Source: Alicyclobacillus pomorum DSM 14955 (lineage in GTDB: Bacteria > Bacillota > Bacilli > Alicyclobacillales > Alicyclobacillaceae). From it: a stretch of DNA of 64,000 nt. The position numbers and the translations under genes were made by a program. Of the stretch, positions 1 through 64,000 are shown piece after piece. Position 1 is the stretch's first letter. The number at the start of each line of letters is the position of its first letter. Under the pieces are notes generated by a model. The model was not told the origin of the DNA. It searched no databases and saw only the letters and a list, made by a program, of their open reading frames with translations. Location: assembly GCF_000472905.1 (NCBI RefSeq), contig NZ_AXAR01000005.1, positions 107,241 to 171,240 on the forward strand, read 5' to 3'.

Positions 1-576
1 GCTGGCGCGCTCGAACGCTTCCACCAACTCTTCACGGGTTTGTACCACGCGCATGCCGCGGCCACCACCGCCGCTGATGGCTTTGACAATGACAGGGAAG
101 CCGACCGATTCCGCGAAAGCCATGGCTCCGTCGACGTCGACAGCCCCCTCGGTTCCAGGTACCACCGGCACTCCGGCTGCCATAGCGGCTTTGCGGGCTG
201 CTGCCTTGTCGCCGAACATGCGCAGGTGTTCGGGGCGTGGGCCGATGAAGGTAATCCCTGACCGCTCGCAGGCGAGTGCCAATTCTTCGCTCTCTGACAA
301 GAATCCATAACCCGGATGGATGGCATCGCAGTTCGTGCGGAGGGCGACGTCGATGATGCTGTCCACGTCCAAGTAGGCGCCGACTGGGCTCTTTCCTTGC
401 CCAATCAAATACGCCTCGTCCGCCTTGTAACGATGCAAGGACAACTTGTCTTCTTCCGAATACACTGCAACGGTTTGAATGCCCAGCTCTGTGCACGCAC
501 GGCAGATGCGGATGGCAATCTCCCCGCGGTTCGCGACTAAGACCCTCTGAAACGGCTTACTCCCCATAATTTTCAT
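1..576 (-). CDS. pyc: Pyruvate carboxylase, N-terminal part (cut by window edge)
   Basis: The reading frame runs off the left edge, leaving 192 residues of the biotin carboxylase domain. It opens with [14 protein letters not shown], continues with [17 protein letters not shown] and [11 protein letters not shown], and reaches the ATP-grasp glycine loop [10 protein letters not shown] near residue 170. The KADEAYLIG...GAYLD stretch is typical of Bacillus pyruvate carboxylase rather than of AccC or propionyl-CoA carboxylase. The expected activity is ATP- and biotin-dependent carboxylation of pyruvate to oxaloacetate. The start chosen is the ATG at 576, behind GGGAGAGGTGAG; a second in-frame ATG at 566 is possible. 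The biotinyl and carboxyltransferase domains lie outside the window, so acyl-CoA carboxylase is not fully excluded. Confidence 0.85.
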
Positions 577-668
577 CTCACCTCTCCCACCTCATTGTAC
601 AATCCGCGATTCGCACTTAAAAGTGGGAGTTTTATGAAGAATGGTAGATGAATCAATGGAAGAAATTA

Positions 669-698
669 TTGGAACTTCATTCAATTTCATTGTACACT
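669..698 (+). promoter_or_regulatory. Probable sigma-A promoter of the broken ABC gene
   Basis: TTGGAA at 669-674 and TACACT at 693-698 are separated by 18 bp. They lie 26 bp before the GTG start of the ABC fragment, in the 147-bp divergent gap with pyc. Confidence 0.4.
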
Positions 699-723
699 CG
701 CATCAAGTGAGGTGAGGGGTTAC

Positions 724-965
724 GTGGCATTGGAAGTCAACAACGTCACCAAGCGGTTTGGCGACAAAATCGCAGTGCAAGATCTCAACTTCAAGGTCGA
801 ACGCGGACAAGTGTTTGGACTGCTCGGCCTGAACGGAGCAGGAAAGTCCACGACCATCCGAATCATCCTGAACATCCTGCAGCCAGATGAAGGCACTGTA
901 GCCTGGAATGGACGCCCAGCTGAGGGTGCGCACCACCGTTTCGGGTATTTGCCGGAAGAGAGGGG
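724..965 (+). pseudogene. ABC transporter ATPase fragment (NatA/YhaQ-like)
   Basis: From GTG 724 (strong SD GAGGTGAGGGG just upstream) the frame encodes a good ABC ATPase N-terminus: LEVNNVTKRFG, the Walker A GLNGAGKSTTIR, and the conserved RFGYLPEERG. Homology stops abruptly after about 80 residues. The frame then continues into unrelated Cys-rich sequence, so the signature motif, Walker B and H-loop are all missing. A complete gene of this type has about 300 codons and a following membrane permease gene; neither is present. The simplest reading is a deletion remnant. It has promoter and SD but cannot encode a working ATPase. Confidence 0.75.
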
Positions 966-1269
966 ATGTGAAAAGCTGTCACACTATCCTGTGGCAGCTT
1001 TCTTCATCTCAAACTCGGCGCATGCATGGTGTGATGGTCCGTGGAGATCCATGTCGTGTTTGCTGTCGCAATTCCCCGGGAAATGTCAGATACCGGTACT
1101 CCTCGCACTTACGCGATGATCATTGGTGGTAAATTGGGCGCGTGGGTGCACTGAATATCAATGAGAGCGGTTGGATTACGTTTTGATGGCGTAGGGCGCG
1201 CGATGCGCATGAAATTGGCGCCCAGAAAAATTCTGGACGCCAGCGGTGTGTCGATTCGTGTCTTTCGGC
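966..1269. other. Gene-free stretch after the ABC fragment
   Basis: About 300 bp without a convincing gene on either strand. Short open frames exist but none shows a motif I recognise or a plausible ribosome binding site. It probably holds scar sequence from the event that truncated the ABC gene. Its right end contains the hairpin that terminates proS. Confidence 0.5.
1215..1243 (-). terminator. Hairpin downstream of proS
   Basis: A 12-bp stem with one mismatch (TGGCGcCCAGAA against TTCTGGaCGCCA, loop AAA) lies 27 bp beyond the proS stop. On the minus strand it is followed by the weak T tract AATTTC. Confidence 0.5.
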
Positions 1270-2721
1270 TCAGTACGATCTTGCAAACCACACGGTATGC
1301 TGAGCAGGTTTTCCGCAGTTGATGCAATGTTTCATCTCCTGCGGCGGCTGGAACGGGATGTTCCGACTGGTGGCGCTGCACTCGTCTTTGACAGCTTTTT
1401 CGCAAGCTTCGTCGCCGCACCAGCCGGCCAGGACGAACCCGCGTTTTTCTCGGATGATGTCCGCGAGTTCAGGCAATGTGTCCGCTGTGTAGGAGTGCTC
1501 GTCCCGGAACGCTTTGGCCTTTGCGTACATGTTCGCCTGGATATCGTCCAAGAGCTGTGGCAGCGCGGACAGCAGGCTGTCCGTGGATACCGGCGTTTTT
1601 TCACCTGTGTCGCGGCGGACAAGCACCACCTGGCCATTGTCCATGTCGCGCGGGCCGACTTCCAACCGTACAGGGATTCCACGCATCTCATATTCGTTGA
1701 ATTTCCAACCCGGACTCAAGTCTTCCCGGGCGTCCATGCGGACGCGGATGTTGGCGGCCAACAAACGCTGACGCAGATCTTCCGCATGATTTACGACCCG
1801 CTCGCGTTCCTTCTGAGGGCCGATGGGAATGATGATGACTTGCGTCGGTGCCACCCGCGGCGGCAATGCCAATCCTCTGTCATCCCCGTGAACCATGATA
1901 AGGGCTCCCAAAAGACGTGTGCTGACACCCCACGAGGTTGTATAGGCGTACTTTAATTGATTGTCCTTGTCCAAAAACTTGATGTCGAACGCCTGTGCGA
2001 AGTTCTGACCCATATAGTGAGACGTGCCCGCTTGAACCGCTTTTCCGTCCTTCATCATGGCCTCGATGGAGTATGTATCGACCGCTCCAGCGAACTTTTC
2101 GGAAGGGGTCTTCTGCCCGCGGAACACGGGAATCGCCAGTTCCGTTTCCACGAAATCGGTGTACAAATCGAGAATTTTCATGGTTTCTTCGCGTGCTTCG
2201 GCTTCGCTGGCGTGCGCCGTATGGCCTTCCTGCCAGAGGAACTCGCTCGTCCGCAGGAACGGCAGAGTCCGCTTTTCCCAGCGTACGACGTTCGCCCATT
2301 GATTGATCAACACGGGCAAATCGCGGTAGGACTGAATCCACTGTGAGTACATGTGGCCGATGATGGTTTCGGACGTTGGACGGATGGCAAGCCGTTCCTC
2401 CAATTTCTCGCCACCGGCTTCGGTGACCCATGGCAGTTCGGGGTTAAACCCTTCCACATGTTCTTTTTCCTTTTGAAAGAAACTTTCCGGGATGAACAGA
2501 GGAAAATACGCGTTGCGGTGGCCAGTGGCTTTGAACCGCTTGTCCAATTCCCGCTGACACGCCTCCCACAGTTCGTATCCTTCCGGTTTGAAAACGATAC
2601 AACCGCGTACAGGCGCGTAATCCATTAAGTCGGCTTTCTTGATGACGTCAATGTACCAACGGGAGAAATCTTCCTGCTGTGGAGTAATTTCTGTTACAAA
2701 TTCCTTTTTTTGCTTCGCCAT
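1270..2721 (-). CDS. proS: Prolyl-tRNA synthetase, archaeal/eukaryotic-type
   Basis: 483 residues, the length of the short ProRS form that lacks the bacterial editing insertion. Class II motifs are visible: RPTSETIIGHMYSQWI (motif 2 region), WVTEAGGEKLEERLAIRPTSE upstream of it, and GVSTRLLGALIMVHGDDRGL (motif 3). A C-terminal zinc-type segment with CGDEACEKAV and HCINCGKPA ends the protein. It charges tRNA-Pro with proline in the cytoplasm. The ATG at 2721 has GGAGGG 8 bp upstream. No T-box leader was seen in its 5' region. The gene is divergent from niaR. Confidence 0.97.
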   Translation of the reverse strand: MAKQKKEFVTEITPQQEDFSRWYIDVIKKADLMDYAPVRGCIVFKPEGYELWEACQRELDKRFKATGHRNAYFPLFIPESFFQKEKEHVEGFNPELPWVTEAGGEKLEERLAIRPTSETIIGHMYSQWIQSYRDLPVLINQWANVVRWEKRTLPFLRTSEFLWQEGHTAHASEAEAREETMKILDLYTDFVETELAIPVFRGQKTPSEKFAGAVDTYSIEAMMKDGKAVQAGTSHYMGQNFAQAFDIKFLDKDNQLKYAYTTSWGVSTRLLGALIMVHGDDRGLALPPRVAPTQVIIIPIGPQKERERVVNHAEDLRQRLLAANIRVRMDAREDLSPGWKFNEYEMRGIPVRLEVGPRDMDNGQVVLVRRDTGEKTPVSTDSLLSALPQLLDDIQANMYAKAKAFRDEHSYTADTLPELADIIREKRGFVLAGWCGDEACEKAVKDECSATSRNIPFQPPQEMKHCINCGKPAQHTVWFARSY

Positions 2722-2810
2722 TCGGCACCCTCCTGTACTTCGTCGACAGCAGCGTTGAAACGTGTCAATTCATTGAAATAACAGCAGTATACCAGACATC
2801 GTACCAAAAC

Positions 2811-2875
2811 TTGAATTTGCACCATCAGCATCCTTTTCGGTCCGCATGATAAAGTCAGCGAATTGCAAATCGCTT
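2811..2875. repeat. Dispersed palindromic repeat, copy A (degenerate)
   Basis: The ends TTGAATTTGCACCAT and AGCGAATTGCAAATCGCTT are imperfect inverted copies of the 15-bp termini seen at four other sites in the window. The right end alone is a near-perfect 18-bp palindrome. The copy sits in the divergent proS/niaR gap and is the least conserved of the five. Confidence 0.5.
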
Positions 2876-2912
2876 ACAGTACAAGACGGACGAACGGATC
2901 CCAAACGAGTAT

Positions 2913-2922
2913 ACTCTAGAGT
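2913..2922. promoter_or_regulatory. Palindrome before niaR, possible autoregulatory operator
   Basis: ACTCTAGAGT is a perfect 10-bp palindrome 31 bp before the niaR start, embedded in GTATACTCTAGAGTAAAAT. NiaR-type repressors often bind near their own promoter, but I cannot match this confidently to a NiaR box. Confidence 0.25.
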
Positions 2923-2953
2923 AAAATGTCGTCGGAGTGGAGGAGTGGCAAGT

Positions 2954-3475
2954 ATGGGTGAACGAACGGAGCGACAACGCCGCCTTCTGGAGGTGCTCGC
3001 GGCGAGTCGCGAACCGCGTACCGGAGCGGAGTTGGCGCAACTGTGCAATGTCACGCGACAAGTTGTCGTACACGACATTGCGTTGTTGCGTGCAAAAGGG
3101 ATTTCAATACACTCCACTCCGCGCGGTTATTGGTTGCCGGAGCAGGTTGTGCAAACGCGAGAATACGTGCTCGCCGTCAAACACCAGGCGGAGTTGACAC
3201 AAATGGAACTCTATATTTTGGTGGATCACGGTGTAACGGTGAAAGACGTGTTTGTGGAGCACCCGGTTTACGGTGAATTGCGGGGGACATTGCACCTGGC
3301 TTCGCGGAGAGATGTGGACCTCTTCCTCAACAGTGTCCAACGCGCAAAGGCGCCTTTGCTGTCGTCCTTGACAGATGGCTTCCACTATCACACGGTGGAG
3401 TGCGAAGACTCCGTGCGATTGCAGGAGGCGGTTACTAAATTGAAGAAAGCCGGCATTCACGTAGAAGACACGTAA
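2954..3475 (+). CDS. niaR: Niacin-responsive repressor NiaR (YrxA-like)
   Basis: 173 residues. An N-terminal winged helix (ERQRRLLEVL... TGAELAQLCNVTRQVVVHDI) is followed by a 3H domain with its three histidines in LVDHGV, VEHPVYG and GFHYHTV. In this family nicotinic acid binding through the 3H domain represses NAD synthesis and niacin uptake genes. The ATG at 2954 is preferred over upstream in-frame starts because AGGAG lies 8 bp before it and homology begins there. No niacin or NAD genes flank it here, so its targets lie elsewhere. Confidence 0.9.
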   Translation: MGERTERQRRLLEVLAASREPRTGAELAQLCNVTRQVVVHDIALLRAKGISIHSTPRGYWLPEQVVQTREYVLAVKHQAELTQMELYILVDHGVTVKDVFVEHPVYGELRGTLHLASRRDVDLFLNSVQRAKAPLLSSLTDGFHYHTVECEDSVRLQEAVTKLKKAGIHVEDT

Positions 3476-3568
3476 TTCCGAGCATTCGGTGGAAGTCCTT
3501 GGTCGATGTGGATGATGTTGCTGTGTCATGGGAATCCTGTGTGGTACAGGATGAAAGGAGGGAGACCC

Positions 3569-3883
3569 GTGAATATAAAACATTCCGGGAATGCCATCGG
3601 ACAAGCGCAGCCAAATGCGCCCTTTGCGCCCTTTGATCTCATCTCGCGCGAAGAACTCAAGCGTCTGGCCTGGGACGAGGGGCATAGCGACGCAGACATC
3701 GCAACCATGTATGGAGTCACCGCCAACAAGGTCCACGAAAAACGGCGTAAGATGAACCTGATACATGGGCAAATCACGTCGGAACAGCTCTCGGAAATTG
3801 TGCGATTGGCAGAGACCATCAAGTCACTGCCGCTGGAGGCCATTGAAGAGATCCAGGATGTCGTGCGCCGTTACACGAACTGA
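3569..3883 (+). CDS. Small HTH protein of unknown function
   Basis: 104 residues starting at GTG 3569 behind AAAGGAGGGAG. The middle (EGHSDADIATMYGVTANKVHEKRRKMN) has the length and hydrophobic spacing of a homeodomain-like helix-turn-helix. The C-terminus (SEQLSEIVRLAETIKSLPLEAIEEI) is predicted helical. No ligand domain or membrane segment is present. It follows niaR by 93 bp in the same direction and ends just before a terminator. I do not recognise a named family, and DNA binding is an inference. Confidence 0.6.
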   Translation: MNIKHSGNAIGQAQPNAPFAPFDLISREELKRLAWDEGHSDADIATMYGVTANKVHEKRRKMNLIHGQITSEQLSEIVRLAETIKSLPLEAIEEIQDVVRRYTN

Positions 3884-3898
3884 GTTGGTGCACTACGG

Positions 3899-3928
3899 AG
3901 GACTCCGTTTACGTGGGGTCCTTTTTTC
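3899..3928 (+). terminator. Rho-independent terminator
   Basis: AGGACTCC (3899-3906) pairs with GGGGTCCT (3915-3922) across an 8-nt loop and runs into six T. It separates two convergent genes. Confidence 0.8.
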
Positions 3929-3935
3929 TGTTCGG

Positions 3936-4406
3936 TCACCCTTTTGGCTTGTAGTCTTGTTGTCGTTCCCGCATGAACTGAGCGATGATTTGCAGCAACG
4001 ACGAAGCGTCCACACCGCCGTCCTGTTGGGCGAGACGCATGGCGAGTGCGACGTACGGCTTGGAGCTTTCTGACACGATGAATCGGCGGGTTTCCTCGTC
4101 GTACAGGTTGACAAACTGTTCGAAAAGGTCGTCCTTCATGGAGGGGATTGGCTCGGCCGACAACGTTGATTCCGTCACAGTGTGCGCGTCTGGTGTCGAA
4201 GTCGACGCGTCATCGTCAAAGTATGTCAGCGGGGTGCCCAGTGCTCGTGCCAGTTTTGCAATTTGCTGGAGCGAGGGATTCGGCCGCGTGTGGTTTTCAA
4301 TGGCACTGATGTGGCTCACGGAGACGCCAGATGCTTCCGACAGTTGTTTCAGGGTCCATCCTTTGTCTCTGCGCAACTTGGCCAATTTTTCTCCAATCGA
4401 CGGCAC
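3936..4406 (-). CDS. XRE-family transcriptional regulator
   Basis: 156 residues. The N-terminal lambda-repressor-type HTH (IGEKLAKLRRDKGWTLKQLS... SVSHISAIENHTRPNPSLQQIAKLA) is complete. The C-terminal part has a helical segment (DLFEQFVNLYDEETRRFIV) similar in layout to the other XRE protein at 46.1-46.6 kb. I place the start at GTG 4406, with GGAGG 8 bp upstream. The GTG at 4415 would sit one base after the SD. A TATAAT box lies at 4432-4427 on this strand. Targets are unknown. The divergent neighbour is ccdA. Confidence 0.8.
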   Translation of the reverse strand: MPSIGEKLAKLRRDKGWTLKQLSEASGVSVSHISAIENHTRPNPSLQQIAKLARALGTPLTYFDDDASTSTPDAHTVTESTLSAEPIPSMKDDLFEQFVNLYDEETRRFIVSESSKPYVALAMRLAQQDGGVDASSLLQIIAQFMRERQQDYKPKG

Positions 4407-4557
4407 AACCGACACCTCCAGTCCCCATTATAGAACGAAGTGGACATACAATGTACACAAACGTAGAACGGTGAATCTCCGTACGGGAGAGGTTTCACGA
4501 AGCATTTGATGTTCATCTGGGGCTGATGTAAGGTGAAGGCAGAGAGGAGGGCGAGCC

Positions 4558-5262
4558 ATGTACCACCTGTCGCTTTGGTTGGCGTTCGGCGCTGGCGTTT
4601 TGTCTTTTGTGTCTCCGTGCACGTTGCCGTTGTTCCCATCCTATCTCGGGTACATATCCGGGGTGTCCTATACCAACCTGCGTACCGGCGAACGGGGTGC
4701 TCGCGTGCGCGCGTCCTTGCATGCCTTGTGCTTCTGCTTGGGTCTCTCTGTTCTCTTTGTCTTGCTCGGTATGGGGGCGACTGCCTTTGGAAGTTTGCTT
4801 CGGCATTATCTGCCCATCGTCCGGCTGGTTGGGGGGGCGCTGGTGATATGCATGGGGTTGTTTTTGGCGGGCGTGTTGAAGAATGATTGGTTGATGAAAG
4901 AACGTCGTTTTCTGCCTGCGAAGAAACCGGTAGGATACTTGGGGTCATTTCTTGTCGGGGTGGCGTTCGCAGCAGGGTGGACACCGTGTATTGGGCCCAT
5001 TCTCGGCTCGGTGCTCGCGCTCGTGATGGCCAATCCCACATTGGGAACCACTTACATGGTGGTGTACGCCATCGGGTTCTGTCTTCCATTCCTGGTGCTC
5101 GCAGTGACACTCACATCGGTACGACCACTTCTGAAATACACCCACCGCATTGCCCAAGTGGGCGGATGGTTACTCGTGTTGATGGGTGTACTATTGATAT
5201 CAGACAAAATGACCTGGATTTCCATTTGGCTTCAAAACGCCACGGGCTACACGGGTTTTTAG
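4558..5262 (+). CDS. ccdA: Cytochrome c biogenesis protein CcdA
   Basis: 234 residues with about six transmembrane segments. The two redox cysteines are in conserved settings: SFVSPCTLPLFPSYLGYISG near residue 21 and AAGWTPCIGPILGSVLAL near residue 141. CcdA passes reducing power from cytoplasmic thioredoxin across the membrane to extracytoplasmic thiol-disulfide proteins used in c-type cytochrome maturation and sporulation. SD GGAGGGCG lies just before ATG 4558. The last 4 bp overlap the convergent acetyltransferase gene. No ccdC or resA partner is adjacent. Confidence 0.93.
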   Translation: MYHLSLWLAFGAGVLSFVSPCTLPLFPSYLGYISGVSYTNLRTGERGARVRASLHALCFCLGLSVLFVLLGMGATAFGSLLRHYLPIVRLVGGALVICMGLFLAGVLKNDWLMKERRFLPAKKPVGYLGSFLVGVAFAAGWTPCIGPILGSVLALVMANPTLGTTYMVVYAIGFCLPFLVLAVTLTSVRPLLKYTHRIAQVGGWLLVLMGVLLISDKMTWISIWLQNATGYTGF

Positions 5263-5810
5263 TCAGACTCAGGCACTGCGGACGTGCGTACGGCGTACAA
5301 TACGCAGTCCACACTCGTTTCCCAAACTTTTCTCCGCAAGTAGGTACGAAATCGACCGGTTGAGTCCACAGTCTGGGTTTCCAGGGGCCACGGGAGTTTG
5401 TGCATTGCGCTGAGTGCGCGACAGTTGGCAAGCGGAACGACGAAGACGCACCACTCGGCGTCAAATGTCTCTCGCGCCAGGGCCACCATCGCTCGCTTTA
5501 CATGTGGATTGATCCCACGGCCCCGGAACGCAGGCAGCAGGTATGTGCCACATTCCACGGCCACCGCATCGTCTATCAAGTACTCAGGCGGGATTTTGTT
5601 CAGAATCACAAAGCCGGCGGCAGCTCCGTCGATGCAAACCGCCCTGATCAGGCCCTCACCCAGGGTCTCCGCCATCTCCTGATGTCGAATCAAGGACATC
5701 CATCCCTCTTCGTCACGGCGAGGCAAAACACCGGATGCGTCGCCTTTAGATGCCTCCCACAGGAGCGAGGCATCCGTTTCTCGAATCGGTTGCAACGTCA
5801 GGTCTTTCAC
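5259..5810 (-). CDS. GNAT-family N-acetyltransferase
   Basis: 183 residues. The GNAT core is recognisable in VECGTYLLPAFRGRGINPHVKRAMVALA, where the R/Q-x-x-G-x-G acetyl-CoA loop reads FRGRGI. The following strand EWCVFVVPLANCRALSAMHKL holds the usual N-x-x-x-x motif. The substrate cannot be deduced. The GTG at 5810 has GGGAGCG about 10 bp upstream. The gene overlaps the ccdA stop codon and transcribes towards it. Confidence 0.8.
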   Translation of the reverse strand: MKDLTLQPIRETDASLLWEASKGDASGVLPRRDEEGWMSLIRHQEMAETLGEGLIRAVCIDGAAAGFVILNKIPPEYLIDDAVAVECGTYLLPAFRGRGINPHVKRAMVALARETFDAEWCVFVVPLANCRALSAMHKLPWPLETQTVDSTGRFRTYLRRKVWETSVDCVLYAVRTSAVPESD

Positions 5811-5922
5811 AGACGATTCGCTCCCGTTTTCTCCACATTGTACCGTATCTGTGACGACACTTCGAATCTCTAAAATTCCACAATTGCATAAATTCAGCTA
5901 GTACTGGTCTAGTCACTTTCGG

Positions 5923-5945
5923 TATAATTCCTCAATAGAGGAATT
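5923..5945 (+). promoter_or_regulatory. Promoter -10 box overlapped by a perfect inverted-repeat operator
   Basis: TATAAT (5923-5928) overlaps AATTCCTC-AATA-GAGGAATT (5926-5945), a perfect 8-bp inverted repeat 18 bp before the first XRE gene. A protein bound here would block RNA polymerase, so negative autoregulation by one of the two downstream XRE proteins is the natural reading. Confidence 0.65.
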
Positions 5946-5962
5946 GGATAGGAGGGTTTGCC

Positions 5963-6172
5963 ATGGGCAGCCTTGCCGAGCGGGTCAAATACTATCGCCT
6001 GCAGCAACAGTTGAGCGTCCGAGACCTGGCGAAACGTGCCAACGTGTCCGTCAGTTACGTGTATGCCATTGAATCGGGCAGCCGCGGTCACAACATCGTG
6101 AAGTTGGAGCGGATTGCCAAGGCCCTCGGCGTTTCCCTGAGCACGCTCTGGGGAGAGGACCATCGTCCGTGA
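5963..6172 (+). CDS. Small XRE-family HTH protein (SinR/SlrR-size)
   Basis: 69 residues that are almost entirely one HTH_3 domain: LAERVKYYRLQQQLSVRDLA then RANVSVSYVYAIESGSRG and LERIAKALGVSLSTLW. No effector or multimerisation domain follows. SD GGAGGG lies 8 bp before ATG 5963. The last 4 bp (GTGA) overlap the start of the next XRE gene, so the two should be translationally coupled and made in fixed ratio. The palindrome just upstream is its likely operator. Confidence 0.85.
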   Translation: MGSLAERVKYYRLQQQLSVRDLAKRANVSVSYVYAIESGSRGHNIVKLERIAKALGVSLSTLWGEDHRP

Positions 6173-6798
6173 CACTACCCCCATGGGCCATTCTGCGGCG
6201 TTTGCGCAGGGAGCGTGGTATGACTCAGGCGGAACTCGCGCACGGCATTGTGTCGCAAAGCATGATATCGCACATCGAGCAAGGGCGTATCATGCCCAGT
6301 GAAGCGGTGATTCTCAAGCTGGCCGACAAAGTGGGCATGGACGGCCCGTTCTTCGTATCCGAATGGAGACGCTGGCGCAAACGCAGCGCCGTGCGCCGAC
6401 TTATTTGGAAGGCTGTGATTGACAACCGACGGAGTGACGTGCAAACGCTGGCCGAGCAGTACGACAGCGTATTCACGCATTACGAGCGATGGGTGTATCG
6501 CGCGTGGGTACAAGTGGCAGAAGGGAGTGTTCTGGCCTCGGAACACGCGCTACAACATGCGTGGCTGGATTCTTTGGGCGCTGTGGAATCCCCTGCGGGT
6601 GCCTGGAAGTCCCAACTTGACTCTTCTCCGTGCACACAGGTTGAATACTGGCGCATTCAGGCCATCGAAGCTTGCACACAGGAAAGAATTTGTCTAGCGG
6701 TAGGACGCACAGCGGCCGCCGCGTGCTGGCGGGAAAAGTTCCGAGAACGAACACGCAAGGAAGAGCATAATCTAGTCTCCACGAGCACGACTCCGTGA
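6169..6798 (+). CDS. XRE HTH protein with an unassigned C-terminal domain
   Basis: 209 residues from GTG 6169, overlapping the previous gene. The HTH is clear (ILRRLRRERGMTQAELAHGI...SQSMISHIEQGRIMPSEAVILKLADKVG). The remaining 140 residues are rich in Trp, Arg and Ala and may form a helical repeat, as in Rgg/PlcR-type regulators that bind peptides, but the similarity is too weak to claim. It probably works with the small XRE protein encoded just before it. Confidence 0.75.
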   Translation: MTLPPWAILRRLRRERGMTQAELAHGIVSQSMISHIEQGRIMPSEAVILKLADKVGMDGPFFVSEWRRWRKRSAVRRLIWKAVIDNRRSDVQTLAEQYDSVFTHYERWVYRAWVQVAEGSVLASEHALQHAWLDSLGAVESPAGAWKSQLDSSPCTQVEYWRIQAIEACTQERICLAVGRTAAAACWREKFRERTRKEEHNLVSTSTTP

Positions 6799-6843
6799 TA
6801 TAATTGGCCCCATCACGAACGTCAAGACGTGGAGGTGCGCTGG

Positions 6844-7032
6844 ATGTCCATGACCGGTGAAGAGGTCGGGTACGCAGATGCCATGCGGCAAGTGCAAAGG
6901 AGTTTGCAGCGCCGCCTGAAAACTTTGCAGGACGAGTACGATGGCGCTCCGGCAGAGAAACAAGTGGAGCTGCGAGCACGGATGGCAGAGGTACGGCACA
7001 TCATTCAGGTCGTTGAATCGCTTCGCCGCTAA
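6844..7032 (+). CDS. Small predicted coiled-coil protein, unknown function
   Basis: 62 residues starting at ATG 6844, with GGAGGTG 7 bp upstream. The sequence is charged and likely helical throughout (ADAMRQVQRSLQRRLKTLQDEY and RARMAEVRHIIQVVESL), consistent with a short coiled coil. No cysteine, signal peptide or membrane segment. It lies 45 bp after the second XRE gene and ends before a terminator, so it may be co-transcribed with the XRE pair. I recognise no family. Confidence 0.6.
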   Translation: MSMTGEEVGYADAMRQVQRSLQRRLKTLQDEYDGAPAEKQVELRARMAEVRHIIQVVESLRR

Positions 7033-7086
7033 GGCGTGACAAGGAGCGCCGCACGACACATGTCGAATACATGCCTTTCGTCCACT

Positions 7087-7117
7087 GCCGCCAAGGGTAT
7101 ATGCCCGGCGGTTTTTT
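7087..7117 (+). terminator. Rho-independent terminator
   Basis: GCCGCC and GGCGGT close a stem containing an inner GGG/CCC pair, followed by six T. It closes the XRE/small-protein unit. Confidence 0.8.
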
Positions 7118-7216
7118 AAGGTTCAACGTACCGTAGCCGGAAGAACATCTGATATGAAGAATCGTTGTTTTTGAAAGAGTTTTCAGTTAACCTAGAATCA
7201 GCAGTCTATTAAGTCA

Positions 7217-7267
7217 ACGATTTGCGAAATAGTGACGACCCATCTCGCGGAATTTTGCAAATCGCTT
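7217..7267. repeat. Dispersed palindromic repeat, copy B
   Basis: Left end ACGATTTGCGAAAT and right end ATTTTGCAAATCGCTT are inverted copies of each other. The reverse complement contains CGAGATGGGTCGTCAC, shared in outline with copies D and E. It lies in the 236-bp gap (7118-7353) before paaK, where I see no gene. This copy is about 15 bp shorter in its centre than the others. Confidence 0.7.
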
Positions 7268-7353
7268 AGAGAATCGACACGGGAGCGATTTTCTTCACGC
7301 ATCGAATCATGCGCTCGATTGAAAGCGCATTCATACCCGAGGGGGAGAAATCC

Positions 7354-8652
7354 GTGTTGTGGAACGTGTCTGCAGAAACGATGCCACGGGGCGAACTAGA
7401 AGCCCTGCAATTGCGGCGGTTGCGTGAGACCTTGACACATGTGTATGAGAAAGTTCCGTTGTACCGACAGCGCTTCGAAACACACGGCGTACGTCCAGAA
7501 TCGCTGCACAGTCTGGATGATTTATCCAAGTTTCCGTTCACATTCAAGAAGGATCTGCGAGACACGTATCCGTTTGGCATGTTTGCAGTACCGCTGAAAG
7601 AGGTCGCGCGCATTCACGGATCTTCCGGGACAAAGGGAAAGCCGACCGTAGTGGGGTACACGCGCCAAGACTTGGACGTGTGGGCGGAACTGATTGCGCG
7701 CTGTATTGCTGCCGCCGGTGGGCAGCCTGGAGACATTCTGCACAACGCTTACGGGTACGGCCTGTTCACCGGCGGTCTGGGCCTGCACACGGGCGCGGAA
7801 AAAATGGGGGTGACAGTGGTTCCGGCCTCAGGTGGGTTTACGAAGCGACAAATCACCCTTATCCAGGATTTTCGACCACAAGGGATTTGCTGTACCCCGT
7901 CCTACGCGTTGAACATCGCCGAGACCATGGATGAAATGGGCATTGACACGAGCTCGTTGAGCCTTCGCTACGGCATATTCGGCGCGGAGCCTTGGACGGA
8001 GCACATGCGCGCTCGACTCGAGCAAATGCTTGGCCTCGACGCCGTCGATATCTACGGCCTGAGCGAAGTCATGGGCCCTGGGGTGGGGATTGAATGCGCT
8101 GTGGAAAAGAATGGTTTACACATTTGGGAAGACCATTTCTTGTTCGAAGTCGTCCACCCGGACAGCGGGCAACCTCTACCGCCGGGTGAGGTGGGAGAGG
8201 TCGTCTTCACGTCGCTCACGAAACAGGCTTTTCCAGTCATTCGCTATCGCACTGGAGACCTCGCCGCGATGGTGGATGAACCCTGTTCTTGCGGCCGAAC
8301 GCACCGGCGGATGACGCGAATCAAAGGCCGCGTCGACGACATGCTTATCATCCGTGGCGTGAACGTGTTTCCTCGGGAAGTGGAAGCGGAGCTGTTGGCT
8401 GTAGAATGGCTCGCACCGCATTATCAAATTGTGATTGACAAAGAAGGTGCACTGGACACCATGGAAGTCCATGTGGAGTCAAGGCAAGTGGTCGACGATG
8501 CAGATGGAAACATGGTAGAGATGGTGGCGCAGAACCTGCAGGAGCGCATCCAGATCAGGCCGCGCGTCGTGATTCATCCTCCGGGGAGCCTGCCGCGCAG
8601 TGAAGGCAAAGCGGTGCGGGTTCTAGACCGGCGAACGGCGCCAGTATCATAA
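7354..8652 (+). CDS. paaK: Phenylacetate-CoA ligase
   Basis: 432 residues of the AMP-forming ligase family. The N-terminus LWNVSAETMPRGELEALQL is diagnostic of PaaK. The nucleotide loop is HGSSGTKGKPTVVGYT, followed by YGLSEVMGPGV and IRYRTGDLA. The reaction is phenylacetate + ATP + CoA to phenylacetyl-CoA. I set the start at GTG 7354 (SD GGGGGAG 8 bp upstream), which matches the usual family length. It leads a co-directional run of eight genes that also encodes phenylalanine dehydrogenase and a 2-oxoacid dehydrogenase, giving two routes to the same CoA thioester. Confidence 0.93.
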   Translation: MLWNVSAETMPRGELEALQLRRLRETLTHVYEKVPLYRQRFETHGVRPESLHSLDDLSKFPFTFKKDLRDTYPFGMFAVPLKEVARIHGSSGTKGKPTVVGYTRQDLDVWAELIARCIAAAGGQPGDILHNAYGYGLFTGGLGLHTGAEKMGVTVVPASGGFTKRQITLIQDFRPQGICCTPSYALNIAETMDEMGIDTSSLSLRYGIFGAEPWTEHMRARLEQMLGLDAVDIYGLSEVMGPGVGIECAVEKNGLHIWEDHFLFEVVHPDSGQPLPPGEVGEVVFTSLTKQAFPVIRYRTGDLAAMVDEPCSCGRTHRRMTRIKGRVDDMLIIRGVNVFPREVEAELLAVEWLAPHYQIVIDKEGALDTMEVHVESRQVVDDADGNMVEMVAQNLQERIQIRPRVVIHPPGSLPRSEGKAVRVLDRRTAPVS

Positions 8653-8768
8653 TCTGCAAGCTTTCGGGAGTGACGTGCCTTTGCGGGGAGAGGGTCCGTG
8701 AAAGGCAACCAAAACGATACCACGCGAGAGGCTCTCGCAGGAAACAGGTTGGGAGAGGGGATTCACAC

Positions 8769-9080
8769 ATGGTAAAGATGATTGCACTGTATCAGCGACC
8801 GGAGGACATTCAGGCTTTCATGGATCACTATGAAAACGTTCATATGCCGATTGTCCGACAGTTGCCTGGATTGCTGAAAGTGGAACTGAACAAGTTCTTT
8901 GACCTGCGAGGTGGGGAGGCCAATCCGTTCCTGCTTGCGGAAATGTACTTCGAGAGCAGAGACGCCTTGTTGGCCGCGCTAAAGTCACCTGCTGGAAAGG
9001 AAAGTGGCAAGGATGCTCAGGAGTTCTTTGGTAAGTACGTGCAAGTAATGTTTGCTGATGTCGAAGTGGAGGAGTTTTGA
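8769..9080 (+). CDS. EthD-family protein
   Basis: 103 residues of the small ferredoxin-like EthD fold: MIALYQRPEDIQAFMDHYENVHMPIV (conserved H-x-x-x-x-H-x-P pattern) then LPGLLKVELNKF. EthD proteins accompany several aromatic degradation clusters, and many dimerise to form a small hydrophobic pocket. The specific reaction is unknown. The ATG at 8769 has AGAGGGG upstream. The next gene starts one base after its stop. Its place between PaaK and the PaaG-like enzyme suggests action on a ring-derived CoA ester, which is inference. Confidence 0.8.
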   Translation: MVKMIALYQRPEDIQAFMDHYENVHMPIVRQLPGLLKVELNKFFDLRGGEANPFLLAEMYFESRDALLAALKSPAGKESGKDAQEFFGKYVQVMFADVEVEEF

Positions 9081-9081
9081 C

Positions 9082-9864
9082 ATGTACGAAACCTTACTTT
9101 TTGAAGTGGTCGGCCGCGTTGCAAAAATCTCTCTGAATCGGCCAAAAGTGTACAACGCCATCAATACGCAACTCGGACAGGAACTGTACGACGCGTTCAA
9201 GCGCGTCGAAAACGACGGCAACATCGGTGCGGTCGTCCTCACTGGAGCAGGCAGGGGGTTTTGTTCTGGGCAGGATTTGACGGATAGGCTTGCCGTTGAC
9301 GAGTCTTTGCGCCTCGCGGACAGCGTACGTGAACGGTACAACCTGCTGATCTCCAAAATGCGCGCACTGCCGATTCCAGTCATTGCGGCGGTGAACGGCG
9401 CATGCGCGGGGGCAGGATTTGGTTTGGCGCTGGCTTGCGACCTGCGGTTTGCGGCCACGGACGCCAAGTTCACCATGGCGTTCAGCAAAATTGGACTGGT
9501 ACCGGATTCTGGAACAAGCTACTTTTTGCCTCAGCTCGTGGGCGTGGGGAAGGCACTCGAGCTGGCGTGGACCGGGGACGTGTTCGACGCAGCCGAGGCC
9601 GAGCGCTTGAGTATTGTCAACCGCGTGTTCCCGGCCGAGTCGCTGGTGGAAGAGACGATGGCATTTGCCGAAAAACTGGCGAACGGTCCGAGACTGGCAT
9701 ATCGCTTAACCAAGGAACTGATTGTGCAAAACTTTACGTCGTCGTTACCGGAAGCGCTCGAGCGTGAAGCGCGGTACCAGGATGTCGCGGGTGCAAGCCA
9801 GGACTTCCGGGAGGGCGTTCGCGCCTTTTCCGAAAAGCGCCCACCGTCGTTCCAAGGGCGCTGA
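9082..9864 (+). CDS. paaG: Enoyl-CoA hydratase/isomerase, PaaG-like
   Basis: 260 residues of the crotonase fold. Oxyanion-hole segments are AGRGFCSGQDLTD and NGACAGAGFGLALACDLRFA. At the catalytic helix the sequence reads KIGLVPDSGTSYFLP: the first hydratase glutamate is absent and an Asp takes the second position. This is the PaaG pattern (1,2-epoxyphenylacetyl-CoA isomerase) rather than that of a classical hydratase. SD GGAGGAG lies 7 bp before ATG 9082. The upstream ring epoxidase PaaABCDE is not in this window, so the assignment to ring-1,2-epoxyphenylacetyl-CoA depends on genes elsewhere. A PaaF-type hydratase is the alternative. Confidence 0.8.
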   Translation: MYETLLFEVVGRVAKISLNRPKVYNAINTQLGQELYDAFKRVENDGNIGAVVLTGAGRGFCSGQDLTDRLAVDESLRLADSVRERYNLLISKMRALPIPVIAAVNGACAGAGFGLALACDLRFAATDAKFTMAFSKIGLVPDSGTSYFLPQLVGVGKALELAWTGDVFDAAEAERLSIVNRVFPAESLVEETMAFAEKLANGPRLAYRLTKELIVQNFTSSLPEALEREARYQDVAGASQDFREGVRAFSEKRPPSFQGR

Positions 9865-9916
9865 GGCAGGCGTCGTTCAAGACCACAGTCACAATTCAGC
9901 CGGGGAGGACGCACAC

Positions 9917-11689
9917 ATGAACAACTCGCCCGCAGGGGTCATTGGCGTTGTCGGTGCAGGCACGATGGGCGAAGGCATTGCGCAAGTCGCCCTGCAGTCG
10001 GGGTACTCGGTCGTGTTGTTTGATATCCAGGCCGACGTTCTGCAGCGTGCCGTTTCCGACATCCATAAAAAAATCAACCGCTTGGTTGACAAAGGAAAAC
10101 TGACGCGCGAAGCGGCGGATGGGGCGGTGGCTCGCCTGGCGGCGAGTCAAGACATCGCGCATCTTGCGCAGGCGCAACTGGTGATTGAGGCCGTCCCTGA
10201 GCGGCTGAACATCAAAAGGGACATTTTTAGACAGCTTGAACAGGTTTGCAGCAAAGACACCATCCTCGCGACCAACACGTCATCCTTGTCCGTCACGGTG
10301 ATAGGAGCCGGGTGCCAGTACCCAGGCCGAGTGGTCGGTATGCATTTCTTCAATCCCGCACCCGTGATGAAGCTGGTTGAAGTGGTGGTTGGCGATGATA
10401 CCACTTCGGAAGTGGTGGACGCTGTGGTTCGGCTGGCCCGGTCGTTCGGTAAACACCCCATCGTGTGCAAGGACACGCCGGGATTCATCGTGAACCGGGT
10501 GGCGCGTAACTTCTACGGTGAAGCGCTGCGCATCGTGGGCGAAGGGACGGCGGATCCCGCGGATGTGGACTGGCTGATGGAAAACGGCGCGGGGTTTCGC
10601 ATGGGGCCTTTTGCACTCATGGACCTGATTGGAATCGACGTCAACCTGGACGTTACGAAAGCGGTCTACCACGCCTATCACGAAGAACCGAGATTTCGCC
10701 CCCATGCCTTACAGGCGCGTATGGTGGCGGCTGGGCGGCTTGGACGAAAGACGGGAAGAGGTTTTTACTCGTACGATACGGCCGATGCTGCAGCGACCGA
10801 GGTGCCTGCTCAACTTGACCGAAACGCTTGTGCGGAACAGGCGACGACTCAGGTCGGCAACGTCGTGGTGATTGGAGATACGCCGCTTGCCTCTTCCTTG
10901 TTGCGTCGCGTCGCAGAGCGGGCAGGGAAGTCACTGGCCAACGCAGGGGTGGCTTACGATGGAGCGCTCGCCGATTGGGATACGGTTGGTATTCAGTGGC
11001 GCGCAGACGAAGTGGAGGCATTCTTGCGGAGGTGTCGGCCCGATATCGTACTGGTGGGTGTGGCTGGGGAGGAAGCGTACCATCGGCCGTTGCTGCAGGC
11101 GGTAGAACGCGCCGTTGGCGAAGATGTACTGATTCTGACGTCGGTGGCAGGACCATCGGCCACTGAGCAAGCCGGATGGTTGCGGCGGGGGGACAGAGTT
11201 CGCGGATTTCACGTGATTCTAGGAGACAACGGGTTCGTGAAGGAGGCGCACCCAGCGTTCGAATGGACCGTTCCGTTTCAGGCTCAAACGTCCGATGCCG
11301 AAGCCGAGGAACGATGGAATCGTCGCACGGAGGCGCTGGCTCTGTCCCTCGGGTGTGTGCCGAGGCAGGTACGTGATGGAGCAGGTGGTGTTGTCATGCG
11401 CATTCTCGCCATGCTTTTTAACGAAGCCGCGGAGGTCATGCGCGAGGGCGTCGCCACTGCAGAGGACATTGACACCGGCATGAAACTCGGTACGAATTAT
11501 CCGCGCGGACCCGTTGAGTGGATGGATGACCTCGGAATTCCTGTGGTGTGGAACACGCTATGTGCCTTGTCGCGGGAATTCGGGGATGACAGGTATCGCC
11601 CCTCTCCGCTGCTGCGACAAATGGTGACCGCCGTGCGGCACGGAAACCGGGAAGGAGGTTCGGTCCAGTGGGCATCTTTGACGAAATGA
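9917..11689 (+). CDS. paaH: 3-hydroxyacyl-CoA dehydrogenase, two-module form
   Basis: 590 residues. Residues 1-290 form a complete enzyme: NAD loop GVVGAGTMGEGIAQVAL, HFFNPAPVMKLVEVV and DTPGFIVNRVARNFYGEALRI. A linker of about 60 residues follows. Residues 350-590 hold a second, degenerate Rossmann segment (VVVIGDTPLASSLLRR) and a second 3HCDH C-terminal domain (EAAEVMREGVATAEDIDTGMKLGTNYPRGP). E. coli PaaH has the same plan but about 475 residues. It would oxidise a 3-hydroxyadipyl-CoA-type or other 3-hydroxyacyl-CoA. ATG 9917 follows GGGGAGG. Its end overlaps the dehydrogenase gene downstream by 22 bp. Confidence 0.85.
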   Translation: MNNSPAGVIGVVGAGTMGEGIAQVALQSGYSVVLFDIQADVLQRAVSDIHKKINRLVDKGKLTREAADGAVARLAASQDIAHLAQAQLVIEAVPERLNIKRDIFRQLEQVCSKDTILATNTSSLSVTVIGAGCQYPGRVVGMHFFNPAPVMKLVEVVVGDDTTSEVVDAVVRLARSFGKHPIVCKDTPGFIVNRVARNFYGEALRIVGEGTADPADVDWLMENGAGFRMGPFALMDLIGIDVNLDVTKAVYHAYHEEPRFRPHALQARMVAAGRLGRKTGRGFYSYDTADAAATEVPAQLDRNACAEQATTQVGNVVVIGDTPLASSLLRRVAERAGKSLANAGVAYDGALADWDTVGIQWRADEVEAFLRRCRPDIVLVGVAGEEAYHRPLLQAVERAVGEDVLILTSVAGPSATEQAGWLRRGDRVRGFHVILGDNGFVKEAHPAFEWTVPFQAQTSDAEAEERWNRRTEALALSLGCVPRQVRDGAGGVVMRILAMLFNEAAEVMREGVATAEDIDTGMKLGTNYPRGPVEWMDDLGIPVVWNTLCALSREFGDDRYRPSPLLRQMVTAVRHGNREGGSVQWASLTK

Positions 11690-12738
11690 GAAAGTACGGT
11701 CATGAACAGGTCATTTTCTTGCAACACCGACGCACAGGGCTGAAGTCCATCATCGCCATTCACGACACGACGGCTGGCCCGGCGCTGGGCGGGTGCCGCA
11801 TGCGTCCCTACGAATCCGAAGAGGAGATGTTGTTGGACGTCCTCCGGCTGTCCCGAGGCATGACGTACAAGTGCGGCATCGTAGATGTGGATAATGGCGG
11901 AGGCAAATGTGTCATCTGGGGCAATCCACATAAAGACAAAACCGCGGAAATGTTTCGCGCATTGGGCCGCTTCGTGGACGGTCTTGGCGGTCGCTTCTAC
12001 ACGGGGACAGATGTCGGAACCTATCCACAGGATTTTGTGCATGCCAAACGTGAAACCCCTTACATTGTCGGAGTCCCTGTTGAGTACGGCGGAAGCGGAG
12101 ACTCGTCGGTACCGACAGCGCTCGGTGTGATACAGGGCATTCGCGCCACAGCCATGAAGTTGTGGAACAGCACGGACCTCTCTGGCAAGACGTTCGCTGT
12201 CCAGGGACTCGGCAAGGTGGGCTACAAAGTTGCCGTTTCACTGGCGGAGCAAGGCGCTCACTTGATTGTGTCGGACGTTGTCATGGAAAACATCGAACGG
12301 CTGCAACAGGCGGTACCGGAAGCGACGGTCGCAACCCCCGACGCCATCTTTGAGGTGCATTGCGACATGTTTGTCCCGTGCGCCTTAGGCGCCATTTTGA
12401 ACGACCAGACCATCCCACGTTTGCGCTGCAAAGCGGTGGTGGGTTCAGCCAACAACCAATTGTTGGACGAGGAGAAGCACGGCGCGATGCTTCAGCAACG
12501 AGGCATTTTGTACGCCCCGGACTACCTGGTCAACGCAGGCGGGTTAATTCAGGTCGCTGACGAGTTACTCGGTGTGAACCCCGACCGCGTGACGGCGAAG
12601 ACCATGGCTATTTATGACATTTTGCTGCGCGTGTACGACTATGCAGAACAACATCAGTTGCCGACGAGCCTCGCAGCCAACCGCATTGTCGAGGAGCGGC
12701 TGGCGACCGTCGCCGATTTGAAGTCCATCTGTTCCTGA
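11668..12738 (+). CDS. pdh: Phenylalanine dehydrogenase (Glu/Leu/Phe/Val dehydrogenase family)
   Basis: 356 residues from GTG 11668 (SD AAGGAGG). The family core is clear: AIHDTTAGPALGGCRM, GGGK with the catalytic lysine, and the NAD loop VQGLGKVGYKV. Several positions match Bacillus-type PheDH and not LeuDH: GGRFYTGTDVGT, IVGVPVEYGGSGDSSVPTA, VVGSANNQLL, and APDYLVNAGGLIQVADEL (LeuDH has ITAEDVGT, GNPSPVTA and AGGVINVADEL). The expected reaction is NAD-dependent oxidative deamination of phenylalanine to phenylpyruvate. The next three genes encode a 2-oxoacid dehydrogenase that could take phenylpyruvate to phenylacetyl-CoA. Substrate range is inferred; branched-chain activity remains possible. 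Confidence 0.82.
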   Translation: MGIFDEMRKYGHEQVIFLQHRRTGLKSIIAIHDTTAGPALGGCRMRPYESEEEMLLDVLRLSRGMTYKCGIVDVDNGGGKCVIWGNPHKDKTAEMFRALGRFVDGLGGRFYTGTDVGTYPQDFVHAKRETPYIVGVPVEYGGSGDSSVPTALGVIQGIRATAMKLWNSTDLSGKTFAVQGLGKVGYKVAVSLAEQGAHLIVSDVVMENIERLQQAVPEATVATPDAIFEVHCDMFVPCALGAILNDQTIPRLRCKAVVGSANNQLLDEEKHGAMLQQRGILYAPDYLVNAGGLIQVADELLGVNPDRVTAKTMAIYDILLRVYDYAEQHQLPTSLAANRIVEERLATVADLKSICS

Positions 12739-12785
12739 CGGTGCCGTTTGCCGTCATTCATTTATCGGCGGGAGCGTGAAAACCC

Positions 12786-13883
12786 ATGTTCAAATCTTCG
12801 GCTGAGGCCGAACGCGAACTGCAAGGCGCTGCTGTATCCCATCCAGCACTTGCGGAATTCGGAGACAAACCGGCAGACATCGAAGACACCTTGCTCATAC
12901 GTATGTACGAGGAAATGTGGAAGTTGCGCCTGTTTGATAGAAGAGCCGTCAGCCTGCAACGCGCAGGACGAATTGGCACATACCCACCTTTGGAAGGGCA
13001 AGAAGCTTGTCAGGTGGGGGCTACGCTCGCGCTTCGTCCGCAAGACTTCGTGGTGCCCACGTACCGCGATTACGGTGCGATGATACTGCACGGCGTGCCG
13101 ATGGAAAACATCCTGTTGTACTGGAACGGCCGCGCCGAAGGATGCGTCATCCCGGATGGTGTCAACGTCTTTCCCATTGCCGTGCCCATTGCCACGCAGT
13201 TGCCGCACGCTGCGGGTATCGCATGGGCGGCAAAGCTGAGGAAACTGGATCAGGTTGCACTCGGCTTCTTCGGCGACGGTGCCAGTTCTGAAGGGGATTT
13301 TCATGAGGCCATGAACTTTGCCGGTGTGTTTCAACTGCCCGTGATCTATTTCTGCCAAAACAACCAGTACGCCATCAGCGTTCCATTTCACAGACAGACA
13401 GCTACTGCAACCATCGCCGAGAAAGCCGCGGCGTACGGTGTGGAAGGGGTGCGTGTGAACGGGTGGGATGCCATCCAGGTGTACCGAGCCGTCCACGCCG
13501 CTGTTGAAAAAGCAGCGTCCGGTGGAGGGCCGACTTTGATAGAAGCCCTAACCTATCGCTATGGGCCGCACACGACGTCGGACGATCCCACCAAGTACCG
13601 TCCAGCGGAGGAAACGGATGCGTGGAAGGCGCGGGACCCGATTGCTACGCTCGGCGAGCAGTTGCGTGCATGGGGCATTTGGAACGATGCTCTCGAGACT
13701 GAGCTGCAAGAACGCATGCAGCACATGGTTTCGGAAGCGATTGGGCGGATGGAATCGGCTCCGCCACCCAATCCAGAGGACATGTTTTTGCACATCTATG
13801 CCGAACCCAGCCCACGCCTCCTTCGTCAACGCGAGGAATTTCTGGCTAGTCTGGGGCGGCCAGGAGGCAGGCAGCATGAGTAG
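12786..13883 (+). CDS. 2-oxoacid dehydrogenase E1 alpha subunit
   Basis: 365 residues. The thiamine diphosphate motif is GDGASSEGDFHEAMNFAG ending in the usual NN (FCQNNQYAIS). The N-terminus has LFDRRAVSLQRAGRIGTYPP and GQEACQVGATLAL, typical of the PDH/BCKDH E1alpha group. With E1beta it decarboxylates a 2-oxo acid and transfers the acyl group to lipoyl-E2. The gene starts 47 bp after phenylalanine dehydrogenase. Pyruvate, branched-chain 2-oxo acids and phenylpyruvate are all possible substrates; context favours phenylpyruvate. The stop overlaps the E1beta start by 8 bp. Confidence 0.92.
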   Translation: MFKSSAEAERELQGAAVSHPALAEFGDKPADIEDTLLIRMYEEMWKLRLFDRRAVSLQRAGRIGTYPPLEGQEACQVGATLALRPQDFVVPTYRDYGAMILHGVPMENILLYWNGRAEGCVIPDGVNVFPIAVPIATQLPHAAGIAWAAKLRKLDQVALGFFGDGASSEGDFHEAMNFAGVFQLPVIYFCQNNQYAISVPFHRQTATATIAEKAAAYGVEGVRVNGWDAIQVYRAVHAAVEKAASGGGPTLIEALTYRYGPHTTSDDPTKYRPAEETDAWKARDPIATLGEQLRAWGIWNDALETELQERMQHMVSEAIGRMESAPPPNPEDMFLHIYAEPSPRLLRQREEFLASLGRPGGRQHE

Positions 13884-14856
13884 CAAAACACTGGTTCAGG
13901 CCATCAACGACGGTCTCCGCTGCGCGATGGCACGAGATCCACGCGTGATCCTCCTCGGCGAGGACGTGGGCGTCAATGGCGGCGTATTTCGCGTGACAGA
14001 GGGTCTGCTGGAACAGTTTGGAGAGGAAAGAGTCATCGATACGCCGCTGGCGGAATCAGGGATTCTCGGCACGTCTGTCGGCCTCGCAGCCAACGGGATG
14101 CGCCCCATTCCTGAAATCCAGTTTATGGGATTCATCTACCCTGGCTTTGAGCAGCTGGTGTCGCATGTGGCTCGTTTGCGCATGCGCTCGCGCGGGCGCT
14201 TTACGTTGCCCATGGTGGTGCGCGTTCCGTTTGGAGGCCGCATCCGGGCACCGGAAATTCACTCCGACTCAACCGAGACGTATTTCGCACACACCCCAGG
14301 GCTGACGGTGGTCGTGCCCTCTAACCCGTATGACGCCAAAGGTTTGCTACTGGCTTCGGTAGAGTCGGAAGATCCCGTCATCTTTCTGGAGCCGATGCGA
14401 ATTTACCGAGCGTTTCGTGAGGAAGTGCCTGACGAATACTACACAGTTCCGCTGCGCAAGGCCACCGTGGTGAAGGAAGGTACAGACGTGACGGTGATTT
14501 CGTGGGGGACCATGGTTCGCGAAACATGGACCGTCATTCAGAGGTTGGAACAGGAGAGAGGCGTATCGGTGGAGTTGATAGACCTTCGTACGCTCTCTCC
14601 CTGGGACGAAGACACCGTCATGACGTCGGTCAACAAGACGGGGCGCGCCGTGGTTGTGCATGAAGCAGTCGCGCACTTAGGGCTCGGCGCGGAAATCTCG
14701 GCCCGGATTCACGAGGAGTGCATCTTGCAATTAGAGGCACCGGTTGCACGTGTGGCGAGCTTCGATGTGCCGCCGCCGCTGTTTCAACTGGAAGATTTGC
14801 ATGCGCCGACACCACAGCGCATAAGTGCTGGTATCGAAAAAGTATTCGCATTTTGA
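13876..14856 (+). CDS. 2-oxoacid dehydrogenase E1 beta subunit
   Basis: 326 residues beginning at ATG 13876 (SD AGGAGG), overlapping E1alpha by 8 bp. Conserved segments are LGEDVGVNGGVFRVTEGLLE, RVIDTPLAESGILGTSVGLA, and the potassium/TPP region IQFMGFIYPGFEQLVSHVARLR. Tight overlap with E1alpha fits an alpha2-beta2 heterotetramer made stoichiometrically. The family includes PdhB and BkdAB; sequence alone does not fix the 2-oxo acid used. Confidence 0.92.
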   Translation: MSSKTLVQAINDGLRCAMARDPRVILLGEDVGVNGGVFRVTEGLLEQFGEERVIDTPLAESGILGTSVGLAANGMRPIPEIQFMGFIYPGFEQLVSHVARLRMRSRGRFTLPMVVRVPFGGRIRAPEIHSDSTETYFAHTPGLTVVVPSNPYDAKGLLLASVESEDPVIFLEPMRIYRAFREEVPDEYYTVPLRKATVVKEGTDVTVISWGTMVRETWTVIQRLEQERGVSVELIDLRTLSPWDEDTVMTSVNKTGRAVVVHEAVAHLGLGAEISARIHEECILQLEAPVARVASFDVPPPLFQLEDLHAPTPQRISAGIEKVFAF

Positions 14857-14874
14857 GCAGGGAGGGGGCGTGAC

Positions 14875-16194
14875 ATGTCTGTTGTAGAGTTTCGCCTGCC
14901 GGACGTCGGCGAAGGCATTCACGAGGCGGAGATTGTCAAATGGCTGGTCCAGGAAGGGGAGCGCGTACAGGAGTTCGATCCCATGGTCGAGGTGCAGACG
15001 GACAAGGCCTTGGTTGAACTCCCGGCGCCGACCTCTGGTTACATCGGTGAAATCCTAGCGACACCTGGTACCATCGCGAAAGTCGGAGACGTCTTGGTGC
15101 GAATTGAGACACAGAAAGTATCGACCGGATTGGCGGCGAAGGCTGTCGGCGCTGTGAGCGGATGGGCCGCAGAAGATTCGCTTTCAGTGGTTGCCTCCGC
15201 GGGCCACGGGACCAGCGCAATTCGCCCGAAAGCAACGCCAGGCGTTCGCCACTACGCGCGGGCACTTGGCGTTCCCTTGGAGGCTGTGGAGGGTACCGGA
15301 CCTGCAGGTCGAATCACGAAGCAGGATGTCGAGCGCTACCATCACACTCGCAAATCTGCAGAAAGGATTGTACCAGAAGACGGAGGGGACTCACTGCTGT
15401 GGGCTGCGGTCAAGCGGTCTGAAGGGCCCGCGTCAGCGCCAAAGTCGAGGTTGCGAAAGGACGATGACCGGCAAGACACGGAGGTGACGCACACCCCCAT
15501 CCGGGTTCCTTTCCGGGGCATTCGCCGGGCGACAGCCGAACACGTTAAGCGATCCGCGTTCACGGCCCCACACGTCACGGCCTTCGATGAGTGTGACGCG
15601 ACGGAATTGGTCCGCCTGCGGACACGTTGGAATGCACTGCTCGAAGCGGAAGGGAAGCGCGTCAGCTACCTCCCATTTCTCATCAAGGCTACCGTTTCCG
15701 CACTCAAGGCATTCCCGTTCTTCAACGCGAGATTGGATGAATCTGCACAGGAAATTGAACTGCTGCCAGAGTACCACATTGGCATTGCGGTGGATTCCAG
15801 CGAAGGGCTGTTTGTTCCTGTGATTCGGAACGCTGATCAACTGACTGTGAAGGACATTGCAGACGAAATCACTCGTTTAACCGAAGGTGTGCGGCAGCGC
15901 ACGTTGAGTCAAGACGAGCTGCGAGGCAGCACGTTTACCATTACCAACATGGGCCCGATTGGCGGACTGTTTGCAACACCCATTCTGAATTACCCGGAAG
16001 TCGGGATTCTGGCAGTCCATCAAATCCAAAGAAAGCCTGTGGCGCGTGACGAGCAGGTTGTGATTCGGGACGTGCTGAGCTTGTCCCTGTCGTTTGATCA
16101 CCGAGTGATTGACGGTGCGACGTCGGTCCGATTCCTCAATCACTTGAAGCACTTGATTGAGAATCCAGAATCGTTGATGTTGGAACTTCGATAG
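14875..16194 (+). CDS. Dihydrolipoyl acyltransferase E2
   Basis: 439 residues in the standard order: one lipoyl domain (residues 1-78, lipoylated Lys in VQTDKALVEL), a flexible linker, an E1/E3-binding domain (ATPGVRHYARALGVPLEAV...GPAGRITKQDV, about 120-160), a second linker, and a catalytic domain from about 215 ending in LSFDHRVIDGATSVRFL with the active-site His and Asp. It passes the acyl group to CoA. The gene lies 18 bp after E1beta. No dihydrolipoamide dehydrogenase (E3) gene is in the window, so E3 must be shared from another locus. A terminator follows. Confidence 0.93.
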   Translation: MSVVEFRLPDVGEGIHEAEIVKWLVQEGERVQEFDPMVEVQTDKALVELPAPTSGYIGEILATPGTIAKVGDVLVRIETQKVSTGLAAKAVGAVSGWAAEDSLSVVASAGHGTSAIRPKATPGVRHYARALGVPLEAVEGTGPAGRITKQDVERYHHTRKSAERIVPEDGGDSLLWAAVKRSEGPASAPKSRLRKDDDRQDTEVTHTPIRVPFRGIRRATAEHVKRSAFTAPHVTAFDECDATELVRLRTRWNALLEAEGKRVSYLPFLIKATVSALKAFPFFNARLDESAQEIELLPEYHIGIAVDSSEGLFVPVIRNADQLTVKDIADEITRLTEGVRQRTLSQDELRGSTFTITNMGPIGGLFATPILNYPEVGILAVHQIQRKPVARDEQVVIRDVLSLSLSFDHRVIDGATSVRFLNHLKHLIENPESLMLELR

Positions 16195-16206
16195 TGCAAG
16201 TCAGGG

Positions 16207-16234
16207 GGCGATCGCGAAGGCGGTCGCCTTGTTG
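16207..16234 (+). terminator. Hairpin ending the aromatic catabolism run
   Basis: GGCGATCGC and GCGGTCGCC form a 9-bp stem (one G-U) with loop GAAG, followed by a short TTGTT tract. It is 12 bp after the E2 stop. Confidence 0.55.
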
Positions 16235-16355
16235 CGACAGGGCACGAAGGCGCAGATCAGAAGTTGTTCCATCGACAGCAACGTGAGAGTATGCAACACG
16301 AATGGCCTGTGATACGATAACATGTATAGACTGTAATACTGTAAAGGGTGAAAGT

Positions 16356-16646
16356 ATGCAGCTAGACAAGTTGCGTGATCGGTCGTTGGACCGTCTGTTT
16401 GAGGCTGTGTTGACACTGCAGAGCGTGGAGGAGTGCTACCGGTTCTTTGACGACTTATGCACGGTTGGCGAAATCAAGTCGCTGGCTCAAAGGCTGGAAG
16501 TGGCGCGCATGTTGCGCAAAGGTTGTACGTATCACCAGATTGAAGCAGACACGGGAGCGAGCACGGCGACCATCAGTCGTGTGAAGCGGTGCCTTCACTA
16601 CGGATCGGACGGGTACTCCATGGTTTTGGACCGTTTGAAGGAATGA
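16356..16646 (+). CDS. yerC: TrpR-like regulator (YerC/YecD family)
   Basis: 96 residues with the TrpR-superfamily helix layout: LFEAVLTLQSVEECYRFFDDLCT, GEIKSLAQRLEVARMLRKG, and the recognition region CTYHQIEADTGASTATISRVKRCL. The family is widespread in Bacillales as YerC; its ligand and targets are not firmly known. ATG 16356 follows AAGGGTGA. It sits alone between the aromatic operon and a convergent antiporter gene. Confidence 0.85.
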   Translation: MQLDKLRDRSLDRLFEAVLTLQSVEECYRFFDDLCTVGEIKSLAQRLEVARMLRKGCTYHQIEADTGASTATISRVKRCLHYGSDGYSMVLDRLKE

Positions 16647-16686
16647 GTATCCCAGTGTCTTCGGAGACAAGGCACGCGGCTCGTAC

Positions 16687-17856
16687 TTAGCCGAGTGTGG
16701 CAAGAAATGCGATGGGTGCAATCAGGCACGTGAGAACGGCGACGACAACAATTGCCTCCGACAAGATCACCGGGAGTGCCCCGATGCGGACACCGATGTC
16801 TGCAGCTGCCACGATTAAACTGAGGCGAGAAGACATCAGCAGCCCCCCGGCCAATGCGGCGCGCCTTCCAAAGTGCTTGCGCAGGTGCCAGGCCGGAATG
16901 ACTTTGACGATAAACGCAATCAACAAGCACACGGGAACCCAAATCCACGAAGACGGTGTGGCAAGGACGCGCACATCGAAGTGCAGTCCCACCGACGTGA
17001 AGAAGACGGGGATGAGAAAACCGTACCCGATGCCGTGACAGTGGTCGCGCAATCTTTGCTTGAACGCAAACGGGATGGACGAAACCAGCAGTCCAACCAG
17101 GAAACTCCCCAGGATGGGTTCGCCGCCGGTACATTCTGCAACAGCGCAAAACAGTGCCACCAAGGCGACGATAGCGCGCATGCGATTCTGCATGTCGCCA
17201 GCGAGGAGTCGGGCGCACTTCCACTTTCGCAGCCACCGGAAGGCGAGATACGTTGCCCCACCCAGTGGCAATATGATGAGGGTCAGCAGGAAATTTGAAA
17301 GTCCTCCAGTCGCCTGTGCACTGATGAACAGAGAGATGAGGAGCATGGTGAACAGGTCAGCGAGCAGGGCGCTGAGCAGCAGCACTTGTCCCAATTCTGT
17401 GTGCAGGACCTCGGATTCCTCAAGAATGGGCAGGATGATGCCCAGTGATGTGGTGGCGAACAGAAGTGTCACCATCCATGGGTTGGCATTCTCATTCATC
17501 AAGTGTACAATGACCACCGATGAAACGTAACTAAGCAGCAGTGTGCCACAAAACAAGAACATGGCCAGATACATCGGATTGACGGCTCGGTGTCGCCAGG
17601 ACCGTGGTTGCAGCAAGGATATGTCCACTTCCAGGCCGGACAGAAACATGAGAAAAAACAATCCGATGCTGCCGATATTCGTAATCCAGCGGACTTCTTC
17701 CTTGCCGAGAGGCACAAGGCTGACGTGTAGGATGATGCCGAAGATAAGATAGGCTACTGCAGATGGGACGCGGAGTAGCGGAAGTTTACTGACGATGGCA
17801 GTGAACACAAATGACACACTCAATATGATGAGAAACATGTCTACAGTGGCACTCAT
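16687..17856 (-). CDS. Cation:proton antiporter, CPA2 (KefB/GerN-like)
   Basis: 389 residues with about 11-12 transmembrane helices. The repeat elements of the Na+/H+ exchanger fold are visible: PSAVAYLIFGIILHV, FLMFLSGLEVDISLL (conserved GLE), ATTSLGIILPILEESEVL and SALLADLFTMLLISLF with the conserved Asp. There is no C-terminal TrkA-N or RCK domain, so it is the short form. It would exchange K+ or Na+ for H+ at the cytoplasmic membrane. It is divergent from a methyltransferase gene. Confidence 0.88.
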   Translation of the reverse strand: MSATVDMFLIILSVSFVFTAIVSKLPLLRVPSAVAYLIFGIILHVSLVPLGKEEVRWITNIGSIGLFFLMFLSGLEVDISLLQPRSWRHRAVNPMYLAMFLFCGTLLLSYVSSVVIVHLMNENANPWMVTLLFATTSLGIILPILEESEVLHTELGQVLLLSALLADLFTMLLISLFISAQATGGLSNFLLTLIILPLGGATYLAFRWLRKWKCARLLAGDMQNRMRAIVALVALFCAVAECTGGEPILGSFLVGLLVSSIPFAFKQRLRDHCHGIGYGFLIPVFFTSVGLHFDVRVLATPSSWIWVPVCLLIAFIVKVIPAWHLRKHFGRRAALAGGLLMSSRLSLIVAAADIGVRIGALPVILSEAIVVVAVLTCLIAPIAFLATLG

Positions 17857-18002
17857 TTCAAAGACCTCCAGCGGCGAAGCGATTACGCTGGGACCTGCAT
17901 TGTTCGCGCATGCCGGGTTGCTCCGGGTGTCGGTCCATCGCCGCTACATCTATGTGTATGGCCCTGTGGACATGCGTATGCGTTTCGAGGAGGTATCCGC
18001 AA

Positions 18003-18650
18003 GTGTACGGGGTGAAGGACGCCGTCGACTTCTTTGATATGGTCGGTCAGACGGGGTGGCATCGAGACATCCAGCGAACGCTCATCCACTGGATGGGATT
18101 GCGAGATGCCGACGTTGTCCTTGAGGCCGGGTGCGGTGCGGGACACTTCGTTCTGCAGCTAGCTCAGCGGGTGCGCTGGATTACCGGGCTGGATGCGGTG
18201 GAATCCATGTTGAAGCGCGCACAACGGAATGCGGAAGACCACGAACTCGATAACGCGAATTTCGTGTTGGGTGACGTCCGCCACTTGCCGTTCCCTGAAC
18301 ATCAGTTTGACCGGGTCATTTGCATGAATCTCCTCTTCATGTTTGAACATCCCGATGGTCCGCTGGCCGAATTGTTACGCGTGACAAAACCGGGCGGGGA
18401 AGTCGTACTGTTGAATCCATCGACGTCGATGAACCCATGGTCGGCACAGTCGTTTTGCGAAGCCAACCGCCTCTGCGATTTTGAGCGGGACAGTCTGTTG
18501 TCGTGGGCGACTGCTGCGGCTCGCTACGGCACTGTGAGCGAAACTGGATTGGCGAAACGAGTGACCTCATTTGGAGGTACGGTGACGGAATCACTCAAAC
18601 TGTTGGATGGTATGGCATTGGTGTCGAGGATTGTGAAATCGGCATCGTAA
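18003..18650 (+). CDS. Class I SAM-dependent methyltransferase
   Basis: 215 residues from GTG 18003, chosen because GAGGAGGT lies 9 bp upstream. Motif I is VVLEAGCGAGHFVLQLA, followed by acidic GLDAVESML, DVRHLPFPEHQFDRVICMNLL (motifs II/III) and LLRVTKPGGEVVLL. This is the Methyltransf_11 type (small molecule or quinone/lipid substrates). The substrate is not evident from context: the gene stands alone between an antiporter and codY. Confidence 0.85.
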   Translation: MYGVKDAVDFFDMVGQTGWHRDIQRTLIHWMGLRDADVVLEAGCGAGHFVLQLAQRVRWITGLDAVESMLKRAQRNAEDHELDNANFVLGDVRHLPFPEHQFDRVICMNLLFMFEHPDGPLAELLRVTKPGGEVVLLNPSTSMNPWSAQSFCEANRLCDFERDSLLSWATAAARYGTVSETGLAKRVTSFGGTVTESLKLLDGMALVSRIVKSAS

Positions 18651-18751
18651 CCCGTTCGTCGTTATGTTGCAAATCACCCTGGTACATACAAAGAAGAATG
18701 CCTGGAATCAAATGAAAAATTTGGATCTGTCTTGGTCTGCTGCTTGTACGT

Positions 18752-18780
18752 TTGCATTGGGAAATGGGGTACACTATAAT
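18752..18780 (+). promoter_or_regulatory. Sigma-A promoter of codY
   Basis: TTGCAT (18752-18757) and a perfect TATAAT (18775-18780) are separated by exactly 17 bp. They lie 135 bp before the codY start, leaving a long untranslated leader without a recognised structure. Confidence 0.7.
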
Positions 18781-18915
18781 ACAGAAGTTATAAAATGTTA
18801 AAATTCCCGTGTGAGTGCTGCCTGTGGAATGTGATACAGTATGACACGGGCACAGCGGCATTTCCTCGACTCGGCGTTGGACAACCATTAATTCGTCAGG
18901 TTAGGAGTAGATGAT

Positions 18916-19698
18916 GTGAAACTGTTGCAGAAGGTTCAGGAACTCGGACAAATCTTGAGGACTTCCCATCATCATGTTGACTTTCAGGACATCGCACAGT
19001 TTCTGAGCAAGGTGATGTCGTCTAATGTATACATCGTCGGGCGCAAAGGGAAGATCCTGGGTTACGGTGTCCATGAACACGCGTTGACAGAAGAGTGGGT
19101 ACAGATTTTGACCGAAGATCAACGCTTCCCGGGGGACTTCAACAAACACTTGTTGCGCATTGAGCAGACGGTGGCTAATCTTCAGGACAAAGAGCAGTTC
19201 TACGTCTTTTCACCGGAAGAAAACGAGTCGTTCCGGTCGAAAAACATCACCATCGCTCCCGTCATTGCGGGACGTGAGCGTCAAGGCACGTTAGTCTTTG
19301 CGCGCACGACCAAGCCGTTTGACGAAGAGGACATGGTTTTGGTGGAATACAGTGCGACCATCGTCGCTCTGGAAATTGTACACGCGCGCCAACAACACAA
19401 AGAGGAAGAAGGCCGTTTGCGGTCGCTGGCACATCTCGCAGTCGAATCGCTCAGCTTCTCCGAGCTTCAGGCAGCCAAGTACTTAATGGATGCAGTCAAA
19501 GAGTCGCCGGATGGCATCGTGGTCAGCAGTCAGATTGCGGATGAACACGGCGTTACGCGGTCGGTGATTGTGAACAGCATCCGTAAACTGGAAAGCGCAG
19601 GTACCATTGAAAGCCGCTCTCTGGGTATGAAAGGTACTCACTTGCGCGTGCTTAACCCGTACGTTGAAGAGGAAATTCAACGCCAGTTTGATCGGTAG
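18916..19698 (+). CDS. codY: GTP- and branched-chain amino acid-sensing repressor CodY
   Basis: 260 residues starting at GTG 18916. The N-terminal GAF domain holds the BCAA pocket region (SSNVYIVGRKGKILGYG, PVIAGRERQGTLVFAR). The C-terminal winged helix ends with VSSQIADEHGVTRSVIVNSIRKLESAG, the strongly conserved CodY recognition helix. CodY represses nutrient acquisition and catabolism during rich growth. Here it stands outside the usual hslUV-codY operon, under its own promoter and before a strong terminator. Urease, amino acid transport and catabolism genes in this window are plausible targets. Confidence 0.97.
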   Translation: MKLLQKVQELGQILRTSHHHVDFQDIAQFLSKVMSSNVYIVGRKGKILGYGVHEHALTEEWVQILTEDQRFPGDFNKHLLRIEQTVANLQDKEQFYVFSPEENESFRSKNITIAPVIAGRERQGTLVFARTTKPFDEEDMVLVEYSATIVALEIVHARQQHKEEEGRLRSLAHLAVESLSFSELQAAKYLMDAVKESPDGIVVSSQIADEHGVTRSVIVNSIRKLESAGTIESRSLGMKGTHLRVLNPYVEEEIQRQFDR

Positions 19699-19755
19699 AT
19701 ATCTCGTCTGAGCCACAGCTGGCTGAACACCAGCGCCGAGTATGAAAAACTTGTT

Positions 19756-19796
19756 ACGTAAAAACGCCCGCAGTATTCATGCGGGCGTTTTTACGT
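19756..19796. terminator. Strong bidirectional terminator
   Basis: A perfect 16-bp stem (ACGTAAAAACGCCCGC and its complement) with a 9-nt loop. The A/T-rich outer stem supplies a T tract on both strands. It separates codY from the convergent small membrane gene. Confidence 0.9.
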
Positions 19797-19866
19797 CATA
19801 CACCAGGCGTCTTGCCAATCGCTCGCGTCTGAGTCGAGAGGAGCTTGTCCGCAATGGGCGCGAGAT

Positions 19867-20175
19867 CTAAGCGCCAGTTCGCAACGCATCGATGAATGCC
19901 TTTGCTTCCTTATAACTGACACCTGCGTACGCGCGGTAAGACACAATCGCTTCGTACGTCTTGCCTTCACTGAGCAAGTTCCTCAGCAGTTGGACCATTT
20001 CCGTATCGGCGGCGTCTGCATTCACGTGCGTCATCAGCGTGCGCTGAAGCCGCAGTAACTGTTCTACCTGTACGTGCAGTGCAGCGACGCGTCTGTCCAG
20101 GCGCTCGTAGAGAAACAGGCCCAGTAAGATGACCGCCCACGAGGCCACCAGTACAATCGTCAGTACGGTGTCCAT
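19867..20175 (-). CDS. Membrane-anchored protein with an L7/L12-like C-terminal domain
   Basis: 102 residues. One N-terminal transmembrane helix (TVLTIVLVASWAVILLGLFL) is followed by a helical linker (RRVAALHVQVEQLLRLQRTL). The C-terminal domain VQLLRNLLSEGKTYEAIVSY...GVSYKEAKAFIDAL resembles the end of ribosomal protein bL12 (the TGLGLKEAK region). In bL12 that surface recruits translation factors. Here it would face the cytoplasm from the membrane. ATG 20175 has GAGGGAG 7 bp upstream. Function unknown. Confidence 0.75.
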   Translation of the reverse strand: MDTVLTIVLVASWAVILLGLFLYERLDRRVAALHVQVEQLLRLQRTLMTHVNADAADTEMVQLLRNLLSEGKTYEAIVSYRAYAGVSYKEAKAFIDALRTGA

Positions 20176-20207
20176 GGCTCACTCCCTCTCGTCCGCAGCA
20201 GCACTCG

Positions 20208-21587
20208 TCACTGTCCTCGCAAGGCAGCGTCGAGACCGACCCAGTAGTGGCACAGGACGCGCATTCCTTTATCGAAGTTGTCCAATGAGAAGTGTTCGTT
20301 CGGCGCATGGAAGTTTTCGTCACTCAACGCAAATCCCATGAGAACGACGGGAGCCTTCAATATGCGGTCGAACGCTTCCACGACGCCGATGGATCCACCC
20401 ATCCGCGTAAATGCCGCCGACACTCCGTACGCTTTTTCGTAGGCCTTGGACGCCCACTGAATGGCCGGGTGATGGAACGGCGTCACGTACGGGCGCCCCG
20501 CGTCAAACCGCTGCACGGAGACGGTCACGCCGGGTGGACGGTGCTTTTGGACATGCTGTTCAATCAGGTCCTGGATTTTCACGGGATCTTGGTCTGGCAC
20601 CAGTCGGCACGTGATTTTCGCGTGTGCTTCGTTGGGGATGACCGTTTTCGTGCCTTCTCCCTGAAATCCTCCGTAAATGCCGTTGATTTCGAGCGTCGGG
20701 CGAGCCCATACACGCTCCAGGTAGGAATAGCCCGCTTCGCCGAACAATTCAGGAACGCCGAGATCCTTGCGCACTTGTTCTTCGTCAAACGAGAGTGCTT
20801 GATACGCCTTTTTCTCATCCTCCGTCAGCGGTTGCACGTCGTCGTAAAACCCCTCGACGAGAATCTTCCCGTTTTCGTCGCGGAGCGAGTTCAGCAGTTG
20901 AACCAGTGCGTGTACGGCGTTTTGCACACCGCCTCCGTACAACCCGGAATGCAAATCGCTGTTGGCGCCCTTGACATCTATCTGGAGGCTTGTGAGGCCG
21001 CGTAGACCGTAACAGACGCTCGGACGGTCCGAGCCAAGCATCGTGGTATCCGAGATGACAATGACGTCAGCTGCAAGCTTGTCCGCGTTCTGTTCAAGCA
21101 GGGCCGGTAAGTGTCGGCTACCAATTTCCTCTTCGCCTTCGATGCAGAACTTTACGTTCACCGGGAGCGTACCTGTGGTTTTCAGCAACGCTTCGAACGC
21201 TTTCAGGTGCATCCACACCTGCCCCTTATCGTCGCTGGATCCGCGCGCATAGATTTGGTTGTTGCGCACCGTCGGCTCAAACGGGGGCGTGTCCCAAAGT
21301 TCGAGTGGATCCACAGGTTGCACGTCGTAGTGGCCGTACACGAGGACGGTCGGTTTGCCCGGCGCGTGCATCCAATCTGCGTAGACCACAGGGTGTCCCG
21401 GTGTAGTCATCAACTCGACGTGTTCAAAACCGAGCTGGCGCAGTTCGTCTGCCAGAAATTCGGCGCACTTTCGGACGTCGTCTCGGTGTTCGGGCAGTGT
21501 ACTAATACTTTGGAAGCGCAGAAATTTCTGCAGCGTTTCGATGTGTTCATTGCGGTGTTCAGACAGGTATTTTTCAAACTCAGTCAA
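20208..21587 (-). CDS. M20-family dipeptidase (zinc peptidase)
   Basis: 459 residues if started at TTG 21587, which has AAAGGGG 8 bp upstream. An ATG at 21605 is also in frame but has a poor SD. Metal ligands sit in VLVYGHYDVQPVDP (His, Asp), GSSDDKGQ, and CIEGEEEIGS (catalytic Glu). A dimerisation lid domain runs from about 215 to 370 (LHSGLYGGGVQNA). It ends with PNEHFSLDNFDKGM, holding the last His. The family cleaves dipeptides or acyl-amino acids in the cytoplasm. It sits 33 bp after the L12-like gene's start and may be co-transcribed with it. Confidence 0.9.
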   Translation of the reverse strand: MTEFEKYLSEHRNEHIETLQKFLRFQSISTLPEHRDDVRKCAEFLADELRQLGFEHVELMTTPGHPVVYADWMHAPGKPTVLVYGHYDVQPVDPLELWDTPPFEPTVRNNQIYARGSSDDKGQVWMHLKAFEALLKTTGTLPVNVKFCIEGEEEIGSRHLPALLEQNADKLAADVIVISDTTMLGSDRPSVCYGLRGLTSLQIDVKGANSDLHSGLYGGGVQNAVHALVQLLNSLRDENGKILVEGFYDDVQPLTEDEKKAYQALSFDEEQVRKDLGVPELFGEAGYSYLERVWARPTLEINGIYGGFQGEGTKTVIPNEAHAKITCRLVPDQDPVKIQDLIEQHVQKHRPPGVTVSVQRFDAGRPYVTPFHHPAIQWASKAYEKAYGVSAAFTRMGGSIGVVEAFDRILKAPVVLMGFALSDENFHAPNEHFSLDNFDKGMRVLCHYWVGLDAALRGQ

Positions 21588-21658
21588 CCCGGAGTCCCCT
21601 TTCATGGCTGTTCTTCACCATTATACCACCACGAGTCCTGGAGGATTTCCATCAGCCA

Positions 21659-21687
21659 TTCACATTTCAGGCAAAAGGTCCTATAAT
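21659..21687 (+). promoter_or_regulatory. Sigma-A promoter of mntH
   Basis: TTCACA at 21659-21664 and TATAAT at 21682-21687 with a 17-bp spacer, immediately upstream of the MntR-like palindrome. Confidence 0.65.
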
Positions 21688-21698
21688 GTGTCTAGAAA

Positions 21699-21714
21699 GT
21701 TTCCCTAAGGAAAC
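21699..21714. promoter_or_regulatory. MntR-type operator
   Basis: GTTTCC-CTAA-GGAAAC is a perfect 6-bp inverted repeat closely resembling the B. subtilis MntR site (TTTGCCTTAAGGAAA). It begins 12 bp after the -10 box, where bound repressor would block initiation. Mn-dependent repression of the Nramp gene is the expected outcome. Confidence 0.75.
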
Positions 21715-21842
21715 ATATTGTCATTTGTGAAACATTTTTGCGCAAGGGTAAACCATTGCCGAGACATAAACAAGCGAACTGCGGTGGCTCTCGCGGTTCG
21801 GACAACAACGGAATGCTTTGCAAGAAAGGAGGGGAACTGGGG

Positions 21843-23135
21843 ATGAGTCATGTCGCAATGACGCCGCGGGCATCAAACTCGGATGTGCGCGCTGTTGTGA
21901 GCGCACGCAACGTACTGGCAGGGAAGCGCCGTGGGTGGAAGGCGGTTCTGCCGTTTCTTGGACCGTCGCTGATTGCTGCCATCGCCTACGTGGACCCGGG
22001 CAACTTCGCGACCAACATCCAAAGTGGTTCCCAGTTTGGGTACAAGCTTCTATGGGTGGTCCTGTTGGCGAACGTGATGGCGATGGTGTTGCAAAATTTG
22101 TCCTCCAAATTGGGCATCGCCACGGGTCGAAACCTGCCGGAACTCTGTCGAGAACATTTCCCGACGTGGCTCACGTACTGCCTCTGGGTGGTCTCCGAAG
22201 TCGCCGCGATGGCGACCGACCTCGCAGAGTTTCTCGGCGCGAGCCTTGCGCTGAACTTGCTTTGTCACATTCCGCTTCTGGCAGCAACACTGGTGACGGC
22301 CGTTGCAACGATGGCGGTTCTCGCGATGGACAGGCTCGGATTTCGCCCCATAGAAATGTTTATCGGGGCGTTGCTTGGCGTCATCGCGCTCTGCTACCTG
22401 TTGGAAACGGTGTTCTCCCGACCAGACTGGGCCGCTGTCGCTGCACATACGGTCACTCCATGGATTGGCGGGTCCGACAGTTTAATGCTTGTTGTCGGTA
22501 TCATCGGCGCTACCGTGATGCCACACGCGGTGTATCTTCACTCCGGCCTCACGCAACGGCGCATTGTGCCGACGTCGCAGGATGAGGCTGTACGCATCTA
22601 CCGCTTCCAGCGTTTGGATGTCATCAGCGCCATGTCTGTGGCGGGCCTCGTCAACATGGCCATGATGTACATGGCTGCCGCCGCTTTCTACGCGAAGGGT
22701 CATACCGGGGTGGTCGACATTGCACAAGCGTACCACATGCTGGATCCTCTGCTTGGACCAGCGGCTGCCGCCGTCTTCCTGGTCTCGCTTCTGGCGTCCG
22801 GTATCTCCAGCTCTGCGGTAGGGACGATGGCTGGGCAAGTGATTATGCAGGGATTTGTGGGATTCCATATTCCCATCTGGGTGCGCCGAGTGGTGACCAT
22901 GTTACCGGCAGTGGTTGTTGCAGCAATGGGGCTGAATCCCATGCAGACGTTGGTGATGAGTCAGGTTGTGCTCAGCCTGGCGTTGCCGGCGCCGGTCATA
23001 TCACTGATTCTGTTCACCAGCAACAAACGGCTGATGGGTGCGCTGGTGAATCGGCGTTGGGTCACTTGTCTCGCCAGCGTGATAGCAACCTGCATCATCG
23101 TGTTGAACGTCATGTATTTGTGGATGAGTTTGTGA
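21843..23135 (+). CDS. mntH: Nramp-family manganese transporter
   Basis: 430 residues with about 11 transmembrane helices. The two metal-binding signatures are intact: DPGNFATNIQSGSQFGY in TM1 and VMPHAVYLHSGL in TM6. Nramp proteins import Mn2+ (and Fe2+) with protons. ATG 21843 follows AAAGGAGGGG. The operator upstream points to MntR control. The convergent Fur-family gene links this spot further to metal homeostasis, although no mntR gene is seen. Confidence 0.93.
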   Translation: MSHVAMTPRASNSDVRAVVSARNVLAGKRRGWKAVLPFLGPSLIAAIAYVDPGNFATNIQSGSQFGYKLLWVVLLANVMAMVLQNLSSKLGIATGRNLPELCREHFPTWLTYCLWVVSEVAAMATDLAEFLGASLALNLLCHIPLLAATLVTAVATMAVLAMDRLGFRPIEMFIGALLGVIALCYLLETVFSRPDWAAVAAHTVTPWIGGSDSLMLVVGIIGATVMPHAVYLHSGLTQRRIVPTSQDEAVRIYRFQRLDVISAMSVAGLVNMAMMYMAAAAFYAKGHTGVVDIAQAYHMLDPLLGPAAAAVFLVSLLASGISSSAVGTMAGQVIMQGFVGFHIPIWVRRVVTMLPAVVVAAMGLNPMQTLVMSQVVLSLALPAPVISLILFTSNKRLMGALVNRRWVTCLASVIATCIIVLNVMYLWMSL

Positions 23136-23188
23136 GGCTCTGTGAATAGAGTGGTTTACATCGCACGTTCAAATCGTTCGGATGTAAG

Positions 23189-23221
23189 AAGGTGCCGATC
23201 TCTTCGGAGATTCGGCACCTT
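23189..23221. terminator. UUCG-capped terminator between mntH and the Fur-family gene
   Basis: A stem of about 14 bp with one bulge (AAGGTGCCGATCTC against GAGATTCGGCACCTT) is capped by TTCG. It lies after mntH and touches the stop codon of the convergent gene. T tracts are short on both sides. Confidence 0.7.
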
Positions 23222-23648
23222 ATTGATGCTTTGCACCGCGTTGCGAGTTGTGTTGGCAACGCTCGCAGGTTCCAAACAGATCTACCTTGTGGTGTTCAAT
23301 TCGGCATCCTCTCGGTGCAGCCGGGATGGACGGACACTCGTAGAGGTCTTCGACGCTGTGACATTGCAGACAGACGAAATGGTGATGATGGTGCTCTTCA
23401 CAAAACGCGTAGTAGATGTTACCCTCGACAAGAAAAGGGGATGCGAGACCTACTTTTGTCAGCACTTCGAGCAGTCGGTATACTGTGGTTAGTCCGATGC
23501 GCACGTTTTCGCGCTGAGCCACTTCGTGCCATTGGGCGGGGGTGTACATCTTGTCAGTCCGCACAAACAGGTCGAGCAAGGCTTCCCGCTCGCGCGTCAA
23601 GCGGAATTTTTGTTGATGAAGCAACTCGACGATGTCGCGCTTATTCAT
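23220..23648 (-). CDS. Fur-family metalloregulator (Fur/Zur type)
   Basis: 142 residues. The winged helix ends with GLTTVYRLLEVLTKVGLA. The metal-binding half has an unusual run EEHHHHHFVCLQCHSVEDL and GTCERCQHN, giving two CxxC pairs for the structural zinc. The first histidine run carries five histidines. Fur, Zur and PerR cannot be told apart safely by eye; the adjoining mntH makes a Mn/Fe role plausible. ATG 23648 has GAAGGGGGC upstream. It is divergent from a serine acetyltransferase. Confidence 0.87.
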   Translation of the reverse strand: MNKRDIVELLHQQKFRLTREREALLDLFVRTDKMYTPAQWHEVAQRENVRIGLTTVYRLLEVLTKVGLASPFLVEGNIYYAFCEEHHHHHFVCLQCHSVEDLYECPSIPAAPRGCRIEHHKVDLFGTCERCQHNSQRGAKHQ

Positions 23649-23770
23649 TGACTTATGCCCCCTTCACGCGAATAGGCAACCACAAGGCCCCAACTGAAAT
23701 CTACACTCCCAAAATGCGGCGTGTCAATGGAATCGCGTCGCCAGAAGTCTCCGAAAGGGGAGAGCAGTCC

Positions 23771-24649
23771 ATGCAAAGTCGGGAACATATTGCCCGTCAG
23801 TTGAGGGAACAAAGTAATGGCTGGTTTACGGGAAGAGCGTGTCACCCGGAGCCTGAGCAGATTCAACGCATGATTGAAGCCATACAGTGGGTGTTGTTCC
23901 CGAACTACTTTCAACCCAAGAAGCAGTCCACTGTCATTGACTGCATCGACAAGCTCCATGAGGTCATAGCGGGTCAGATTCACCGCGCCGTGTATCAGAG
24001 GTGTATTGAGAAAGAAGTGACACCGGAGTCGGCGGAGTTCGCCAAGAGCAAGGCGGACGCGGTGATTCAGACGCTTCCGACGCTGCAGCAGATGATGTAC
24101 GAGGATATTGTCGCGACGTACAACGGAGATCCGGCGGCGACGGGATACGACGAAATCATTCTGACGTATCCAGGATTACTCGCTCTGATGGTGTACCGCA
24201 TTGCGCACGTCATCCATGAGTTGGATATCCCGTTGTTGCCGAGAATGATGACGGAATACGCGCACCGTTTGACAGGCATCGAAATTCACCCCGGAGCGAC
24301 ATTGGGACGCGGCATCATGATTGACCACGGGACGGGTATCGTGATTGGCGAGACGGCCGTCGTCGGTGACAATGTCAAGATTTATCAGGGCGTGACGCTA
24401 GGGGCACTGTACTTTCCTCGAGACGAGGCCGGCTTCATGGTGCGGAAGACGAAGCGCCACCCGACTGTCGAAGACAACGTGATTCTCTACTCCAACGCCA
24501 CCGTGCTGGGTGGAGACACCGTGATTGGCCACGACAGTGTGATTGGAAGCAACGCATGGGTGACGGAGAGCGTTCCGCCGTACTCTAAGGTGATCTACAA
24601 GACGGAAACCGTGGTAACCACGAAGAAATCGACGTCAGGTCAAGCGTAG
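23771..24649 (+). CDS. cysE: Serine O-acetyltransferase, long form (EpsC-like)
   Basis: 292 residues. An N-terminal helical domain of about 170 residues precedes a left-handed beta helix of hexapeptide repeats: GIEIHPGATLGRGIMIDHG, GIVIGETAVVGDNVKIYQG, TVLGGDTVIGHDSVIGSNAW. The conserved Asp-His pair is in IDHGTG. It makes O-acetylserine for cysteine synthesis; a cysteine synthase gene lies at 58.1 kb. ATG 23771 follows AAAGGGGAG. The upstream in-frame sequence overlaps the opposite-strand Fur-family gene and is not coding. Confidence 0.9.
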   Translation: MQSREHIARQLREQSNGWFTGRACHPEPEQIQRMIEAIQWVLFPNYFQPKKQSTVIDCIDKLHEVIAGQIHRAVYQRCIEKEVTPESAEFAKSKADAVIQTLPTLQQMMYEDIVATYNGDPAATGYDEIILTYPGLLALMVYRIAHVIHELDIPLLPRMMTEYAHRLTGIEIHPGATLGRGIMIDHGTGIVIGETAVVGDNVKIYQGVTLGALYFPRDEAGFMVRKTKRHPTVEDNVILYSNATVLGGDTVIGHDSVIGSNAWVTESVPPYSKVIYKTETVVTTKKSTSGQA

Positions 24650-24689
24650 GAAATCAGTACTACGCATAAGTCATTGGGGATAAGAGGTG

Positions 24690-24723
24690 CGACAAAAAAC
24701 AAGTCCCATGCGCTGCATGGGAC
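24690..24723 (-). terminator. Terminator of the KimA-like gene
   Basis: GTCCCATGC and GCATGGGAC form a perfect 9-bp stem with a 3-nt loop. On the minus strand it runs into TTGTTTTTTG. It lies 66 bp past the transporter's stop codon. Confidence 0.75.
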
Positions 24724-24788
24724 AACGTGGTCAGGTGAGAGAACACTTCACCTCGCGGGACGTACACCGGGAAAGTCCGGTATACGTC

Positions 24789-26696
24789 TTATTTTTTTCG
24801 TTCTGTGGACTTTGTCGAGGTCTTGCGCAGCCGGTAGGGTACAGTGACGACTTTGACCGACTTATTCAGCAAGAGCCACGCCATTAATAGACCGCCTGTT
24901 TTGTTGTGCAACAGCTTGTGCCACCACTTGTACGTAATAAACTGCGGGATGACAATCGTGATGTTTTCCGGACGGTATTTTTGCAACTCGTACTGAACGA
25001 ATCGCTGCAGTCGTTTGGCCACCGCTCGATACTGGGAATGAATGACCAACAGCCGGATGGGCGTGTTCAGGCGCTCCCAGTCGCTTTCAATTTTGTCTGT
25101 CATGCGCTGCATCTCTTCTTCCGAATCGCTCGTCACTACCGTCACGGCGATGACGTTCTTGAAGTTGCTTGCTGCGTAGCGAAGCGCGTTCACCGACGCC
25201 TTGTTGACGGAGGCGATGGGCACGATGGTGATGCCCGATTCTTCGGTCTCAAACGGCTCGGAGAAGTCGTATTTCAACTGCGCGCGAACTTCTTCGTAAT
25301 GCTGATGAATTTTCTGGAACATGATCACCATCAGCGGGATCAGCACCAGTACAAGCCAGGCGCCGTCCAGGAATCGAGTGACGCCAAAAATAATGCACGC
25401 CGCACCAGTCATCACGAGACCGAAAAGGCTGATGAGCGCGCGGAATACCCAGTTCTTTCCCTTTTCCCGCACCACTCGAACCAGCATGCCGAGTTGAGAG
25501 ACGGTGAACGTGTAGAACACGCATACGGAGTACAGCGGAATGAGGCGACTGACTTTGGCGTCAAACGCAATGGTGAGCAACAGCGACATGATGGTTAAGA
25601 AGACAATGCCGTTGCTGTATACCAACCTGTCGCCTTTTTGCAGCATCCAGCGCGGCATGTAGCCATCCCGGGCCATGGTCGACCAGAGTGCTGGGCAGCC
25701 GGCGAAGGCGGTGTTCGCGGCAATCACCAAGATACACATGGTGGTCAAGGACACAATGACTGTCAGGACGTAGCCGAGACCTTGCCGCCCAAACACCTGC
25801 ATCGCTTCCTGGTTGATGAGCGGAACTTCCGGGTTGTACGTCAAGCCGTGCACCAGGGCAACGCCAGATACCACGAAAAACAACACCGACAAAGTACAAA
25901 CTAAGGCCAACAGCGTGCCTTGCGCGCGCTTTACGGAGGGCTCCTTGAACACTGGCACAGAGTTCGAAACCGCCTCAATACCGGTCAAGGCGCTGCATCC
26001 GTTGGCAAACATTTTGAGAAACAGAAACAAAGTCATTCCTTTGACCGCCTGCATACCGGCCGAAGTGGGAACGTGTATGCTTGCGGGATGCAGCATAGCT
26101 TGCACGATGGCAGTAACGCCAATGAACACGATGCTGGCGATAAACAAGTAGGTGAACGGAACCAGGATGGTCGCGGATTCGCCTGTGCCGCGCAAATTGA
26201 GAATCATGATGACTAACGTCAACAGCACGTTGAAGAGCAGTTTGTGATGGCCAACAAACGGCAGTACCGGCCCCACTGCATCGACCCCTGCAGCGATGGA
26301 TACGGCAACGGTCAACGTATACCCTACAATGAGGGTGGCTGCTGCAGACAGTCCCCAGACTTTGCCGAGGTCGTTCAATCCAATCGAGTAGGCACCGCCG
26401 CCCATGGGGTAGTGTCGGATGATGTTGCGATACGCGAGAAAGAGCAAAAACGCCAATCCCACAATCAGCAGTGTGCCGAGCATCGAGTACCCGAGGACGT
26501 TTGTGATGTACGACTTGGCTGCCGAGGTTCCGATGAGAACCGCCAAAATCATCTCCATTTGATCCGTGGCGTACGCCACGCTGGACAGCGCATCTGGAGT
26601 CATGATGGCCATGCCGCGGAAAACGCCGATTTTCACCTGTTGGTTTTCGCGTGTCTTCAGGGGCCGGCCTAAAATCCAACGCTTGATGGTATTCAC
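24789..26696 (-). CDS. kimA: KimA-like potassium/amino acid permease (APC superfamily)
   Basis: 635 residues: about 12 transmembrane helices to residue 440, then a soluble C-terminal domain of about 170 residues (SGITIVPIASVNKASVNALRYA... IRLLVIHSQYR). The N-terminus TPDALSSVAYATDQMEMIL and YRNIIRHYPMGGGAYSIG match the KimA group of high-affinity K+/H+ symporters, whose cytoplasmic domain binds c-di-AMP. GTG 26696 is preceded by a modest SD. Unlike B. subtilis kimA, I find no ydaO-type c-di-AMP riboswitch upstream; instead there is a palindromic repeat. Another APC specificity cannot be ruled out. Confidence 0.82.
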   Translation of the reverse strand: MNTIKRWILGRPLKTRENQQVKIGVFRGMAIMTPDALSSVAYATDQMEMILAVLIGTSAAKSYITNVLGYSMLGTLLIVGLAFLLFLAYRNIIRHYPMGGGAYSIGLNDLGKVWGLSAAATLIVGYTLTVAVSIAAGVDAVGPVLPFVGHHKLLFNVLLTLVIMILNLRGTGESATILVPFTYLFIASIVFIGVTAIVQAMLHPASIHVPTSAGMQAVKGMTLFLFLKMFANGCSALTGIEAVSNSVPVFKEPSVKRAQGTLLALVCTLSVLFFVVSGVALVHGLTYNPEVPLINQEAMQVFGRQGLGYVLTVIVSLTTMCILVIAANTAFAGCPALWSTMARDGYMPRWMLQKGDRLVYSNGIVFLTIMSLLLTIAFDAKVSRLIPLYSVCVFYTFTVSQLGMLVRVVREKGKNWVFRALISLFGLVMTGAACIIFGVTRFLDGAWLVLVLIPLMVIMFQKIHQHYEEVRAQLKYDFSEPFETEESGITIVPIASVNKASVNALRYAASNFKNVIAVTVVTSDSEEEMQRMTDKIESDWERLNTPIRLLVIHSQYRAVAKRLQRFVQYELQKYRPENITIVIPQFITYKWWHKLLHNKTGGLLMAWLLLNKSVKVVTVPYRLRKTSTKSTERKK

Positions 26697-26757
26697 GGTG
26701 TCTCAATCCCCAGTCCTAGCATCGTGGGCATTCGTTCGCCCGTTTACTTCTATATCC

Positions 26758-26824
26758 GGCGATTTGCAAAACACAAGCGACACGCCGTGATGTGCTTCGT
26801 CACTTGTTACTTTGCAAAACGCTT
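26758..26824. repeat. Dispersed palindromic repeat, copy C
   Basis: Left end GGCGATTTGCAAAAC and right end CTTTGCAAAACGCTT are inverted copies of each other. The centre contains GTGATGTGCTTCGTCAC. It lies 61 bp upstream of the KimA-like start, in that gene's likely promoter or leader. Confidence 0.7.
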
Positions 26825-27148
26825 CATAACGGGAAAACTGTAGCGTACTCGCCCCTGTGGTGCAAACCTATTTTTCACCCGACAACCGCTGCACACGCAG
26901 ATGGGTGGCTGCAACATGCAATGGTCGCTATGAATCGAAACGGGGATACGCGTAGCTTGCATTCTCTCCGGTTTTCGCTGTGAGGCCATAGGTCTTTCAT
27001 ACATATCTACCAGGTTGTCCCTGAGACAGTCCGCTCGGTCCAAAGTAAAGAGGCCTTCCTCGCGTCTGCACCTGCCATTTGGCGTCCTGGAGACACGAGG
27101 ATGCCTCTTTCCACCATGAGTGTGTGCGGATTCAGTGTGGATTATAAC
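26825..27148. other. Intergenic stretch upstream of the rib promoter, with a long hairpin
   Basis: No plausible gene on either strand. At 27047-27110 AAAGAGGC...CCTCG pairs with CGAGG...GCCTCTTT. An inner GTCT/AGAC pair extends the stem, giving an imperfect hairpin of about 64 nt flanked by T-rich tracts on both strands. It could terminate transcription from either side or be a small RNA. I cannot assign it to a family. Confidence 0.35.
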
Positions 27149-27178
27149 TTGCGCCGGTCTGGTGGAATGGACTATGAT
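27149..27178 (+). promoter_or_regulatory. Probable rib operon promoter
   Basis: TTGCGC (27149-27154) and TATGAT (27173-27178), 18 bp apart, place the start of transcription about 15 bp before the FMN aptamer. Confidence 0.5.
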
Positions 27179-27198
27179 GAATGCGACAATTTCATCAC

Positions 27199-27340
27199 CA
27201 TCCTTCGGGGCAGGGTGAGACGGGAGACCGTCAATTCCCGACCGGTGGTAACGCATCACGCGAAGCCCACGAGCCGCTTTTGGCGGCACGAACTGGTGCA
27301 AATCCAGTGCCGACGGTATAGTCCGGATGAAAGAAGGAGC
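27199..27340 (+). ncRNA. FMN riboswitch (RFN element)
   Basis: The conserved RFN blocks appear in order: TCCTTCGGGGCAGGGTGAGA, TTCCCGACCGGTGGTAAC, GCCCACGAGCC, ACTGGTGCAAATCCAGTGCC, GACGGTATAGTCCGGATGAA, then AAGAAGG, which closes helix P1 with CCTTC. Bound FMN would favour the terminator at 27468 and switch off ribD-ribE-ribBA-ribH. The gap between aptamer and terminator (about 125 nt) can hold the alternative antiterminator pairing. Confidence 0.95.
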
Positions 27341-27467
27341 CAATCGCGCGGTATGATGGGGATCCGCGTGCGGATGAGCACATGCGTTCACCTGCCGCGC
27401 ACGACCAAATCGAACGACCAAACACAGTAGGAATATACTGTGTTCGGGTAGATCATGCCGAACTACG

Positions 27468-27496
27468 CCCCTGGGAGAATCTCTCAGGGGATTTTT
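27468..27496 (+). terminator. Riboswitch-controlled terminator before ribD
   Basis: CCCCTGGGAG and CTCTCAGGGG form a 10-bp stem (one G-U) with a 3-nt loop, followed by ATTTTT. Its T tract ends just before the ribD Shine-Dalgarno site. Confidence 0.85.
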
Positions 27497-27513
27497 GTTT
27501 GGAGGGACGCAGG

Positions 27514-28650
27514 ACGAACGACAAACGGTTCATGCAGATGGCGTTGCAAGCCGCAGAAGCGGGACGGGGACAGACGTCACCGAATCCGCTCGTGGGCGCT
27601 GTCATTGTCCGGGATGGCGAAGTGGTGGGCGTGGGAGCACACCTGAAAGCAGGGACGCCGCACGCCGAAGTGCATGCGCTGAGAATGGCCGGCGACCGGG
27701 CAGAGGGCGCAACCGTCTACGTAACCCTCGAGCCTTGCAGCCACCACGGCCGTACGCCCCCATGTTGCGACGCATTGATAGCAGCCAAGGTACAGCGCGT
27801 TGTGGTAGCGCTGACAGACCCGAATCCAGTGGTCTCTGGTGAAGGCATTCGGCGGCTCCGAGAAGCGGGCATTCTGGTGGAGGTCGGCGTGTGCGCAAAC
27901 GAGGCCGCACGTCAAAATGAAGCCTACCTCACCTGGCGTCGCAAAGCGCGGCCTTTCGTACTCTGGAAGTGTGCCGCCACACTCGACGGTTACATCGCCG
28001 CGCCGAACGGCCACAGCACGTACGTGACCGGCGAAGTGGCCCGTCAGGAGGTTCAGATGCTTCGGAGAAGCCTCTCGGCCATTGCCGTCGGCGTGGGAAC
28101 GGTGCTGGCGGACGACCCGCGGCTCACGGTCCGTGAGCAGGGCCATCCAAATGAGGTGTCCGCTTTTCAACCAGTTCGGGTTGTGTTCGACTCCCAGCTG
28201 CGCACCCCACCTACGGCCGCTTTGCTCGACCAGCCAGGGCGCACCATCATCTACTGCACGGGAGAGGCCATCGAGCGAAGGACGGATCGGGCCCAGGCCT
28301 TGAGCCGCAGCAACGTTGATGTCGTTCCTGTGGTTGAAGGTCCGGATGGAAGAGTGTCGCTGCGAGCGGCACTGAAAGACCTCGGGCAGCGCGGGTACAT
28401 CAGTGTGTTGGTCGAGGGTGGATGCCAGCTTTCGTCAGCGTTGTTGGAAGAGCGCTTGGTGGACAAGGTGGTGTACTACGTGGCGCCCAAATTACTGGGA
28501 CGTGGCATCCCTGCTTTGAACGGGCCTGTTCCGGACAGCATGGCGGAGGCGATTGACCTCTGCGACGTCACCTGGACACAGGTTGGGTCCGATATCCGGG
28601 TGGAAGGGTACCCTGTGTACAAGCAGGATCCATCCACCAAAGAGGGGTGA
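27514..28650 (+). CDS. ribD: Bifunctional riboflavin deaminase/reductase RibD
   Basis: 378 residues if started at ACG 27514. The N-terminal deaminase has the zinc site HAEVHAL and EPCSHHGRTPPCCDAL, preceded by SPNPLVGAVIV. The C-terminal reductase has KCAATLDGYIA and VLVEGGCQLSSALL. It deaminates and reduces the pyrimidine produced by GTP cyclohydrolase II. Homology starts at the residues NDKRFM, directly after the ACG, which has GGAGGG at the ideal 7-bp spacing. The first in-frame ATG (27532) is 25 bp from any SD, and TTG 27499 overlaps the terminator T tract. A rare ACG initiation codon is therefore likely; ATG 27532 is the alternative. Confidence 0.93.
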   Translation, partial: TNDKRFMQMALQAAEAGRGQTSPNPLVGAVIVRDGEVVGVGAHLKAGTPHAEVHALRMAGDRAEGATVYVTLEPCSHHGRTPPCCDALIAAKVQRVVVALTDPNPVVSGEGIRRLREAGILVEVGVCANEAARQNEAYLTWRRKARPFVLWKCAATLDGYIAAPNGHSTYVTGEVARQEVQMLRRSLSAIAVGVGTVLADDPRLTVREQGHPNEVSAFQPVRVVFDSQLRTPPTAALLDQPGRTIIYCTGEAIERRTDRAQALSRSNVDVVPVVEGPDGRVSLRAALKDLGQRGYISVLVEGGCQLSSALLEERLVDKVVYYVAPKLLGRGIPALNGPVPDSMAEAIDLCDVTWTQVGSDIRVEGYPVYKQDPSTKEG

Positions 28651-28654
28651 AAGT

Positions 28655-29305
28655 GTGTTCACGGGACTGATTGAGGAAGTTGGCGTCGTGCGCCGGATTG
28701 ACCATACGCACCACAGTGCGCAGATCCGAATTGCCGCTGACCGCGTCCTGGATGACGTCAAGTTGGGGGACAGCATTGCCGTCAATGGAGCTTGTCTGAC
28801 CGTGGTTTCCTTTGCCGGCGGAGAATTTGTTGCAGACGCTGTCCCGGAGACCATGCGCCGCACCAACCTCGGGCGACTGCAGTCAGGGGCGCGGGTCAAC
28901 CTGGAACGCGCGTTGCGCCTCGGTGACAGGCTGGGTGGGCATATTGTGTCAGGACACGTCGACGGCGTTGGTGTTGTGCGAGATATCACGCGGGAAGGGA
29001 TTGCAACGGTGTTTACCATCGAAGCGCCCGCAGATGTCATGCGTTACGTGGTGGAGAAGGGCTCAATTTGCGTGGACGGCGTCAGTCTCACTGTCATGGA
29101 TACGCGTGAGACCACGTTTCGACTTTCTATCATTCCGCATACAGGCGAGCATACCGCGCTGCAATATGCTCGCGTCGGTCAGTGGGTGAACCTCGAGTGC
29201 GACCTGCTCGCGAAGTACGTGGAGAAGATGTTGGCGGGGCGCGAAGCAGCACCTGTCCGGCCAGGGTTGGACCTCGAGTTCCTGCAAAGGCACGGGTTTG
29301 CCTGA
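28655..29305 (+). CDS. ribE: Riboflavin synthase alpha chain
   Basis: 216 residues from GTG 28655, beginning FTGLIEEVG as all RibE proteins do. Two lumazine-binding barrels are seen: GDSIAVNGACLTVV ... LGGHIVSGHVDGVG in the first, GSICVDGVSLTVMD ... SIIPHTGEHTAL in the second. It dismutates two 6,7-dimethyl-8-ribityllumazine molecules to riboflavin plus a pyrimidine. It begins 4 bp after the ribD stop (SD AGAGGGGTG). Confidence 0.95.
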   Translation: MFTGLIEEVGVVRRIDHTHHSAQIRIAADRVLDDVKLGDSIAVNGACLTVVSFAGGEFVADAVPETMRRTNLGRLQSGARVNLERALRLGDRLGGHIVSGHVDGVGVVRDITREGIATVFTIEAPADVMRYVVEKGSICVDGVSLTVMDTRETTFRLSIIPHTGEHTALQYARVGQWVNLECDLLAKYVEKMLAGREAAPVRPGLDLEFLQRHGFA

Positions 29306-29353
29306 CGGAACAGGGAACAAGAGGACGCGGTGCGAGCCAAAGGAGGGCTTTAC

Positions 29354-30544
29354 ATGTTGGACAACATCCAGGACGCCATTGAAGATTTGAAACAAGGCAA
29401 GGTCGTCATCGTGGTGGATGACGAAGACCGGGAGAACGAAGGTGACTTTGTGGCGCTCGGAAGTAAAGCCACAGCGTCTGTTGTGAACTTCATGATTACA
29501 TACGGACGCGGCCTGCTGTGCGTACCCATTGCGGAGGACCGGGCCGAGCGGCTGGCGTTGAACTCCATGGTACAACGGAACACGGACAGCTATGGAACCG
29601 CGTTTACGGTCTCTGTGGATCACGTATCCACACACACAGGCATTTCAGCCTTCGAACGCGCGCAGACCATTGCAGCGCTTGTACGGGACGACAGCGCGCC
29701 AGACGAATTTCGCAAACCGGGACACATCTTCCCCTTAGTCGCCAAGCGGGGCGGCGTCCTTCGCCGCGCTGGCCACACGGAAGCGGCGGTGGATCTCGCG
29801 CGCCTGGCGGGCGAACCAGAAGTCGGCGTCATTTGTGAGATACTGAACGAGGACGGGACGATGGCACGGTTGCCGCAGTTGCGCGAGATTGCGAATACGC
29901 ACGGGCTGAAGCTGATTTCGATTGCGGACTTGATTGCGTTCCGAAAGGCGTCGGAGGTGCTTGTCCGTCGTCAGGCCGAGGCGGAACTGCCGACGGCGTA
30001 CGGAAACTTTCGCGCGGTTGTGTATACCAACCTCCTGGACGACAAGGAGCATATCGCGCTCGTGAAGGGCGAGATGGATGGTGAGCCGACGTTGGTTCGC
30101 GTTCACTCCGAATGTCTGACTGGGGACGCTTTCGGATCTCTCCGGTGCGACTGCGGCCCGCAACTCCACGCAGCGCTTCGACAGATTCACGAAGCAGGAA
30201 AGGGCGTGCTGCTGTACCTTCGTCAGGAGGGGCGAGGCATTGGATTGCTCAACAAGATCCGGGCGTACGCGTTGCAGGATCAGGGTGCCGATACGGTGGA
30301 GGCGAACGTGAAGCTAGGGTTTGCGCCGGACTTGCGCGACTACGGCGTCGGCGCGCAAATCCTGTACGACCTCGGGGTTCGGAAAATGCGTCTGTTGACC
30401 AACAACCCGCGCAAGGTCAAAGGGATTGAGGGCCACGGGTTATCCGTTGTCGAGCGGGTGCCTTTGGAAGTGGACCGAAACCCGTACAACGAGCATTACT
30501 TGCAGACCAAGAAAGAAAAGATGGGGCACATCCTGCATCTGTAA
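29354..30544 (+). CDS. ribBA: Bifunctional DHBP synthase / GTP cyclohydrolase II
   Basis: 396 residues. The first half is Rib[29 protein letters not shown] and [14 protein letters not shown]. The second half is RibA with the zinc cysteines in [20 protein letters not shown] and the GTP-site [20 protein letters not shown]. The protein supplies both precursors of riboflavin. ATG 29354 follows AAAGGAGGG. Order and fusion match the Bacillus rib operon. Confidence 0.96.
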
Positions 30545-30603
30545 AACGGCGGCAGGGACGGGTGTGCGCACCTGAATCGCGTTGAATAAGGAGTGGATGG
30601 GAT

Positions 30604-31074
30604 ATGGGCATTCGCGTGCTGGAAGGGCATCTCATTGGTCAGGGATTAAAGGTAGGGATTGTGGTCGGCCGATTCAACGAGTTCATCACGTCGCAACTGT
30701 TGTCGGGTGCGCTGGACGCGTTAAAGCGGCACGGTGTGGAGGAGGACAACGTCACCGTGGCCTGGGTCCCGGGCGCGTTTGAGATTCCGTTTGCGGCGAA
30801 ACAGATGGCCGTGTCGGGGGCGTATGACGCGGTGATAGCGCTGGGGGCGGTGATTCGTGGATCGACCCCGCATTTTGACTACGTGGCGAGCGAGGTGGCC
30901 AAAGGTATTGCCAACATCTCGCTGACCACGAATACGCCAACCATCTTTGGTGTGCTCACCACAGATACCATTGAACAGGCAATTGAACGCGCGGGCACAA
31001 AGGCCGGGAACAAAGGTTGGGACGCTGCAACAACAGCGATTGAAATGGCCAATCTTGTTCGATCCATGAACTGA
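30604..31074 (+). CDS. ribH: 6,7-dimethyl-8-ribityllumazine synthase
   Basis: 156 residues, normal length. Motifs are [57 protein letters not shown] (catalytic His) and [24 protein letters not shown]. It condenses the ribA/ribD pyrimidine with dihydroxybutanone phosphate and usually assembles as a 60-mer capsid around RibE. It is the last gene of the rib operon, closed by a terminator 22 bp on. Confidence 0.96.
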
Positions 31075-31096
31075 AGACCGGATTGCCTAACGGAGT

Positions 31097-31139
31097 ACGT
31101 CCAGAGACGGGGTTCACCATCCGCCTCTGGACGTTTTTT
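31097..31139 (+). terminator. rib operon terminator
   Basis: ACGTCCAGAG (31097-31106) pairs perfectly with CTCTGGACGT (31125-31134), with an inner CGG/CCG pair, followed by six T. Confidence 0.9.
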
Positions 31140-31348
31140 GCGTACGCCGGTTCGGGTATCGTTCGAACTGATGCCTGTGGGCGGAATCTCGTGGCCCCTG
31201 TCAGCATGTCATCATTTCGCGTAAAGTTTGGTTACATATTACATGTGCGCTGGGAGGTAGTTCCGGCTCAAAACTACATTGCAGTGAGAACCCTCTGTTT
31301 TCGGTACAAGCCTGCCCCGGAATTATGGACATGAAAAAGAGAGTCGAA
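31140..31348. other. Upstream stretch of the urease operon, no gene seen
   Basis: About 210 bp between the rib terminator and the nitrogen-control box. No open frame with a supported start was found. It becomes distinctly AT-richer towards the urease promoter. Confidence 0.4.
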
Positions 31349-31365
31349 TGTTAAATAACCTTACA
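31349..31365. promoter_or_regulatory. GlnR/TnrA-type box upstream of the urease operon
   Basis: TGTTAAATAACCTTACA matches the consensus TGTNANAWWWTNTNACA at all defined positions except one. Its centre is about 50 bp before the expected transcription start, the placement at which TnrA activates promoters in B. subtilis. Confidence 0.75.
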
Positions 31366-31372
31366 TAAAATC

Positions 31373-31400
31373 TTGACAATGGTATTCACTGTGTTAGATT
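31373..31400 (+). promoter_or_regulatory. Urease operon promoter
   Basis: A perfect TTGACA (31373-31378) and TAGATT (31395-31400) are 16 bp apart. The -10 context TGTTAGATTGT is repeated at the NCS1 permease promoter at 37.7 kb. Confidence 0.75.
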
Positions 31401-31544
31401 GTCACCAAAAGCTGATTCGGGAGTGAGGAGGGAAGGAATCGCCGAGTGCTGCCATATTCCGGGACCAAGTTATCACCGAGTCTTTCCATCTGGTTCTTGT
31501 CGTCATGTAAGCTTCAGGGATGGCCAAGACGGGAGGATGTATGC

Positions 31545-32288
31545 ATGGGTTTCACCACCATAGTCGGCCTCAGTGGGCTGGCGCTGATGTTAGGCTTCCG
31601 GCATGGAATTGATTGGGATCATGTCACGGCAATAGCAGATCTGGTCGGGGGTGAAGAAGACAGAAAGAAAGGTTTCATGTTGACGCTGTGGTACGCCGTG
31701 GGCCACGAAGTGGTCATCGTCATTTTTGGAGCATTGGCCATTCTACTGGGACGCACCCTTCCACACTGGGTAGACGCAGTGATGGAGCGTTTTGTGGGAA
31801 TGACTCTCCTGATTCTTGCTGCGTTTTTGGTGATTTCACTCCTCCGAGGTGGAGAATATGTACCGATGAGTCGTTGGCGTTTACTCTTTACGAGTTTCAA
31901 TTACGTACTCGGCTGGGTCGCAAGGCGTCTTGGAGGCGGCCGTAATCAATTCAACGTCTTCCCGAATGTACGAATCAACCGAATCAGTGCATTTTTTATA
32001 GGTGTTATCCACGGGATAGGAGCAGAAACGCCGACACAATTGATGATGTTTGCCACCGTTTCTGGACTCGGATCTCCTCTGCAGGGATGTACCATCGTTC
32101 TATCGTTCGTGGTTGGTTTACTTTGTTCACACATGCTGTTGGCTTTCACAACGATTGTGGGTTATCTGAGCGCGATGAGACACCGGCGAGTTATCCGTGG
32201 GATTGGCATTGCAACCGCGGCATACAGCCTGTGTATAGGGGGTATTTTCACGCTGGGTTATGCATCCGTTTTGCCGACTCTACTATAG
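31545..32288 (+). CDS. ureH: Nickel permease (NiCoT/UreH type)
   Basis: 247 residues, about six to seven transmembrane helices. The nickel signature GFRHGIDWDHVTAIADL (H-x4-D-H) is near residue 16, and GVIHGIGAETPTQLMMFA forms the second conserved segment. It would import Ni2+ for urease. The ATG at 31545 is chosen because GGGAGGATG precedes it and the signature then falls at its usual place; the in-frame extension upstream is poorly supported. It is the first gene of the urease operon and 12 bp before ureAB. Confidence 0.88.
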   Translation: MGFTTIVGLSGLALMLGFRHGIDWDHVTAIADLVGGEEDRKKGFMLTLWYAVGHEVVIVIFGALAILLGRTLPHWVDAVMERFVGMTLLILAAFLVISLLRGGEYVPMSRWRLLFTSFNYVLGWVARRLGGGRNQFNVFPNVRINRISAFFIGVIHGIGAETPTQLMMFATVSGLGSPLQGCTIVLSFVVGLLCSHMLLAFTTIVGYLSAMRHRRVIRGIGIATAAYSLCIGGIFTLGYASVLPTLL

Positions 32289-32300
32289 GGAGGGATTTCT

Positions 32301-32939
32301 ATGCATTTAACTCTCCAGGAACGTGATAAATTGCTGATATTCGTCGCTGCTGAATTAGCACGAAAGCGGCTTGAGCGGGGTTTGAAATTGAATTATCCAG
32401 AAGCCGTCGCGCTGCTTTCATCCTATGTTACAGAGGAGGCGCGTGCAGGAAAATCGGTGGCGGATCTGATGGAAGATGCCAGGCATGTGTTATCCGAAGA
32501 CGATGTTATGCCAGGTGTCGCGGAAATGATCCATGAAGTTCAAGTGGAAGCCACATTCCCGGATGGAACAAAACTGGTCACTGTACATACTCCCATTCGT
32601 CCGAGCCGGAGTGATATCAATCCTGGGGAATACAAGGTCCTGGACAACGAAATTGATTTGCTGCCAAACAGGAAACGAATTATCAGAACTGTTTGTAACA
32701 TGGGGGACAGACCGATTCAAGTAGGATCGCATTACCACTTCTATGAAGTAAACAGTGCGCTGGAGTTTGAACGGGAAGGTACGATTGGGTATCGGCTCGA
32801 CATCCCATCTGGTACGGCGGTCCGATTTGAGCCGGGGGATATGCGGACAGTGACGTTGGTGGAATTCGGTGGACTGAAAGTTGTTCATGGGTTTTCAGGG
32901 GCCGTCAATGGAGGGGGTGGCGAAGCTGAGGATTCATAG
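32301..32939 (+). CDS. ureAB: Fused urease gamma-beta subunit
   Basis: 212 residues. Residues 1-100 are urease gamma ([58 protein letters not shown]). Residues 105-212 are urease beta ([46 protein letters not shown]). In most Bacillales these are separate genes ureA and ureB; the fusion resembles Helicobacter UreA in plan. It forms the structural scaffold of the urease trimer with UreC. The end overlaps ureC by 32 bp. Confidence 0.93.
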
Positions 32940-34635
32940 GTCAGCATACGCAGGGATGTACGGGCCGACCGTCGGAGACAGAATTCGATTGGCGGACACG
33001 GAACTGTGGATTGAAATTGAGCGGGATTTTACGGTGTACGGAGACGAATGCAAATTCGGTGGTGGAAAAACCGTTCGTGACGGAATGGGGCAACATCCTT
33101 ATGCGGTTCGTGCGGACGATGTGTTGGATACGGTCATCACGAATGCTGTCATTATCGATACCTGGGGCATTGTGAAAGCGGACATTGGGATTAAGAACGG
33201 AATCATCTCAGGTATCGGCAAAGCGGGAAATCCTCTGACGATGGATGGCGTCACACCTGGAATGGTCATTGGCGCCAGCACAGAGGTGATTGCAGGGGAA
33301 AACATGATTGTGACGGCGGGTGGCGTGGATTCACACATTCACTTTATCTCGCCACAACAAGCGGAAGTGGCACTGCAAAGCGGCGTGACCACGATGCTAG
33401 GGGGAGGCACCGGCCCGGCTACCGGGACATTGGCCACAACGTGTACACCGGGATCATGGCACATTCGACAGATGATGGAAGCCGCGGAGGCTCTTCCTGT
33501 AAATGTGGGCTTTCTTGGCAAAGGAAACTCCTCTGGGCCTCATGCCTTGTCTGAACAGATTGAGGCGGGAGCCATTGGATTGAAGTTACATGAGGACTGG
33601 GGAAGTACGCCCCACGCAATTGACACCTGTCTCAGAGTCGCAGACGACTATGATGTGCAGGTAGCCATTCACACCGACACTCTGAACGAGGGTGGGTTCG
33701 TGCAAGATACCATCCGTGCCATCAACGGTCGTACCATCCATACGTACCACACGGAAGGGGCGGGAGGAGGGCACGCGCCTGACATTATCAAAATCGCATC
33801 GATGCCGAATGTATTGCCTTCTTCTACGAATCCAACCAGGCCATATACCGTCAACACGGTAGATGAACATCTGGATATGCTGATGGTGTGTCATCACCTA
33901 GACCCCAAAATTCCGGAGGACATTGCCTTCGCAGATTCGAGAATCCGACCTGAAACCATTGGTGCGGAGGACATTCTTCACGACATGGGCGTGTTCAGTA
34001 TGATGAGTTCAGATTCGCAAGCCATGGGCCGCGTTGGCGAGGTCATTATTCGCACTTGGCAGACCGCCGACAAGATGAAACGGCAACGGGGGATCTTGGC
34101 TTCACAGGAACCCGTAGACAATTTCCGTGTGAAGCGATATGTGGCGAAATATACCATTAACCCGGCCGTCGCGCATGGCATTGCTGAGTACGTCGGTTCC
34201 ATTGAGGTGGGTAAGCTAGCGGATCTTGTCTTATGGAAACCGGCATTCTTCGGCGTGAAACCGGAGCTTGTGCTGAAGGGCGGTGCCATCGCCCTTGCAA
34301 ACATGGGCGATCCGAACGCGTCCATTCCAACCCCTCAGCCGATGTTCTACCGTCCGATGTTTGGGCAACAAGGGAGCGCTCGATTCACCAATGCCATCAT
34401 GTTCACGTCCCAGGCTGCTCTAGCGTTGGGTACGGTGTCTCAGTACGCTTTACAAAAGCGCGTTCTTCCTGTTCGGAATTGTCGTTCAATTAATAAGCAC
34501 TCCATGGTGCATAACGATGCCATGCCGAACATTGAGGTCGATCCCATGACTTACAAGGTAATCGCAGACGGTGAACTGCTGACCTGCGAACCAGCGGAAG
34601 TTTTGCCTTTAGCGCAACGATACTTTCTATTTTAG
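32908..34635 (+). CDS. ureC: Urease alpha (catalytic) subunit
   Basis: 575 residues. The nickel ligands and carbamylated lysine are present: [29 protein letters not shown] (Lys), [29 protein letters not shown]. The flap cysteine lies in MVCHHLD. It hydrolyses urea to ammonia and carbamate. I place the start at ATG 32908 (AGGGG 6 bp upstream), inside the end of ureAB, implying translational coupling. Length and motifs argue for an active enzyme. Confidence 0.96.
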
Positions 34636-34645
34636 GAGGCCGAGT

Positions 34646-35101
34646 TTGTTGAAAGTGACAGCGGTCCTTGGCAGAGAAGGAGACTTTCCGAACTTCCAGC
34701 GTGACGAACTATATCTGCCGAGTTCTGATCTGGCACGGAGGGTATTTCGGCGGAGGACAAAATCTGGTGTTGAAGTGAAGGCTTCCTTGCCGAGGGGCAC
34801 CATCCTTCGCCCCGGAGACGTGTTGTTTGTCCATGGAGATTCGGTTGTGGTGGTCAGGGTATTGCCAGAATGGGTCCTGGCCATTCGTCCAATCACGTTT
34901 TCTCAAATCGCCGAGGTGGGACACCAATTGGGAAATCGACATGTTCCCCTTCAAATCTGTGAGCCTGAGATTCTGGTTCCGTATCATCCAGTGCTCGAAA
35001 ACCTGTTCAACAGTCTCAACATTGCAAACGAGAAAGTCTTTCGAGAACTGGATAGACCCTTCCTTCATATCTATGCCCCCCATTCACACTTGGGTTTCTG
35101 A
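34646..35101 (+). CDS. ureE: Urease accessory metallochaperone UreE
   Basis: 151 residues from a TTG start at 34646 with AGGAGG 6 bp upstream. The N-terminal peptide-binding-like domain (LASLPRGTILRPGDVLFVHG region) and the C-terminal metallochaperone domain (AEVGHQLGNRHVPLQI, VPYHPVLENLF) are recognisable. The C-terminal His tail typical of Klebsiella UreE is reduced to HIYAPHSHLGF. It delivers Ni2+ to the UreDFG-apo-urease complex. Confidence 0.9.
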   Translation: MLKVTAVLGREGDFPNFQRDELYLPSSDLARRVFRRRTKSGVEVKASLPRGTILRPGDVLFVHGDSVVVVRVLPEWVLAIRPITFSQIAEVGHQLGNRHVPLQICEPEILVPYHPVLENLFNSLNIANEKVFRELDRPFLHIYAPHSHLGF

Positions 35102-35191
35102 GGTTTCACGTGCATGAGACTAGTGGGTCCATCCGTTGGGGTGAACGAACGCCCCAGGCCAAACCCGACTTTGAGAAAAGGGGCAGTGAAC

Positions 35192-35878
35192 GTGTATTCC
35201 GGACAACTCACCTTTCTTCTCCAAGCGTGCGACAGTAATTTCCCGAATGGAGCATTTTCGCATTCTTTTGGATTAGAAACCTTGATTGTAGACGGAATGG
35301 TCAAGGACGTAGAAACGTTTCAAATCATGCTCGAAGAATGGTTTTATCTTCAAGTTGTCCCGTTCGATGGATTGGCTTCACATCTGGCATGGGAGTGTGC
35401 CATCCGAGGAGATTTGTCGGGAATCTGTGACATTGCAAACACGATGTCCGTTTCCATTCTTCCGGAGGAGACCAGGAGCGGAGTGCTGGGCATCGGGAAG
35501 CGGTCACTGCAGGAACTAAGCCGGATGGTACGTGGTGGGATGGCAGAGCGGTATTGGGAGGCCGTTTGCGCAGGAATTGCAGCTTCCACACACTCAGTGG
35601 CGCTCGCCGTCGCTGCTGCTGACCTTGGTATCGGGCAAACGGATACAGTCACAGCGGTTCTTTACAACAATGTATGTTGTATCGTGTCCGCGGCTGTTCG
35701 CGCCGTACCGCTTGGGCAAACGGCTGGGCAACGCGTTTTGGCGCATTGTCGAAAGTGGATGGAGAAGATTCCGTCCTACAGTGGTAGGACCGTCGATGAC
35801 TTGTCGTCCACGAGTGTAGTCTGGGAAATTGCCCAGATGAACCACAAACAGTTAAGTGGACGCTTGTTCATGTCTTAG
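35192..35878 (+). CDS. ureF: Urease accessory protein UreF
   Basis: 228 residues when started at GTG 35192, with AGGGG 8 bp upstream. Earlier in-frame starts would add a proline-rich leader that UreF proteins lack. The conserved start is LTFLLQACDSNFPNGAFSHSFGLET. An all-helical body and a C-terminal SSTSVVWEIAQMNH follow. UreF bridges UreD and the GTPase UreG during nickel insertion. Confidence 0.9.
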   Translation: MYSGQLTFLLQACDSNFPNGAFSHSFGLETLIVDGMVKDVETFQIMLEEWFYLQVVPFDGLASHLAWECAIRGDLSGICDIANTMSVSILPEETRSGVLGIGKRSLQELSRMVRGGMAERYWEAVCAGIAASTHSVALAVAAADLGIGQTDTVTAVLYNNVCCIVSAAVRAVPLGQTAGQRVLAHCRKWMEKIPSYSGRTVDDLSSTSVVWEIAQMNHKQLSGRLFMS

Positions 35879-35899
35879 GAGATTGGGGGAGGAGACAAG

Positions 35900-36505
35900 A
35901 TGACTGCAGTTCGTATTGGTGTGGGTGGTCCCGTCGGCGCTGGAAAAACAGCTTTGGTGGAGCAGCTGACACGCACGATGTCCGGACGGTATGAGATGGC
36001 GGTTGTCACCAACGATATATACACTCAGGAGGACGCTGAGTTCCTCATGAAGCATGGTGTTCTGGAGAAAGAGCGGATCATCGGTGTTGAGACCGGAGGT
36101 TGTCCGCATACTGCAATTCGGGAAGATGCAACGATGAATTTACAGGCCATTGAAATGTTAGAGCGAAGGTTTCCGAATCTGGATGTGGTTTTCGTGGAAA
36201 GCGGCGGAGATAATCTCGCGGCTACATTCAGTCCTGAGTTGGCGGATATCACCATTTACATCATCGATGTGGCCCAGGGTGAGAAGATCCCGAGAAAGGG
36301 AGGTCCGGGGATTTGCAGGTCGGATCTCTTAATCATTAATAAGACCGATCTTGCACCTCTGGTCGGGGCCAACCTTGCCGTTATGGAGGAAGACACAAAA
36401 CGGATGCGCGGTGACCTCCCGTTTCAGTTTACAAATCTGAAGACGGGTGAAGGACTCAGTGAGGTGGTGGCTTGGATTGAATACAATGCCATGCTTGTGG
36501 ACTGA
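35900..36505 (+). CDS. ureG: Urease accessory GTPase UreG
   Basis: 201 residues. P-loop [19 protein letters not shown], then [15 protein letters not shown], the metal-binding Cys-Pro-His in [15 protein letters not shown], and the guanine motif NKTD. GTP hydrolysis drives nickel delivery. SD GGGGGAGGAG precedes the ATG at 35900. Confidence 0.96.
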
Positions 36506-36539
36506 CGATACGGAGCAGATGGGGAAAGGGAGCACAAAA

Positions 36540-37310
36540 GTGAGCACATTAGATATATTCTTCTTGGCGAAGAACGGGGTTAGTAGACTGGAACACCATC
36601 GATTCTCCGGGCTTCTTCGCGCGAGCCGTCCTGTATATCGAAGGACGGCGTATTGCCCGGAAGTGCAGATGATTCACCTTGGTCCAGGCTGTATGGATGG
36701 AGATAGGTATGAACAGCAAATATATGTTGGAGAGAGCGCCGAGGCAGATGTAGCGTATCAATCCTTCACAAGAGTCATGCCAGGGGGAGCAGGGTCTACA
36801 CATGCTCTCAACATCCACCTCAAGTCGCACAGTACTCTGAGGATGGGCCCCAACATTATTATCCCATTTGCGCAATCCAAGTATATTTCCCACGTCGATG
36901 TCCACTTCGGAAATGGTGCACGTGCCTTCATTCCGGAAATTTTGCTAACGCGGCAGAACTCACTGGAAGAGACACTCGATTTCATTCGGTTTCAATCGAC
37001 TTTTCGGGTATTCCGTTCAGGCGAAGTTGTAATGAGAGACTGTATCGATGTTGGCTTGGATAGTCTCACGTGTGGTAGAGGATGGTCAACGAGATTTGTG
37101 GCGCTAGGAAGTGTTTATCTTTTAGGGCTGCCAGACGGTGAAGAACCCCGATTGCAACGTCTGTGCCGCGAAGTCACAGGACCGGGGCTGCGAGCTGGTG
37201 TATCCGCAATTGACGGAGTCGGGATCGCCATGAGAGTAGTGGGTTCAACTGTCCAGGACGTCCAACGTGTCATCGACAAAGCGCGGTATTGTTTTGAAAC
37301 CTTTGCCTAA
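36540..37310 (+). CDS. ureD: Urease accessory protein UreD
   Basis: 256 residues from GTG 36540, chosen because AAAGGGAG lies 7 bp upstream; ATG 36519 is an alternative. UreD-type segments are visible: VQMIHLGPGCMDGDRYEQQI, YQSFTRVMPGGAGS, and SKYISHVDVHFGNGARAFIPEILL. It is slightly shorter than the 270-280 residues usual for UreD. It is the last urease gene and has no obvious terminator behind it. Confidence 0.87.
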   Translation: MSTLDIFFLAKNGVSRLEHHRFSGLLRASRPVYRRTAYCPEVQMIHLGPGCMDGDRYEQQIYVGESAEADVAYQSFTRVMPGGAGSTHALNIHLKSHSTLRMGPNIIIPFAQSKYISHVDVHFGNGARAFIPEILLTRQNSLEETLDFIRFQSTFRVFRSGEVVMRDCIDVGLDSLTCGRGWSTRFVALGSVYLLGLPDGEEPRLQRLCREVTGPGLRAGVSAIDGVGIAMRVVGSTVQDVQRVIDKARYCFETFA

Positions 37311-37637
37311 GTTTGGCTTGCCGCCTAGTTATTTTCCATCGCATCACCCTTACAATGTAAGAGCTCTAGGATATACGCGAAAGCCGCCTCCGTTCTATCG
37401 CGCAAAAATTCCATTGAATCCCCATTCAGAGTTCGGCAGGGCGCCGATATCGAGGATTTCGACTGCCTGGCTTGGCACCGTTGACATAAATGGGGCCATT
37501 GAGTACGTGATTGTGGCCTTCGATGCATGAGTTGGATCTGCAAACCTCAGAGTGAAAAGAGACCTGTAAAATATATGTTAGGTATTCTTGCACAAATAAC
37601 AGAAAAAACTCTAAATAGGCATATTATTTTGGTTTTA
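37311..37637. other. Intergenic stretch between ureD and the NCS1 permease
   Basis: About 330 bp, increasingly AT-rich to the right, with no supported gene and no clear ureD terminator. Some urease transcripts may read into the permease gene. Confidence 0.4.
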
Positions 37638-37654
37638 TGTAAGGTTTATTAACA
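37638..37654. promoter_or_regulatory. GlnR/TnrA-type box upstream of the NCS1 permease
   Basis: TGTAAGGTTTATTAACA fits TGTNANAWWWTNTNACA with two to three mismatches. It is a near-exact reverse complement of the urease box (TTATGTAAGG...TTAAC shared). Its centre lies about 51 bp before the expected transcription start, matching the urease promoter geometry. Confidence 0.65.
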
Positions 37655-37661
37655 AAAAACC

Positions 37662-37690
37662 TTGCTTCAAATGAGGGGTCATGTTAGATT
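37662..37690 (+). promoter_or_regulatory. NCS1 permease promoter
   Basis: TTGCTT (37662-37667) and TAGATT (37685-37690) with a 17-bp spacer. Between it and the start codon, 37706-37720 (AATTTTCTAAATAAA) matches 11 of 15 positions of the CodY box, a weak candidate second site. Confidence 0.65.
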
Positions 37691-37739
37691 GTGAATGCAT
37701 ATTTAAATTTTCTAAATAAACAGATGGGAGTGGTGGAGA

Positions 37740-39443
37740 GTGTCTGTTCTCGAACCTCGTGGGCAAGTGTTACAACCCAAGCGGTCGTTCAACAGATGGG
37801 TAAACAATCCTGTCATGGAGGACTATGCGCTTCGGTATGCCCCAAAGTCGTTTCGCAAATGGACTGAATTCACTGTCATGAACTCGGCTCTCGGAGGCAT
37901 TGCCTACATGGCTGATTTTGCGATAGGCGGTTCAGTCGCGCTGACGTACGGGTTTATGAACGCACTGGTAGCCATTCTGGTGGTGGCTGCCGTCATCTTT
38001 TTGACGGGGATTCCCATTTCCTACTATGCGGCAAAGTACAACATTGACATGGATCTTCTCACACGCGGAGCTGGCTTCGGGTACTACGGTTCTACATTGA
38101 CATCGTTGGTGTACGCGTCGTTTACGTTTATCTACTTTTCTTTGGAAGGTTCAGTGATGGCTCAAGCACTGAAAGAGTTCTTCCATATTCCACTAGGAGT
38201 CGGATACCTCATCTGCTCTCTTGTCGTGATTCCACTGGTGATGTACGGGATGACTGCTCTGTCAAAGTTACAAGTCATCACTCAACCGGTTTGGCTCATT
38301 ATGATGCTGGGCCCCTTTGTGGCACTTGCCATTAAAGATCCCACGGCATTTGTCAGCTGGACGCAATTTGGCGGATCGTCTGCATCTGGACCCCGCTTTA
38401 ATCTCGTGGAATTCGGTCTTGCTGCCGGCGTCACTCTGTCCCTCATCGCGCAAATTGGAGAGCAAGTCGACTACCTCCGATTCATGCCGAACCAAACGCG
38501 TGCGAACCGGTCCAAGTGGTGGTGGGCTGTGCTGCTGGCTGGTCCTGGCTGGGTCATTCTCGGCGCCATTAAGCAGCTTGGCGGGTCGTTACTCGCTTCG
38601 TACATCGAACCGACGATGGGCGCTGTGCAGGCAGATGAACCCATCAACATGTACACGCAGGCATTTCACACCGTGATTCCGGGTGTCTTTGCGGCATCGC
38701 TTGTCGCGACCTTGTTCGTCCTTCTGTCGCAGATTAAGATTAACGTCACGAATGCGTATTCCGGTTCTTTGTCGTGGTCGAACTTTTTCTCACGGGTTTT
38801 TCACTGGCATCCTGGTCGCGTGGTGTGGCTGTTCTTAAACGTCGGCATTGCGCTAGCCTTAATGGAGGGCGGAGTCTTCGGATTCCTCAATACGGTTCTC
38901 GGCTTCTATTCAAACGTCGCCGTGGCGTGGATTGGTGCATTGGTGTCTGACTTGGTCATTAATAAAAGGTTGCTCAAGATCAGTCCATCGTACATTGAAT
39001 ACAAACGTGGGCATTTGTACAATTTTAACCCCGTTGGATTCGGTTCCATGATTATCGCATCCGGAATCTCCGTCGCCGCCTTCTTTAATGTATTTGGCCC
39101 GACGATGCAAGCCTTCTCGCCATTCGTGTCTATCGTCCTCGCATTTGTCCTGGCACCCATCATCGCACTTATTACACGAGGCAAGTACTACATTGCACGG
39201 GAGAACACGATGCGTACTTCCGCCGCACCGTCAGACTTCCGAGGGTCTGCGGTAGCTGAAGTTGACGTGGTAGCGAAGACCATGTTGTGCGCCAATTGTG
39301 GTTATGAGTATGAGGTAGAAGACATGTTACACTGCCCATTCCAAAATGCTCCCATTTGCTCTCTGTGCTGTAGTCTGGAGAGGGCCTGCCATGACATGTG
39401 TAAATCCACTGATACGGCACATGCACACCATATTCACGCGTAA
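37740..39443 (+). CDS. NCS1-family nucleobase/allantoin permease with Cys-rich C-terminus
   Basis: 567 residues from GTG 37740. Residues 25-470 carry about 12 transmembrane helices of the cytosine/purine/allantoin/thiamine permease type (ADFAIGGSVALTYGFMNALV, GAGFGYYGSTLTSLVYASF, IAQIGEQVDYLRFMP). After the last helix a cytoplasmic tail has eight or nine cysteines: MLCANCGYEYEVEDMLHCP, APICSLCCSLERACHDMCK, then a His-rich end. The tail resembles a zinc-binding linker that, from memory, occurs in NCS1-sensor kinase fusions, but no kinase follows here. Regulation by a GlnR/TnrA box suggests uptake of a nitrogen source whose breakdown yields urea, such as allantoin or purines. Confidence 0.85.
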   Translation: MSVLEPRGQVLQPKRSFNRWVNNPVMEDYALRYAPKSFRKWTEFTVMNSALGGIAYMADFAIGGSVALTYGFMNALVAILVVAAVIFLTGIPISYYAAKYNIDMDLLTRGAGFGYYGSTLTSLVYASFTFIYFSLEGSVMAQALKEFFHIPLGVGYLICSLVVIPLVMYGMTALSKLQVITQPVWLIMMLGPFVALAIKDPTAFVSWTQFGGSSASGPRFNLVEFGLAAGVTLSLIAQIGEQVDYLRFMPNQTRANRSKWWWAVLLAGPGWVILGAIKQLGGSLLASYIEPTMGAVQADEPINMYTQAFHTVIPGVFAASLVATLFVLLSQIKINVTNAYSGSLSWSNFFSRVFHWHPGRVVWLFLNVGIALALMEGGVFGFLNTVLGFYSNVAVAWIGALVSDLVINKRLLKISPSYIEYKRGHLYNFNPVGFGSMIIASGISVAAFFNVFGPTMQAFSPFVSIVLAFVLAPIIALITRGKYYIARENTMRTSAAPSDFRGSAVAEVDVVAKTMLCANCGYEYEVEDMLHCPFQNAPICSLCCSLERACHDMCKSTDTAHAHHIHA

Positions 39444-39535
39444 CCACTTCCGCGGTGCATACTGGTGAACCACTGATAAAGGTAGGGCGGAGTCGTTGTC
39501 TGTCCCTGTTTATACAACGACCTCTGACCGTTGCG

Positions 39536-39572
39536 AACAAAACACAGGCCGCAGCGTATCTGCGGCCTGTGT
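39536..39572 (-). terminator. ileS terminator
   Basis: ACACAGGCCGCAG and CTGCGGCCTGTGT form a perfect 13-bp stem with a 5-nt loop. On the minus strand it is followed by TTTGTT. It lies 17 bp after the ileS stop. Confidence 0.85.
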
Positions 39573-39588
39573 ACATCTGTATACATGT

Positions 39589-42500
39589 TTACTTTTTCAC
39601 TGTCAGCGTCAGCGATTTGCCATTGACATCCCAGTCTTTGGTCAGGTCTCCTTGGCCTTTGCCGAAGATGAACTCGCGAACCAAAACCGTGTTTCGGATC
39701 TGATCCTCGTTGCGCTTGAGGATATTGAGAAGGTCTGCGTCGCCGTCGGCGAAGAAAGCGACGTGGTCCGTCACGTTGTAGTTCACTTCTTTGCGCATCA
39801 TCTGCATCTTGGAAATCAATTCTCGGACGTAGCCTTCTTCCACCAGCTGTTCCGTCAGCTCCGTGTTCAGTCCGACAAATCCACGTCCAGACACGGTCAT
39901 CAGACCCGTGAACTTTGGATGGTACCGGAGTTCCGCGTGTTCGCGCGTGATGGCGTGTCCTTCGAGCAACACCTCACCGGTGGATTGGAACGTCTGAATC
40001 TGTTCCGGCGTCGCCTGTTTGGCCGCTTGATTCAGGACTGGGACGAGCTTGCCGTAGGCCTGCCCAACGGCCTTCAGATTCAGGTAGAGTTCCGGCGTCG
40101 CCACGTCTTCCAAACGGACGAACGAAATCTCCTTGACGTTCAACTCGTCTTCAATCACGTCTGCAAACTTGGCCAATACCGACCGCTTGTCTTCCGATAC
40201 ATACAGAGTGGACAGCGGCTGCCGCGTCTTGATCTTGGCTTCGTTGCGCAGATGCCGGCCGGCCTCGACCACGTGCAGCACTTCGTCCATTTCGGCCAAC
40301 AGGTCCTTGTCAATGAGCGAGGGATCCGCCACTGGATAGTCGCACAGGTGGACGCTGGCCGGAGCATTCGGGTTGGCGGATCGGACGACGTTCTGGTACA
40401 GCTCTTCAGCGATGAACGGCGTCAGCGGAGCTGTCAGCTTGGCAATGGTTTCGAGACATTCGTACAGTGTCAGGAACGCAGCCACCTTGTCTGTGTCCAT
40501 GCCTGATGCCCAGAACCTATCGCGGTTGCGGCGCACGTACCAGGTCGACAGGTCGTTGACCAAATCTTGCAGCATACGCGCTGCCGCTGTGGCGTCGTAC
40601 TTTTCGATGGATGCGTCGACTTTCCCAATGGTGTCGTTCAAGCGCGAGATCATCCAGCGGTCCATCAGCGGCCTGTCTTTCACAGGCACGTGGTGTTCGC
40701 TCGGATTGAACCCGTCGATGCTGGCGTACAGTGCGTAGAATGCGTGCACGTTCTGCAACAGGTCGATGTACTTGCTCTTGCTTTCCGCCACGGCCTTGTG
40801 ATAGAAGCGCTGCGAGTTCCACGGCTGCGTGTTGGACAGGAAGTAGAACCGAACCGCGTCGGCACCGTGCATGTCCAGGGCTTCAAACGGATCTATCACG
40901 TTGCCTTTGGACTTCGACATCTTCTTTCCTTCTTCGTCCAACACGTGACCCATGACCACCACGTTTTTGTACGGTGCCCGACCCGTGACCAGCGTGGAGA
41001 TGGCCAGCAGGCTGTAGAACCAGCCGCGCGTCTGGTCGATGGCTTCAGAGATATAGTCCGCTGGATAGCGCCGCTGAAACTCCTCCTGGTTTTCGAAGGG
41101 GTAGTGCAGTTGTGCGAACGGCATGCTGCCCGAGTCGAACCAGGCGTCAATGACTTCAGATGCACGCTTCATCGTGCCGCCGCAGGAGCACGGCCAGGTC
41201 AATTCATCGATGTACGGTTTGTGCAACTCAGGTGGCAGCGTGCCTGCCAGAGATTTCAATTCTGCCTTGGACCCGACGCAATGCTGATGCCCGCAGCTAT
41301 CACATTCCCACACCGGCAACGGTGTTCCCCAGTAACGGCTGCGCGACAGGTTCCAGTCAATCATGTTCTCGAGGAAGTTCCCCATGCGCCCTTCCTTGAT
41401 ATGTTCCGGGATCCAGTTGACGCTCCGCGAGTTCGCAATCATTTGGTCTTTGACCGCGGTCGTCTTGATGAACCAGCTGTCAATCGCGTAGTACAGAAGT
41501 GGCGTGTCGCACCGCCAGCAGTGCGGATACGAGTGCTCGTGCTTGTGCTTCTCATACAGCGTGCCGTGTTTGGCCAGGTACTTCACAATCTCCACGTTCA
41601 CTTCTTCGTCCTTGACGAACGCACCGGCGAAGTCGGTCACGTCGTCTGTGAAACGGCCTGTCAGATCTACAAAGTTGCAGAATACCAGGCCGTGTTCCCG
41701 ACAAACGCGGTAGTCGTCTTCGCCGAACGCGGGCGCCATGTGCACGATACCGGTACCTGACTCCGCAGTGACGTGGTCGGAAGTAACCACCACGTGCTTC
41801 TTGCCTTCCAGTTTGTTGACGTACGGGAACACTGGCTCGTAACGAAGTCCGAGCAGTTCCTGGCCGGTTTTGATATCCAGGATGGTGTCGCCGTCTTTCA
41901 AAAACTTGTGCTGCAGTGCTTCAGCTACCCAGTAGTTCTCACCGTGCTCTGCGGAACGGATGAGCACGTACTTCAAGTCCGGATGGACGGCCAAAGCGAC
42001 GTTGGATGGCAGGGTCCACGGCGTCGTGGTCCACGCCAGAATGTACGTCGGTACATCGTGCGAGCTGTCGAGCAGGCGGAACTTTGCGGTCACCGACAGG
42101 TCTTTCACATCGGCGTACCCTTGCGCCACTTCGTGGCTGGACAGCGTCGTTTCACAGTGCGGGCAGTACGGGCTCACGCGGTGACCTTTGTACAGGTATC
42201 CTTTGTCGAAAATCTGCTTCAGCAGATGCCAGACAGATTCAATGTAATCGTCGGAGAGCGTCATGTAGGGATTGTCCAGGTCTACCCAGTAGCCTAAGCG
42301 CTCGGACATCTTTCGCCAGGTCTCTTCATACGTAAACACGCTGTTACGGCATTCCTGAATAAACCGCTCCACGCCAAAGTCCTGGATTTGTTTTTTTCCG
42401 CTGATGCCGTATTTCTTTTCGATTTCAATTTCCACAGGGAGGCCGTGCGTATCCCAACCTGCCTTGCGTTGAACGTGGTATCCCTTCATGGTCCGGTAGC

Positions 42501-42708
42501 GCGGATACACGTCCTTAATGACGCGCGTCAACACGTGCCCCGGGTGCGGCTTGCCATTGGCTGTCGGAGGCCCCTCGTAGAATACCCACTCCGGTTTTCC
42601 CTCCCGGGACCGTTCACTTTCTTTGAACACGTCGTGTTTCTGCCAGAATTCAAGGACTCGCTGTTCCCTGTCTCTTGCGGACTCCTTGGCGTCCACTCGC
42701 TTTAGCAC
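39589..42708 (-). CDS. ileS: Isoleucyl-tRNA synthetase, eukaryote-like (IleS2) form
   Basis: 1039 residues. The class I HIGH element reads HPGH in YEGPPTANGKPHPGHVLTR, and KMSKSKGN is intact. The CP1 editing domain contains TTTPWTLPSNVALAVHP and the GTGIVHMAPAFGEDDY segment. Zinc-type cysteines occur in the WECDSCGHQHC insertion. The overall form matches IleRS type 2, which is generally less sensitive to mupirocin than type 1. GTG 42708 follows GGAGGAG. Expression is controlled by the T-box leader upstream. Confidence 0.97.
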   Translation of the reverse strand: MLKRVDAKESARDREQRVLEFWQKHDVFKESERSREGKPEWVFYEGPPTANGKPHPGHVLTRVIKDVYPRYRTMKGYHVQRKAGWDTHGLPVEIEIEKKYGISGKKQIQDFGVERFIQECRNSVFTYEETWRKMSERLGYWVDLDNPYMTLSDDYIESVWHLLKQIFDKGYLYKGHRVSPYCPHCETTLSSHEVAQGYADVKDLSVTAKFRLLDSSHDVPTYILAWTTTPWTLPSNVALAVHPDLKYVLIRSAEHGENYWVAEALQHKFLKDGDTILDIKTGQELLGLRYEPVFPYVNKLEGKKHVVVTSDHVTAESGTGIVHMAPAFGEDDYRVCREHGLVFCNFVDLTGRFTDDVTDFAGAFVKDEEVNVEIVKYLAKHGTLYEKHKHEHSYPHCWRCDTPLLYYAIDSWFIKTTAVKDQMIANSRSVNWIPEHIKEGRMGNFLENMIDWNLSRSRYWGTPLPVWECDSCGHQHCVGSKAELKSLAGTLPPELHKPYIDELTWPCSCGGTMKRASEVIDAWFDSGSMPFAQLHYPFENQEEFQRRYPADYISEAIDQTRGWFYSLLAISTLVTGRAPYKNVVVMGHVLDEEGKKMSKSKGNVIDPFEALDMHGADAVRFYFLSNTQPWNSQRFYHKAVAESKSKYIDLLQNVHAFYALYASIDGFNPSEHHVPVKDRPLMDRWMISRLNDTIGKVDASIEKYDATAAARMLQDLVNDLSTWYVRRNRDRFWASGMDTDKVAAFLTLYECLETIAKLTAPLTPFIAEELYQNVVRSANPNAPASVHLCDYPVADPSLIDKDLLAEMDEVLHVVEAGRHLRNEAKIKTRQPLSTLYVSEDKRSVLAKFADVIEDELNVKEISFVRLEDVATPELYLNLKAVGQAYGKLVPVLNQAAKQATPEQIQTFQSTGEVLLEGHAITREHAELRYHPKFTGLMTVSGRGFVGLNTELTEQLVEEGYVRELISKMQMMRKEVNYNVTDHVAFFADGDADLLNILKRNEDQIRNTVLVREFIFGKGQGDLTKDWDVNGKSLTLTVKK

Positions 42709-42785
42709 AATTTCTCTCCTCCTGACACTCTGGTTGCTTTACGCTGCGCCCGATGATGTTTCTTGCGCACTCTGAATGGAAAGTG

Positions 42786-42851
42786 AGCGATTCACAAAAT
42801 CCACGAGCGTACTTCACGACGAGATGTCGTTCGCCATTTTTGCAAACCGCT
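42786..42851. repeat. Dispersed palindromic repeat, copy D
   Basis: Left end AGCGATTCACAAAAT and right end ATTTTTGCAAACCGCT are imperfect inverted copies. The centre contains CGAGATGTCGTTCGCC, shared in outline with copies B and E. It sits between the T-box terminator and the ileS start, and so inside the ileS untranslated leader. Confidence 0.7.
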
Positions 42852-42857
42852 AAGGAA

Positions 42858-43150
42858 ATTAAAAAAACTCGCCCCCATGTGAAGGGGCGAGTTTGATCCC
42901 GCTGTACCACCCAACTTAGCGCGTCCATCGCTGGCGCGCTCCATCTGCCGGATCCAAAGGTGCTCCTTGAACCAAGCGGTCACCAGTGAATCCGCCTCTC
43001 TATAACGGGAGAGTACCGTCCTGCATTACTGCCCAGTCCACACGTTTCGTGCAAGACCGGGGTTGTACAGGCACCTCCAAGGGGATATTCGTTACCGAAC
43101 CTGTGTGGGTTTCCACCTGTCCCCACTCTCTGTGACAGGTCACCGGAAAC
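42858..43150 (-). ncRNA. T-box leader of ileS
   Basis: Read on the minus strand: AGAGAG kink-turn region (about 43130), GGTGGAAACC, then CGAATATCCCCTTGGAG, where AUC (43086-43084) or the overlapping AUA is the likely Ile specifier. GACGG follows, then the T-box sequence AAGTTGGGTGGTACAGCG (43904 to 42918 region, core GGGTGGTAC at 42912-42904). The terminator has an 11-bp stem CTCGCCCC/GGGGCGAG (42865-42894) and seven T. Uncharged tRNA-Ile would pair with the specifier and the T-box bulge and stabilise the antiterminator. Confidence 0.92.
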
Positions 43151-43475
43151 TACTCGACCTTTTCAACGGTTTATGCCACGATATATGCCAATCAGTGTAT
43201 CAAAAACTTGACCTGTGCTCAAGAGGGACGGGCTCGTCTCACAGGTGGCCGAACGGGGGAGAACCCAACCACCGTGCGCAGCCAACACGATGGATTGACA
43301 GGTATGTATATTCAAAAATGGTAAATATATTCCTTCTCTTTCGGCCAATCTCCATGAAATTGTCAGGAAACGTTCGGAAAGTACCCCTACATATCATGGT
43401 CGACAACACGTACTATGTCCATGGTGGCCAATTTCGCGCCTTCGGTTCACGTCTCAGACATGAGGTGACAAAAAC
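43151..43475. other. Divergent promoter region between ileS leader and the penicillin-binding protein
   Basis: About 325 bp. A TTGACA near 43295 points towards the penicillin-binding protein, but no well-spaced -10 could be fixed. Open frames here are antisense to the T-box leader and have no supported start. Confidence 0.35.
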
Positions 43476-46037
43476 ATGACGAAAACTTTGTGGCGCAAGC
43501 TCTTTCTTCGCGTGTTTCTATTGATCATCGCAGCGATTGTGCTGTTTGTGATCATATTTATAGCGGCGGTCGAACTGACACCGTTCGACGCCTCGAAACT
43601 GACGCGCTCCAATCAACCGACGGTTGTATATGACCGCAATGGGTCAGTCTACATGACCATCGCTTCAAAAGGAGCGGATGATCTGACGTACAACCAGATT
43701 CCGAAGAATCTGCGGGATGCCGTGGTGGCGATTGAGGATCACAATTTCTGGACTGGCTCAAGCATTGATTTAAAGGGTCTTTTACGATCCGCGTTTGTCG
43801 ACTTGTGGACGAAGAGCTACGCACAGGGCGCCAGTACGATTCAGGAGCAGCTGGCGAAAATTGTGTATCTGACGGACAAAAAGACGCTGAACCGAAAGTT
43901 CCAGCAGATTGTGCTGGGCGTGCAAATTGACCGCTACTTCACGAAGGAAGAAATTCTCGCCATGTATTTGAACCGAGTATTTCTCGGGGAAAATAGCGTT
44001 GGCGTGGAAGAGGCGGCGTACCGTTACTTCGGCGTTGATTTGAAGAAAAATCCCAACGCGTTGACGCTGGATCAGGCAGCGCTGCTCGCAGGGCTTCCGC
44101 AAGCGCCCAGCGCCTATGATCCCATTCAGCATCCGGCTGCAGCCCTGCAACGCCGCAACCAGGTGCTCGAAGCCATGGCGAAGTACGGCTACATCACGGA
44201 ATCGCAGGCGAAAGCAGCGGAACAGCAGCCGATTGGGAAACTGGAATACCACTCGCTGCCGGATAATGCTTGGGACACGCATCCGTTGTTCACCAATTTT
44301 CTGTTTGACTATGCCGAACGGGCCGGCATTAGCACCGAGGAATTGCTGCAAGGCGGATTGAAAATCTACACTACCTTGGATCCGACGGTCCAATCAGCGA
44401 TTGACCAGGTCTTCTGGAGCACCAATTACAACAACGACTTCCCGGGACCGACAACGGGAACCGTGGTGCAAGGTGCTGCCCTGTTTGTGGATCCTAAGAC
44501 AGGTGGGATTCTGGGGGGCGCCGGGTCGCGCAAGCAAGGGTTTGTCAACCGCGGCTATGACCGCATTTACGCGCCGCAGCAGCCTGGTTCCTCCATTAAG
44601 CCGTTGCTCGAGTACGGCGCCGCGATTGACAGTGGACAGTGGGGCCCGAACTCGATTCTCGATAACCGCCCGCAAGATTTTGGCGGTGGGTATATTCCGC
44701 AAAACGACGAGGCCAATGCACCGGCGAGCATTACGCTGAAGGACGCGCTCGCGACGTCGCAGAACGTTGCTTCGGTCTGGTTGTTGAAGCAAATTGGCCT
44801 TGACAATGGTATTGCGTTTGCCGAACGTCTCGGCATTCCATTTACCAGTAGCGACCGCCAGCATCTTGGCGTCGCCATCGGGAACCTTGCCCATGGCGTG
44901 AACACAATGCAGATGGCTTACGCGTACGAGGCGTATGCAAATAATGGCGTACAGGAGGCTCTGCACCTCATCTCGAAAATCACTAACCCGTCAGGCGAGA
45001 CCATATACAGTTTTCAACCTGCTGCGAAGCGCGTGGTCTCTGCACAGACGGCTCAGATCATGACGCAGTTGCTCGAAGGCGTCGTCCAATACGGAACTGG
45101 AACGCAGGCCCAAGTTCCCGGATGGGACGTCGCAGGGAAGACCGGGACGGTACAGTATGACGCATCGTTGAACGGGGTGCATCAGAGTTGGATTCGCAAT
45201 GCTTGGTTTGATGGATATACGCCCACGATGTTGGGATCCATCTACATTGGCTATGACAATCCTGATGCTGAGCACCACATGACCGATATTCCATACGCGT
45301 CTTCGTGGTACTGCGCACGGATTTTCGGCGACATTGTGAAGTTGGCTACCGCTGGACAGACGCCGCAGCACTTCAACTTCACGGCTTTGCCGTCGAGTCA
45401 GCCTACCCAGCAACAACAGGCCCCGGTGAGCGGTCTGAGCTTCCAATGGGATGCAGCCAACCACGCGTTGCAACTGAGCTGGAGTTCACCGCTGCAAGGA
45501 CAGGTGAGCTTCGTGGTGAAACGAACGGACGCGCAGGGAACGACATCGGTCATTGGTCAGACCAGCCAGCTTTCGCTGGAAGACAGCAGCGTGCAGCCGG
45601 GCATGACGTACACCTATGTGGTACAGGCGGTGGATAATTCGACGGGCCAGCCGCTGACACCGGCGGTCTCTCGAACCATCACCATCCAGGGCGGTTCGCA
45701 GGCAGGCGGAAATTCGGGTCAGGCGCCGAGTAACAACGTGGACAATTCAACGAGTCCGGGGACACCGTCGTCTCCAAGTAATTCACCCACAACCCCGGGG
45801 AACGTGCCTGGTGTAGGCAATTCTCCGACACCTGGCAACTCAACCGAAGGGACAGGGCAAAATCCGAGTCCTTCGACGCCGCCCGGTAACGGGAATGGAA
45901 ATGCCCATGGTCACAGAGGTGGAAATATATCTGGCAATGGTAGCGGAACCGGTTCTGGATCCGGAAGTGGAAACAACTCCGGAAACGGAGGGACTGGTGG
46001 AAATGCCACCGGTCTCGTGGGGAACGCAACGCAATGA
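43476..46037 (+). CDS. ponA: Class A penicillin-binding protein (PBP1A type)
   Basis: 853 residues. A short cytoplasmic start and one membrane anchor (residues 8-30) precede the GT51 glycosyltransferase (AIEDHNFWTGSSIDLKGLLRS, QGASTIQEQLAKIVYL, EEILAMYLNRVFLG). The transpeptidase has its active Ser in QQPGSSIKPLLEY, then TSQNVA and AGKTGTVQ. A fibronectin type III-like domain follows (about residues 655-740). The last 110 residues are a low-complexity Ser/Asn/Gly/Pro/Thr tail. It polymerises and cross-links peptidoglycan. A terminator follows 13 bp after the stop. Confidence 0.95.
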   Translation: MTKTLWRKLFLRVFLLIIAAIVLFVIIFIAAVELTPFDASKLTRSNQPTVVYDRNGSVYMTIASKGADDLTYNQIPKNLRDAVVAIEDHNFWTGSSIDLKGLLRSAFVDLWTKSYAQGASTIQEQLAKIVYLTDKKTLNRKFQQIVLGVQIDRYFTKEEILAMYLNRVFLGENSVGVEEAAYRYFGVDLKKNPNALTLDQAALLAGLPQAPSAYDPIQHPAAALQRRNQVLEAMAKYGYITESQAKAAEQQPIGKLEYHSLPDNAWDTHPLFTNFLFDYAERAGISTEELLQGGLKIYTTLDPTVQSAIDQVFWSTNYNNDFPGPTTGTVVQGAALFVDPKTGGILGGAGSRKQGFVNRGYDRIYAPQQPGSSIKPLLEYGAAIDSGQWGPNSILDNRPQDFGGGYIPQNDEANAPASITLKDALATSQNVASVWLLKQIGLDNGIAFAERLGIPFTSSDRQHLGVAIGNLAHGVNTMQMAYAYEAYANNGVQEALHLISKITNPSGETIYSFQPAAKRVVSAQTAQIMTQLLEGVVQYGTGTQAQVPGWDVAGKTGTVQYDASLNGVHQSWIRNAWFDGYTPTMLGSIYIGYDNPDAEHHMTDIPYASSWYCARIFGDIVKLATAGQTPQHFNFTALPSSQPTQQQQAPVSGLSFQWDAANHALQLSWSSPLQGQVSFVVKRTDAQGTTSVIGQTSQLSLEDSSVQPGMTYTYVVQAVDNSTGQPLTPAVSRTITIQGGSQAGGNSGQAPSNNVDNSTSPGTPSSPSNSPTTPGNVPGVGNSPTPGNSTEGTGQNPSPSTPPGNGNGNAHGHRGGNISGNGSGTGSGSGSGNNSGNGGTGGNATGLVGNATQ

Positions 46038-46049
46038 CGTGTATGGAAA

Positions 46050-46080
46050 AAGGCTGGCTTACTCCGGGCCAGCCCTTTTC
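46050..46080 (+). terminator. Terminator after the penicillin-binding protein
   Basis: GGCTGGC and GCCAGCC (7 bp) with a 9-nt loop and CTTTTC tail; AAAAA on the left side would also serve the convergent XRE gene. Confidence 0.8.
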
Positions 46081-46120
46081 TATGCGGAATGCTACGGACG
46101 TGTGGCATGTTGTACATCTC

Positions 46121-46558
46121 TCAAACTTGGAAATCGTGAATCAATCTCCAGGTCTTCTCCAATTGTTCTCGCTTCGCATCTTCAGCGAACATGTACGACT
46201 CCAGAAACGACTTGGCTCGTGGATTCATGCGCAAAAACAGGATAAACCGCGCTTCGTCACGGGACAAAGTGAGCGTGGTCAGTCCACGGTCCGCGGGATG
46301 GCTTGAGGGTGACAACGGCCTTGCAGAATTCAGGTGAGACGTGACAGCCACTTCATTCTTCGGCTCCGGTTGGGTCAAAGCACCGACGGAGGTGCCGAAT
46401 GCTTGCGCCAGCTTGTGCAACGCCTGGCCATCTGGGTGCCGACGATTGGTTTCGTACATCGCGATGGCGCTGGCAGACAGCCCGGCTGCCTCCGCCAGTT
46501 TCACCTGGGTCCACCCCCTGGCTTTACGCAGGGATGCAATGCGGTCACCGAGGTTCAT
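46121..46558 (-). CDS. XRE-family regulator
   Basis: 145 residues. The HTH spans LGDRIASLRKARGWTQVKLAEAAGLSASAIAMYETNRRHPDG. The C-terminal helix TLSRDEARFILFLRMNPRAKSFLESYM resembles the C-terminal helix of the XRE protein at 3.9-4.4 kb. I place the start at ATG 46558, with GGAGG 6 bp upstream; ATG 46564 would touch the SD. It overlaps the end of the globin gene by 14 bp, so the two form an operon. A role in sensing an oxygen- or redox-related signal is only guessed from this. Confidence 0.8.
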   Translation of the reverse strand: MNLGDRIASLRKARGWTQVKLAEAAGLSASAIAMYETNRRHPDGQALHKLAQAFGTSVGALTQPEPKNEVAVTSHLNSARPLSPSSHPADRGLTTLTLSRDEARFILFLRMNPRAKSFLESYMFAEDAKREQLEKTWRLIHDFQV

Positions 46559-47018
46559 CTCCATCCTCCCGATTGCGGCGGAACTGTGGCAGATGACCGG
46601 TGATGGCAGCCTGAGGGGCCACAAGCGGCGCTCCTTCGTCCGTGTGGTTGACCATCTGATACCCAGCTTTCGTGAACCGATCCATCATCACGTCGAACAG
46701 GGGCCCCTGGATTCCGACTTCCTGCAGGGATTCGGACATGCACGCCAGCCATTCTTTGGCATGCCTAGGTGCAATCGCCGCTTTCATATGGCGAGCGCGC
46801 ATCATCGGTGCGCCGTACGTCTGTGAGAACAGCGGTGGTCCGCCGAAAAACTGTGTGAGAAACATGTATTGTCGCTTTTTGACGTCATCGAAGTCGTCAG
46901 GGAACAGCGGGCGCAACACCTTGTTTTGTTGAACTTTGTCGTAAAATACGTTTACGAGCGCCTGCATTGCGCTTGCGCCACCAGCCAGGTCGTACAACGT
47001 TGGGGCGGTGCGGTCCAA
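46545..47018 (-). CDS. Truncated hemoglobin, group II (YjbI-like)
   Basis: 157 residues from TTG 47018 (SD AAGGGA). The 2-on-2 globin core is intact: LYDLAGGASAMQALVNVFYDKV, FPDDFDDVKKRQYMFLTQFFGGPPLFSQTYG, RARHMKAAIAPRHAKEWLACM (proximal His region). About 25 extra residues follow the usual end. Group II truncated globins bind O2, NO or peroxide and are common in Bacillales. The neighbour downstream is an XRE regulator rather than the YjbH/SpxH partner found in B. subtilis. Confidence 0.9.
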   Translation of the reverse strand: MDRTAPTLYDLAGGASAMQALVNVFYDKVQQNKVLRPLFPDDFDDVKKRQYMFLTQFFGGPPLFSQTYGAPMMRARHMKAAIAPRHAKEWLACMSESLQEVGIQGPLFDVMMDRFTKAGYQMVNHTDEGAPLVAPQAAITGHLPQFRRNREDGDEPR

Positions 47019-47120
47019 AGTGCGTCCCTTCTTTCAACCAGCAATTTTCATCGCACTTAAATTGTAGTATACGAAAGGCCTCGTTTATCGGCAAAAAGAA
47101 TCGATGCGCGTGTTATCATC

Positions 47121-47186
47121 AGCGATTTGCTAAAACTGACCACATCTCCCTTACTGAACTGCGCTATTGGAATTTTGCAACTCGCT
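47121..47186. repeat. Dispersed palindromic repeat, copy E
   Basis: Left end AGCGATTTGCTAAAA and right end AATTTTGCAACTCGCT are imperfect inverted copies. On the reverse strand the centre contains GGGAGATGTGGTCAG, matching copies B and D in outline. It lies in the divergent gap between the globin and metallo-hydrolase genes; a TATAAT box begins 3 bp after its right end. Confidence 0.7.
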
Positions 47187-47231
47187 CTATAATAGGATGT
47201 GGCAGTTTCTTACGGAAAGGGTGGAGCATTC

Positions 47232-47918
47232 ATGAAAGTGACGTATCACGGACAGTCCTGCTTTGTCGTCGAGAACGGGGAGCATCGCGTTGTGATTGAT
47301 CCGTTTCTCAGCGGCAACCCACTGGCGGTTGCGAAGCCCGAAGAGATTCGCGTCGAGGCCGTGCTCCTCACACATGGGCACGGTGACCATATCGCGGATG
47401 CGGAAGCCATTGCAAAAGCAAACGACGCGGTGATTGTGGCCCCGAACGAATTGGCCATGTATTTTGGCACCCGGGGTTGTAAAGTACATCCGATGCACCT
47501 TGGTGGGAAACGGAGTTTTGACTTCGGTACGGTGAAGCTGACGTTGGCCTTCCACGGTAGCGGACTGGATTTGCCGGACGGAAGTGTCGGAAATGCTGGG
47601 AATCCATGTGGCTTTCTCTTGACCATGGAAGGTAAGACCTTGTACCACGCAGGGGACACGGCCTTGTTCGGAGACATGAAACTGATTGGCGACATGAATC
47701 ACATCGACCTCGCCCTGCTGCCGATAGGTGACAACTTTACCATGGGCCCAGATGACGCGCTGTACGCCGCAGAGTGGCTGCGCGCGAATCTGGTCATTCC
47801 CATGCACTACAACACGTTTGACCTCATCAAACAAGATCCGCACGCGTTCGTTGCAGCGTTGGAGCAGCGGAACCTGAAGGGCAAGGTCCTTTCTCCAGGT
47901 GAATCGCTCGAAATCTGA
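47232..47918 (+). CDS. Metal-dependent hydrolase, UPF0173 family
   Basis: 228 residues of the metallo-beta-lactamase fold: MKVTYHGQSCFVVE at the start, the metal motif LLTHGHGDHIADAEAIA, and later HAGDTALFGDMK and PMHYNTFD. Family members are conserved across Bacillales without a firm substrate. ATG 47232 follows AAAGGGTGGAG. TATAAT at about 47188-47194 directly abuts repeat copy E. Confidence 0.9.
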   Translation: MKVTYHGQSCFVVENGEHRVVIDPFLSGNPLAVAKPEEIRVEAVLLTHGHGDHIADAEAIAKANDAVIVAPNELAMYFGTRGCKVHPMHLGGKRSFDFGTVKLTLAFHGSGLDLPDGSVGNAGNPCGFLLTMEGKTLYHAGDTALFGDMKLIGDMNHIDLALLPIGDNFTMGPDDALYAAEWLRANLVIPMHYNTFDLIKQDPHAFVAALEQRNLKGKVLSPGESLEI

Positions 47919-47957
47919 AACGCGTGTTGAGATGGATGGAACGCGCATGGAAAACAA

Positions 47958-48005
47958 GAAGGGGCTGCCCTTAAGTGCGCTTGGCACTTTTGGGACAGCC
48001 CCTTC
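47958..48005. terminator. Hairpin-repeat terminator, family 2 copy 1
   Basis: GAAGGGGCTG-CCC ... GGG-A-CAGCCCCTTC encloses an inner AAGTGC/GCACTT stem. It lies between two convergent genes. Its internal sequence GGGCTGCCCTTAAGTG...CACTTTTGGGAC is repeated at 59.2 kb in reverse orientation. Confidence 0.75.
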
Positions 48006-48020
48006 GCCGTATTCACGCGG

Positions 48021-48272
48021 TCAGTGTGCTTTCTCCGTCATTTTTACCATGAGAGACGCCAGCGTGTGCTGTTCTTCCTCATTCGCGTTATCCCACAGGT
48101 CTTTAAGCAGGCGCTCTTGCTCGTTTTTCGGATCAATCTTGCTGGCCAGATAATCGCCCATTTTCGTGGCGACTTCCGTAATTCGTTCTTGAGAGATCCC
48201 CATCGCCTGCGCTTTGTCCACTTGATTCCCGAGGAACTCTTTCCATCGTTCCCAGTTGTTGAGGACGTCCAT
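48021..48272 (-). CDS. DUF3243 protein (YmfJ-like)
   Basis: 83 residues: VLNNWERWKEFLGNQVDKAQ, MGDYLASKIDPKNEQERLLKDLW and EEEQHTLASLMVKM match the small helical DUF3243 family found in spore-forming Bacillales. Function unknown. ATG 48272 follows GGGGGAAGG. Confidence 0.88.
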   Translation of the reverse strand: MDVLNNWERWKEFLGNQVDKAQAMGISQERITEVATKMGDYLASKIDPKNEQERLLKDLWDNANEEEQHTLASLMVKMTEKAH

Positions 48273-48433
48273 GACCTTCCCCCCTTGCTGGACTATGTGA
48301 CTTCGTAACTTCGTACTTAAAATGCCTCACTGCATGGGCGACTATTCATTGGCAGGCGTGTGCCCGTTCGCATAGGGCATGGTCGTTCGGCATACAGTGA
48401 ACTGTGGACAGGTACGCAGGGAGGCGAAGTGGA

Positions 48434-48733
48434 TTGAGGCGAAAAACGAGGATGGTACACCATGCCAAGCGCAGGGCCTTTGCGAACACGTGTGCGATTG
48501 TGGCCCTCAGCGTGTATGGTATTCCACGAATTCCCAGGCTGCATCCGGGTTTAGACGGAACGTTTTCAACCGTTTGGATTTTGTTTGCCGCACTGGCTGT
48601 CGCGGCCAACTTGTACTTTCTCGTCGGCGCAGACAAGGAGCGAAGCCAGCAATTGGAGCGCCAAGAGGCAGAGTCTGGGCAGGCGCTTTCCCAACGTGGC
48701 CGTGACGTGCCGCTGCGCCGCCGCGCTCTGTAG
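48434..48733 (+). CDS. Small predicted membrane protein, unknown
   Basis: 99 residues from TTG 48434, chosen for GGGAGG 9 bp upstream; ATG 48452 is an alternative. A basic N-terminus is followed by one weak hydrophobic segment (ANTCAIVALSVYGIPRI) and one strong transmembrane helix (TVWILFAALAVAANLYFLVG). A charged, likely cytoplasmic tail (DKERSQQLERQEAESGQAL) ends the protein. No family recognised. The opposite strand also has an open frame but without a supported start. Confidence 0.55.
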   Translation: MRRKTRMVHHAKRRAFANTCAIVALSVYGIPRIPRLHPGLDGTFSTVWILFAALAVAANLYFLVGADKERSQQLERQEAESGQALSQRGRDVPLRRRAL

Positions 48734-48933
48734 TGTACGAGGAGCGGGCTCAAGGCCAAAGCGTTGGCCGATGGAGCCCGCATGGCAATCTCGTTCCTCT
48801 GGTTCATTCGGACTGCTTTACAGACCAAACGAGTACGGCGATGGAACAGAGGACGCAAAGCAAAATCGCGCCAATGGGATCCAGCGCTCCATTCAAAAAT
48901 TCCCCATGTAAAGTCATTGACCATACCTCCAGG
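48734..48933. other. Intergenic stretch, no gene seen
   Basis: About 200 bp between the small membrane gene and the convergent polymerase gene. Neither strand carries a frame with a plausible start and motif, and no clear terminator hairpin is evident. Confidence 0.35.
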
Positions 48934-50226
48934 TTACAGCTCATCGTGTAAGTTGTCTTTTTGCAGGGACGTACCTCGGATCTTGTGGTTGCGGATCTGG
49001 CTGCTTTCGTGTCCTGTCAACATCCGACCACGGACTACGATATCTTCACCGTACTTGTTTCGCAACACGTCGGTGACCTCGTTCAGTTTTTTCAGCCTGT
49101 GTTCACGCTCCAACAAAGGATCCGCAGCGGGTTCATCCGAGAATAGCTGCAGCTGGACAGGCTTTGCCGCGTCGGCCTCTGGTTCTGTGAGTTGACCGAG
49201 GCTGACGCCGAGTAATCGGACAGGCCGGTTTGCACGGCGGTGTTTCAGTAACAATTCTCGAGCGGTCTCATAAATCCGTTCCGTCACGCAGGTGGCCGCG
49301 GGCAGTGTTTTGGCGCGCGTGATGGTCTCGCGGTTGGCGTAGCGAATGGTGATTTGTACCGTTCGACCGACAAGGCCGTGCTTGCGCACTCTGCGACCGA
49401 CTTGGTCGGACAGGTTGAGGAGCACCGTACATAGCTCGTCTACAGACACCACGTCCTCTGCCATCGTGATGGAGTGACCGATGCTCTTCAGTGGTTCAGG
49501 TACCGGATTGACCTCACTGTGATCTATCCCGTTGGCGCGCTGCACCATGTCGAACGCGCGCTTGCCGAAATACCGCTGGAGGGACTCAGGATTCGCGTGC
49601 GCTAGGTCCGAAATGGTGCGAATGCCGAGTCGGTGCAACCGTTCCGCTGTCTTTCGGCCGACACCAAACATTTGCTCGACAGGCAGAGGCCAGAGCAGTT
49701 TGGGAAGTTGATCATGCCAAAGCTCCGTAATCCCCATCGGTTTCTCAAAGTCACTGGCCATCTTCGCCAGGAACTTGTTTGGGGCAATGCCGATGGAACA
49801 AGGCAAACCCAATTCCGTACGGAGACGGTGTTGGATCTGTTCCGCAATATCTCTCGGTGTCCCGAATTGGCGGCTTCCGGTGACGTCCGCCCAGCACTCG
49901 TCAATGCTGAAAATTTGCACCTGCGGCGTGTACTCTCGGATGAGCGCAAACACCTTCCTGGAGTACGTGCGGTACAAATCAAAGTCAGGATGAATGAGGA
50001 TGAGCGATGGATACTGTCGCAAAGCCTCGGTCACCGTCATGGTGGCACGCACGCCGTACTTGCGGGCTTCGTAACTGGCCGTTACGACCACGCCATGCCT
50101 CGACTCCGGGCTGCCGGCGACGGCAGTTGGGCGTCCTCTGTACTTGTGCGGTTCTGCTGCAGCATGACAGGAACAGTAGAACGCATTCATGTCGATGTGC
50201 AAAATGTGCCGTTGACGCGCACCCAT
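48934..50226 (-). CDS. Y-family DNA polymerase (Pol IV / YqjH type)
   Basis: 430 residues starting at ATG 50226, with GGAGGGAG upstream; the longer in-frame extension is not supported. Catalytic carboxylates are in HILHIDMNAFYCS and IFSIDECWADV. Thumb helix-hairpin-helix: EQMFGVGRKTAERLHRLGIRTI. The little-finger domain follows, then a QLQLFSDE segment resembling a beta-clamp binding motif. The sequence resembles B. subtilis YqjH (PolY1) most closely. It performs error-prone lesion bypass. Confidence 0.92.
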   Translation of the reverse strand: MGARQRHILHIDMNAFYCSCHAAAEPHKYRGRPTAVAGSPESRHGVVVTASYEARKYGVRATMTVTEALRQYPSLILIHPDFDLYRTYSRKVFALIREYTPQVQIFSIDECWADVTGSRQFGTPRDIAEQIQHRLRTELGLPCSIGIAPNKFLAKMASDFEKPMGITELWHDQLPKLLWPLPVEQMFGVGRKTAERLHRLGIRTISDLAHANPESLQRYFGKRAFDMVQRANGIDHSEVNPVPEPLKSIGHSITMAEDVVSVDELCTVLLNLSDQVGRRVRKHGLVGRTVQITIRYANRETITRAKTLPAATCVTERIYETARELLLKHRRANRPVRLLGVSLGQLTEPEADAAKPVQLQLFSDEPAADPLLEREHRLKKLNEVTDVLRNKYGEDIVVRGRMLTGHESSQIRNHKIRGTSLQKDNLHDEL

Positions 50227-50401
50227 AGTCTCCCTCCTCGCCCTCTCTGTCATTTTACCACTCCGCTGTGGACTGGCTGTGCACACTTGAACGCGTATGG
50301 TATGATACACAGTTAGGACGTTGGCAAATTCACGGTCGAGTGGTCGTGCACATGGTGAATCGTGAACATATACAGCCAGCGCCTTTGAAGGAGAAATCCG
50401 C

Positions 50402-51490
50402 ATGGCACCACTGGTTGGACAGGATATACCGAGGCGGACAGGGACTGATGATGCCGGTAGTCCATCGGTGTTCGGCTTGCCAGCTGGGGCGGAAGAGATT
50501 CGTGCCCGAGGCTTGTTGGCCAACGTTGAACTGTTTGAATGGATTGGTATCGCAGCTTCTGTCGCGGCCGCATGGATCTTTTTTGTTTACGGAAGACGGT
50601 TGGACGAACTGGTTGGCGTCCCTCATTATCACTGGCAAGTGGTTTGGATGATCAGCGGCATTTACCTGCACTTTGTGCCATGGGCACTGCTGGTCGGGAC
50701 CGTGCTGCTTGTCGCGTGGTGGAAGTTGAGTGGGGCGCAACAGGGGAAGCGTTTGACCAGCTATTTGTTTGTGGTGCGCGTCTTTTTTGCCTACTGCCTA
50801 TTGCTGATTGTCTTTCGCATTGTCAACTTTTACGTTCCGGTGTTGCATCCCGGGATTCAAGATCCGGTGTTGCAGAGGATGGACAGCACGTTGTTTGGAG
50901 GCCGACAGGTCGGAGAGTGGCTTCAACCCCTAGTTCACCCTTGGCTTACTCACCTCTTAACCGGGGCGTACGTGAGCTGGTTCTGGCTACTATTTGCGAC
51001 GGTCGCGCTGTTGATTACGGCGAGTAAGCGGGCTGTCTCGGAATACGTGTTTGCTTCGCTGCTCACGTTCTACATCGGCTACGTCTGTTACGTGATGGTC
51101 CCCGTCATTGGGCCGGGGTACACCTATCACTTTGCAGTGCCTGTAGGAGACATCGCGCCGCAATTCACGCTGAATCGATTGACGGTCGCGCGGGACTGTT
51201 TTCCAAGTCTACACACCGCTTTATCTGTATTGATGGTCGTCTATGTGTGGCGGTACCGCCGCCCATGGGCAGTGTTGTACATTCCGCTAGCTGGCTTAAT
51301 CATCTTTGCTACGCTGTACCTGCGCTTTCACTATGGAAGCGACGACATCGCAGGGGCTGTGTTGGGCGTGGCGATTTCGGTGATGGCACCTAAACTGCAC
51401 AATGCTTGGTTGCGCTGGCGGGTGCGACGTGCCACAAGGATGTGCCAGTCCACCGACGCTGGAAATTCTGAAGCTGTTTCGGCATACTGA
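50402..51490 (+). CDS. PAP2-superfamily membrane protein (inositol phosphotransferase-like)
   Basis: 362 residues with about seven transmembrane helices. The phosphatase/transferase motifs sit late in the protein: CFPSLHTALSVLMVVY (catalytic His) and LYLRFHYGSDDIAGAVLG (second His and Asp). This is the PAP2_3 arrangement seen in Aur1/Ipt1-like enzymes. The probable substrate is a lipid phosphate or phospholipid head group at the outer membrane face. ATG 50402 has GAAGGAG upstream. It may be co-transcribed with the signal peptidase gene 44 bp on. Confidence 0.87.
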   Translation: MAPLVGQDIPRRTGTDDAGSPSVFGLPAGAEEIRARGLLANVELFEWIGIAASVAAAWIFFVYGRRLDELVGVPHYHWQVVWMISGIYLHFVPWALLVGTVLLVAWWKLSGAQQGKRLTSYLFVVRVFFAYCLLLIVFRIVNFYVPVLHPGIQDPVLQRMDSTLFGGRQVGEWLQPLVHPWLTHLLTGAYVSWFWLLFATVALLITASKRAVSEYVFASLLTFYIGYVCYVMVPVIGPGYTYHFAVPVGDIAPQFTLNRLTVARDCFPSLHTALSVLMVVYVWRYRRPWAVLYIPLAGLIIFATLYLRFHYGSDDIAGAVLGVAISVMAPKLHNAWLRWRVRRATRMCQSTDAGNSEAVSAY

Positions 51491-51534
51491 ACATGGAGAG
51501 GATCAGCACGGCCAATACACAGTGGAGGTAATTC

Positions 51535-52074
51535 ATGGACGATACTCAACGAAATTCGTTGCTCAAAGGTTTATGGGGCTGGATTTGGCCGATTGCTGTC
51601 GGATGTCTTATCGCCTGGGGCATCATGCACTGGGTCGTGAGTTTCGCCGTCGTTCCGTCGTCGTCGATGTATCCCACCATTCCGAATCCTTGCTATATCT
51701 TTGTCAATCACTTGGAGACAGAGTTCGAGAAGCCGTACCGGGGTGAAGTGGTTCTGTTCAAGTTCCCGGATGATCCAAGCCGTATTTTTGTCAAGCGTAT
51801 TATTGGCCTTCCGGGTGATACGATAACGTTTAAGAATGGCAAGGTGTACATCAACGGCAAGGAATTGAATGAGCCATACATCACTCAGCCGACGGATAGT
51901 GGACCACAGTCGTCCTATCACGTACCAGCGGGCTGCTATTTCATGCTGGGGGACAATCGGTCTGTGTCGGAGGACAGTCGCTACTGGACGCATAAATACG
52001 TTCCGGAAAAGAGTATTCTGGGCCGCGCCGACTTCGTTGTTTGGCCCATCGGCAAGGCGGGGCCGATTCACTGA
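51535..52074 (+). CDS. sipS: Type I signal peptidase
   Basis: 179 residues. One N-terminal membrane anchor (IWPIAVGCLIAWGIMHWVV) is followed by the catalytic Ser in VPSSSMYPTI and the general-base Lys in FVKRIIGLPGD. The C-terminal box is FMLGDNRSVSEDSRYW. It removes signal peptides from secreted precursors. ATG 51535 follows GGAGGT. The next gene, argR, begins 14 bp later. Confidence 0.95.
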   Translation: MDDTQRNSLLKGLWGWIWPIAVGCLIAWGIMHWVVSFAVVPSSSMYPTIPNPCYIFVNHLETEFEKPYRGEVVLFKFPDDPSRIFVKRIIGLPGDTITFKNGKVYINGKELNEPYITQPTDSGPQSSYHVPAGCYFMLGDNRSVSEDSRYWTHKYVPEKSILGRADFVVWPIGKAGPIH

Positions 52075-52088
52075 CAGGAGGCGGTTGA

Positions 52089-52535
52089 TTGAAGGAACGA
52101 AGACACATCAAGATTAAGGAAATCATCAGCCACCGCGACATCGAGACACAGGAAGAACTCGTTCAGGCGCTCGAAGAAGAGGGATTTGCGGTCACGCAGG
52201 CGACGATTTCTCGGGACATCAAGGAACTGCAGCTGATTAAAGTCGTTGGCGCGGACGGGCGGTACAAGTACGCCATTCCCGCCACATCCACCACCATGAA
52301 CATGGATACGTTCCGCCGAAAGTTGTCCGAAGTCTATGTGTCGCTGGCGCGGGCCGGCAACTTACTGGTGTTAAAGGTGATGCCGGGGAACGCGCATGCG
52401 GTCGCGGCCATGTTGGACGCGATGTCGCTGAAAGAGATTCTGGGCACGATTGCAGGCGACGATACGCTGCTGCTCATCGCGCCTCACGAAGACGCCGCGA
52501 TGGTTGTCGAACGCATGTTGTCGCAAGCACAGTGA
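52089..52535 (+). CDS. argR: Arginine regulator ArgR/AhrC
   Basis: 148 residues from TTG 52089 (SD AGGAGGCGG). The N-terminal winged helix has TQEELVQALEEEGFAVTQATISRDIKELQL. The C-terminal hexamerisation domain has the arginine-binding GTIAGDDTLLLI. It represses arginine synthesis and activates catabolism. Its neighbour is an amino acid ABC importer; agmatine genes lie 9 kb away under a different regulator. Confidence 0.95.
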   Translation: MKERRHIKIKEIISHRDIETQEELVQALEEEGFAVTQATISRDIKELQLIKVVGADGRYKYAIPATSTTMNMDTFRRKLSEVYVSLARAGNLLVLKVMPGNAHAVAAMLDAMSLKEILGTIAGDDTLLLIAPHEDAAMVVERMLSQAQ

Positions 52536-52574
52536 GCCATTGCTTTGGTCTAAATCGATGGAAATATATTCTCC

Positions 52575-52600
52575 AAGCAGGTCGTCGACCTGCTTTTATT
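52575..52600 (+). terminator. argR terminator
   Basis: AAGCAGGTCG and CGACCTGCTT form a perfect 10-bp stem with a one-base centre, followed by TTTTATTATTTT. Confidence 0.8.
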
Positions 52601-52629
52601 ATTTTCTGATATTATGAGTTATATGTGAT

Positions 52630-52643
52630 AATTCAGTTGAATT
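52630..52643. promoter_or_regulatory. AT-rich palindrome before the amino acid ABC importer
   Basis: AATTCA-GT-TGAATT, a 6-bp inverted repeat, lies 30 bp before the start of the binding-protein gene and is followed by a partial copy (AATTCG). An ArgR- or CodY-type site is conceivable; it fits neither consensus well. Confidence 0.3.
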
Positions 52644-52672
52644 CGTAAATTCGAAGAGATGGAGTGACATCT

Positions 52673-53539
52673 GTGAAGAAATCATTTCTCGCCATTATGA
52701 CCATGAGTACGTTGGCGCTGGCCGCAGTCGTCGGTTGCGGCACATCCAACAGCACCGGCAACAGTGCGGGTGCGGAGAACAGTACGTCGGGCAACAGCAC
52801 CAGTGGAGACAAGACGAGTGCCATCGGGGTAACGGCGAAAGTGGATACCAACGCGACGCCGAGCCCCGATAAGATTGTCGTAGGCACGGACAACACGTAT
52901 CCCCCAATGGAATATATGGATCCGAATGATCCGAGCAAGCTGATTGGATTTGATGTTGATCTTGGCGACGCACTTTCCAAGTATTTGCACAAGGAGATTG
53001 TCTGGAAGCCAACACAGTGGGACGGCATCATCCCTGGGTTGACGTCGGATAAATACGACCTGATTATCTCTTCCATGAACGACACGGAAGAACGTCGAAA
53101 GACCATTGATTTTGTGGACTATGGCAACTGGGGGCAAGCCATCGTTGTGAAAGCAGATAGCAACGATTCCATTCACACGATAAACGACCTGAAGGGTAAG
53201 ACCGTTGGGGTACAGATTGCCACAACCAGCGATGAAGCGCTGAAAAAGGAAGGCGGCGTAACCATTAAGGAATACAACACGTTCCCAGATGCGTTTCAGG
53301 ACTTGGCGAACGGACGACTGGACGCTGCGGTCGTCGACGAATCCGTTGCTCGGTACTACGTGAACATTCAGTCTGGTAAATACAAAATCGTGGGTCAGAC
53401 GTTCATGTCTCTCCCTGTCGGTATCGGCCTCAGGAAGGACGAGACGCAACTCGAGTCAGATATCAAGAAAGCACTGAATGAAATGAAGGCAGATGGTACG
53501 TACAACAAGATCTACGCGTACTGGTTCGGGTCTAAATAG
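52673..53539 (+). CDS. Polar amino acid ABC transporter, substrate-binding lipoprotein
   Basis: 288 residues from GTG 52673 (GGAG 8 bp upstream). A lipoprotein signal ends in ALAAVVGCG, followed by a Ser/Thr/Asn/Gly-rich linker. The SBP_bac_3 fold begins KIVVGTDNTYPPMEYM and contains GFDVDLGDALSKYL, DLIISSMNDTEERRKTIDFVDYG and LKGKTVGVQIATTS. The usual ligand arginine that contacts the alpha-carboxylate is probably in TEERR. The specific amino acid is not deducible; argR next door hints at a basic amino acid. Confidence 0.9.
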   Translation: MKKSFLAIMTMSTLALAAVVGCGTSNSTGNSAGAENSTSGNSTSGDKTSAIGVTAKVDTNATPSPDKIVVGTDNTYPPMEYMDPNDPSKLIGFDVDLGDALSKYLHKEIVWKPTQWDGIIPGLTSDKYDLIISSMNDTEERRKTIDFVDYGNWGQAIVVKADSNDSIHTINDLKGKTVGVQIATTSDEALKKEGGVTIKEYNTFPDAFQDLANGRLDAAVVDESVARYYVNIQSGKYKIVGQTFMSLPVGIGLRKDETQLESDIKKALNEMKADGTYNKIYAYWFGSK

Positions 53540-53556
53540 CCTAGGGGAGCGCCTCC

Positions 53557-54210
53557 ATGAGCTACATTCACTTTGTGATGCAGTTTTTCTCGCTCTTTCT
53601 CCAGGGGACTGTGGTGACAGTACAGGTCACCATCTGTGGACTGTTACTTGGTCTTGTGCTCGGCGTGGTTGCTGCGCTGATGAACATATCCAAGCTTCCA
53701 GTACTGCCCTGGATCGCTCGGCTGTATACGTGGGCCATTCGCGGTACGCCATTGCTGGTTCAAATCCTGATTATATACGCTGGACTTCCCCAAATTGGGA
53801 TTAACATGAATGCATTTGTGTCTGGTGTATTGGCACTGGGAATCAACGCAGGGGCCTACATCGCCGAGATTGTCCGTGCAGGTATTCTTTCCATTGATCC
53901 CGGGCAAATGGAAGCCGCTGAGTCGCTCGGTATGCGGTATGGGTTAGCCATGCGACGCATCATTTTTCCGCAGGCATATCGCCGGTTGCTGCCGCCGTTG
54001 GTCAATGAATTTGTGGCCTTGCTGAAGGACTCATCGCTGGTTTCCACGATGGCCCTGACCGAGCTGCTCCGGGTTGGCCAACAGGTTTCTGCTGCGACAT
54101 TCAAACCTATGCAGACGTACATCACGGTGGGTTTGTTCTACTTGATGATGACATCCATCATTGTCTTCATCTCCAGCCGGATTGAGCGGAGACTGGAGGT
54201 GCGGAGCTAA
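53557..54210 (+). CDS. Polar amino acid ABC transporter, permease
   Basis: 217 residues with about five transmembrane helices. The HisM/GlnP-type signature is [20 protein letters not shown] and [17 protein letters not shown]. The EAA loop [22 protein letters not shown] contacts the ATPase. The last base of its stop codon is the first base of the ATPase gene's start (TAATG). Confidence 0.93.
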
Positions 54211-54974
54211 TGGCAACACGCGTGACGAACGAGTTGGTGTTGCGGGGTATTGGCGTGGAGAAGGCGTTTGGCACCCTCAAGGTGCTGCAGGGCGTCGACG
54301 TCGACGTGCACCGCGGTGAGGTGCTCGCGGTGATTGGTCCGAGCGGATCTGGGAAATCCACGTTACTACGTTGCTTCAATGGACTGGAGACAGCGACTGG
54401 CGGTACCATTGAACTACTCGGGCAGCCAATCAGCCGCAACAAGAAAGAGTTGGCGAAGCAACGTGAACGGCTCGGTATGGTGTTCCAACGGTTTCACCTC
54501 TTTCCGCACCTGACGGCGCTCGAAAACATCATTGAGGCGCCGATTCACGTGAAAGGATTGAAGAAACAGGAAGCATTGAAGATGGCCTACGAGTTGTTGG
54601 ATAAAATTGGTTTGCGGGACAAAGCGGACGTGTACCCCTCCAAACTGTCCGGAGGGCAGCAACAGCGAGTGGCCATCGCGCGGGCCCTGGCGATGCAACC
54701 GGAGGTCTTGTTGCTGGACGAACCGACGTCTGCGCTAGATCCGGAGCTGGTCGGGGAAGTATTGCAAGTCATTCAGAAGCTGGCGCAGGAAGGGATGACG
54801 ATGGTTCTCGTCACGCACGAAATGGCGTTTGCCAAGCGCGTGGCAGATAGAGTGATCTTCATGGAGGATGGAAAAATCGTGGAGCAGGGTCCACCTGAAC
54901 AGTTGTTTGACCATCCACAGTCTGACCGAACGCGTCGCTTCCTCAGAGAGTTGCATGCAAAAGAAGATGTGTGA
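54210..54974 (+). CDS. Polar amino acid ABC transporter, ATPase
   Basis: 254 residues. Walker [21 protein letters not shown]-loop [18 protein letters not shown], signature [17 protein letters not shown], Walker [17 protein letters not shown], and switch His in [22 protein letters not shown]. It is a complete GlnQ-type ATPase. Its start overlaps the permease stop, so the three importer genes form one operon ended by a terminator. Confidence 0.95.
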
Positions 54975-54981
54975 CGATGCC

Positions 54982-55014
54982 CGAGCGGGTCTACGAAACC
55001 CGCTCGTTTGTTTC
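54982..55014 (+). terminator. Terminator of the amino acid importer operon
   Basis: CGAGCGGGT and ACCCGCTCG form a perfect 9-bp stem with a 7-nt loop, followed by TTTGTTT. Confidence 0.85.
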
Positions 55015-55089
55015 ATCACAACATCACGTCGTGCTGGACCATTCCGGAGGAATCTCGAAAATCTCCCCGATAGGAAGCTACCTATTCCA

Positions 55090-55407
55090 TCACAGCAAGC
55101 GGACACCGGCAGCCGCCAAGACACCCACAATCATGGTCCACAGGGGATTTTTTGTGAAAAATGCCACCACAAAGGCCAGCACTGTCGCGACGAGGAACGC
55201 GACGTCAATGCCGTGGGCTGGATTCACGTGCGAGAAGATGGCGGGACCAATCATGGCGGCAAACACGCCAACCGGTATATAATCCAGGCCTTGCTTTAAC
55301 CGTGGAGTGAGCTTGATGCGTCGACCCAGCACGATGAACGGAAACCGCGTTGCATAGGTAGCGAGCGAGACGAGAGCGACCAGCCACAGAAACGATCCGT
55401 GGGTCAT
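55090..55407 (-). CDS. azlD: Branched-chain amino acid exporter small subunit AzlD
   Basis: 105 residues, four predicted membrane segments: LWLVALVSLATYATRFPFIVLG, IPVGVFAAMIGPAIF, VAFLVATVLAFVVAFF, LWTMIVGVLAAAG. The ATRFPF element is typical of AzlD. ATG 55407 overlaps the azlC stop (ATGA). AzlCD exports branched-chain amino acids or their toxic analogues. Confidence 0.9.
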   Translation of the reverse strand: MTHGSFLWLVALVSLATYATRFPFIVLGRRIKLTPRLKQGLDYIPVGVFAAMIGPAIFSHVNPAHGIDVAFLVATVLAFVVAFFTKNPLWTMIVGVLAAAGVRLL

Positions 55408-56159
55408 GCACTCACCTCCTCCGCGGATTTCGTGCTGGTGATGGGCGCCGTCACGCCAAATGTAAACGCGATGATGGCGCCGACCAGCACTGCTCCGGTA
55501 GTTCCGTACCAGTTGCCGGCGGCGATTGCGCCGAGCAATGCGACGACGCCAGCTGAGACCCGGCGTGGGCAGGTCCACTGTGCGATGAACAAGCCGGTAA
55601 ACGCGCCGATGTACGCGAAGTCCAGGCCAAACGTTTCTGGGTGGTTGATAAATCCACCGAGCAGGTAGCCGAGGGCGGAGCTCACGAACCACGGGATGAA
55701 GACGGCACATCCAGCGCCAGCGAAATACCAGGAGGAAATCGTCCGCGCTCTGGCGGCAACAATTGAGATACTGTAGCACTCGTCCGTCAAACCATGTGAC
55801 AGGAAGACCAGTGGCCGCCAGGAGATGTGGCGCAAGTAGGGGCCCAGTGACAGTCCGTACAGGATTTGTCGCGCGTTTAACAGGAACACACTACTGACAA
55901 TGACTGCGAGAACAGCGCCTTGCTGGAGCAGGGCAAGCACCGTGAATTGCGACGCACCAGCAAACAAGAAGACCGACAAGGAAAGAGTCTGCACGATGGA
56001 TAGGTGGTTTGTGGTGTGGGCCAACGCGCCGTACGCCACACCATAGACGAAGACGCTGACAGACAGGGGAAACCCATCCGCCAAAGCAGCAACAAAGTCC
56101 TTCTGCAATCCCCGTTGGTGTGATACGCTTGTGGGAGACCCTGTCGCGCCGAATTCCAT
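55404..56159 (-). CDS. azlC: Branched-chain amino acid exporter large subunit AzlC
   Basis: 251 residues when started at ATG 56159 (AAGGAAAG upstream); an in-frame extension to 56234 would run through the divergent promoter. AzlC features are PLSVSVFVYGVAYGALA, FLFAGASQFTVLALL, LLNARQILYGLSLGPYL and SHGLTDECYSIS. About seven transmembrane helices. It is translationally coupled to azlD and divergent from a cupin regulator that probably controls it. Confidence 0.92.
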   Translation of the reverse strand: MEFGATGSPTSVSHQRGLQKDFVAALADGFPLSVSVFVYGVAYGALAHTTNHLSIVQTLSLSVFLFAGASQFTVLALLQQGAVLAVIVSSVFLLNARQILYGLSLGPYLRHISWRPLVFLSHGLTDECYSISIVAARARTISSWYFAGAGCAVFIPWFVSSALGYLLGGFINHPETFGLDFAYIGAFTGLFIAQWTCPRRVSAGVVALLGAIAAGNWYGTTGAVLVGAIIAFTFGVTAPITSTKSAEEVSA

Positions 56160-56235
56160 GCGGTCACTTTCCTTTCTTTTCTGTATATTATAACATCTAT
56201 CTGTATCATATATTGAACACGTAGAGAGGCACAAG
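56160..56235. promoter_or_regulatory. Divergent azlC/regulator control region
   Basis: This 76-bp AT-rich gap holds TATAAT on the azlC strand (56194-56189 region). It also holds two direct copies of a TCTGTATnATATA-like element about 22 bp apart, suitable as binding sites for the XRE-cupin protein. Both promoters must overlap. Confidence 0.45.
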
Positions 56236-56793
56236 ATGGATCGAGATGAAATTTCCTTACGTATTGGCGAACGCCTGAAACAACTGCGTCAACGCCGAAG
56301 CCTTAGCCTCGACGCATTGGCGCAACTCACCGGCGTAAGCAAGCCGATGTTAGCGCAAATCGAACGAGGGGCATCCAATCCGACCGTCGCGACATTGTGG
56401 AAGGTAGCGGCCGGTTTAAACGTGCCATTTACTGCATTTGTCGCAGACCATCAGACCGCGCGACTGGTTCGGGCGCACGAGCAAACTGCGTTTTACGAAG
56501 ACAACGGCCGCTTCCAGGTCTTTAGCACGTACGCGTCCCCGGATGGACAAGTGGAGCTGTTTCGATTGACGTTGCTGCCTGGCGCGTCCCGGGATGCAGA
56601 GGCGCATCCCACAGGAGTGACGGAGAGTTTAACGGTGACGCGCGGCTGTCTTCTGGTTCGCGTCTCCGGCGTCGACTACTGCTTGAACAAAGGAGACGCC
56701 CTGCACTTTCAGGCAGACGTCACCCATTCCTACCGCAACGCAGGAACTGAAACCTGCGAAGCGAACATGGCGATTTTTTACGCGGTTCCGTGA
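56236..56793 (+). CDS. XRE-cupin transcriptional regulator
   Basis: 185 residues. The N-terminal HTH is IGERLKQLRQRRSLSLDALAQLTGVSKPMLAQIERGASNPTVATLWKVA. A C-terminal cupin barrel follows (EAHPTGVTESLTVTRGCLLVRV...YCLNKGDALHFQADVTHSYRN). Such proteins commonly repress or activate the divergent transporter in response to a small ligand bound by the cupin. Here the divergent genes are azlCD. ATG 56236 follows AGAGAGG. Confidence 0.9.
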   Translation: MDRDEISLRIGERLKQLRQRRSLSLDALAQLTGVSKPMLAQIERGASNPTVATLWKVAAGLNVPFTAFVADHQTARLVRAHEQTAFYEDNGRFQVFSTYASPDGQVELFRLTLLPGASRDAEAHPTGVTESLTVTRGCLLVRVSGVDYCLNKGDALHFQADVTHSYRNAGTETCEANMAIFYAVP

Positions 56794-56854
56794 GCCACTT
56801 TGGAATGCTCGTTCGTTCTGTCACATGTGTAAGAGGTAGGAAGGAGAAGGAGAG

Positions 56855-58024
56855 ATGGCCGTGACCTTGACGAGCACGCTGACAGAGGAACTGACTCTGT
56901 TTCGACGGACGTTGCATCAGCATCCAGAACTCAGCCTGGAGGAGTACGAAACGACCCGGCGAATTCGGGCGTTCCTGGACAAGCACGGCATTGAGCAACT
57001 CGATTATCCGCTGGAGACTGGCGTGCTGGCCGTCGTGCGTGGCAAGCAACCCGGTCCTTGTGTCGCCGTGCGAGCGGACATCGACGCACTCCCGATTCAC
57101 GAAGAAACAGGCCTGCCGTACGCGTCCCAAGTGGCCGGAAAGATGCATGCGTGTGGACACGACTTTCACACCGCTTGTGCGCTGGGGGCTGCTGTGCTGG
57201 CCAAGACAGTCGCCGACAGTGACGCATCGTTTGTCGGTTCCATCCTGTTTGTCTTTCAACCGGCAGAAGAAGCCGGGGTCGGTGCGAACATGGTGTATGA
57301 TACAGGTGTGTTCCAGGACTTCCAGGTGGGCGCCATCATCGGAGAGCACAACAACCCGCACCTCGAGTTCGGGAAAATTGGCGTGAAATCGGGCCCGTTG
57401 ATGGGGAGTGTCGACGAGTTCCGGATTGTCATCAAGGGCGTTGGCGGACATGCTGCGATACCGCATCTGGCGGTGGATCCGATTCTCGTCGGCGCAAACA
57501 TTGTCGCCGGCCTCCAACACGTTGTGAGTCGAGCCGTGTCTCCGCTCGATTCGGTGGTTGTCACCGTCGGGCAGTTCAATGCGGGAACCGCCCGCAACGT
57601 CATTCCGCCGCACGCGGTTCTGGAAGGTACAGTGCGTTGTCTCCAGCCAGAGGTTCAAGACTTGGTTGAACGGCGCTTTACGGAGTTTGTGCACGACACA
57701 GCCAAAGCGTACGGGGCCAAGGCGGAGGTGGAATACGAACGTCAGCTCCCCGTTGTCGTCAACGATGAAGCGGTCGCCTCCGTGGTTTGGGACAGCGCAG
57801 TGAAGGTAGTTGGCGCCGACAACGTGGTGGTGGCTACCCCTACGCTGGGAGGCGAGGATTTCGCACAGTATCAGCAACACCTGCCGGGTTGTTTCTTCTG
57901 GGTTGGGACAGGCAAGCGGTACGGTTGGCACCATCCTTCCTTCGACGTGGATGAACGCATGATTTCCACTACCAGTCAGCTGTTTGTGGAAGCAGCGCTG
58001 GAGTGGTTACGGCGTAACGCGTAA
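56855..58024 (+). CDS. M20D amidohydrolase (hippurate hydrolase / N-acyl amino acid amidohydrolase type)
   Basis: 389 residues. Metal ligands are in GKMHACGHDFHTACALGAA and FQPAEEAGVGANM (Glu). The lid domain carries IKGVGGHAAIPHLAVDPI. The end has TLGGEDFAQYQQHLPGCFFWVG. Members remove acyl groups from amino acids. SD GGAGAAGGAG precedes ATG 56855. It lies between the azl regulator and cysK, 31 bp before the latter; a role in N-acetylcysteine or other sulfur salvage is conceivable from that neighbour only. Confidence 0.9.
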   Translation: MAVTLTSTLTEELTLFRRTLHQHPELSLEEYETTRRIRAFLDKHGIEQLDYPLETGVLAVVRGKQPGPCVAVRADIDALPIHEETGLPYASQVAGKMHACGHDFHTACALGAAVLAKTVADSDASFVGSILFVFQPAEEAGVGANMVYDTGVFQDFQVGAIIGEHNNPHLEFGKIGVKSGPLMGSVDEFRIVIKGVGGHAAIPHLAVDPILVGANIVAGLQHVVSRAVSPLDSVVVTVGQFNAGTARNVIPPHAVLEGTVRCLQPEVQDLVERRFTEFVHDTAKAYGAKAEVEYERQLPVVVNDEAVASVVWDSAVKVVGADNVVVATPTLGGEDFAQYQQHLPGCFFWVGTGKRYGWHHPSFDVDERMISTTSQLFVEAALEWLRRNA

Positions 58025-58055
58025 GAGAATTCCTTTTGATGTGGAGAGATAGACC

Positions 58056-58979
58056 ATGAAAATTGCGTCGTCAGTGCTTGATTTGATTGGAAATACGCCG
58101 ATTGTCAGGCTCAATCGGATTCCAGATCCGAACGGAGCCTCTGTCTATATGAAGTTGGAATCGTTTAACCCAGGGGGCAGTGTAAAGGACAGAGCAGCCT
58201 ATCAGATGATTCTACAAGCGGAACAAGAGGGGAAGCTGCGGCCGGGACAAACCACTGTCATCGAACCGACGTCTGGCAATACAGGCATCGGTCTCGCCAT
58301 GGTGTGTGCGGCGCGCGGTTATCGCTGCATCATCACCATGCCGGACAACGCAACAGAAGAGCGGGTGAAGATCCTCAAGGCCTACGGGGCGGAGGTGTAC
58401 TTAACACCGGCTGCCCTGCGCATGCAAGGCGCCATCGACGAGGCCATCCGCATCTCGGAGTCGATAGAGGACAGTTTCATTCCGATGCAATTTGAAAATC
58501 CGGCGAATCCCGATGCGCACCGCGGGACGACAGCGCTCGAGATCATCGACGCGTTTGATGGTCAGCTGGACGTGTTCTGCTTGACAGCAGGAACGGGCGG
58601 AACGGTCACAGGAACCGGTGAAGTCTTGAAGGAGAGAATCCCAGGGCTGAAGATTTTCGTGGTGGAGCCGGCGGGATCGCCCGTGTTGTCGGGAGGTAAA
58701 CCAGGGCCTCACAAGATTCCGGGGACAGGGCCAGGGTTCATTCCCAAGGTGCTGAATCGGGACATTTACGACGACATTTTGTTGATTCAGGACGAGGATG
58801 CTGAAACGATGGCTCGGCGGTTGGCGGCAGAAGAAGGCATTCTGGTCGGTACCTCAAGTGCGGCCTCGGCACACTTCGCCGTGGAAATTGCGAGAACACT
58901 GCCGAAAGAAGCGCGTGTTCTGTGCATGGCGCCGGACACGGGAGAGCGGTACTTGTCTTCAGACCTGTTTCCGAGATGA
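58056..58979 (+). CDS. cysK: Cysteine synthase (O-acetylserine sulfhydrylase)
   Basis: 307 residues. PLP lysine in NPGGSVKDRAAYQM, substrate loop PTSGNTGIGLAMVCAARGY, and the phosphate-binding TAGTGGTVTGTGEVL. It joins sulfide to O-acetylserine. The partner acetyltransferase is encoded separately at 23.8 kb. It starts 31 bp after the amidohydrolase stop and could share its transcript. Confidence 0.95.
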   Translation: MKIASSVLDLIGNTPIVRLNRIPDPNGASVYMKLESFNPGGSVKDRAAYQMILQAEQEGKLRPGQTTVIEPTSGNTGIGLAMVCAARGYRCIITMPDNATEERVKILKAYGAEVYLTPAALRMQGAIDEAIRISESIEDSFIPMQFENPANPDAHRGTTALEIIDAFDGQLDVFCLTAGTGGTVTGTGEVLKERIPGLKIFVVEPAGSPVLSGGKPGPHKIPGTGPGFIPKVLNRDIYDDILLIQDEDAETMARRLAAEEGILVGTSSAASAHFAVEIARTLPKEARVLCMAPDTGERYLSSDLFPR

Positions 58980-58989
58980 CTTCTCCGTC

Positions 58990-59180
58990 TGCTAAAATAT
59001 GTATTTTAAAAATAGAGAATGCTTACGTTGTACTTAAAAAAAGATAGGCCAAAAGGCCCATGCAAAGACGCGGCTGGTCGCCTTATACTGTTGGTGTGTA
59101 GCAGCGACCTACACTGTACCAATAACCCCTATATTCGCGTTTTTCACGCACCGCCCGATGAAAGGGGCGGATATTTTTTT
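58990..59180 (+). ncRNA. Unassigned structured RNA ending in a terminator, no gene behind it
   Basis: After an AT-rich segment, GGCC-AAAA-GGCC (59047-59058) forms a small hairpin. The single-stranded ATGCAAAGACGCGGCT follows, then a long hairpin closed by GGTCGC/GCGACC (59076-59108 region). Next comes TACACTGTACC, then a terminator with CCGCCC/GGGCGG stem (59151-59170) and ATATTTTTTT. The layout is that of a riboswitch or small RNA. Downstream there is only a second terminator and a convergent gene. It may be a 3' end-derived RNA of cysK or an independent sRNA. No family match was certain. Confidence 0.4.
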
Positions 59181-59212
59181 GATGATGCGGGTGCGGAGGA
59201 GAGACGTATACA

Positions 59213-59254
59213 AGGGGCCGTCCCAAAAGTGCGAAAACACTTAGGGCAGCCCTA
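59213..59254. terminator. Hairpin-repeat terminator, family 2 copy 2
   Basis: Its reverse strand carries GGGCTGCCCTAAGTG, then CACTTTTGGGACGGCCCC, nearly the same as the element at 47958-48005. It forms an outer GGGCCGTCCC/GGGCAGCCC stem and an inner AAGTG/CACTT stem. It lies directly after the stop of the sigma-54 activator gene. Confidence 0.7.
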
Positions 59255-59257
59255 TGG

Positions 59258-61378
59258 TCATCGATTCTGTTTCGCGATATTCCTGTACTTTCGGCTTACC
59301 GACGACTGGCTGATGCCGAGAGCCTCGGCGGCCCTGCTGGTAGTACCGTATTTTGCCATAGCCAGTGCAATCAGCTCCGCTTCCACCTGTGAAATCGCGT
59401 CTTTGAGCGGGATGACCTGTTCAAAGCGCGATGGCGAAGGAGTACGTCCGTGGCTAGAGTGTCGCTGTGTCTTCTGGCTGTTCATCAGGACGTTCTCGAC
59501 GACCAGAGCGTCAATCACTTCCCCGTCGTTTTTAATCGCCATTCGCTGAACCACGTTTTGAAGCTCACGTACATTTCCCGGAAATTCATACGCTTCCAGC
59601 AACTCGATGGCGGAACGTGAAAATCGGAGGTTTCGCTGATATCTCTGATTGAATTGGTGCAGGAAGTGGTTCGCCAGGACAGCAATGTCTTCCTTGCGCT
59701 CTCTCAGGGGCGGTACTTCAATGGGGAATACGTTGATGCGATAATACAAGTCTGCGCGAAATTCTCCCTTGTTGACCAACTCCACAAGAGACCGGTTGGC
59801 TGCGGCGATGATTTGGACGTCGAATTTTACGGGCGTTGTACCGCCAACCGGATACACTTCCCGTTCCTGAATCGCTCGTAGGAGTTTGCTCTGAATCCCG
59901 AATGGGAGATCCGAAATTTCATCCAGGAACAAGGTACCCTTGTGAGCTTTCACAAACAGGCCGATTTTTCCATCTTGCTTCGCACCGGAAAATGCGCCTC
60001 TTTCATATCCAAAGAGTTCGCTCTCGAGCAAAGCTTCGGGGATGGCGGCACAGTTGATCTTCACAAATGGCTGATGGCGGCGCTCACTGAGCGAGTGAAT
60101 CGCGTTGGCGATAATCTCTTTCCCCACGCCCGATTCCCCGGTCAGTAGAACCGTGGTGGAAAACTGTGCAACTCGCTCAGCTTCTCGCATGACTTCGTGC
60201 ATTGCGGTGCTCACGTAGATGGGGACCGTGCCAGTGCGTTGCGTGACGCGCTGGCGGAGTCCCTCCAGTTCGCGGCGGTAATCCTCACTCTGTTTGCGCG
60301 TTCTCTCGAGCTCGCTTTGCAGTCTTGAGACTTCGGTCAAATCCCGCGAAGCGACCACAATCCGTTCCAGTTTTCCCTTCTTCGTGAAGATGGGATTTCC
60401 AGCACAAACCATGGGGTACTCGCTTTCGTTGTGCATGAGGGAGACCTTCCGTCGTGTGCTCTGCACTTCGCGGATGACCTGGCAGACGAGTGCTCCGCAC
60501 GCATTGTACTTCAAAATCTCCTCGCCAATCAGTTCGTGGGGAGGTTGTTTCCAATGCGCGGCGATGTAGTGTTGGCTTGCCCGCAGCAACTTACCTTCGG
60601 CGTCGACCACGATGATTTCGTCGTATATGGTCGACAAAATGGCCTCCAAGTCTTGATTCAGTTGACGAACGGAATCCAATTCCAGGGCCATGGATTCGAC
60701 AGACGGGAGGTCTTGTAAAACCAGTGCAACGCCCGAAATTGAATTGTTGTTGACGAGAGGGACAAAGTCCACCAGGAGTGCAGGTTGACCGTTTTTCGCC
60801 GTTATCACCTGGTTGAGCAGCGCGTTGTGTGTGTTTTGCACATACTGGAAGAATCGTGAGCCGAGCAGGTCGTTCATGCGGATGCGGCCCAAATCGGATT
60901 CGGTCATGCGAAGCATTCGCAGGGCTTCTTTGTTGCTATTCACCACTGCATAGTTCAGGTCCACAATCATAAGCCCGCGGGGGATGGACGAAAACAGCTT
61001 CCGAAGCCAGGCGACGTCGCTGTTTGGTTCGGCAGACACCATCGTCAGGAGAAAATCTTCGCGCAGAATGTACTTCAGGCCGGTGTCGGTGCTGACCAAC
61101 GTCACTTCGTCGGCCAACACGTCGAGCGCCTGAGCGGTCAGTTCATCCAAGGACACAACGCGCAGAGGCGGACCGGTGATGAGCGGTTCCAGCGACCACT
61201 CTTCTCTCGGTCCCTGCATCGCCAGCAATAGCGCGAAGCTCTTCACAGGGAAGAGTTTGTCCTGCTGCGCCATGAACACAACCGTATGGTCCTCCACGCG
61301 AATGCGCTCGCATGCCTCGTCGAGGTTTGTGGATTCGTCAATGACGACGGGATCTCGAAGATAGGTTGACAAATTCAA
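59258..61378 (-). CDS. Sigma-54-dependent activator with CBS-like, two PAS, AAA+ and Fis domains
   Basis: 706 residues from TTG 61378 (AAGGAG 11 bp upstream); GTG 61390 overlaps the SD. Order: CBS-like segment (1-125), PAS 1 (about 130-240), PAS 2 (about 245-360), coiled coil, AAA+ (about 395-625) with Walker A LLTGESGVGKE, sigma-54 contact loop ERGAFSGA and LFLDEISDLP, then a Fis-type HTH (GTTSRAAEALGISQSSVSRKYR). The contact loop has Ser in place of Thr of GAFTGA. It resembles RocR-class activators and faces a sigma-54 promoter, so it should switch on agmatinase and putrescine aminotransferase. The effector is unknown. Confidence 0.92.
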   Translation of the reverse strand: MNLSTYLRDPVVIDESTNLDEACERIRVEDHTVVFMAQQDKLFPVKSFALLLAMQGPREEWSLEPLITGPPLRVVSLDELTAQALDVLADEVTLVSTDTGLKYILREDFLLTMVSAEPNSDVAWLRKLFSSIPRGLMIVDLNYAVVNSNKEALRMLRMTESDLGRIRMNDLLGSRFFQYVQNTHNALLNQVITAKNGQPALLVDFVPLVNNNSISGVALVLQDLPSVESMALELDSVRQLNQDLEAILSTIYDEIIVVDAEGKLLRASQHYIAAHWKQPPHELIGEEILKYNACGALVCQVIREVQSTRRKVSLMHNESEYPMVCAGNPIFTKKGKLERIVVASRDLTEVSRLQSELERTRKQSEDYRRELEGLRQRVTQRTGTVPIYVSTAMHEVMREAERVAQFSTTVLLTGESGVGKEIIANAIHSLSERRHQPFVKINCAAIPEALLESELFGYERGAFSGAKQDGKIGLFVKAHKGTLFLDEISDLPFGIQSKLLRAIQEREVYPVGGTTPVKFDVQIIAAANRSLVELVNKGEFRADLYYRINVFPIEVPPLRERKEDIAVLANHFLHQFNQRYQRNLRFSRSAIELLEAYEFPGNVRELQNVVQRMAIKNDGEVIDALVVENVLMNSQKTQRHSSHGRTPSPSRFEQVIPLKDAISQVEAELIALAMAKYGTTSRAAEALGISQSSVSRKYRNIAKQNR

Positions 61379-61404
61379 TCGCGAAAACACTCCTTATTCA
61401 TCCG

Positions 61405-61419
61405 TGCATCACTTATGCA
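61405..61419. promoter_or_regulatory. Candidate upstream activating site
   Basis: TGCAT-CACTT-ATGCA is a perfect 5-bp inverted repeat with 5-bp spacer, 63 bp upstream of the sigma-54 promoter. That position and form suit binding of the Fis-type HTH of the adjacent activator. Confidence 0.5.
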
Positions 61420-61482
61420 ACGGTGACGTATCCGTTTGTTGTCAACATATCACTGGGTGCCTATTTTATCAATCATTCTGAA

Positions 61483-61499
61483 TTGGCATACATTTTGCA
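61483..61499 (+). promoter_or_regulatory. Sigma-54 (-24/-12) promoter
   Basis: TTGGCATACATTTTGCA has GG at 61485-61486 and GC at 61497-61498 with the obligatory 10-bp spacing, and closely fits TGGCAC-N5-TTGCA. It is 40 bp before the agmatinase start. Confidence 0.88.
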
Positions 61500-61538
61500 T
61501 GGACGAATAGACGCACGGTCAGAGAGGAGGCGATAGAG

Positions 61539-63823
<2,285 letters not shown>

Positions 63824-63832
63824 GTGACAGGA

Positions 63833-63868
63833 CGGTGGGACGGGGTATGGCTACGGCCTTTCCCACCG
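63833..63868 (+). terminator. Hairpin after patA
   Basis: CGGTGGGA and TCCCACCG (8 bp) with a 20-nt loop, 10 bp after the patA stop. No T tract follows, so termination would be partial at best and the permease behind it may belong to the same operon. Confidence 0.35.
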
Positions 63869-63909
63869 ACATCTCGTTCTGAAGATTCGGAAGGGCGGCG
63901 ATACATGAC

Positions 63910-64000
63910 ATGTCCGGGAAGAATCAATTGAAGCACAACGTCCTATCGAAAGCGGATTCAGTCATTATGGGGATTGCGGGAACTGCCCCGGCCTATTCAC
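63910..64000 (+). CDS. Amino acid/polyamine permease, APC family (cut by window edge)
   Basis: Only the first 30 residues are visible. NQLKHNVLSKADSVIMGIAGTAPAYS is the usual opening of APC-superfamily permeases (first helix with the GTAPAYS turn). ATG 63910 follows a GGAAGGGCGG site at a rather long spacing. Placed after agmatinase and putrescine aminotransferase, it may import agmatine, putrescine or GABA. Confidence 0.7.
   Translation, partial: MSGKNQLKHNVLSKADSVIMGIAGTAPAYS

Follow-up and report, generated by a model that had tools for sequence, protein, structure and literature searches.

Genes and features downstream of cysK

In the window, a stretch of 64,000 nucleotides from the genome of Alicyclobacillus pomorum DSM 14955, the cysteine synthase gene cysK is followed by an intergenic region that ends at a convergent gene for a sigma-54 activator (Table 1). 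We found no convincing ORF between these two genes, and a search of positions 57900-59400 gave no two-hexamer sigma-70 promoter and a single + strand terminator, the hairpin that we call SL3. The initial annotation of this region had recognised that intrinsic terminator and its T tract, and it was also right that nothing co-directional lies close 3' of the stretch it marked, where we find only the convergent activator gene. Folded by itself, the whole marked stretch (58990-59180) hardly exceeds its shuffles (z of -1.68 and -0.72), and with a plain fold so unremarkable no claim could be based on one sequence. The locus is real, but the first reading of it was mistaken. Next to the end of the convergent gene (59212-59250, + strand) there is also a 40-bp stretch with an inverted copy of 85% identity some 11 kb away, at about 47964-48004 on the - strand, and this repeat may be a terminator-like element.

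Table 1. Features of the cysK 3' flank, in window coordinates
Feature	Position	Strand	Evidence and remarks
cysK, cysteine synthase A	58056..58979	+	TIGR01139, 414.3 bits against a cut-off of 350.95; constant 5' neighbour
18-bp dyad ATAGGCC-AAAA-GGCCCAT (7-4-7), putative activator operator	59044..59061	.	in 28/28 loci
-10 box TATACT, without a good -35 hexamer	59084..59089	+	TAYACT at a fixed distance in 28/28 loci
Predicted sRNA, ~85 nt	about 59096-59180	+	start placed by the -10 box and end by the terminator; matches to models R1 and R2
SL1, GUGUAG/CUACAC	59096..59114	+	invariant where present; loop 4-11 nt
Single-stranded C-rich linker UGUACCAAUAACCCC, putative seed	59115..59129	+	most of 20 folded loci leave it unpaired
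SL2	59137..59149	+	both-side changes in 4/4 pairs; 81.4% of cells paired
SL3, intrinsic terminator with T tract	59151..59180 (hairpin 59151-59170)	+	both-side changes in 6/6 pairs; 100% of cells paired
sigma-54-activator gene	59258-61390		convergent

Distribution among genomes

When 61 genomes were searched at the DNA level, the stretch turned up in one member of the same genus (G001) and in four genomes of three other genera (G002, G017, G003 and G010), and in these five relatives too it adjoins the 3' side of cysK; a 24-bp match was present in G060, which belongs to another family. Model R1, made from two sequences, recovered the other given loci and matched 11 of the 41 family genomes, two of them weakly. 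At the weak matches, in G009 and G032, there is no RNA core; G032 has a good match to model R2 at a different place, and G009 has none. R2, made from 20 loci, finds a single copy in 27 of the 41 Alicyclobacillaceae genomes, with E-values from 1.3e-15 to 1.7e-7 that are roughly calibrated and come partly from the same genomes as the 20 model-building loci, and among 18 sister-family genomes it has no match. Filtering in these multi-genome searches was stricter, and weak copies may have escaped them.

A search for the dyad and TAYACT as a pattern, across genome contigs described as covering 84,980 species, returned 17 stretches. Fourteen belong to Alicyclobacillaceae, namely A. contaminans, fastidiosus, suci, acidiphilus, hesperidum and sacchari, followed by mali, sendaiensis, fructus, macrosporangiidus, mengziensis, tengchongensis and two others; the three from outside the family (L062, L064 and L070) have neither the RNA nor the cysK motif. 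Two apparent duplicates (L060 of L005, L074 of L004) were omitted from the locus check. The comparison comprises 28 loci, which are 27 genomes and one record apparently identical to one of them (L061 and L208, which share an R2 score), with 27 distinct rows. The C-terminal motif of cysK lies upstream in 27 of the 28; the one remaining locus stands at the edge of a contig, and its twin carries the motif. Judged by these alignments and model matches, conservation of the RNA is far above chance, and the predicted sRNA has been found so far only in Alicyclobacillaceae.

An operator-like dyad and a predicted promoter

The region had been described as two hairpins flanking a linker. The upstream one is a palindrome that could indeed form a hairpin (59044-59061); the downstream one, GGTCGC at 59076-59081 with GCGACC at 59104-59109, holds the TATACT box in its loop and is not conserved, its 5' arm being present in 1 of 20 loci, that of the window. 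The linker ATGCAAAGACGCGG, which had looked conserved, is kept no further than its opening AT, mostly ATG, and these bases are part of the palindrome. The conserved RNA itself sits further 3', at about 59096-59180.

The palindrome follows the consensus A-Y-R-G-G-N-C-N4-G-N-C-Y-Y-A-T in all 28 loci, and in all 28 TAYACT stands 20-21 nt past the G/A that flanks it (ATG/ATA). Across the 28 loci, which hold 17 distinct sequences of the dyad, pairing is possible in just 10 loci at positions 3/16 and in 20 at 6/13, and the changes are not compensated, as they should be in a hairpin. At the remaining positions, 0/19 excepted, the bases pair in 27-28 loci (16 of the paired loci at position 4/15 only as G-T), and these positions are so nearly invariant that they give no argument for an RNA stem. 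From this pattern of substitutions the dyad is most likely a protein-binding site in DNA. We rejected an RNA hairpin as its main reading, given the uncompensated arms and the presence of the same dyad ahead of other genes, and likewise a minus-strand terminator, as which it had been listed (terminator-like); the T run beside it shrinks in homologues, and direct reading of G010 shows it reduced to TCTTCACAA. A TACACT inside SL1 was also considered as the -10 box and set aside, as it is missing from the g11 genomes, whereas TAYACT keeps its fixed distance from the dyad. A palindromic operator can thus pass for an RNA hairpin when one sequence alone is read.

Structure and covariation of the RNA

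Plain MAFFT alignments misplaced the stems, and we therefore used model-guided alignments (A8 and A10), which lean towards the model. On such an alignment 10 of the 16 structure pairs change on both sides, compared with 5.7 in shuffles, and 95.4% of the alignment cells are paired, compared with 80.8%; none of 500 shuffles reaches the observed value in any of five measures of pairing and covariation, and sliding the partners by 1-3 columns lowers pairing to 22.5-52.3%. RNAalifold applied to A8 recovered SL1 and SL3 and missed SL2. The changes on both sides fall in SL2 and SL3, and in SL1 they amount to 0 of 6 pairs. SL1 is absent from three of the 27 distinct rows (the three g11 genomes), and we rejected it as a DNA operator because the loop can be as short as 4 nt or as long as 11, unlike the centre of a protein-binding dyad. 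In the linker, UGUAC is conserved and the C-run differs between clades, so that CUACACUGUACCUA is steadier across clades than the C-run. ACCCC is unpaired in the window RNA, as the C-rich linker is in the homologues (20 loci folded).

Proposed function and competing readings

The initial annotation had offered an sRNA as an alternative, and the covarying stems among homologues speak for it. We favour an independent gene for a trans-acting, C-rich sRNA in the 3' flank of cysK, with an activator-dependent promoter and a seed that pairs with mRNAs, and give this reading a probability of about 0.6. From the architecture and its conservation, the covariation in SL2 and SL3, and the dyad with its -10 box here and at promoters of relatives, we infer transcription, the family of the activator, seed pairing and repression as follows. 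An activator, probably a response regulator of the NarL/LuxR type, would bind the 7-4-7 dyad, whose centre is near -43.5, and recruit RNA polymerase to the TATACT promoter, which has no good -35 box; transcription from near 59096 to SL3 would then yield an RNA of ~85 nt, and cysK transcripts that read through should end at SL3 as well. SL1 may shield or present the 5' end of the RNA, while the unpaired C-rich linker would pair with the G-rich ribosome-binding sites of mRNAs and block their translation. By analogy with known C-rich sRNAs, silencing of mRNAs by pairing is probably the mode of action. A search for linker-complementary sites in eight genomes gave 127, against 199 in a reversed control, with some of the 127 being the sRNA gene itself, and inspection of 30 candidate target loci revealed no convincing site; given these two results, the target candidates were dropped.

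The absence of target-site enrichment speaks for an sRNA that acts on a protein, as a sponge or mimic, instead of on mRNAs, and so does the invariant CUACACUGUACCUA, which is more than a C-run. An unpaired C-rich linker is, however, the usual sRNA seed in related bacteria according to the excerpts of PMC4132741 and PMC4409812, and the RNA has no Rfam match at the gathering level and so none to 6S or CsrB-type families; we regard action on a protein as improbable. A somewhat better case, though still an unlikely one, can be made for a cysK 3'-UTR element, consisting either of terminator and stability stems or of an sRNA processed from cysK mRNA, with no promoter of its own. The initial annotation had proposed release from the cysK 3' region, and this stands insofar as the RNA is constantly found behind cysK and holds the sole + strand terminator of 57900-59400. 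It fails to account for the conserved -10 box and dyad that the RNA has for itself: both elements and their 20-21 nt spacing are kept in 28 of 28 loci, a degree of conservation for which a UTR alone has no use, and the same pair stands ahead of other genes in relatives. The RNA is thus probably not merely a tail of cysK.

Far less probable than either is the reading with which the locus had been introduced, that of a riboswitch or leader resembling c-di-GMP-I aptamers. In common with that riboswitch (RF01051) the locus has a GCAAAG string flanked by possible hairpins on both sides, but neither the string nor the second hairpin is conserved, RF01051 gives no match at the gathering level or even at E<=10, and there is no regulated gene, the terminator being followed by a convergent gene with nothing co-directional close downstream. 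Rfam at the gathering level names no family in the stretch or in 18 homologous loci, and at E<=10 the only matches are sub-threshold ones to ar9 and mir-3473. The RNA gene has its own predicted switchable promoter, which is why we do not take it for a riboswitch. We give equally little credence to a short protein-coding gene: a mechanical ORF of 176 aa (59019-59549) is open in the window, yet it spans the terminator and runs against the conserved activator gene, it is kept in no frame in A. contaminans, and 2-nt gaps break the frame.

Comparison with known regulatory RNAs and operators

We take an intrinsic terminator to be common to the window RNA and to RoxS/RsaE of Bacillus and Staphylococcus. 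RoxS/RsaE binds Shine-Dalgarno sequences through C-rich unpaired regions and is controlled by response regulators (ResD/SrrA) at a conserved promoter site, according to the excerpts of PMC4409812. The window RNA resembles it in its C-rich unpaired region and in the conservation of a promoter site, and differs from it in sequence, in the kind of operator and in having no Rfam match. LhrC, as described in the excerpted text of PMC4132741, also binds Shine-Dalgarno sequences through C-rich unpaired regions, with three UCCC motifs, and is governed by a two-component system responsive to envelope stress. LhrC1-5 of Listeria and the window RNA are alike as short C-rich sRNAs, and relatives of the window genome have a second putative C-rich sRNA that bears the dyad. 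Unlike LhrC1-5, the window RNA has one unpaired ACCCC run and occurs in single copy, and the LisR site, so far as the excerpts of PMC4132741 present it, differs from the dyad.

The dyad matches the consensus of the DosR box at 8-13 of 14 positions, where shuffles average 4.0. The CesR/LiaR motif is given in excerpts of PMC4447274 as TCAGHCTnnAGDCTGA with an adjacent A-run, and LiaR of S. mutans is said there to have required a 25-bp motif; the dyad matches that motif, as excerpted, at 8-11 of 14 positions, against an average of 4.5 in shuffles. These operators and the dyad are inverted repeats with a 4-bp centre, and an A-run lies alongside as in the excerpted account of LiaR/CesR, but the outer bases of the dyad are unlike both and the fit is not a full one. 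A response regulator of the NarL type is our best guess for the protein that would occupy the dyad; likeness to response-regulator boxes does not identify it.

The same dyad at other promoters

Over 41 genomes, the dyad followed 19-21 nt on by a -10-like box occurs in 44 places, compared with 12 in a reversed control. We assign 25 of these to the sRNA gene by our own count. Six of the other 19 represent one promoter type, of which five examples were examined (L108, L109, L111, L114 and L157); the protein behind L109, the only one of this type submitted to Pfam, matches VanZ at 2.5e-11. Three more (L152-L154) precede a second putative sRNA, one (in G029) precedes a putative lipoprotein gene, and the remaining nine are unexplained, at about the level of the control. 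When one mismatch in the dyad was allowed, further promoters of putative lipoprotein genes appeared near ftsH and hslO. The gene near these promoters we take to be FtsH, and we label the proteins lipoproteins on the assumption that their lipobox-like start indicates as much; three of them gave no Pfam match. In one genus of relatives the dyad, with a -10-like box some 20 bp away, is seen both before VanZ-like genes (the five examples named above) and before putative lipoprotein genes (L107, L110, L112 and L113). The window's own genome has a single copy of the dyad, and near-matches to it number 16 there against 13 in the control, which is no excess, so a regulon is visible only in relatives.

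The second putative sRNA of the relatives is also C-rich, with AACCCYUWACCCC near its start and a terminator at its end. In 12 loci that were analysed, out of 23 pattern matches, this combination (AACCCYTWACCCC and a terminator) lies behind a cysE-like gene 10 times. The gene was named from a shared C-terminal motif, and the one protein that was scored falls under both cut-offs (152.5 bits against 210.65 for cysE, and 149.9 against 150 for EpsC). Direct reading of the g8, g9, g10 and g11 genomes shows two tandem dyads 23 bp apart at this sRNA. Rfam gives nothing for L152-L154 at E<=1, and searches of the window's own genome did not find the second putative sRNA. Its occurrences are at L152-L154, L168-L170, L172, L174, L175 and L182-L187, for example near position 1501 on the - strand of L183.

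Taken together with the similar seeds (A)CCUAACCCC and AACCCUUUACCCC behind cysK and the cysE-like gene, these promoters suggest, tentatively and at rather long odds, a two-sRNA regulon in Alicyclobacillaceae, in which one NarL-type regulator responding to the envelope or to redox state would switch on two unrelated C-rich sRNAs, each placed behind one of the two cysteine-synthesis genes, and would also control envelope genes (VanZ-like genes and lipoproteins). If this is true, the regulon would link the supply of thiols with the response to envelope stress by way of a pair of RNAs.

Novelty and other RNAs in the window

The RNA appears, from the comparisons made here, to be an undescribed family of an ordinary kind, a C-rich sRNA gene, with an unusually clear operator; in a narrow check of literature on Alicyclobacillus and small RNA, nothing among the papers listed looks like a report of it. 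Alicyclobacillus matters to the fruit juice industry, as excerpts of PMC8430261 relate. Now that the RNA is defined, the operator seen to be conserved and a set of genes proposed as co-regulated, the regulator and the targets are directly testable.

Rfam recognises other elements in the window. A match to 5_ureB_sRNA (70.8 bits, 33071-33364, - strand) is antisense to an ORF at 32881-34299 that we take to encode the alpha subunit of urease, and it probably reflects conservation of coding sequence rather than an RNA. A T-box leader at 42880-43175 on the - strand is followed by an ORF that is presumably for an isoleucyl-tRNA synthetase-like protein, and an FMN riboswitch lies at 27197-27342 on the + strand.
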